Shown here in pieces: positions 1 through 28,265 of a stretch of 28,265 bases of DNA. The translations under genes and the position numbers were made by a program. The notes beneath the pieces are model-generated. The model worked only from the letters and a program-made list of their open reading frames with translations, did no database searches and had not been told where the DNA came from. This DNA is from a virus: positions 1 to 28,265 of IMG/VR virus record IMGVR_UViG_3300034407_003201. One strand, 5' to 3'. Positions within the stretch are counted from its first letter, which is position 1. The number at the start of each line of letters is the position of its first letter.

Positions 1-318
1 GTAGTAGGCACTATTGAAATTCTTCCTACCCCTTCAGGTAATATATTAACAGAGTTATTCCGAAATGGGATTACAGTAGGTGTATCTTCAAGAGGAATGG
101 GCAGCTTAAAACCTAGTTCTGATGGAGTACAAGAAGTACAAGATGATTTTGAACTATTATGTTGGGATTTTGTTTCTACACCTTCAACACCTGGAGCTTA
201 TGTCCATCCTATAAGTGAAGGTTTAGACTCCTCTGTTGTGATTCCTAGTAATTATAATAAAATAAACGAGATTATTACAGAAATCCTTTGTAATAATGGA
301 CAGTGCCCTATTATATAA
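1..318 (+). CDS. 21: prohead core protease, gp21-like (5' end outside window)
   Basis: The frame is open from base 1 and ends at TAA 316-318, so only the C-terminal ~105 residues are present. The visible part contains GVSSRGMGSL, matching the GVSSRGLGSL segment around the active-site serine of T4 gp21 (MEROPS family S80), followed by a DDFELLCWDFV segment and the PSTPGAY region typical of the family. The enzyme sits inside the prohead, where it cleaves scaffold and capsid proteins after glutamate and then destroys itself. It lies directly upstream of a gp22-like scaffold and a gp23-like capsid gene, the T4 order 21-22-23. A methionine at base 97 opens a shorter ORF, but that start would fall immediately beside the catalytic motif and is not the true start. 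A terminator follows the stop codon. Confidence 0.88.
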   Translation, partial: VVGTIEILPTPSGNILTELFRNGITVGVSSRGMGSLKPSSDGVQEVQDDFELLCWDFVSTPSTPGAYVHPISEGLDSSVVIPSNYNKINEIITEILCNNGQCPII

Positions 319-344
319 TATTATATACTTTTTAATTTAAAGGT

Positions 345-377
345 GAAGGATGCATTTTTGCATCCTTCTTTTTTTTT
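345..377 (+). terminator. intrinsic terminator after prohead protease gene
   Basis: A perfect 10-bp stem (GAAGGATGCA at 345-354 with its complement at 359-368) has a four-T loop and is followed by nine T residues (369-377). It lies 27 bases after the protease stop codon and separates that gene from the scaffold/capsid transcript. Confidence 0.88.
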
Positions 378-380
378 ACA

Positions 381-389
381 TATGTATAA
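381..389 (+). promoter_or_regulatory. candidate late promoter, TATGTATAA variant
   Basis: TATGTATAA begins four bases after the terminator T-run, where a new transcript for scaffold and capsid should start. The same variant occurs at 7384-7392 ahead of a fibre gene. It differs by one base from the TATTTATAA element found before many other genes in the window. The assignment rests on recurrence and position only. Confidence 0.4.
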
Positions 390-399
390 CAGATTTAAT

Positions 400-467
400 A
401 TGCTGTCAGTCTATACAGCATTCAATTATTTTTATAATCACTATTACGCTTCTACAGAATAAGCGTA
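400..467 (+). promoter_or_regulatory. two hairpins in the scaffold/capsid mRNA leader
   Basis: Two perfect 7-bp stems lie in the untranslated leader. The first is ATGCTGT (400-406) with ACAGCAT (415-421), loop of 8. The second is TACGCTT (445-451) with AAGCGTA (461-467), loop of 9. Neither is followed by a strong T-run, so they look more like leader structures (stability or translation control) than terminators. They end 24 bases before the ATG at 491. Confidence 0.5.
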
Positions 468-490
468 TTTTCCCAAAAAATTTAGGAACA

Positions 491-1603
491 ATGGCAAACA
501 GAGATTTATTAGCAGATGCTATCGCAGATGCTAAAGCAGTTAAAGAAGTAGCTATCGCCAATGCGAAAGCCGCTTTAGAAGAAGCTTTTACACCTCACCT
601 TAAAGACATGCTTGCTCAAAAAATTAACGAGATGGAAGAAATTGACGAAGTCGAAGAAATTTCAGAAGAATCTCGTAAAGAAAGAGCAAAAGTTGATAAG
701 TATGAGTATGAAAAAGGCAAGTTAAAAGGTCAAAACAAATTTGACAAGGAAGTTTCAACCAAAATCGATGAAAATGATGAAATGGATGAAGAACTTAACC
801 TTGATGAATTATTGGCTGAGTTAGAATTAGATGAAAATGCTAGAACAGATGCCGAAGAAGAAGGCTATCTGGACGGTATGAAAGATGAAAAGGAAGATTT
901 ATCTGAAGAGTCTGAAGCTGAACGTGCTGACGTAGACAAGTATGAATACGAAAAAGGCAAAGAAGCAGGAGAAGATGATGATATTGACCTTGACGACATG
1001 AGTGAAGAAGACCTAAAAGCTATGATCGAAGATGTAATCGAAGACATGGTTAATGCAGGTGATCTAGAAGCTGGAGGTGACGCAGTTGAAATGGTAGACG
1101 ATGAAGAGGAAGTTGAAGATGTAGATGTAACAGTTGATGTTACTGATACTGAAGAAATTGAGTTAGAAGAGAATGCTAGAACAGATGCTGAAGAAGAAGG
1201 TTACCTAGATGGTAAAGCTGATGAAAAGAAAAAGATTGAAAAAGATCTTAAAGAAGCTAAAAGTGTTATTAATCACTTACGTTCTGAACTTAATGAAGTC
1301 AACTTATTAAATTCTAAGTTACTCTATACTAACAAGATTTTCAAAGGTAAAACCCTTACAGAAAATCAAAAAATTAAGGTTTTAAAAGCTTTTGATAAAG
1401 CTGAAACAGTAAAAGAAGCTAAAAATATCTTTGAAACTCTTAATGAAAATTTAGTAGCTAAGTCTACTAAGTCTAACATTAGAGAATCATTAGGTATGGC
1501 CTCTAAATCTGCTGGTGTTGCACCAAAACGTCCTTTGAATGAAAACGTTATTCAAGAAGATGCTATGGTAGCTCGCTTTAAAAAGCTAGCAGGTATTAAT
1601 TAA
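491..1603 (+). CDS. 22: prohead core scaffolding protein, gp22-like
   Basis: A 370-residue, very acidic, predicted mostly helical protein between the protease and the major capsid gene, the position of T4 gene 22. Its role would be to form the internal core on which the capsid shell assembles before proteolysis. The start is ATG 491, giving MANRDLLADAIADAKAVKEV. The frame is open back to 350, but that extension begins inside the upstream terminator hairpin and encodes an unrelated hydrophobic stretch. Two motifs are internally duplicated: a KVDKYEYEKGK-type segment at about residues 58-77 and 138-157, and ENARTDAEEEGYLDG at 115-129 and 227-241. The C-terminus ends in RFKKLAGIN; an LAG-type end is also seen in other phage scaffold proteins. 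Identity is inferred from composition and position, since these proteins diverge fast. Confidence 0.8.
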   Translation: MANRDLLADAIADAKAVKEVAIANAKAALEEAFTPHLKDMLAQKINEMEEIDEVEEISEESRKERAKVDKYEYEKGKLKGQNKFDKEVSTKIDENDEMDEELNLDELLAELELDENARTDAEEEGYLDGMKDEKEDLSEESEAERADVDKYEYEKGKEAGEDDDIDLDDMSEEDLKAMIEDVIEDMVNAGDLEAGGDAVEMVDDEEEVEDVDVTVDVTDTEEIELEENARTDAEEEGYLDGKADEKKKIEKDLKEAKSVINHLRSELNEVNLLNSKLLYTNKIFKGKTLTENQKIKVLKAFDKAETVKEAKNIFETLNENLVAKSTKSNIRESLGMASKSAGVAPKRPLNENVIQEDAMVARFKKLAGIN

Positions 1604-1629
1604 TTTTTAAATTTTAAAACAAAAACAAA

Positions 1630-3258
1630 ATGTCAAACTTAAATTCTCTTTTAGAGAGTGCTAATCAGTGGAAAAACGTCCAATCGGATGCCGCTAAATT
1701 AGCCAATAAGTGGAATAAAACCGGCTTGTTAGAAGGTATTTCTTCGGAAACCGAAAAAAACAACATGGCTTTAATCCTCGAAAACCAAGCTAAACAGCTG
1801 GTTGTTGAATCCTCACTTACAGGTGCAGGCACTAATGGTGCTCAATTTACAGGTGGACGAGGTGAACAATGGTCTGGAATTGCTCTTCCTCTCGTAAGAA
1901 AGGTATTCGGTCAAATCGCCGCGAAAGATTTCGTTTCGGTTCAACCTATGAGCCTACCTTCAGGACTTGTTTTCTTCCTTGATTTCCAATATGGAACAGC
2001 TAAATCTGGTTCTAAATTTGCCGTAGGTGGAAATGTATTTGGTTCAGGCTCTATGTATGGTGTTACTGATACAACTACAGCTCCAACTGATGGTACTTAT
2101 GGTGCCGGTAAGTGGACTTATTCTACAAACTTGACTTCATCAGCAGGCGCAAATGCTACATTTGCATCTTCTTCATGGGCTCAAACAGGATATGATGCTA
2201 CTTTATCAGCTTCAATTGCTCTTAACCAAGTAAAAGTATTTACTATTCCTGCTTCTGACTTTGATAATCCCGATACTAATGGTGTTAGAGGATTCGTAGT
2301 TGCAGGTACTGCGGTTGGTGCAAACTATCCTCAATACAACTACTATGATTCAACTAATCAAAACATAGTATTATTTGCTTCAGGTGGTGTAGCAGTTGAT
2401 CCTACAAACTTAATAATTTCTTACCCACAACAGACTACTGCTGCGGAAAGAGGTGACTTTGAAGATGGTAATACTTCACTTAACTTAAACAACAACCCAA
2501 TCGATATCCCAGAAATCAACATTAAGATGAAATCTGAGGCGATTGTTGCTAAAACTAAAAAGTTAAAGGCAGTATGGACTCCTGAGTTCGCTCAAGATTT
2601 AAATGCTTATCACTCATTAGACGCTGAAGCTGAATTGACTTCAATCATGAGTGAATATATTGCTCTTGAGATTGACTTAGAAATTCTTGGTATGTTGTTG
2701 GAAAATGCACTTACTACTGACTATTGGTCAGCTGTTAACAATCAAGGATTTGATGGTACAGTTGATACACCAATTAGTAATGGTACATTCTACAATACAC
2801 AAGGTCAATGGTTCCAAACTCTTGGTACTAAGTTAAACAAGGTATCTAACAAGATCCACCAGTTAACTTTAAGAGGAGGTGCTAACTTTATGGTATGTTC
2901 CCCAACAGTAGGTACTATCTTGGAATCAATCCCAGGATTTGCAGCTTCTGATGGTTCTGATGCAGATTCTATGAAGTATGCTTTCGGTATCCAAAAAGTT
3001 GGTAACTTGAACAGCAAGTATGAAGTTTATAAGAACCCATACATGACTGAAAATGCAATTTTATTAGGATTCAAAGGTTCACAATTCTTGGAAACAGGTG
3101 CTACATTCGCTCCTTATGTTCCATTAATTATGACTCCTCTTGTATACGATCCAAACACCTTTACTCCACGTAAAGGGCTCTTGACTCGTTATGCTAAGAA
3201 GATGTTAAGACCTGAATACTATGCTAAGATTATGGTTGCGGGTTTGAATACCCTCTAA
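1630..3258 (+). CDS. 23: major capsid protein, gp23-like
   Basis: A 542-residue protein, close to T4 gp23 (521). The N-terminal region has the family pattern: KWNKTGLLEGI near residues 28-37, LENQAKQLVVE at 50-60, then FTGGRGEQWSGIALPLVRKVF and the VQPMSLPSG segment. In T4, gp21 removes the N-terminal 65 residues after a glutamate in an LxxE-type site; LVVE ending at residue 60 is the equivalent candidate here (inference). The protein forms the hexamers of the head shell. The leader TTTTAAAACAAAAACAAA before the ATG lacks a Shine-Dalgarno sequence and is A-rich. The gene is followed by a strong terminator, as expected for the most abundant virion protein. Confidence 0.95.
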   Translation: MSNLNSLLESANQWKNVQSDAAKLANKWNKTGLLEGISSETEKNNMALILENQAKQLVVESSLTGAGTNGAQFTGGRGEQWSGIALPLVRKVFGQIAAKDFVSVQPMSLPSGLVFFLDFQYGTAKSGSKFAVGGNVFGSGSMYGVTDTTTAPTDGTYGAGKWTYSTNLTSSAGANATFASSSWAQTGYDATLSASIALNQVKVFTIPASDFDNPDTNGVRGFVVAGTAVGANYPQYNYYDSTNQNIVLFASGGVAVDPTNLIISYPQQTTAAERGDFEDGNTSLNLNNNPIDIPEINIKMKSEAIVAKTKKLKAVWTPEFAQDLNAYHSLDAEAELTSIMSEYIALEIDLEILGMLLENALTTDYWSAVNNQGFDGTVDTPISNGTFYNTQGQWFQTLGTKLNKVSNKIHQLTLRGGANFMVCSPTVGTILESIPGFAASDGSDADSMKYAFGIQKVGNLNSKYEVYKNPYMTENAILLGFKGSQFLETGATFAPYVPLIMTPLVYDPNTFTPRKGLLTRYAKKMLRPEYYAKIMVAGLNTL

Positions 3259-3282
3259 TCTAATTTTAGAATATAAATAGAG

Positions 3283-3309
3283 AAAGCCCCGCTTACGCGG
3301 GGCTTTTTT
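3283..3309 (+). terminator. intrinsic terminator after capsid gene
   Basis: A perfect 10-bp GC-rich stem, AAAGCCCCGC (3283-3292) with GCGGGGCTTT (3297-3306), has a TTAC loop and runs into a T tract (3304-3309). It is the strongest terminator in the window and insulates the capsid transcript from the metabolic cassette. Confidence 0.93.
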
Positions 3310-3329
3310 ATTTTCTTAGTAGTATACTA

Positions 3330-3337
3330 TATTTATA
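3330..3337 (+). promoter_or_regulatory. candidate late promoter TATTTATA
   Basis: TATTTATA lies just after the capsid terminator and 25 bases before the amidinohydrolase-like start, where a promoter for the three-gene cassette is required. The octamer recurs before many other genes here. Confidence 0.5.
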
Positions 3338-3362
3338 GTAAATAAATAAATAGTTTTATAAA

Positions 3363-4277
3363 ATGAAAGAGACCCCCTCGCAACTGCCCATCCCGGCATT
3401 CGTTATGAATTTTCCTTTTACACTTGACACTTCAAATCCTAATAATGTTTGGATGCAAGAATTAGAAGAAGAAGCACTTAAAATAAATAAAGGAGTTGCT
3501 TATCGTCAATTTTTAGATTTATATCAATTTGTAGCTGGAAATAGCTTAGCTTATATATTACCTGCTACTGGTAATTTCCAAGATTTAGTTTATGTGGCTA
3601 ACTTAGGTATTTATCTCCCCCATATTAAAGATTCAAATAATATTATTATGGCTAATTTTACTTCTGAACCTCGACAAGGAGAAGAAGAAGTTGGAAAACC
3701 ATTTTTTGAATCTATGGATTATGAAGTTCATATGTGTCCTTTTAAATGGGAAGGAGAAGCAGATTTAAAATATCTTTATGATAATGTCTATATAGGAGGA
3801 TATGGCATCCGTTCAGATATTAAAGCTTATGAATGGATGGAAGAAAAATTTGATATGAAAATTATTAAATTAGAAATGGTTGATGAATATTTATACCATC
3901 TTGATTGTTCTATTTTCCCGTTAACTAAAGAAAAAACATTAGTTTGCACGGAACTATATAATGATGATGAATTAGCTGAATTATCACAATATACTACCGT
4001 AATAGACATAGGAATTAATGACACCCTTAACGGAATTGCAAATTCAGTACGTTTAGGTAATACTATATTGTGTGCTTCTAATATCTCTGAAATGACTCGA
4101 GCAGATGAAAACTATGAAGCTGAAAAAGCTAAAATAAATACATTAGAAAAAATTTGTTTTAATGAAGGTCTTGAACCCGTATTTTTTAACCTTTCAGAAT
4201 ATATGAAATCAGGAGCAATGTTAAGTTGTATGATGATGCATTTAAATTATGTTGATTATAATAAATCCTTACTATAA
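3363..4277 (+). CDS. DDAH/amidinotransferase-family hydrolase
   Basis: A 304-residue protein matching the dimethylarginine dimethylaminohydrolase / arginine-deiminase-like amidinotransferase superfamily, whose members act on guanidino groups by a cysteine nucleophile. Visible family landmarks in order are a VYVANLGIYL segment (residues 77-84), FESMDYEVH (115-123), FKWEGEAD (127-134), GYGIRSD (146-152), YHLDCSIFPL (178-187) and LSEYMKSGAMLSC near the end. These supply a candidate triad of Glu130, His179 and Cys289, spaced roughly as in bacterial DDAH. The substrate cannot be read from sequence: methylarginine, arginine, agmatine or a transfer reaction are all possible. The next gene starts in the overlapping TAATG, so the two are probably co-translated. 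It lies among virion genes but has no known virion role, so it is probably an auxiliary metabolic gene. Confidence 0.85.
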   Translation: MKETPSQLPIPAFVMNFPFTLDTSNPNNVWMQELEEEALKINKGVAYRQFLDLYQFVAGNSLAYILPATGNFQDLVYVANLGIYLPHIKDSNNIIMANFTSEPRQGEEEVGKPFFESMDYEVHMCPFKWEGEADLKYLYDNVYIGGYGIRSDIKAYEWMEEKFDMKIIKLEMVDEYLYHLDCSIFPLTKEKTLVCTELYNDDELAELSQYTTVIDIGINDTLNGIANSVRLGNTILCASNISEMTRADENYEAEKAKINTLEKICFNEGLEPVFFNLSEYMKSGAMLSCMMMHLNYVDYNKSLL

Positions 4278-5020
4278 TGGCTCAATACTTAGAAGATTGG
4301 TTAGAGGGAGAAGTTGCTGAGTTATCAAAATTAGAAGTAGGTGAATTATCAAATACCTTTTTTTTTAGGGATCCACTACGTCCTAACTATATAGATCATA
4401 AACATTTTTATAGTCCTGCGGATGGTACTATTTTATATCAAAAGGTAGTTCAAAATGCTACTGATCCCATAGTAGAAATTAAGGGTATGAATTATACAAT
4501 TCAAGATGTACTTGGAGATAAAACTTATGATAAACCTTCTCTTGTAATTGGTATATTTATGTCATTCTATGATGTTCATATAAATAGAATACCATATGCT
4601 GGTATATTACAATATAAAGGTTTAGACCCAATAGAGTCTACTAATAAACCTATGTTAGCCATAGAAAAAGATATTTTAAATGCTGCAATTAACCCCAATA
4701 ATTTAGAATATCTTAAATATAATGAAAGAATGTGGAATAAAATTTATTCCCCTCAATTAGATTATACTTATTACTTAGTCCAAATAGCAGATGAGGACGT
4801 AAATGTTATAGCTCCTTTTATTAATGATCAGAACTCACCTGTATCCCAAAATGAGCGTTTTTCACTTATAAGATGGGGTTCTCAAGTTGATCTAGTATTA
4901 CCCCTAGATGATAGATTTGATTTTGACCTTGTTTTAGAGGATGAGATGCATGTGAACGCTGGATTAGATAAACTAGTTAAAATTAATTTTAATAATGACC
5001 CATTTCAATATGACCGCTGA
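4277..5020 (+). CDS. psd: phosphatidylserine decarboxylase-like proenzyme
   Basis: A 247-residue protein with the ordered motifs of the pyruvoyl-dependent phosphatidylserine decarboxylase family: SPADG (46-50), FMSFYDVHINRIPYAG (94-109), an NER (192-194) and a self-cleavage site WGSQ (200-203) in place of the usual LGST. Asp49, His101 and Ser202 correspond in order and spacing to the Asp-His-Ser triad of E. coli Psd. Family chemistry predicts autocleavage between Gly201 and Ser202, leaving a small alpha chain of about 46 residues capped by pyruvoyl. Psd makes phosphatidylethanolamine from phosphatidylserine at the membrane; no clear membrane anchor is seen here, so a soluble or non-lipid substrate is possible. 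The start overlaps the upstream stop (TAATG) and the end overlaps phoH. Confidence 0.85.
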   Translation: MAQYLEDWLEGEVAELSKLEVGELSNTFFFRDPLRPNYIDHKHFYSPADGTILYQKVVQNATDPIVEIKGMNYTIQDVLGDKTYDKPSLVIGIFMSFYDVHINRIPYAGILQYKGLDPIESTNKPMLAIEKDILNAAINPNNLEYLKYNERMWNKIYSPQLDYTYYLVQIADEDVNVIAPFINDQNSPVSQNERFSLIRWGSQVDLVLPLDDRFDFDLVLEDEMHVNAGLDKLVKINFNNDPFQYDR

Positions 5021-5693
5021 AGCCAAAGAAATTTTTAGAGAAAAAAAGGTAGTAAAAAATCCTATAAAGTTTAAAATTCAATTAAACGAAGAACAAAAAG
5101 AAGCTAAACAGCTAATTTTAGATAATACTATAACACTTTTAGCAGGTCAAGCAGGATCAGGTAAAACTTTATTAGCCTGCCAAGTAGCCTTAGATGGTCT
5201 TCTTAGAAGAATTTATAATAAAATTATCATTACTAGACCTACAGTAAGTAAAGAAGAAATTGGATTCCTCCCGGGAGATTTAAGAGAAAAAATGGACCCC
5301 TGGGTTCAACCCATTTATCAAAATTTATTTATGTTGTATGATAAAGCTAAAGTTGAAAAACTTATAGCAGATGGTAAAATTGAAATAGTACCTGTTTCTT
5401 TTATGAGGGGTAGAACATTCTTAGATTCATGTGTTATTGTAGATGAAGCTCAAAATGTAACTCACGATCAAATGGAAATGATTACAACCCGTTTAGGTTT
5501 AAGATCTAAAATGATGGTTTGTGGAGATGCCCACCAAACTGACCTAAAGAAAAAATCAGACTCAGGATTTAAATATCTTTATAAAGCGTCACGAAAAATT
5601 AAAAATCTTGAAGCTATAACTTTAAATTCTAACCATAGAAATGAAATTGTAGAGGATTTAAGAGACTATTACACAGATAATCCTATTTATTGA
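4995..5693 (+). CDS. phoH: PhoH-like ATPase
   Basis: A 232-residue P-loop protein with Walker A GQAGSGKT (51-58), RGRTFLDS followed by Walker B VIVDEAQN (147-154), a TTRLG segment and a GDAHQTDL segment (178-184), the standard PhoH order. PhoH is an ATPase/putative RNA helicase, very common in marine phages; its role in infection is unsettled despite the link to phosphate starvation in bacteria. ATG 4995 gives a 26-base overlap with the decarboxylase gene. ATG 5010 (MTAEAKEIF) gives an 11-base overlap and is an equally good start. It is the last gene of the three-gene cassette. The stop TGA is followed within ten bases by the next TATTTATA element. Confidence 0.93.
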   Translation: MTHFNMTAEAKEIFREKKVVKNPIKFKIQLNEEQKEAKQLILDNTITLLAGQAGSGKTLLACQVALDGLLRRIYNKIIITRPTVSKEEIGFLPGDLREKMDPWVQPIYQNLFMLYDKAKVEKLIADGKIEIVPVSFMRGRTFLDSCVIVDEAQNVTHDQMEMITTRLGLRSKMMVCGDAHQTDLKKKSDSGFKYLYKASRKIKNLEAITLNSNHRNEIVEDLRDYYTDNPIY

Positions 5694-5701
5694 TTTCGTA
5701 A

Positions 5702-5709
5702 TATTTATA
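5702..5709 (+). promoter_or_regulatory. candidate late promoter TATTTATA
   Basis: TATTTATA ends 13 bases before the ATG at 5723 with an A-rich spacer (CGAAAACAATACA) and no Shine-Dalgarno sequence. Confidence 0.5.
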
Positions 5710-5722
5710 CGAAAACAATACA

Positions 5723-6121
5723 ATGTCAGCTGGAAGATATTCATTTACAATAGAACAAGGAGCAACTTTGGATTTTGAGTTAGCGTATAAAGATTCTGAC
5801 AATAATCCTGTAAATTTAACAGGATACCAAGGCCGTATGCAATTACGTCCCTCTGCTGGATCTGATATTAAATACATTACATTATCAAGTAGTTTAGCTA
5901 CCGATGGAACAGGTCTTAATTTTAGTGGGTCAGATGGGCTTAATCCTCCTACATCAGGAACCATAGGAATCTTTATATCTGCTAATTCTTCTTCTCAATT
6001 AGATTTTGGAGAAGCAGTATATGATTTAGAATTAGCTACAGGAAGTGAATTTCCTATAGTTACTAGATTATTAGAAGGTCAAGTTAGATTAAGCAAAAAT
6101 GTAACCTTAGGTAGTTTCTAA
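5723..6121 (+). CDS. virion structural protein (cyanophage-type small beta protein)
   Basis: A 132-residue beta-rich protein. The N-terminal pattern FTIEQGATLDFELAYKDSDN, then PVNLTGYQGRMQLRPS, and a later YDLEL segment are typical of a small virion-associated protein seen in many marine myoviruses, usually annotated only as structural. It has no signal peptide or membrane segment. It opens the fibre cluster and is translationally coupled by TAATG to the next small ORF. A role as baseplate or fibre adaptor is an inference from position. Confidence 0.7.
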   Translation: MSAGRYSFTIEQGATLDFELAYKDSDNNPVNLTGYQGRMQLRPSAGSDIKYITLSSSLATDGTGLNFSGSDGLNPPTSGTIGIFISANSSSQLDFGEAVYDLELATGSEFPIVTRLLEGQVRLSKNVTLGSF

Positions 6122-6267
6122 TGAACCAAGTAGTTTCCTTAGAAACCTTATCTAGAATAATAGTAACAGAAAATTGTGGAGATACAATAATTGTATCCAT
6201 GATAAATACTAGTGTTACGGTAACCAAACCTAATAATATAGTAAATATAACAAACTGTGGGTCGTAA
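6121..6267 (+). CDS. 48-residue beta-rich small protein
   Basis: ATG 6121 overlaps the upstream stop (TAATG) and the frame ends at TAA 6265-6267, giving 48 residues. It contains a valine/isoleucine/threonine-rich alternating pattern (IIVTENCGDTIIVSMINTSV) that resembles the start of the following collagen-like protein (VIVTDNVCNKSVTIELPQ). Both carry cysteine after a VTEN/VTDN motif. The next gene starts inside its last codons in another frame. It may be a short paralogue or a separated head domain of the stalk protein. No function is assigned. Confidence 0.6.
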   Translation: MNQVVSLETLSRIIVTENCGDTIIVSMINTSVTVTKPNNIVNITNCGS

Positions 6268-7378
6268 TCCAATAAACATATCAGACCAAGTAAACCAAAT
6301 CATTTTACAAAATCAAAATGAAAAGGTTATTGTTACAGATAATGTTTGTAATAAATCAGTTACTATTGAATTACCCCAAACAAATTTAATTGTTCAAGAA
6401 AACTATACCCAAGTAGTTACTGTAAATGAAGGAGCTACAGGTAAATCAGGTACATCTGGTACTAGTGGTACCTCTGGTACGGCTGGTACTGGGGGTACAT
6501 CAGGTACCTCAGGTTCAAGCGGTACTTCAGGTACTTCAGGTACTTCAGGCACTTCAGGCTCTTCAGGTACTTCAGGTATAGATGGTTCTTCAGGTACCTC
6601 AGGTATTGATGGCTCTTCAGGTACTTCGGGTGTAAATGGCTCTTCAGGCACTAGTGGTTCTTCGGGCACAAGTGGTACCTCAGGATCATCAGGTACTTCA
6701 GGTTCATCAGGTACTAGTGGCTCATCAGGTACTAGTGGCTCTTCAGGCACCTCAGGAATTAATGGCTCTTCAGGTACTTCGGGTGTAAATGGCTCTTCAG
6801 GCACTAGTGGTTCTTCGGGCACAAGTGGTACCTCAGGATCATCAGGTACTTCAGGTTCATCAGGTACTAGTGGCTCATCAGGTACTAGTGGCTCTTCAGG
6901 CACCTCAGGAATTAATGGCTCTTCAGGTACTTCGGGTGTAAATGGCTCTTCAGGCACTAGTGGTTCTTCGGGCACAAGTGGTATCTCAGGATCATCGGGT
7001 ACTTCAGGTTCATCAGGTACTAGTGGCTCATCAGGTATTAGTGGCTCTTCAGGTACCTCAGGTATTGATGGGGCTAATGTGACTAACCCAGGAGATAATA
7101 GAGTAGTTACTTCACTAGGAACACCATCAGGACTTCTTGCTGAAGAAAATATGCTATTCACAGGTACTTTACTATCAGTAAGTAGTAGTGTAGAAATAAC
7201 AGGATCATCACTTAATGACATTTTTATAATAAAACTTGAAAATGGAAATGGTCAGGATGAAAAATTAAAGGTAAATAATGAAGGAGCATTAGTATTAGGT
7301 AATATGAATTCACCCCCAACAGCAGTTACGGGTGGTCTTTACTACTCAAATGGAACTTTCTTCGCAGGGACTGAATAA
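6257..7378 (+). CDS. collagen-like stalk/fibre protein
   Basis: A 373-residue protein in three parts. A beta-rich head of about 60 residues ends in VVTVNEGATG. A long Gly-X-Y region without proline, made mainly of GTS and GSS triplets with GID, GIN and GVN interruptions, runs to about residue 272. A C-terminal globular part of about 100 residues ends in GGLYYSNGTFFAGTE, a form common at the ends of phage fibre proteins. It probably makes a trimeric stalk on the virion. GTG 6257 is the only usable start, since TAA occurs at 6248-6250 in frame and no ATG occurs before the repeats; it overlaps the preceding ORF by 11 bases. The long antisense ORF over this stretch is a by-product of the repeats. 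Confidence 0.8.
   Translation: MGRNPINISDQVNQIILQNQNEKVIVTDNVCNKSVTIELPQTNLIVQENYTQVVTVNEGATGKSGTSGTSGTSGTAGTGGTSGTSGSSGTSGTSGTSGTSGSSGTSGIDGSSGTSGIDGSSGTSGVNGSSGTSGSSGTSGTSGSSGTSGSSGTSGSSGTSGSSGTSGINGSSGTSGVNGSSGTSGSSGTSGTSGSSGTSGSSGTSGSSGTSGSSGTSGINGSSGTSGVNGSSGTSGSSGTSGISGSSGTSGSSGTSGSSGISGSSGTSGIDGANVTNPGDNRVVTSLGTPSGLLAEENMLFTGTLLSVSSSVEITGSSLNDIFIIKLENGNGQDEKLKVNNEGALVLGNMNSPPTAVTGGLYYSNGTFFAGTE
6611..7069 (+). repeat. 153-bp tandem repeat, three copies, in the stalk gene
   Basis: The landmark TGTAAATGGC recurs at 6631, 6784 and 6937, exactly 153 bases apart. Copies 1 and 2 (about 6611-6763 and 6764-6916) look almost identical base for base. Copy 3 has a few changes, including Thr-to-Ile substitutions. 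The unit is 51 residues, or 17 Gly-X-Y triplets, so copy number can change without breaking frame. Confidence 0.88.
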
Positions 7379-7383
7379 TAACA

Positions 7384-7392
7384 TATGTATAA
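7384..7392 (+). promoter_or_regulatory. candidate late promoter, TATGTATAA variant
   Basis: TATGTATAA lies just after the stalk gene stop and 21 bases before ATG 7414. The same variant occurs at 381-389. The leader between is A-rich and ends ATAAAACAAA. Confidence 0.4.
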
Positions 7393-7413
7393 TCAAATTT
7401 AAAATAAAACAAA

Positions 7414-9135
7414 ATGGCTGAATGGAAAAAAGTAATTGTATCGGGATCAGCAGCTGATTTAGCTTCCTTATCTTTAGATACAGCCTTACCTGTTGGATCA
7501 GGTGGTACAGGAGCTTCAACATTAACTGATGGGGGAGTTTTATTAGGAAGCGGAACAGGAGCCATTACAGCACTGGGTCAAGCTACAAATGGTCAATTAG
7601 TAATCGGTTCTACAGGTGCCGATCCTGTATTAGGAACTCTTACGGGTGGTTCTAATATTACAGTAACTAATACTGCCGGAGGTATCGAAATTGCAGCAAC
7701 AGGATTAGGCTCAGGCACAGTAACATCTGTAGCTACATCTGGAACTGTAAATGGTTTAACTTTAACTGGTGGAACCATTACAACAACAGGTACCATTACT
7801 TTAGGTGGTACACTAGCAAATATTGCTAACTCTGCATTAACAAATTCCACAGTTTCATATGGTGGTATTCAACTATCCTTAGGAGGCTCCGATGCTACTC
7901 CAGCGTTTGATCTATCAGATGCAACAAGTCTCCCACTTGGAACTGGTACTACAGGTACTTTAGCTACAACAAGAGGTGGTACAGGTTTAACCTCATATAC
8001 TACTGGAGATATTATTTACTCCTCATCAGGTAATACATTAGCTAAATTAGGAATAGGTACAGCAGGACAGGTATTAACAGTAGCAGGTGGTGTAGTATCA
8101 TGGGCAACTCCAACAACTGGAGATATAACAGCTGTAACAGGAGGATCAGGTATAACAGTAACGGGTGGAACAGGACCTACACCTGCAGTGGCCGTTGATT
8201 ATGTAGGTGCAAATAATATTATCCTTGAAGCACAAGATTTAGCAGGTTCAGCAATTGCGACAACTGATAAGATTATGTTTTCTGATGGAAGCAGTGATGT
8301 TAGTTTTGGAAATGTTAGTGATTTACCTTTTACCAACAACACAGGAGATGTAGAATCAGTTGCAAATGCTACTAATGGTGGTATAGAGGTAACAAATGGT
8401 GGGGGTGCTGATGTTACATTAGCAGTAGATATTAATAACTTAGGAGCAGCATCAATTGCCTCAGGAGATTTCATAGCATTCTCAGATGAAAGTGCAGCAG
8501 GTGACCCAACGAAAAAAGAATCAATTGATGATGTAGCAACTTTATTTGCAGGTACTGGTTTAACAGCAACTAGTGCTGTAATTGCAGTAGATTATGGTTC
8601 TTCAGCAGGAGATGCCGTTGAAGGTAATACTACAATTACAGTAAATGTAGCAGCGGGGGAATTAACAAGAGATGTAGGCTCTGCAGCACAAGCATTAGGT
8701 GGAGGCCCATCTTATACATTAGGATTAGCAGATACTATTTCAGGTAATAGAACATTCTCAGGAGATACTATTACAATTAATAATGATCTTATAGTACAAG
8801 GTACAGCTTCATTCCAATCAACAACTAATTTAGAAGTAGCTGACCAATTTATACTATTAAATTCTGGTTCTTCTACTGATAATTCACCTGGTGGTATTGT
8901 TATCCAACAAAATGTTCAGGATGAAGGTGTAGTATTAGGATATGATGCAGCAGCAGGAAGTAATGCAGGAAGATGGGGTACTAAAGATGGACAAAATGCT
9001 TCAGCAACTACATTTACAGCTGATGCTTATGTATCTTATGTATTAGATATTGATGCAGGTCAATCAGATATTGCTCTTTACCAGAAAAATGGTAATATAA
9101 AAGTAGATAGTGGTGATATATTCATTTACGCTTAA
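7414..9135 (+). CDS. tail fibre protein with Gly/Thr/Ser-rich beta repeats
   Basis: A 573-residue protein beginning MAEWKKVIVSGSA, a start shared with the fibre gene at 9581. Much of it is Gly/Thr/Ser-rich with recurring LPVGSGGTGAS, GSGTVTSVATSG, TTRGGTGLTSYTTGDIIY and GGSGITVTGG segments, the typical shaft repeats of phage long tail fibres. The last third (from about residue 440) is less repetitive, with ISGNRTFSGDTITINNDLIV and VADQFILLNSG segments, and ends in a beta-rich tip. It probably trimerises into a fibre attached to the baseplate through the N-terminus. It lacks the collagen-like triplets of its neighbour. Confidence 0.82.
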   Translation: MAEWKKVIVSGSAADLASLSLDTALPVGSGGTGASTLTDGGVLLGSGTGAITALGQATNGQLVIGSTGADPVLGTLTGGSNITVTNTAGGIEIAATGLGSGTVTSVATSGTVNGLTLTGGTITTTGTITLGGTLANIANSALTNSTVSYGGIQLSLGGSDATPAFDLSDATSLPLGTGTTGTLATTRGGTGLTSYTTGDIIYSSSGNTLAKLGIGTAGQVLTVAGGVVSWATPTTGDITAVTGGSGITVTGGTGPTPAVAVDYVGANNIILEAQDLAGSAIATTDKIMFSDGSSDVSFGNVSDLPFTNNTGDVESVANATNGGIEVTNGGGADVTLAVDINNLGAASIASGDFIAFSDESAAGDPTKKESIDDVATLFAGTGLTATSAVIAVDYGSSAGDAVEGNTTITVNVAAGELTRDVGSAAQALGGGPSYTLGLADTISGNRTFSGDTITINNDLIVQGTASFQSTTNLEVADQFILLNSGSSTDNSPGGIVIQQNVQDEGVVLGYDAAAGSNAGRWGTKDGQNASATTFTADAYVSYVLDIDAGQSDIALYQKNGNIKVDSGDIFIYA

Positions 9136-9153
9136 AATTTAAAATAAATTGTT

Positions 9154-9333
9154 ATGGGTCTTTTAAATAAAATAAACAACACACCAACTCCTCATCCAGA
9201 TAGCTTGGATAAGCAGGAAATTGAATTTATATTACGTACTATTAAAGAATCTAATTTTAAAGGAGAAGAATTAGACATCTTATATAAAATAGTAGTTAAG
9301 TTGCAAAACCAATATATTAAATTAGATAAATGA
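9154..9333 (+). CDS. 59-residue conserved-type small protein
   Basis: ATG 9154 to TGA 9331-9333 encodes 59 residues starting MGLLNKINNTPTPHPDSLDK and continuing with a helical segment rich in Leu, Ile, Lys and Glu (IEFILRTIKESNFKGEELDI). Small proteins with this MGLLNK start and helical body occur next to fibre genes in other phages of this kind (recalled, not searched). It overlaps the next ORF by four bases (ATGA), implying coupled translation. A chaperone for fibre assembly is one possibility; no function can be assigned. Confidence 0.7.
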   Translation: MGLLNKINNTPTPHPDSLDKQEIEFILRTIKESNFKGEELDILYKIVVKLQNQYIKLDK

Positions 9334-9491
9334 CATATACCGTTGAAGAACTAAGTGTTCTTAGAGAATCTCTTAACCACATAACCATAAAAGGATCAGA
9401 TGCTTTAAGAATTTCAAAATTACAAACTAAACTAGAAAAAAATATTTCAAATTTAAATTCTAAATTATCAAAAGGGACCACATCAAAGTGA
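9330..9491 (+). CDS. 53-residue helical small protein
   Basis: ATG 9330 overlaps the previous stop in ATGA and the frame ends at TGA 9489-9491, giving 53 residues. It is Leu/Ser/Lys/Asn-rich and predicted to form one or two helices (VEELSVLRESLNHI and KLQTKLEKNISNL), possibly a coiled coil. Its last codons lie inside a hairpin that may terminate transcription. Function unknown; its pairing with the preceding mini-gene suggests they work together. Confidence 0.6.
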   Translation: MTYTVEELSVLRESLNHITIKGSDALRISKLQTKLEKNISNLNSKLSKGTTSK

Positions 9492-9499
9492 TCCTTTTT
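9471..9499 (+). terminator. possible intrinsic terminator (imperfect)
   Basis: AAAGGGACCAC (9471-9481) can pair with GTGATCCTTTT (9488-9498) around a short loop, with one mismatch and one G-T wobble, and a T5 run ends the hairpin. It overlaps the end of the 53-residue ORF and is followed directly by a TATTTATA element, the same terminator-then-octamer layout seen at 3283-3337 and 17260-17305. Confidence 0.5.
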
Positions 9500-9502
9500 G
9501 TG

Positions 9503-9510
9503 TATTTATA
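9503..9510 (+). promoter_or_regulatory. candidate late promoter TATTTATA
   Basis: TATTTATA lies four bases after the hairpin T-run and 70 bases before the fibre start at 9581. This is the longest spacing for the motif in the window; the intervening leader is unusually GC-rich. Confidence 0.45.
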
Positions 9511-9580
9511 CCAAATTGTTGGCCCGTAAGGGAAGTGGACACCGCACAATCGATGTAACCAACCACAATAGAATTAAAAT

Positions 9581-10648
9581 ATGCCAAATTGGAAAAAAGT
9601 AATAATATCAGGTAGTAATGCTATTCTGAATGACATCACAACTACAGGTGAAATAAAAACAACCACATCTAATGGGAATATCACTCTTACCCCAGATGGG
9701 ACAGGATTTCTTGAAATCAAAGGTAACCAAGCAAGTGGAGCAGATAATCCAGGCTCAATTCGTCTAAATTGTGCAGCTAATTCTCATGGAGTCACTATTA
9801 AATCTCCACCCCATTCATCAGCAGCTACTTATACTTTAACATTACCAAATGGTGATGGAACTAATGGACAAGCACTTATAACAAATGGTAGTGGGGTTTT
9901 ATCTTTTACAGATGTAAGTAATAATGCTGGAACTGTAACTCAAGTTAGGATTAATGGGGGTACGGGAATTACAACTACTGGTGATACTACCATCACAACA
10001 TCAGGAACTGCTACTGTAAATCTTGACGATACAGCTGTTACTGCAGGAAGTTATACGAGTGCAGATATCACCGTCGATGCACAAGGAAGAATTACAGCGG
10101 CAGCGAATGGATCAGGTGGAGGTGGTGGTGGTGTAACCTCAGTAACAGGTACAACTCCAATTTCATCTACTGGAGGTAGTACACCTGCTATATCGATCTC
10201 AGCAGCAACAACAAGTGCAGCAGGTTCTATGAGCGCTGCAGATAAAACCAAATTAGACAATATTACAAGTAATTATGAAGAGGATGAATTAAAAACAGGA
10301 CAAAACATATTAATGAATTCAAGTGTATCTGTCACTTCAAATAGGATTGCAGATATAATGGGGGATGCTTTAGCTGATAAAAGTAATGCTAATAGTAAAA
10401 AACTTATAGGATTTCATTTAGGTAGTGGTGTTTGTGTTTTACAAGGAATGGTAGATGCAGTTAATTCTATTAGTGGAGCAACAGCAGGAGATCCTTTATG
10501 GTTAGGGGCGTCAGGTGCATTTAGTGCAACAGCACCTACGGCACAAAATGAATATTCAAGAATTGTAGGTTATTATGTAGGAGGAGGACAAGGAGGTGAA
10601 CAACTATGTTACTTTGATCCAAGTAAAGATTGGATCCAAATAGATTAA
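9581..10648 (+). CDS. tail fibre protein
   Basis: A 355-residue fibre-type protein starting MPNWKKVIISGSN, close to the start of the 573-residue fibre at 7414. In order it shows a beta-rich region (GNITLTPDGTGFLEIKG, 32-48), the common phage-fibre segment TYTLTLPNGDGTNGQALIT (83-101), a GSYTSADITVDAQGRITAA shaft motif (156-174), a six-glycine linker (179-184), a DKTKLDNI segment near 221, and a C-terminal part with LGSGVCVLQGMV and GDPLWLGASGAF resembling capping domains. The last segment may be a head-binding or tip domain. The two fibres probably use the shared N-terminus to dock on the same virion partner. Confidence 0.8.
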   Translation: MPNWKKVIISGSNAILNDITTTGEIKTTTSNGNITLTPDGTGFLEIKGNQASGADNPGSIRLNCAANSHGVTIKSPPHSSAATYTLTLPNGDGTNGQALITNGSGVLSFTDVSNNAGTVTQVRINGGTGITTTGDTTITTSGTATVNLDDTAVTAGSYTSADITVDAQGRITAAANGSGGGGGGVTSVTGTTPISSTGGSTPAISISAATTSAAGSMSAADKTKLDNITSNYEEDELKTGQNILMNSSVSVTSNRIADIMGDALADKSNANSKKLIGFHLGSGVCVLQGMVDAVNSISGATAGDPLWLGASGAFSATAPTAQNEYSRIVGYYVGGGQGGEQLCYFDPSKDWIQID

Positions 10649-10650
10649 TA

Positions 10651-11475
10651 ATGGGAGAAATTTCAGGAATATCAACAGCAGATTTAAATAATGTAGACGG
10701 ATTTTTCACTACGCAAGGAGGTGGGGGTACTGTTACCCCAACCCCACAAACTGCTAGTATAGCTTCTACTCAATATTCAGATGGAACATTAACTATTTCA
10801 AATACAGGTTCATATACCCAGTTAAGTGTTTTTTGTGAAATTAAATCTGGTAGCACTTTAATAGTTCCTAATTCGTCTATGTCTTATGATAGTTCAAATG
10901 GAGTTCTAACATGGGTAGATACAGGAACCGTAGGTACCCGTACATTTTTCCTTAAAGGACAAGATTTTGGATTTGCATCAAGTTCACAAGTTACTGGAAA
11001 TTATAATAGAGGAGATAATGCGAGAAAATATTGGAGATATGCATTACATGGAACTGCAGATCACACATATACTAGAAATTTAAGATATTATACAGAACTT
11101 AGCCAGGCTGGTACTTCATATCCTCCAGATATGACAAGTGCTACAGCACCTTCCCCTTATGAAGCTACCGCTAGCTATGCATACGATTCAACTTATGTAG
11201 GTTGGAAAGCATTTGATTCTAGCACAACAGGTACAGGTTGGTGGAATCTAGGAACTCACACTAATCAGTATAATGACTATCTTACACTTTATGTTGGAAC
11301 TACCCCAATAGCAATAAAAAGCGCAGCTGTTAATATTAACCAAAGTTTTGATGGAGTAACTAGTATTTCTATAGTAGGGGCTAATAATGAAGCTTTTACT
11401 CAAGATGTATTAATTCTAGTTAGTAGCCAATCAAGAACTACTTCAACTGCCGAACTTAGTATAACCATTAACTAA
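10651..11475 (+). CDS. putative adhesin with discoidin-like C-terminus
   Basis: The start is ATG 10651, just after the upstream stop; the frame opens earlier (TTG 10630) but inside the preceding gene. The 274-residue protein begins MGEISGISTADLNNVDGFFT followed by a glycine run and a Thr/Pro linker, a beta-sandwich-like part (residues 35-105), and a KYWRY segment at 126-130. From about 165 it has SPYEATASYAYDSTYVGWKAFDSSTTGTGWW, which resembles the start of F5/8 type C (discoidin, galactose-binding) domains, where an AFD motif precedes a GWW/GWS strand. Such domains bind carbohydrates, so this is a receptor-binding candidate. The similarity is by eye. Confidence 0.62.
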   Translation: MGEISGISTADLNNVDGFFTTQGGGGTVTPTPQTASIASTQYSDGTLTISNTGSYTQLSVFCEIKSGSTLIVPNSSMSYDSSNGVLTWVDTGTVGTRTFFLKGQDFGFASSSQVTGNYNRGDNARKYWRYALHGTADHTYTRNLRYYTELSQAGTSYPPDMTSATAPSPYEATASYAYDSTYVGWKAFDSSTTGTGWWNLGTHTNQYNDYLTLYVGTTPIAIKSAAVNINQSFDGVTSISIVGANNEAFTQDVLILVSSQSRTTSTAELSITIN

Positions 11476-11482
11476 TATAAAA

Positions 11483-11692
11483 ATGAAAGAACAATGTAAA
11501 CTTATTATCTTGTCGTATGCTGATGAGGAAATGCAACGCAACGCTTCTTTAACAGGAGAAAATAAAGTATATGTTAATACTGTACTTCAATTAATACGAG
11601 ATGAATACCATAGTCAAGTTGATAGTGGTGCTACTGAATTCATCCTTCCTACTAGTATAGCTGATCAATTAAATGCTATGAGACCTTGGTAA
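11483..11692 (+). CDS. 69-residue hypothetical protein
   Basis: A small mostly helical protein (LIILSYADEEMQRNASLTGE, then VNTVLQLIRDEYHSQVDSG) ending in NAMRPW. It follows the adhesin gene by seven bases and closes the fibre cluster, so it is probably co-transcribed with it. No signal peptide, membrane segment or recognised motif is seen. Confidence 0.55.
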   Translation: MKEQCKLIILSYADEEMQRNASLTGENKVYVNTVLQLIRDEYHSQVDSGATEFILPTSIADQLNAMRPW

Positions 11693-11711
11693 ATTATTTG
11701 ATTTTTTATCA

Positions 11712-11719
11712 TATTTATA
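11712..11719 (+). promoter_or_regulatory. candidate late promoter TATTTATA
   Basis: TATTTATA, extended to TATTTATAA, ends 10 bases before the ATG of the neck gene, with spacer ACAAAACAAC. It opens the gp13-gp14-gp15 set, whose members overlap by one base each. Confidence 0.55.
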
Positions 11720-11729
11720 ACAAAACAAC

Positions 11730-12887
11730 ATGCCCAATACTCCCATCTGGCCCGGATCATCTTCATTTTTTCCTGGGGAAACCCCTTTTGGATTTTATGA
11801 TAATGATATTGATTTCCAAACTGATGCCGATAAAGTAGCTGTATTTTGTGCTCGTCGTTTAGGATATCCTTTAACAGATGTAGAACTACAAGATATTAGT
11901 TTTTATGCCGCGTTTGAAGAAGCTATAACTACCTATGGTAATGAAGTATATGCTTTTCAAGCAAGTGAAAATTATCTTTCATTAGAGGGGTCAACAACAG
12001 GTTCACTTTTAAATTATAAACTACAACAACCTAATTTAGCAGGAGTTGTTCGTTTATCTGAACAATATGGTGAAGAAGCAGGTGTTGGTGGAACTGTAAG
12101 TTGGAAAGAAGGCAGCATACCTTTAACTAAGGGTAAACAAGAATATGATATGACAGCTTGGGCAACTGGCTCAGGTATAGAAGCAGGAGATTTAGAAATT
12201 AAACAAGTATTTTATGAATCTACTCCTGCAATTACAAGATATTTTGACCCATACGCAGGTGTAGGTAGTTCAGATGTAGGAGGTTTATTAGACCAATTTG
12301 GATTTGGTAACTTCTCTCCTGGTATCAACTTTATGATGATGCCTATTAATTATGATTTACAAATTCTCCAAGCAATTGAATTTAATGATACTATTAGAAA
12401 ATCTAACTTTAGCTTTGAATTAATAAATAATCAACTAAGAATATTCCCAATTCCAAGTAAAACCGGAGATAAATTATTTTTTAAATATATCTTAAAATCA
12501 GACAGAAACGAACCTGTAGTATCTGGTAGTATGGGAGTAGGAGTAGTAACAGATATTTCAACAGTACCTTATACTAACCCTACTTACTCATATATTAATT
12601 CTATTGGACGACAATGGATATTTGAATACACTTTAGCTTTATCTAAAGAAATGCTAGGGTATGTTAGAGGAAAATACACAACAGTGCCAATCCCAGGAGC
12701 TGAAGTTACTCTTAATCAATCAGATTTAATAACATCTGCTAATGAAGGTAAAGTTGCATTAATTGAAAGATTAAGGGCATACTTAGAAGAAACATCAAGA
12801 AATAAGTTATTAGAAAAGAAAGCAGCAAATGCAGAGTTTATACAAAAGGATCTTAGTGCAGCACCCTGGACAATCTTTATAGGCTAA
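11730..12887 (+). CDS. 13: neck protein, gp13-like
   Basis: A 385-residue protein heading three genes in the T4 order 13-14-15. The N-terminal part contains CARRLGYPLTDVELQDISFY and EEAITTYGNEV, typical of marine T4-like neck proteins. The C-terminal part has ALSKEMLGYVRGKYTTVPIP, GAEVTLNQSDLI and EKxxLIERLRAYLEE-like helices. The protein would seal the filled head beneath the portal and provide the surface for tail joining. It is longer than T4 gp13 (309), with an internal beta-rich insertion around residues 110-250. Its stop overlaps the next start in TAATG. The number 13 rests on pattern and order, not on alignment. Confidence 0.7.
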   Translation: MPNTPIWPGSSSFFPGETPFGFYDNDIDFQTDADKVAVFCARRLGYPLTDVELQDISFYAAFEEAITTYGNEVYAFQASENYLSLEGSTTGSLLNYKLQQPNLAGVVRLSEQYGEEAGVGGTVSWKEGSIPLTKGKQEYDMTAWATGSGIEAGDLEIKQVFYESTPAITRYFDPYAGVGSSDVGGLLDQFGFGNFSPGINFMMMPINYDLQILQAIEFNDTIRKSNFSFELINNQLRIFPIPSKTGDKLFFKYILKSDRNEPVVSGSMGVGVVTDISTVPYTNPTYSYINSIGRQWIFEYTLALSKEMLGYVRGKYTTVPIPGAEVTLNQSDLITSANEGKVALIERLRAYLEETSRNKLLEKKAANAEFIQKDLSAAPWTIFIG

Positions 12888-13399
12888 TGGCATTTTTTGG
12901 AAGACAAAGAGATATAAATTTATTTACAACTGTCAATAGAGAGTTGTTAGGGAATATTGTAACCCAAGAATGCGCTTTTTACAAATATAATTTAAACCAA
13001 ACTACTATAAACATATATGGTGAATCGGCTGAAGACAAATATTATGATGGTCCTACATTATTTAATTGCCTAATAGAAAGACAACCTCAATCTCAACCTA
13101 TAGATGATATGGGCCTCCCAGATTTTGAATGGCCTCTTACATTTAGATTTTTACGTGAAGACTTACAGGATGCTAATGTAGTACCTGAAGTAGGAGACAT
13201 AATTTTATATTATGGTGGTTATTATGAAGTAGAAAACACTAATGCTAATCAATTCATTGTAGGTAAAGACCCAGACTTCCCTTATAATGTCAACCCACTT
13301 AACCCAGGATTAGAGATATTTGGATCTAATTTCTCTATAATTTGTGAAACACATTATGTTCCTGGAGATAAACCGGGTATTAAAAGAGTAAGATTATAA
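12887..13399 (+). CDS. 14: neck protein, gp14-like
   Basis: A 170-residue protein translated from the overlapping TAATG after the gp13-like gene and itself overlapping the next gene in the same way. It contains INLFTTVNRELLGNIVTQE, a Tyr/Asn-rich NIYGESAEDKYYDGPTLFNC segment, and a PEVGDIILYYGGYYEVENT segment. This IYGE/VGD arrangement is characteristic of the neck/connector protein in phages related to T4. It is shorter than T4 gp14 (256). It would work with the gp13-like protein to form the collar. Assignment is by motif and synteny. Confidence 0.66.
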   Translation: MAFFGRQRDINLFTTVNRELLGNIVTQECAFYKYNLNQTTINIYGESAEDKYYDGPTLFNCLIERQPQSQPIDDMGLPDFEWPLTFRFLREDLQDANVVPEVGDIILYYGGYYEVENTNANQFIVGKDPDFPYNVNPLNPGLEIFGSNFSIICETHYVPGDKPGIKRVRL

Positions 13400-14322
13400 T
13401 GGCTACTAAAGGAAGAATACCAACACCAAAAACTCAAGCAGAAATTGCTAATGGGTTAATTGAACCCTTTGATACAACAAGAGGTAACCCAAACCAATCT
13501 CAGGAACTTAACAGGGGAAACAAAAATTCCCTTAGAGATGATACCTCAAAACCATTTTCAGTAGGCATTAAAGACATAGATGAGTCTATAATGTATTACT
13601 TTGTAAATGTAATTAAACCTTTTGTAGTACAAAATGGACAACGAATAGAAGTTCCCCTTGTTTATGGTTCTCCTGAAAGATGGAAAACTGTACAACGTGA
13701 TGGATATATGAGAGATCAAAGGGGTAAACTTATGTCTCCTATTATTATGTTTAAACGTAATACCTTAACCCCTATAAAAGGTTTATACAATAAATTGGAT
13801 GCTAACCATCCTGTTAATGTAGCTTATACTCAAACTTCATATAATAGACAAAACTCCTACGATAAATTTAATATTTTAAATAATAGGGTTCCTGTTAAAG
13901 AATTTAATACTGTAGTAGTACCTAATTATGTAAACATTACTTACAGTTGTATAGCTTATACTTACTATGTAGAACAATTAAATAAAATTGTTGAAGCTAT
14001 GAATTATGCTGCTGATTCTTATTGGGGAAATCCTGAAAGATTTAAATTTAAAGCAGATATAGATTCATTTACTACAATAACTGAAGTAAGTGCTGGTAAA
14101 GAACGTACAGTTAGAGCATCATTTGATATAAATTTAAAAGGATACATCATACCAGATATTCCACAAAAAGATCTTACGGTAGATAAAAAACGCTTTAGCT
14201 ACTCTCAGATTGTTATCCAACAAGAAACTACAGCTAATTTAAATGATCTTAACGAAACCCAAATAAATAAACCTATTGATACTCGAAACCCTCAAAACAC
14301 TGACACAAATATTTTTATCTAA
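13399..14322 (+). CDS. 15: tail terminator, gp15-like
   Basis: A 307-residue protein with the layout of T4 gp15 (272): an N-terminal YYFVNVIKPF...IEVPLVYGSPERW section parallel to the gp15 segment FIRVPITYASKEHF, then a central SPIIMFKR region. Near 180-250 comes NITYSCIAYTYYVEQLNKIVEA, parallel to the gp15 IYELSIFTRYEDDMFQIVEQ segment, and finally ASFDINLKGYIIPD, parallel to WSLTFEVNGWMYPP. Gp15 caps the finished tail and binds the sheath and neck. The ~50 residues at the N-terminus and the Asn/Thr-rich tail are extra. It follows the gp14-like gene by TAATG overlap. No gene 16/17 homologues follow, unlike T4. Confidence 0.74.
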   Translation: MATKGRIPTPKTQAEIANGLIEPFDTTRGNPNQSQELNRGNKNSLRDDTSKPFSVGIKDIDESIMYYFVNVIKPFVVQNGQRIEVPLVYGSPERWKTVQRDGYMRDQRGKLMSPIIMFKRNTLTPIKGLYNKLDANHPVNVAYTQTSYNRQNSYDKFNILNNRVPVKEFNTVVVPNYVNITYSCIAYTYYVEQLNKIVEAMNYAADSYWGNPERFKFKADIDSFTTITEVSAGKERTVRASFDINLKGYIIPDIPQKDLTVDKKRFSYSQIVIQQETTANLNDLNETQINKPIDTRNPQNTDTNIFI

Positions 14323-14344
14323 TGTTTTTTTAGAAAAAAGTTGA

Positions 14345-14387
14345 TATTTATGACAAATGGTTTTAATCAAAAATTTAAATATTTATC
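14345..14387 (+). promoter_or_regulatory. two TATTTAT-type elements before the coiled-coil gene
   Basis: TATTTATG (14345-14352) and TATTTATC (14380-14387) lie 35 bases apart in the gap after the tail-terminator gene. The first could drive the small gene at 14392 and the sheath gene behind it. The second ends only four bases before the ATG, which is too close for an ordinary promoter. Confidence 0.35.
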
Positions 14388-14391
14388 AAAA

Positions 14392-14646
14392 ATGAGTGAA
14401 CAAATTAAGTTATCCCAAGAAGAACTAGATTCTATTAAGCAGTTACAAAACCAGCAACAGACTCTTATTGGCCAGTTTGGTCAAATAGAATACCAAGTAC
14501 AGTTGTTGGAGTTACAAAAAGACCGATTAGTGGAAACTATGGGTGAGTTGCAAAAAGAAGAAACAAAAATTGGACAAGAACTAACACAAAAATATGGAAA
14601 CGGAACTGTCGATTTAGAGTCAGGAACGTTTTCAAAAACGGAATAA
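14392..14646 (+). CDS. 84-residue coiled-coil protein
   Basis: The start is ATG 14392 (MSEQIKLSQEELDSIKQLQ). The frame opens upstream at 14341/14350, but that 17-residue extension is basic and unlike the rest. The protein is almost wholly predicted helix with heptad-like Leu/Ile spacing and Gln/Glu/Lys-rich positions, then a short KYGNGTVDLESGTF tail, a form seen in small proteins next to sheath genes in related phages (recalled). It occupies the position between gene 15 and gene 18 where T4 has the terminase genes 16 and 17. Function unknown; perhaps a tail-assembly factor. Confidence 0.7.
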   Translation: MSEQIKLSQEELDSIKQLQNQQQTLIGQFGQIEYQVQLLELQKDRLVETMGELQKEETKIGQELTQKYGNGTVDLESGTFSKTE

Positions 14647-14668
14647 AATATTTTAACAATATATCAAA

Positions 14669-16711
14669 ATGGCAGAACAAATAGTATCACCTGGAGTATT
14701 TACAAGAGAAAACGACCAGTCATTCATAACCCAACAACCTGTAGAAGTAGGAGCCGCAATTGTAGGTCCTGCTGTTAAAGGTCCTGTTGAAATCCCTACT
14801 TTAGTCACTTCATATAGTGAATATGTGAATAAATTTGGTTCTACTTTTGTAAGTGGAGGTAGAGTTTATTCTTACTTAACGGGTAACTCAGCATATAACT
14901 ACTTCCAAAATGGTGGTAATACTTTACTAGTAACAAGAGTTACAACAGGTTCATTTACACCTGCTACTGCTTCTATTGCTAATGGAACCACAGTTGGAGA
15001 CATATCAACTGCAAATTCAATTTCATCTTCTCTTTCAGGAATTAATAATGATTATAATGCTGGTACTTTAACTGCTATCACAGCATCTTCTACAGATGGA
15101 TCAGGTATTAATGCCACATTTAATTTTACCTTTGCAGGTGGAGCAGGTGCTTCTGGAGTTACAGCCGCTACTGCAGCTGCTGGAGGAAGTGGTTATGCTA
15201 TTGGAGATACGGTCACGTTCCTTGCTGCTGAATTAAATGATGCTATAGGAAGCGGTACAGGTACTGGAAACTTAGTATTAACTTTAGTTGCTGCTGATAT
15301 TGCTGATAACCCACCAAGTACAGCTGCTTTTAAACTAAAAACTATTTCTGAAGGTACTATTATGAATAGTAATGGTACTTTAGGAAGTGATGGCCAATTA
15401 TCAACAGGTACTGCTGACAATGTTAGATGGGAAATCTCATTTGCAGATACAGGATCAGGCACATTTAATCTTTTGATTAGACAAGGTAATGACCTAACTA
15501 ATGATAAAATTGTATTAGAAACATACGCAGGTGTATCACTCGATCCTTTCCAAGACAATTACATTGCTAAAGTAATAGGTGATCAAAAGCAAACTTTAGT
15601 TTCAGATGCTGATGGAAACAAGTATCTTGAAATAACAGGATCATATGCTAATAAGAGTAATTATGTTTATGTAGATGAAGTATCATCCCCAACTCCAAAT
15701 TTCTTTAATAATGTTGGTAATGCTGCTAGTGATGCTTATAAAGAATCCATCCCAGTTGTAGCAAGTGGTTCATTTGCAGGTGCTATAGGAGCACTTACTG
15801 GATCAGAAGCAGCTTTATTTAATGAAAAAATTGATACTAATACTCAAGGTTTAAGAGCCGAAGATTATAGTGATGTGTTTAGTTTGTTAACTAACAATGA
15901 TGAGTACCAATACAACGTAATCACTGCTCCTGGATTGATCCACGGTGTATCAGCACATACTGGCGTATTAAACACATTAATATCTAATACTCAAAACAGA
16001 GGTGATGCTATTGCAGTAGTAGATCTTAGTAAATATAATGCTACTATAACTAGCACTACTAATCAAGCATCTGCCATTAATTCAAGCTACGCAGCTTCAT
16101 ACTGGCCTTGGTGTCAAATTATTAATCCTGACACAGGAAAGCAAAACTGGGTACCAGCTTCAACATTAATTCCAGGTGTCTTTGCCTTTACAGACAATGC
16201 AGCTGAACCATGGTTCGCACCTGCAGGTATTAATAGAGGTGGATTAGATACAGTAATCAGACCAGAAAGAAAATTACAAAGATCTCAACGAGATACTTTA
16301 TATGAAAGTAATGTTAACCCAATTGCTAATTTCCCTGCAACAGGAACAGTAGTATTTGGTCAAAAGACACTACAAAAGAAAGCATCAGCACTTGATCGTG
16401 TAAATGTTAGAAGGTTATTAATTGCACTTAAGAGCTACATTGGACAAGTTGCTAACAACTTAGTATTTGAACAAAATACAGCAGCTACAAGAAATAATTT
16501 CTTAGCCCAAGTAAACCCATACATGGAAAGTGTACAACAAAGACAAGGTGTTTACGCCTTTAAGGTAGTAATGGACGCTTCAAACAACACTCCTGATGTA
16601 ATCGATAGAAATCAGATGGTAGGCCAGATTTTCTTACAGCCAACTAGAACAGCGGAATTCATAATTCTCGATTTCAACGTATTGCCAACAGGAGCTGAGT
16701 TCCCAGCATAA
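14669..16711 (+). CDS. 18: contractile tail sheath protein, gp18-like
   Basis: A 680-residue protein (T4 gp18 is 659). It starts with the sheath signature VSPGVFTRENDQSF (residues 6-19), then VEVGAAIVGPAVKGPVEIPT and a YFQNGGNTLLVTRV segment. The middle (about 110-260) is Ala/Gly/Thr-rich and variable, likely the surface-exposed domain. The C-terminal part has the conserved DRVNVRRLLIALKSYI helix, then NPYMESVQQRQGVYAFKVVMD and LQPTRTAEFIILDF, which form the interlocking handshake domain of sheath proteins. It contracts to drive the tube through the envelope. The tail tube gene follows, as in T4. Confidence 0.96.
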   Translation: MAEQIVSPGVFTRENDQSFITQQPVEVGAAIVGPAVKGPVEIPTLVTSYSEYVNKFGSTFVSGGRVYSYLTGNSAYNYFQNGGNTLLVTRVTTGSFTPATASIANGTTVGDISTANSISSSLSGINNDYNAGTLTAITASSTDGSGINATFNFTFAGGAGASGVTAATAAAGGSGYAIGDTVTFLAAELNDAIGSGTGTGNLVLTLVAADIADNPPSTAAFKLKTISEGTIMNSNGTLGSDGQLSTGTADNVRWEISFADTGSGTFNLLIRQGNDLTNDKIVLETYAGVSLDPFQDNYIAKVIGDQKQTLVSDADGNKYLEITGSYANKSNYVYVDEVSSPTPNFFNNVGNAASDAYKESIPVVASGSFAGAIGALTGSEAALFNEKIDTNTQGLRAEDYSDVFSLLTNNDEYQYNVITAPGLIHGVSAHTGVLNTLISNTQNRGDAIAVVDLSKYNATITSTTNQASAINSSYAASYWPWCQIINPDTGKQNWVPASTLIPGVFAFTDNAAEPWFAPAGINRGGLDTVIRPERKLQRSQRDTLYESNVNPIANFPATGTVVFGQKTLQKKASALDRVNVRRLLIALKSYIGQVANNLVFEQNTAATRNNFLAQVNPYMESVQQRQGVYAFKVVMDASNNTPDVIDRNQMVGQIFLQPTRTAEFIILDFNVLPTGAEFPA

Positions 16712-16730
16712 TAGAAATTAGAAATTGTAA

Positions 16731-16738
16731 TATTTATA
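16731..16738 (+). promoter_or_regulatory. candidate late promoter TATTTATA
   Basis: TATTTATA, extended to TATTTATAA, ends 13 bases before the tail tube ATG with spacer ATAAAACACGACA and no Shine-Dalgarno sequence. Confidence 0.55.
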
Positions 16739-16751
16739 ATAAAACACGACA

Positions 16752-17237
16752 ATGGCAGTATTAGATCCAAACGAAATATTTTTCACCCCATTTGAACCAA
16801 AACAAAAGAATAGATTTGTTTTGTATGTAGATGGATTCCCCGCTTACCTTATCAAAGGATTAGGAGCAGTAAAAGTCACACAAGGAACAGTTGAATTAAA
16901 TCACATTAATGTTCAAAGATTTGTAAAAGGCAAAACTAAATGGGACCCTATAGCATTAACATTATTTGATGCTATTACACCTTCTGGTGCACAAGCAGTA
17001 ATGGAATGGGTAAGACTTCATCACGAATCAGTAACCGGTAGAGATGGTTATTCTGATTTCTACAAAAAGGATATGACAGTAAATGTTTTAGGCCCTGTAG
17101 GTGATGTAGTTTCAGAATGGATTATTAAAGGTGCTTTAATAACTGATGCGTCATTTGGTGATTATGGTTACGATGATGAGGGTATTGTTGAAATTTCAAT
17201 GACAGTACAACCTGATTATTGTGTGTTGAATTTCTAA
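16752..17237 (+). CDS. 19: tail tube protein, gp19-like
   Basis: A 161-residue protein (T4 gp19 is 163) directly downstream of the sheath gene. Landmarks are KNRFVLYVDGFPAYLIKG near the N-terminus, KWDPIALTLFDAITPSGAQA, EWVRLHHESVTGRDGYSDFY in the middle and WIIKGALITDASFGDYGYDD, then VEISMTVQPDYCVLNF at the end. These match the tube family of T4-like and type-VI-secretion-related proteins. It polymerises as stacked hexamers inside the sheath. The gene is bounded by its own TATTTATA element and a terminator, allowing high independent expression. Confidence 0.95.
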   Translation: MAVLDPNEIFFTPFEPKQKNRFVLYVDGFPAYLIKGLGAVKVTQGTVELNHINVQRFVKGKTKWDPIALTLFDAITPSGAQAVMEWVRLHHESVTGRDGYSDFYKKDMTVNVLGPVGDVVSEWIIKGALITDASFGDYGYDDEGIVEISMTVQPDYCVLNF

Positions 17238-17259
17238 TACAAGCCAAATATTATAAAAG

Positions 17260-17286
17260 AAAGGCGTACTTCGGTACGTCTTTTTT
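17260..17286 (+). terminator. intrinsic terminator with UUCG tetraloop
   Basis: The stem AAAGGCGTAC (17260-17269) pairs with GTACGTCTTT (17274-17283) with one G-T wobble. The loop is TTCG closed by C-G, the very stable UUCG tetraloop, followed by a T6 run (17281-17286). It ends the tail tube transcript. Confidence 0.9.
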
Positions 17287-17297
17287 GTTCTATTATA

Positions 17298-17305
17298 TAT
17301 TTATA
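17298..17305 (+). promoter_or_regulatory. candidate late promoter TATTTATA
   Basis: TATTTATA lies 12 bases after the tail-tube terminator and 24 bases before ATG 17330, where a new start is needed for the chaperone and tape measure genes. Confidence 0.5.
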
Positions 17306-17329
17306 TCAAACAATTAAAAGTTATTATAA

Positions 17330-18052
17330 ATGAGTGAATTTAGTTTACCTACCGAAATGGTAGAATTACCTTCAAAAGGTTTAGTTTATCCTGAAGGTCA
17401 TCCTTTAAGAGAAGGAAAAGTTGAAATTAAATATATGACTGCTAAAGAAGAAGATATACTTACAAATCAATCTTACATAGAAAAAGGCACTGTATTAGAT
17501 AAACTTCTTGAATCTGTGATGGTTAGTAAAATTAACATTAAAGATTTAATTGTAGGAGATAAAAATGCTGTGTTAATTGCCACTCGTATTTTAGGATATG
17601 GTAAAGACTACTCATTTTCATATATGGGTGAATCTCATAACATTGATTTATCAACACTAGAAAATAAAGAAATTGACCAATCCCAACTTTCTGAAGGTAA
17701 TAAATTCTCTTACACATTACCCCATAGTGAGATAGATATTACTTTTAAAATTCTAGATGGACACGATGAAATAAAAATCGAAAAAGAGATACAAGGTTTA
17801 AAAAAACTTAATAAAAATGCTTCTCCTGAATTATCTACTAGATTAAAATATATTATAACATCTATAAATGGAGATACTGAAAAGAAAACAATCAGAGATT
17901 TTGTAGAAAATGGTTTATTAGCTAGAGATTCTAGATCATTAAGAAGTTATATCAAAAAAACCCAACCAGATGTAGATTTAAACTACATCACAGATAGTAA
18001 TGAGGAGATTACAATCCCTATTGGGATTAGCTTTTTTTGGCCTGACTATTAA
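17330..18052 (+). CDS. tail/baseplate assembly protein, gp26-like; candidate tail assembly chaperone
   Basis: A 240-residue soluble protein between the tail tube and the tape measure genes. The segments VELPSKGLVYPEGHPLREGK, VEIKYMTAKEEDILTNQSYI, VLDKLLESVMVSKINIKDLI and GDKNAVLIATRILGYGKDY match the pattern of the T4 gp26-type baseplate hub assembly proteins seen in marine phages. The C-terminus ends in ISFFWPDY; an FFWPD end is also familiar in this family (recalled). The next ORF overlaps it by 53 bases in the +1 frame, and both precede the tape measure gene, the position of the lambda G/GT chaperone pair. The protein may therefore chaperone the tape measure. The number 26 is not certain. 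Confidence 0.66.
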   Translation: MSEFSLPTEMVELPSKGLVYPEGHPLREGKVEIKYMTAKEEDILTNQSYIEKGTVLDKLLESVMVSKINIKDLIVGDKNAVLIATRILGYGKDYSFSYMGESHNIDLSTLENKEIDQSQLSEGNKFSYTLPHSEIDITFKILDGHDEIKIEKEIQGLKKLNKNASPELSTRLKYIITSINGDTEKKTIRDFVENGLLARDSRSLRSYIKKTQPDVDLNYITDSNEEITIPIGISFFWPDY

Positions 18053-18326
18053 TATTATTTCTCAAGCAAGACATAGTGTATTTAAACAAATCCATGAAAT
18101 AGTATTTCATGGTAAAGGGGGGTATTCTTGGAATGATGTCTATAATATGCCTATTTGGTTAAGGAGATTTACTTTTAAAGAAATTCAAGAATTTTATGAT
18201 AAAGAACAAGAATCATACAAAAAAGCTAACCAAAAAGGAACTAGCACATTAATTGATTCATCGGGTAAAGTAAATAAACCCCAATTTGCAAATGCCTCTC
18301 CTAAAAGACCTTCATTCAAAGCCTGA
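18000..18326 (+). CDS. overlapping +1-frame ORF, candidate frameshift extension of the chaperone
   Basis: The frame is open from ATG 18000 inside the preceding gene to TGA 18324-18326, 108 residues. From about residue 24 it looks like a real small protein: RHSVFKQIHEIVFHGKGGYS, then WNDVYNMPIWLRRFTFKEIQEFYDKEQES and a basic Ser/Pro tail. The first ~20 residues overlap the coding sequence of the gp26-like gene and are hydrophobic. Two readings fit: independent initiation at ATG 18000, or +1 (or -2) slippage in the T7 run at 18032-18038, which would make a fusion with the upstream protein. Slippage would parallel the G/GT tail chaperones found before tape measure genes. A sequencing error in the T run is also possible. 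Confidence 0.62.
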   Translation: MRRLQSLLGLAFFGLTINIISQARHSVFKQIHEIVFHGKGGYSWNDVYNMPIWLRRFTFKEIQEFYDKEQESYKKANQKGTSTLIDSSGKVNKPQFANASPKRPSFKA

Positions 18327-18351
18327 CTCTAATAAAAGTTAATTCCTTCAA

Positions 18352-18359
18352 TATTTATT
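18352..18359 (+). promoter_or_regulatory. TATTTATT element before tape measure gene
   Basis: TATTTATT ends only three bases before ATG 18363. If it worked as a -10 box, transcription would begin inside the gene, so it may act on the RNA instead, or the spacing is coincidental. Confidence 0.3.
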
Positions 18360-18362
18360 AGT

Positions 18363-20954
18363 ATGGCTACCCCCCAAGAAATTCAAAGGCTATTAGATGA
18401 AATTCAAAATCAATATAATAGATTAGGAGAAACAAACCCTTTTGCTAATTTTGATACTTCTAATATTACAGATGTAGCTTCTACTATTCAACAGTTAGAA
18501 GTATCTCTTCAAGGTGCCCGAAACCAAGTAGACGAAATGAACTCGGATATAGGTGGTCTTGTAAATGGTTTTCAATCCGTAGTTGACTCTATAAAAAATC
18601 AAAACAGTGGCTTAGGCCTTTCTACTAAAGCATTAAGTGGAATGCAAAGCATTGCTCAAAAGATTTCTTATGACCAACAAGGTATAACTAAATTAAATAT
18701 AAAACAACTTAAACAAGCCCAAGATCAATTTAATCAAAGAAAAGCAGACTTAGGGTTAAGTAAAGAACTTCTAGCAACCGAAATTAATGATTTAAAAGCA
18801 AAACAACAATCAGAGGGTTTATCTGCAAGAGAAACACAACAACTAGCTAAAAATGAAGATGCTCTACAAAAGGTTACTGAACAATTAGTAGAACAAATAT
18901 CTTACCAAAACGAATTAGAAACTAAAATAAAATCTAGAATAAAGCAAGAAGAAAAAATTAATGAATCTTTAGGATTAGGAGGAGCTATATTAGGTTCTAT
19001 GGAAGGGGCTTTAAATAAGCTAGGTATGGGGGGTCTTGCTGGTAAGCTTGGTTTTAGTGAAGCTCAAGAAGAAATGAGAGCTCTTGCTGAAGAAATGGAA
19101 GAGGGAGGTGAATTAACAGGAAGTTTTGCAAATAAAGCTAAAATATTAAAAAAAGGTTTTAGCAGTATGGGAGGGAGTTTGTTAAAGAATCTTAAAGATC
19201 CTTTATCAATTGGTTTAATGATTGTAAATCAACTAGTAGATGCTTTAGGTAAAGTTGATAAACTGACAGGAGAAACTGCTAAAAATCTAGGTATGAGTTA
19301 CAAAGAAGCCAATGCTATGGTTTCTGATATGAATGATATAGCTAACCTTTCAGGTGACGCTCACGTTAATACTGAAGGTTTAGTACAAGCCCAATTAGAA
19401 TTAAGTAAAGCATTAGGAACTAATGTTATGCTTAATAAAGAATTATTAGTTGACTTCACTAAGTTAACAACACAAGCAGGTTATTCTGTTGAAACTATGA
19501 CAGCATTAGGTAAAATCACCCAATCTACAGGAGGGGATTTATCTGATAATACTGCTGAAATATTAGGTACGGCAAAAGCTTTTAATGCTACTAATAAATT
19601 AGCTTTAAATGAAAAAGAAATTGTTGCTGAAGTAGCTAAAACAAGTGCTGCTACTGTATTAACATTTGGAAGAAGCGCTGATGCATTAACTAAAAATGTT
19701 ATGCAAGCTAAGAAATTTGGTTTAAATCTTGAACAAGCTGCAAATATTTCCTCTAACTTGCTTGATTTCCAATCCTCAATAGAGAATGAAATGTCAGCTG
19801 AGTTGTTAACAGGTAAAAGTTTAAATTTTGAAAATGCTCGAATGCTTGCTTTACAAGGTAAAACAGGTGAAGCAGCTGCTGAAGTTGCTAAACAATTAGG
19901 GAGTGCCAAAGATTTTGGAAAAATGAATGTTATTCAACAGGAAGCCTTAGCAACAGCTGCTGGTATGACTAGAGATGAATTAGCATCCTCATTAATTGAA
20001 AGAGAAGCTTTAGCTAAAGTAGGAATGGCAGATTTAAGTTCTCAGCAAGCTTATAATGAGCTCAAAAAACAAGGACTATCAGATGATGAAATAGCTAAAC
20101 AATTAGGTAATGAAACTTTAGCAAACCAAATGAAGTCAGAATCTGCCCAAGCACGGATGGTTGCTGTTACCCAAAAATTACAAGAAGTATTTGTTAGCAT
20201 AGCTACACCTATATTAGCAATGGTTGATCCCTTAATAAATTTAGTCATTACTGTACTTCCTGCTGTTAATATGTTGTTACAACCTATAATGTTTGCATTT
20301 AAAGCAATCTCCTCAGCTATCTCCTTTATGGTAGATGGAATTACTAAGTCTATCCCTCTAATGGCAGCTTTAGGAGTAGCAGCTTATGCTTATCTAGCTA
20401 CAACACAAAAGATATTAGTATTAAGAACTGCGATTACTGCTAAACAAAAGGCTGAATCTATTCTCGAAAGTATTAAAAATACTAGAGCGGCAGCAGGTTT
20501 AGCTATATCTAAAACTGTAGAGGCAATAAAAACTAAGGGCCTAATAAAAACTATAGCAAACGCCGCTATGACTGCTTTCTCCTCCGTAGCCAAAATCCCA
20601 TTTATAGGCCCCGTCTTAGGTATTGCAGCAGCGGCAGCAACCGCAGCTTTAGGATATAAATACTTATCTAAAGGAGATGACGTAATGTCCCCAGGATATG
20701 GAAAACGTATTCTATCAGCACCTGAAGGTACATTTGCTTTAAATGATAAAGATACAGTTGTAGCAGGAACAGATTTAGATCAAGGGTCTAGTCAACCTAC
20801 ATCCTCTCCATCCATCAACTTAACACCTTTAGTAGAACAAATGAATGCTATGAATGCTACGTTAAATGCTATTTTAAATAAAGAAGGCACGGTTATGTTA
20901 GACAGTACAAAAGTAGGAACCGCTTTATCAGTAGGATCTTATAAATTACAATAA
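18363..20954 (+). CDS. tail tape measure protein
   Basis: An 863-residue protein, the longest in the tail module. The N-terminal ~200 residues are helical and coiled-coil-like with many Gln, Lys and Glu. A helical Ala/Leu-rich middle follows. Hydrophobic, membrane-like stretches lie at about 610-665 (VFVSIATPILAMVDPLINLV onward), 667-690 and 747-770 (FIGPVLGIAAAAATAALGY). The C-terminal part has DDVMSPGYGKRILSAPEGTF and DKDTVVAGTDL, a pattern typical of the C-terminal end of phage tape measures. It sets tail length; at roughly 1.5 angstrom per residue it predicts a tail near 130 nm, longer than T4 (gp29, 590 residues). It is preceded by the chaperone-like ORF pair. Confidence 0.92.
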   Translation: MATPQEIQRLLDEIQNQYNRLGETNPFANFDTSNITDVASTIQQLEVSLQGARNQVDEMNSDIGGLVNGFQSVVDSIKNQNSGLGLSTKALSGMQSIAQKISYDQQGITKLNIKQLKQAQDQFNQRKADLGLSKELLATEINDLKAKQQSEGLSARETQQLAKNEDALQKVTEQLVEQISYQNELETKIKSRIKQEEKINESLGLGGAILGSMEGALNKLGMGGLAGKLGFSEAQEEMRALAEEMEEGGELTGSFANKAKILKKGFSSMGGSLLKNLKDPLSIGLMIVNQLVDALGKVDKLTGETAKNLGMSYKEANAMVSDMNDIANLSGDAHVNTEGLVQAQLELSKALGTNVMLNKELLVDFTKLTTQAGYSVETMTALGKITQSTGGDLSDNTAEILGTAKAFNATNKLALNEKEIVAEVAKTSAATVLTFGRSADALTKNVMQAKKFGLNLEQAANISSNLLDFQSSIENEMSAELLTGKSLNFENARMLALQGKTGEAAAEVAKQLGSAKDFGKMNVIQQEALATAAGMTRDELASSLIEREALAKVGMADLSSQQAYNELKKQGLSDDEIAKQLGNETLANQMKSESAQARMVAVTQKLQEVFVSIATPILAMVDPLINLVITVLPAVNMLLQPIMFAFKAISSAISFMVDGITKSIPLMAALGVAAYAYLATTQKILVLRTAITAKQKAESILESIKNTRAAAGLAISKTVEAIKTKGLIKTIANAAMTAFSSVAKIPFIGPVLGIAAAAATAALGYKYLSKGDDVMSPGYGKRILSAPEGTFALNDKDTVVAGTDLDQGSSQPTSSPSINLTPLVEQMNAMNATLNAILNKEGTVMLDSTKVGTALSVGSYKLQ

Positions 20955-20961
20955 TTTTTAA

Positions 20962-20969
20962 TATTTATA
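20962..20969 (+). promoter_or_regulatory. candidate late promoter TATTTATA
   Basis: TATTTATA, extended to TATTTATAA, lies right after the tape measure stop and ends 14 bases before ATG 20984 with spacer ACAAAATAACAACT. It heads the baseplate gene set. Confidence 0.55.
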
Positions 20970-20983
20970 ACAAAATAACAACT

Positions 20984-21208
20984 ATGTCAATTTTAAATTC
21001 TTTCACTGCCAACGGATCTATTCTCTCAAATTTGAATGGTCAACAAGGCCCCCAACCAGACTTTGCACAATCTAAATTACATGATGAATATTCTATAAAT
21101 GGCGATCCATTTGTAAAACAACAACCATCACCTTCTACACTAAGCCTTAAAGGTATTACCCCTCCAGGAGCTTACAAAGATAATGCTCCTGAAGGTCGAT
21201 CATTCTAA
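20984..21208 (+). CDS. 74-residue small baseplate-region protein
   Basis: A Pro/Gln/Ser-rich, probably extended protein (MSILNSFTANGSILSNLNG... ending GAYKDNAPEGRSF) with no membrane segment. It follows the tape measure gene and stops three bases before the next start, so it is co-translated with the 566-residue baseplate protein. Its composition would suit a tail-tube or baseplate linker peptide, but no family is recognised. Confidence 0.6.
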   Translation: MSILNSFTANGSILSNLNGQQGPQPDFAQSKLHDEYSINGDPFVKQQPSPSTLSLKGITPPGAYKDNAPEGRSF

Positions 21209-21211
21209 TAG

Positions 21212-22912
21212 ATGCCTTTAGTAGACCTCAAAACTAATCTAAAATCCCTAAAATATGGGAATGACAGGTTAGGTAATGGAAGTAGTAGAGAACCCTTTAT
21301 TACCGAACCTATACCTGAAGGGGATACCCCTGGGGCTTCTACAGACTTTCTTCTTAGGCAAGGAGCTATTAAAAATAGTGGTCAAGATGTTTCAAGATTA
21401 ACACAACTTCTTTTTTCAACTACTAGAGGATTTTTATTTACTACAGGTAATAATCTTCTTTCTAGGACATCTATAAAAACAGAAGCTACATTAGGACCTG
21501 CCTATGCTGGAGGAGCTATTAATCAAGGGGTTTATTCACCTACTTCTACAATAGCTCAATCATTAGCAGGTTTTTCAGGTACTCATTTAAATTTATTAGG
21601 AATTAATCCTAATTCACCTACAGCAGGAGTTGTTGAAGGAGATTTATTCCCTGATGGAGGTCTTATTAGATATGAACAAGTCGCTAGAGATTTTAATAAT
21701 CAAGAAGGAGATAGTAGTAATAACAGATTAGTATCCTTATATGACACTAAAATTTCAGGTCTTACTCCTACTCCTAAAAATTCTTTAGTTGCTTCTAGCC
21801 CACTTAATATACTATCCTATAGCGGAGGTCCTGGATCTATATTAGGAATAGGTAATACTATTACAAAAAGAACAACTAATACTACAGGTATAAATGAATA
21901 TGGTTTTACTGTTAAAGATTTTTTACAAACATCTTTTACTAGAGTATCTTTAGCCAAAACTTATTTTAACGATAATTATTCTTCTCTTCTTAAAATAACA
22001 GATTCACTTGTTGATCCAACTGGAATAAATATTTTACCTGAAATAACCTCAGGCTCATACAATTCTGAAGAAAATTTTCCTCGAGGTGTAGTCAGTAATA
22101 ATGAAATTGTAACACTTAAGACGGCATATGAAAAACCTAATGGAAGTGCCCTTGAATATACTATGCCCGGGGAAAAACGTATATATAAATCCAATCCCAA
22201 TTTTCAACGCAATAGGTATGGAAATCCTGGGCTAGCAATAGGTAAAAAACAGTACACTTATACTGGTGATAAATTTAATGCTACCAATACTGATAAGCTA
22301 AATACTTCTACAGTAAATGAAAAGCCTGATAATGATCAATTATTTAAATTTTATTTAAATTTAGTTGACCCTCAATCTCCTGGAGCAAATAATTATTTAT
22401 ATTGGCAAGCATATGTTGACAATTTTAATGATCAAGTAGGAGCTAACTATGATGAATTTACTTACACAGGTAGAGGTTATCCTTCATTTCGCTATAAAGG
22501 ATTTACTAGGGCAATTAATTTAGACTTTACTATTGTAGCTACATCACCTGATCAAATAGTTCCTATTTATAAAAAATTAAATACATTAATTCAAAATTTG
22601 GCCCCAAACTATAGTAGTACTGGTTATATACGTGGTAATTTTGTTAAATTAACATTTGGAGATTATCTTACTAACGTCCCCGGAATCATTAAGGGTTTTT
22701 CAATAAACCCAATATTTGACGCTGGTTTTGATATAGGAGGAACAGAAGAAGAAACATTAAAAAATATTACATCCGGGAAACAATTACCAAAAGCATTAAA
22801 AATAAGTGGATTTAACTTTGTCCCAATTGCTAGTAATGATAATAAATTAGTAAGTAGTGATAGTCAATTTTTTGGAGGAAAGGATAACCTTTTAAGTAAA
22901 GATAATGGATAG
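21212..22912 (+). CDS. putative baseplate protein (tube-baseplate junction)
   Basis: A 566-residue protein. The N-terminal ~300 residues are Gly/Asn/Thr-rich and variable. From about residue 375 it shows the more conserved part: FKFYLNLVDPQSPG, YWQAYVDNFNDQVGANYDEF, TGRGYPSFRYKGFTRAINLD, an IYKKLNTLIQNLAPNY helix, and GYIRGNFVKLTFGDYLTNVP followed by a GIIKGFS strand. This C-terminal domain recurs in phage baseplate proteins next to LysM/gp53-like and hub genes, where it may cap the tail tube in the role of T4 gp48/gp54. That role is inferred from position and fold style only. The end overlaps the next gene by eight bases. Confidence 0.58.
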   Translation: MPLVDLKTNLKSLKYGNDRLGNGSSREPFITEPIPEGDTPGASTDFLLRQGAIKNSGQDVSRLTQLLFSTTRGFLFTTGNNLLSRTSIKTEATLGPAYAGGAINQGVYSPTSTIAQSLAGFSGTHLNLLGINPNSPTAGVVEGDLFPDGGLIRYEQVARDFNNQEGDSSNNRLVSLYDTKISGLTPTPKNSLVASSPLNILSYSGGPGSILGIGNTITKRTTNTTGINEYGFTVKDFLQTSFTRVSLAKTYFNDNYSSLLKITDSLVDPTGINILPEITSGSYNSEENFPRGVVSNNEIVTLKTAYEKPNGSALEYTMPGEKRIYKSNPNFQRNRYGNPGLAIGKKQYTYTGDKFNATNTDKLNTSTVNEKPDNDQLFKFYLNLVDPQSPGANNYLYWQAYVDNFNDQVGANYDEFTYTGRGYPSFRYKGFTRAINLDFTIVATSPDQIVPIYKKLNTLIQNLAPNYSSTGYIRGNFVKLTFGDYLTNVPGIIKGFSINPIFDAGFDIGGTEEETLKNITSGKQLPKALKISGFNFVPIASNDNKLVSSDSQFFGGKDNLLSKDNG

Positions 22913-23204
22913 ATATAACAACATACCCATACTTCGTACTCCTGCTGGAAAAAGATATAGGGCTAATACTAAATATCCTGAAATTCCTTTTAACAATAAT
23001 GACATATACGTTATAGCAGAACAAGGAGATAGGTTTGACTTATTAGCTTTTCAATATTATGGAGACACAAGTTTGTGGTGGATAATCCCAGCAGCAAACC
23101 CTCGTTTTAAACCAAACAGCATCTACCCAGAACGAGGACACCAAATAAGAATCCCTGCTAATGTGTCAGGTATTATAGAAGCGTATAATGTTTTAAATCA
23201 ATAA
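22905..23204 (+). CDS. 53: baseplate wedge protein, gp53-like (LysM-type fold)
   Basis: A 99-residue protein with the pattern YVIAEQGDRFDLLAFQYYGD at about 36-55, then SLWWIIPAANPRF, and GHQIRIPANV near 82-91. This GDR-D-LA-YGD-WWIIA-N-P-I-RIP order is that of the gp53/LysM-like baseplate domain common in T4-like and related contractile phages. In T4, gp53 joins adjacent wedges into the hexagonal baseplate. The start overlaps the upstream stop, indicating coupling. It is much shorter than T4 gp53 (196), so only the core domain is present. Confidence 0.78.
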   Translation: MDRYNNIPILRTPAGKRYRANTKYPEIPFNNNDIYVIAEQGDRFDLLAFQYYGDTSLWWIIPAANPRFKPNSIYPERGHQIRIPANVSGIIEAYNVLNQ

Positions 23205-23207
23205 GTT

Positions 23208-25643
23208 ATGGGAAAAGTTGTAGGAGAAAATTTTAATGATTTTGTAAAAAATCAAATCAATATTAGACAAAAAAAACTAGGCATTACGGAATATGATGAT
23301 GATCTTCTTACATTTACTACAAGTAAAGATAGTTACATAAGACTTTCTTCAGCAGTAGATATTTCTCAAGAAAAACTTGCAACATTAAATATTTCACCTT
23401 TATTAAAATTTCCTAAAGGTAATTCTTTAGCTGAAAGTTATGTTTTATTTGGGGGTGCTAATAATGTTACTAAATCTTCTAAACCTAAAGGAGGCCTTAT
23501 AAATACTTACACTGATTCAATACTAGCTAATGCTTCATATGGGTTTGATTCATCGAAGGAATATGGGCTTGTTCCTTTACCTGGAGTAACTTCTTTTAAC
23601 ATTAAGCCTAAAAATAATGGTTCTATAGTAGAAGGTGAAATTAAAATTAAATGTTACAACATTCAACAATTTAATCATATTGAATCCCTTTATTTAAGAT
23701 TAGGATACACTTTATTATTAGAATGGGGGCATACTGTATATTTTAACAATAAGGGAACATTAGAAACCCAACTTACAGATAACACTGATACGGTACTAAA
23801 ATCTTTTTTAGGGATGCCTATAGAAAAAATAATTGGAGAAAGAAAGCTTGTAGGACCCCAACCCCAAAATTATACCCCATCCCCAGACCCACAAACTACT
23901 ATTTTAAACCTTATAAAAGAGGCACGTAAAAAATCATCTGGCAATTATGATGCTATAATAGGTCGAGTAAAAAATTATGAATGGACTGTAACCCCTACAG
24001 GAGAATATGAAATTTCTATCTCAGTCCTCTCCCCAGGAAGTATAGTAGAATCTTTATCAATTTCAACTGTTCTTCCAAATAAAAAATTAAAAAATAAAGA
24101 TGCATCCGCAGTAGAACCTATAGATCCTATAGAATCTACAAGTATAGGAAAAATTTTATCAAGTTTTAGAAAAGTATTAAGTGAAGATAGGTCTGCACTT
24201 GGAAGACTTTATAATTTCGTCATTGGTAATGGTGCAAACCCTATATCAGAATTAGGAGAATTAATTGAAGTAAGGAAAACAAATCCAATAAAATACCAAT
24301 ATTTTTATACTACTGAAGCCCTTACAAATAGTACCATTGCTGATCTTACTGGTTTAGAAGTAACGCCTTTTCTTTCACCCCCTGATCAAAGTTCTATACC
24401 TAAAAGGGAAATACTTAGAATTGATCCTAGTGATCTTGAACCTAAAGAAGAAGAGGGAACATCTAGTAGCTTATATTATATAAAATTTGGAGCTTTATTA
24501 AGAATAATACAAAATTTTCTTTTATTATATAATACTTCTCAAAAAAATGCCCCTATAGTAGCAATTGATTATAGTTATGATGATAATAAATGTTTCCTCC
24601 CTTCAGAAAACATATTTTCATCTGACCCCCGGGTTTGTATTATCCCTTCTCGCTTTTCAGGAACACGTCAAAAAAAAGGTTTTATGAAAACTCCATTTAA
24701 TCTTGATATTTTTAATGAAGCATTAGGAACTGATTTTCAAAATGTAGATACTTATAGTTATAATTTTATGCATATTTTTTTAAGTATAGATAATCTTTAT
24801 TCTATTCTTAAAAATAATATAAATAGCTCTGGAGATCTTGCTTTAATAGATTTTTTGACAGCTATATGTACTGGAATTAATACTTCTTTATCTAACACAA
24901 CTGAATTTTCTCCCTTTTTAGATACTGATACTAACATACTTCACATAGTTAATAAAAGAAATTCATCTCCTATTATTGAAGATCAAGAACCTCCTTCTAA
25001 ATTTCAAATTGGCTTTCTCCATAATAATGGTAAGCAAGGTTTAATAGGTATTGAAAATGGTAGTTTTGTAAAAGATGTATCTATTAAATCAACTATCCCC
25101 CCTAATTTTGCAACTCAAATTTCAATAGGAGCTCAAGCAAATAAAACAACAACTGAACCTAATGCTTTTTCTAACTGGAATGTAGGATACACTGATAGAA
25201 TCTTTTTAGATAAACAATCCTCAGGGTCTCCAAAAACAAAAGCCGAAGAAACTGAAGAAGAAAACATTGAAGAAAAATTTGAAAATACTACAAGTAATAC
25301 TATAGAAGCTGCATATCTTTACTCCCGCTTTGATTTTAATGAAGATTTATTTAAATTATCAACTGATGTAACTCAATTTTTTAAAATTGAAACTTCTAAA
25401 AGTATACAAAAAGACGAAAAACTTACAGCTCCTCTTATGATTCCTATTTCTTTATCCCTTACACTAGACGGACTTTCGGGAATGAAAATATTTCAAAAAT
25501 ATACTATTACTGATGATTTTTTACCTCAAAGTTATAGAGATAATATTGAATTTGTTATTAAAGGTATAAGTCATACTATTGATAGTAATGGGTGGATAAC
25601 AAACCTTGAAGGACAATTTATGCCTAAATCAAAAAACAAATAA
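23208..25643 (+). CDS. large baseplate hub-type protein
   Basis: An 811-residue protein just downstream of the gp53-like gene. The N-terminal third has LPGVTSFNIKPKNNGSIVEG, KCYNIQQFNHIESLYLRLGY and TLLLEWGHTVYF, a pattern (including the LEWGH motif) shared by large baseplate proteins of related phages. A long variable middle includes an acidic EETEEENIEEKFE stretch near 680-692. The C-terminus has LSLTLDGLSGMKIFQKYTI, FVIKGISHTIDSNGWITNLE and ends FMPKSKNK, the type of end found in hub proteins where a beta-sandwich closes the ring. I read it as a hub/spike-carrying component in the role of T4 gp27. No lysozyme motif is visible. Confidence 0.65.
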   Translation: MGKVVGENFNDFVKNQINIRQKKLGITEYDDDLLTFTTSKDSYIRLSSAVDISQEKLATLNISPLLKFPKGNSLAESYVLFGGANNVTKSSKPKGGLINTYTDSILANASYGFDSSKEYGLVPLPGVTSFNIKPKNNGSIVEGEIKIKCYNIQQFNHIESLYLRLGYTLLLEWGHTVYFNNKGTLETQLTDNTDTVLKSFLGMPIEKIIGERKLVGPQPQNYTPSPDPQTTILNLIKEARKKSSGNYDAIIGRVKNYEWTVTPTGEYEISISVLSPGSIVESLSISTVLPNKKLKNKDASAVEPIDPIESTSIGKILSSFRKVLSEDRSALGRLYNFVIGNGANPISELGELIEVRKTNPIKYQYFYTTEALTNSTIADLTGLEVTPFLSPPDQSSIPKREILRIDPSDLEPKEEEGTSSSLYYIKFGALLRIIQNFLLLYNTSQKNAPIVAIDYSYDDNKCFLPSENIFSSDPRVCIIPSRFSGTRQKKGFMKTPFNLDIFNEALGTDFQNVDTYSYNFMHIFLSIDNLYSILKNNINSSGDLALIDFLTAICTGINTSLSNTTEFSPFLDTDTNILHIVNKRNSSPIIEDQEPPSKFQIGFLHNNGKQGLIGIENGSFVKDVSIKSTIPPNFATQISIGAQANKTTTEPNAFSNWNVGYTDRIFLDKQSSGSPKTKAEETEEENIEEKFENTTSNTIEAAYLYSRFDFNEDLFKLSTDVTQFFKIETSKSIQKDEKLTAPLMIPISLSLTLDGLSGMKIFQKYTITDDFLPQSYRDNIEFVIKGISHTIDSNGWITNLEGQFMPKSKNK

Positions 25644-25654
25644 TTCTTAATCTA

Positions 25655-25662
25655 TATTTATT
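25655..25662 (+). promoter_or_regulatory. TATTTATT element
   Basis: TATTTATT ends three bases before ATG 25666, the same tight spacing as before the tape measure gene. That argues against a simple -10 box for this variant. Confidence 0.3.
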
Positions 25663-25665
25663 GGC

Positions 25666-26265
25666 ATGCCATATATTCCTAAAAGTAGAATACAACCTAA
25701 TTTATATACTGCTGGGAAAGACTATGTAATCCAATCTACTTTAGAACCCTACACAGGATATTATTATAAAATTTATACGGGTCAAATTTTTACAGGTAAA
25801 AATCCTGATGATAAACCTAATTTTCCCTTAATCCCCCCTCCTAACCAACCAGTCCAGTCAAATCAAACTCAAGTTTTTATTAAAGATAATTTTGCAAATG
25901 AAAACTATAAAGCTTTAAAAGGAATTGTTGGAAATAATTTAAGAAATAATCCTCAATTATTTTTCACTCAACCTACTGAATCCGATTATCAATTAGGTGA
26001 ATTTAGAAGATATTTCTGTAAAAAGAAAAATGAATTTATATACATCGAAATATCTAAATCAGACTACGATAATCTAGCCCAGAAAAACCCAACAATTAAT
26101 TTCCAAATGTGGGATCCTTTTAATATTTCTTGGACGTTAACTGGAGAAGAAAAACAAGTTTATTATATTAACCGTAATATAGTCCTTTTAAAGGAAAAAA
26201 ATGAAAAGTATTACGGTTTAGGGAAATATCTTCAAGAAAAGTATTTAAGGTACTATAAGCCTTGA
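25666..26265 (+). CDS. baseplate-region virion protein, MPYIPKS-type
   Basis: A 199-residue protein starting MPYIPKSRIQPNLYTAGKDY followed by YTGYYYKIYTGQIFTGKNPD, a beta-rich, Tyr-rich start that recurs in virion proteins of related phages between baseplate and fibre genes (recalled from the family's look, not searched). The C-terminal half contains RRYFCKKKNEFIYIEISKSDYD and WTLTGEEKQVYYINRNIVL, then a Tyr/Lys-rich end. It lies between the hub gene and a collagen-like fibre gene, so it may be the fibre-attachment component of the baseplate. Function is not established. Confidence 0.6.
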   Translation: MPYIPKSRIQPNLYTAGKDYVIQSTLEPYTGYYYKIYTGQIFTGKNPDDKPNFPLIPPPNQPVQSNQTQVFIKDNFANENYKALKGIVGNNLRNNPQLFFTQPTESDYQLGEFRRYFCKKKNEFIYIEISKSDYDNLAQKNPTINFQMWDPFNISWTLTGEEKQVYYINRNIVLLKEKNEKYYGLGKYLQEKYLRYYKP

Positions 26266-26266
26266 A

Positions 26267-26274
26267 TATTTATA
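26267..26274 (+). promoter_or_regulatory. candidate late promoter TATTTATA
   Basis: TATTTATA, extended to TATTTATAA, begins immediately after the TGA at 26263-26265 and ends 18 bases before ATG 26293. Confidence 0.5.
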
Positions 26275-26292
26275 ACGAAGAACCACTAGTTT

Positions 26293-28265
26293 ATGGCACA
26301 AAAATTTATTATAGACAGAAACTTAGGAGCATTTTGCATTCCTTACAAATTATCAAGTACCTCTACGGTACCTGTTTCTGGAAGAATAAGTTTATATAAC
26401 AGCCTAAAAGTATCAAACGTTAATAGAATTGATATAAACAAATCAGATCTATCTCAAAACGACTTATCGAATTATTTAATTACTAGCAATAAGGGCACTA
26501 TAACACTATATAGTAAAGAATTCCCTACTAGCTATGCAATATTTGCTTACACATCTATAGTAAATAATCCTAAATATGTAACTTTTATACTTACACCTGG
26601 GTCAATTGCTAAATCCGAAAATATCCCATTTTCATTAGAGGAGGAAATATGTTTGTTATTAGATTATAACGATGGAACAGGTGGAACAGGTGGAACAGGT
26701 GGAACCGCAGGAACATCAGGCACAAGTGGCACCTCAGGAGAAGGCACTTCGGGTACTAGTGGTACTTCAGGAGAAGGCACTTCGGGTACTAGTGGTACTT
26801 CAGGTTCTTCAGGTACTTCAGGCTCTTCAGGCACTTCAGGTTCCTCAGGCACTTCAGGATCAAGCGGCACTTCAGGATCAAGCGGCACTTCCGGATCAAG
26901 CGGTTCTTCAGGTACCTCAGGTGTAGGTGGTGTAACTACAGCAGGTACTAATGTAACAGTAACGGGTCAAGGAACCCAAGCAGATCCTTATGTTGTTAAT
27001 GCTTCATCTTTAGCTTCTGGTTCTTCTGGTACATCTGGATCTTCAGGTTCATCAGGCACTTCGGGTGTAGGTACAGATGGTTCATCAGGTACTTCAGGAA
27101 ATGACGGCTCATCAGGTACTAGTGGATCATCAGGTTCTTCAGGTACTTCAGGAGATGATGGTTCATCAGGTACCTCAGGTTCTAGTGGTTCAAGTGGTAC
27201 TTCAGGAGATGATGGCTCTTCAGGTACTTCGGGATCAAGTGGTTCTTCAGGTACTTCAGGATCATCAGGATCTAGTGGTACTTCAGGAGATGACGGCTCA
27301 TCAGGTACTAGTGGTTCTTCAGGTTCTTCAGGTACTTCAGGGGACGATGGCTCATCAGGTACCTCAGGTTCTAGTGGTTCAAGCGGTACCTCAGGAGATG
27401 ATGGTTCTTCAGGTACTTCAGGATCAAGCGGCTCTTCAGGTACTTCAGGATCAAGTGGTTCTTCAGGCACTTCAGGTTCATCAGGTTCTTCAGGTACTTC
27501 AGGATCATCAGGATCTAGTGGTACTTCAGGTGAAGATGGTTCATCAGGTACTAGTGGATCATCAGGTTCTTCAGGTACTTCAGGATCATCAGGTTCAAGC
27601 GGTACTTCAGGAGATGATGGTTCTTCAGGTACCTCGGGAGATGACGGCTCATCAGGTACTAGTGGTTCTTCAGGTTTAGATGGAGCAACAGGCACTTCAG
27701 GCTCTTCAGGTACTTCAGGAAACGAGGGTTCATCAGGTACTAGTGGAAGTTCAGGAAGTAGTGGAACAAGTGGAAGTAGTGGTAGTTCGGGAACATCTGG
27801 TTCTTCGGGATCAAGTGGAACTAGTGGGAATGATGGCTCATCTGGAACATCTGGTAGTTCGGGTACATCAGGTTCTTCGGGGTCAAGTGGTACTTCAGGA
27901 TCAAGCGGCTCTTCAGGTACTTCAGGATCAAGTGGTTCTTCAGGTACTTCAGGAGATGATGGTTCTTCAGGCACTTCAGGTTCATCAGGTTCTTCAGGTA
28001 CTTCAGGATCAAGCGGTTCTTCAGGCACCTCAGGAGATGATGGTTCGTCAGGTACTAGTGGTTCTTCAGGTTCTTCAGGTACTTCAGGATCAAGTGGTTC
28101 TTCAGGTACTTCAGGAGATGATGGTTCTTCAGGTACTTCAGGAGATGATGGTTCTTCAGGCACTTCAGGTTCATCAGGTTCTTCAGGTACTTCAGGATCA
28201 TCAGGATCTAGTGGTACTTCAGGTTCTTCAGGTACTTCAGGAGATGATGGCTCTTCAGGTACTTC
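26293..28265 (+). CDS. long collagen-like fibre protein (3' end outside window)
   Basis: ATG 26293 opens a frame with no stop to the window end, at least 657 residues. Residues 1-127 form a globular, beta-rich head ([20 protein letters not shown] onward, ending CLLLDYNDG). Collagen-like Gly-X-Y triplets begin at residue 128 with GTG units, then GTS and GSS. A non-collagenous island at about 211-238 contains [20 protein letters not shown], a short beta segment also seen in other phage fibres. Triplets then resume, punctuated by GDDG, GEDG, GNDG and GNEG. Proline is absent from the triplets. It would form a long trimeric fibre attached through the head domain. The antisense Pro/Glu/Val ORF over this region is a repeat by-product. 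Confidence 0.82.
26674..28265 (+). repeat. collagen-like triplet repeat array with 27-bp lattice
   Basis: The DNA is built of 9-bp Gly-X-Y units, mainly forms of GGTACTTCA and GGTTCTTCA. Acidic triplets (GDD, GED, GND, GNE) begin at 27097, 27151, 27205, 27286, 27340, 27394, 27529, 27610, 27637 and 27718; all these gaps are multiples of 27 bases. After 27826 the phase slips twice. The array runs to the window end. Confidence 0.85.

Follow-up and report, generated by a model that had tools for sequence, protein, structure and literature searches.

Genes behind the capsid gene

The window, meaning the whole stretch of DNA analysed here, is a 28 kb virus record (28,265 nucleotides) and a fragment of an uncultured T4-like phage. 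Judging only by relatives, its host would be found among water bacteria. A Gp23 capsid gene, T4-type sheath and tube genes and late promoter-like elements are present in the window, as in a T4-like late region. The features around the locus of interest are as follows.

1630..3258, + strand: major capsid protein Gp23 (PF07068, 3.8e-72; phrog_138), the upstream backbone neighbour of genes 1 and 2
3280..3309, + strand: intrinsic terminator behind the capsid gene, with a 13-pair stem and a T run
3330..3337, + strand: TATTTATA, a T4-late-promoter-like element ahead of genes 1 and 2; enriched in the window and recurring near gene 1
3363..4277, + strand: gene 1 (P0001), arginine-dihydrolase-like pentein hydrolase, 304 aa (NCBIfam, 1e-21)
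4277..5020, + strand: gene 2 (P0002), predicted soluble pyruvoyl decarboxylase of the phosphatidylserine decarboxylase (PSD) family, 247 aa (PF02666, 2.8e-24)
4995..5693, + strand: gene 3, PhoH ATPase, 232 aa (PF02562, 3.5e-62), in a common late unit with genes 1 and 2
5702..5709, + strand: TATTTATA element of the next unit, likewise enriched in the window
5723..6121, + strand: downstream backbone gene (phrog_1084), with weak similarity to L-shaped tail fiber assembly

An initial annotation had described genes 1 to 3 as a three-gene cassette. The three overlapping reading frames (3363-4277, 4277-5020 and 4995-5693) are open and intact, and their junctions are as it had claimed: genes 1 and 2 meet in a TAATG at 4275-4279, and gene 2, with its stop at 5020, overlaps PhoH by 26 bases (ATG 4995) or 11 bases (ATG 5010). 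The flanks were also confirmed, with the terminator hairpin (3280-3309) and the TATTTATA at 3330 on the capsid side and the TATTTATA at 5702 on the other. The inclusion of PhoH was not borne out. PhoH is securely identified (210 bits against a PF02562 cut-off of 27 bits), and both it and the capsid protein have their closest relatives in Flavobacterium phage immuto (59.4% and 54.5% identity, respectively). In immuto, the capsid gene is followed by two other genes, then by PhoH and the next gene; neither gene 1 nor gene 2 was detected in this phage at E up to 10. The slot that corresponds to 3363-5020 of the window (9690-11613 of the immuto locus) holds one gene for a short tail fiber and one hypothetical gene. 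Since the capsid gene, PhoH and the next gene are retained in immuto without genes 1 and 2, PhoH and its neighbours belong to the phage backbone and the position between them is an exchangeable slot. A three-gene cassette was thus rejected, and the cassette proper is two genes, referred to below as the pair.

The TATTTATA element occurs 16 times in the window against 6.5 expected, a count reached by none of 100 shuffled sequences. Eight intergenic copies lie on the + strand, at 3330, 5702, 9503, 11712, 16731, 17298, 20962 and 26267. Near the start of gene 1, TATTTATA or TATAAATA was found in 56 of 106 related loci, where the rate inside genes predicts about 0.07 per stretch.

Several other features of these contigs were noted. 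At the PhoH position, related contigs have one of two clearly different PhoH types (E of about 1e-55 versus 1e-105 or better), and the gene before the capsid gene is doubled in close relatives, with a diverged copy upstream (1407-2336 and 2985-4238 of L001). Positions 6257-7375 of the window encode a repeat-built, collagen-like tail fiber protein; the long antisense reading frame within this gene (6403-7221) seems to be a side effect of these repeats.

The two enzymes of the pair

Gene 1 had been assigned to the DDAH family. Sequence models of DDAH and of arginine dihydrolase match P0001 about equally (1e-21), and among proteins of solved structure the profile search matched AgrE and ArgZ, two arginine dihydrolases from cyanobacteria, and no others. 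The AlphaFold (AF2) model of P0001 (pLDDT 87.5) likewise has ArgZ/AgrE as its top 13 PDB folds, with E from 1.5e-17 to 6e-20; DDAH follows at 6.5e-11. Residues of P0001 and AgrE pair as N28/N22, N80/N71, R104/R90, E130/E118, R150/R139, H179/H168 and D181/D170, and C289 aligns with the catalytic Cys of ArgZ/AgrE, C264, once the numbering offset between constructs, worked out by hand, is applied. N80, E130, H179 and C289 are the predicted catalytic residues, which include the Glu, His and Cys of the ArgZ/AgrE type. The mapped residues are invariant in 67 phage rows of the alignment and nearly so in 38 bacterial rows, in which the small number of exceptions seem to come from reading frames that are truncated or frame-mixed.

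Asn71 is the determinant that separates arginine dihydrolases from deiminases and amidinotransferases, and DDAH has Asp at the position matching Asn80 of P0001. Asn was found at this position in 67/67 phage rows and 37/38 bacterial rows. The titles of ArgZ/AgrE-type structures in the PDB include N71S and C264S mutants. An assignment of P0001 to DDAH proper was rejected, with both fold and residues fitting ArgZ better. Because P0001 scores 75.8 bits against the NCBIfam arginine dihydrolase equivalog, whose cut-off is 450, we term it ArgZ-like and do not file it as a member of that family. Gene 1 is under purifying selection (dN/dS 0.08-0.11), and on sequence and model its product is predicted to be a pentein guanidino-hydrolase closest to ArgZ/AgrE.

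P0002 scores 86.3 bits against PF02666, above the curated cut-off of 22. Residues D49, H101 and G201-S202 are invariant in 37 rows, and self-cleavage is predicted between G201 and S202. A hydropathy check revealed no N-terminal membrane-anchoring hairpin of the kind found in short bacterial PSDs: maximal hydropathy is -0.7 to 0.4 in the gene 2 subfamily versus 1.2 to 2.5 in the canonical PSDs of carrier genomes. Gene 2 and its bacterial relatives form a clade apart from those canonical PSDs (support 100/99, with some long branches). Within it, GSQ nearly invariantly replaces GSR, placing Gln instead of Arg behind the processing Ser, and QIADxD, also nearly invariant, replaces QIAGxxARR, so that Asp stands in for both the Gly and an aliphatic residue of canonical PSDs. 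An inserted N-x-P-M-x3-E motif, nearly invariant as well, carries an invariant Glu. These changes would suit a substrate that is soluble and positively charged better than they would an anionic lipid. The gene is under purifying selection (dN/dS 0.04-0.07). The structural comparison proposed with the initial annotation, which placed gene 1 far closer to ArgZ/AgrE than to DDAH, was of little help for gene 2, whose model was poor (pLDDT 60.6); PsiD was its best fold match, but a weak one from a model too poor for firm comparison.

The PF02666 score and the retention of D49, H101 and the Gly-Ser site could be taken to mean that P0002 is an ordinary phosphatidylserine decarboxylase that alters host membranes, with P0001 an unrelated arginine hydrolase. 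We regard this as very improbable given the missing hairpin, the distinct clade, the replacement of arginines by Asp and Gln, and the tight linkage and co-occurrence with gene 1 described below. In addition, a PSD-family match was found in 29/29 surveyed carriers of the pair, and 26 of the 29 have another besides the copy in the pair. Membrane remodelling by a PSD was rejected on these grounds, and P0002 is predicted to represent a separate soluble PSD subfamily for which phosphatidylserine is an unlikely substrate.

The pair in phages and bacteria

The initial annotation had considered this gene combination foreign to T4-like phages and suggested a search for adjacent DDAH- and PSD-family genes. 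The pair proved to be widespread, its members annotated as unknown, amidinotransferase or PSD. It was found in about 100 viral loci, always in the order gene 1, gene 2, and every viral contig that contains gene 2 and is long enough reads capsid, gene 1, gene 2, PhoH; the pair is fixed between capsid and PhoH in this environmental phage clade. In the phages collection, both families are present in Campylobacter fletcherviruses and in six Bacteroides phages, where they are adjacent; the other matches were a single distant Xanthomonas DDAH and a small number of partial matches. Genes 1 and 2 lie 43 kb apart in fletchervirus NCTC12673, so closeness on the genome does not explain why both are present there. 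One phage contig (L032) has, at 5962-6843 and with PhoH upstream, a gene 1 that is more distant (47%); no gene 2 was found within its 35.6 kb, perhaps because the contig is a fragment, perhaps because gene 1 does occur singly there. A search of 10 phage contigs found no spermidine synthase. Because the pair occurs in fletcherviruses, a link to their deoxyinosine DNA was considered; no evidence for it was found, and guanidino hydrolysis alone would not yield inosine.

A scan for gene 2 across the genomes of 84,980 bacterial and archaeal species returned 43 loci. Gene 1 is close to gene 2 in about 37 of the 43, and lies downstream of it in all but two, L156 and L119, the latter being a phage contig that sits in a Flavobacteriales bin. 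Carriers belong to Verrucomicrobiota, Acidobacteriota, Actinomycetota, Latescibacterota, Sulfurimonas, Xenorhabdus and Photorhabdus. The order is gene 1 then gene 2 in phages and gene 2 then gene 1 in nearly all bacteria, and this opposition suggests that the pair was rearranged at or after capture. Since the scan used gene 2 as its query, a reciprocal test within Verrucomicrobiales matters: of 142 genomes of this order, four contain gene 2, and these are also the ones that contain gene 1 (E below 1e-110), next to gene 2; two further genomes contain weak DDAH paralogs only. Co-function of genes 1 and 2 is well supported.

Neighbouring genes differ among the bacterial loci. In Xenorhabdus (L148, 3644-9628), a cholesterol-oxidase-like flavoenzyme and an ABC exporter flank the pair, which may belong to a specialised-metabolite cluster. 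MATE efflux genes adjoin the pair in Sulfurimonas and in Verrucomicrobiales (7711-9069 of L126 and 7750-9150 of L128), and a gene for a PotD/PotF-like binding protein lies near the pair in Verrucomicrobiales. One Thermoleophilaceae genome, G012, has two separate copies of the pair (L132 and L136) and a third, canonical-type PSD-family gene.

The distribution of the pair was compared with that of the arginine decarboxylase SpeA. Among the 142 Verrucomicrobiales-order genomes, 121 have SpeA (113 matches over the cut-off and 8 strong partial ones) and 21 lack it. All four carriers of the pair fall among these 21, and SpeA is found in 121 of the other 138 genomes (Fisher p 4e-4, a value that overstates independence given that the genomes are related). 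In seven Verrucomicrobiales carriers, LysA is the only homolog of the PLP-dependent ornithine/arginine decarboxylases, and there is no convincing OKR-type enzyme, no pyruvoyl arginine decarboxylase and no SpeD. Xenorhabdus and some actinobacterial carriers already possess OKR-type or SpeA-length decarboxylases, which indicates that putrescine supply is not the role of the pair everywhere.

This distribution would directly fit a SpeA-like activity, in which case P0002 would decarboxylate arginine to agmatine and P0001 would hydrolyse agmatine to putrescine or N-carbamoylputrescine. The pair-bearing Thermoleophilaceae genome G012 also favours this order, having an arginase/agmatinase-family gene beside a deoxyhypusine-synthase-family gene and no known arginine decarboxylase. 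R90 and R139 of AgrE, however, bind the alpha-carboxylate of arginine, a group missing from agmatine, and their counterparts R104 and R150 are kept in P0001; the enzymes closest to P0001 use arginine itself. We consider the agmatine order unlikely.

The exporters after or beside the pair in Xenorhabdus, Sulfurimonas and Verrucomicrobiales, together with the OKR-type decarboxylases already in Xenorhabdus, could instead point to another amine, such as an arginine- or citrulline-derived specialised metabolite or a modification of lipid, surface or nucleic acid. The PSD-related PsiD, which acts on a free amino acid, offers a precedent (PMC12099186). We find this reading improbable in view of the distribution opposite to that of SpeA and the PotD/PotF-like neighbour in Verrucomicrobiales; moreover, the phage loci share no third pathway gene, and none stands out across the bacterial ones. 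It would be more surprising still if the pair served mainly to deplete arginine or free ammonia for nitrogen supply or defence, with the decarboxylase merely pulling the reaction forward. ArgZ does serve nitrogen remobilisation, but there would then be no need for a second dedicated enzyme, which phages and many bacterial lineages nevertheless retain, and the distribution is complementary to that of SpeA.

A putative route from arginine to putrescine

The explanation that we favour, with a probability of roughly 0.6, is that the pair forms an arginine to ornithine to putrescine module expressed late, for DNA replication or packaging. P0001 would hydrolyse both terminal guanidino nitrogens of L-arginine through an ArgZ-like adduct on Cys289, yielding L-ornithine, two ammonia and CO2. 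P0002, after cleaving itself at Gly201-Ser202 to generate a pyruvoyl group, would decarboxylate ornithine to putrescine without PLP. This transferable two-enzyme putrescine module would have come from bacteria, where it can presumably substitute for SpeA, and its place in a late-transcribed unit that follows the capsid gene would raise putrescine during replication and packaging of phage DNA. Both the late promoter-like element and the capsid-side position would fit a supply of putrescine, a small positively charged molecule, for packaging. DNA synthesis and maturation of T4 fall in polyamine-starved cells, and some phages package polyamines (PMC7226272); other phages encode other putrescine enzymes (PMC9992855). 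Several observations count against this explanation: immuto, which is close to the window phage in its capsid, lives without the pair, the 10 phage contigs yielded no spermidine synthase, P0001 falls below the NCBIfam cut-off, and the model of P0002 is poor.

The initial annotation had suggested a shared pathway on an arginine-derived compound, with polyamines among those listed. That idea gains from the co-occurrence and adjacency of the genes in many bacterial lineages and from the SpeA-complementary distribution, and it is its enzyme assignments that have changed, with gene 1 ArgZ-like rather than DDAH-like in residues and fold and gene 2 from a soluble subfamily unlikely to use phosphatidylserine. 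We lean, a little beyond even odds, towards the wider view of a PLP-free pathway, not described before, in which an arginine dihydrolase and a soluble PSD-family ornithine decarboxylase convert arginine to putrescine. This pathway would take the place of SpeA in some bacteria and would have entered several T4-like phage lineages as a late module linked to replication or packaging. Our literature search turned up neither a description of such a route nor an assay of either enzyme, and no paper joining both families with Campylobacter phages or, relevantly, with putrescine. Among the papers searched, only one on CRISPR mentions the conserved Fletchervirus PSD, and an ocean survey called psd abundance negligible.

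If correct, this route would fill a gap in polyamine synthesis, giving bacteria with no known arginine or ornithine decarboxylase such an enzyme, one whose protein family is catalogued under phospholipid enzymes. Amidinotransferase and phosphatidylserine decarboxylase annotations would need correction in all fletcherviruses and many environmental phages. The number of unrelated pyruvoyl routes by which phages reach putrescine or its precursors would rise to three, and gene deletion would offer a test of why phages need polyamines, a long-standing question.

Among known enzymes, P0001 most resembles ArgZ (Sll1336) and the N-terminal domain of AgrE (Alr4995), sharing their pentein fold and counterparts of N71, R90, E118, R139, H168, D170 and C264. 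It differs in its low identity (~21%), its score under the NCBIfam cut-off, its free-standing form without an ornithine cyclodeaminase domain, and its decarboxylase partner. DDAH has the same fold and the same Cys, His and Glu catalytic residues, and its sequence model matches at 1e-21, but the structural match is weaker and P0001 has Asn80 where DDAH has Asp. P0002 shares with the short bacterial PSDs (PF02666) the family, the Asp and His, and the Gly-Ser self-processing site; unlike them, it lacks a transmembrane hairpin, carries the N-x-P-M-x3-E insert, and has GSQ for GSR and QIADxD for QIAGxxARR. The L-tryptophan decarboxylase PsiD demonstrates that a PSD-related enzyme can use a free amino acid (PMC12099186), as proposed for P0002, but PsiD is fungal, larger and specific for an aromatic substrate. 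Phage putrescine enzymes described previously (PLP-dependent ornithine decarboxylase, SpeD-derived pyruvoyl ornithine/arginine decarboxylases and arginase; PMC9992855, PMC10407285) carry out the arginine or ornithine to putrescine chemistry proposed for the pair, in part with a pyruvoyl group, but belong to different protein families; neither paper names PSD-family enzymes or arginine dihydrolase. The closest phage counterparts are the amidinotransferase and PSD genes of Fletchervirus and DAC19_243/244 of a Bacteroides phage, which have no assigned function, belong to the same two families at 36-42% identity and are unlinked in Fletchervirus, unlike in the window, and adjacent in the Bacteroides phage, as they are here.
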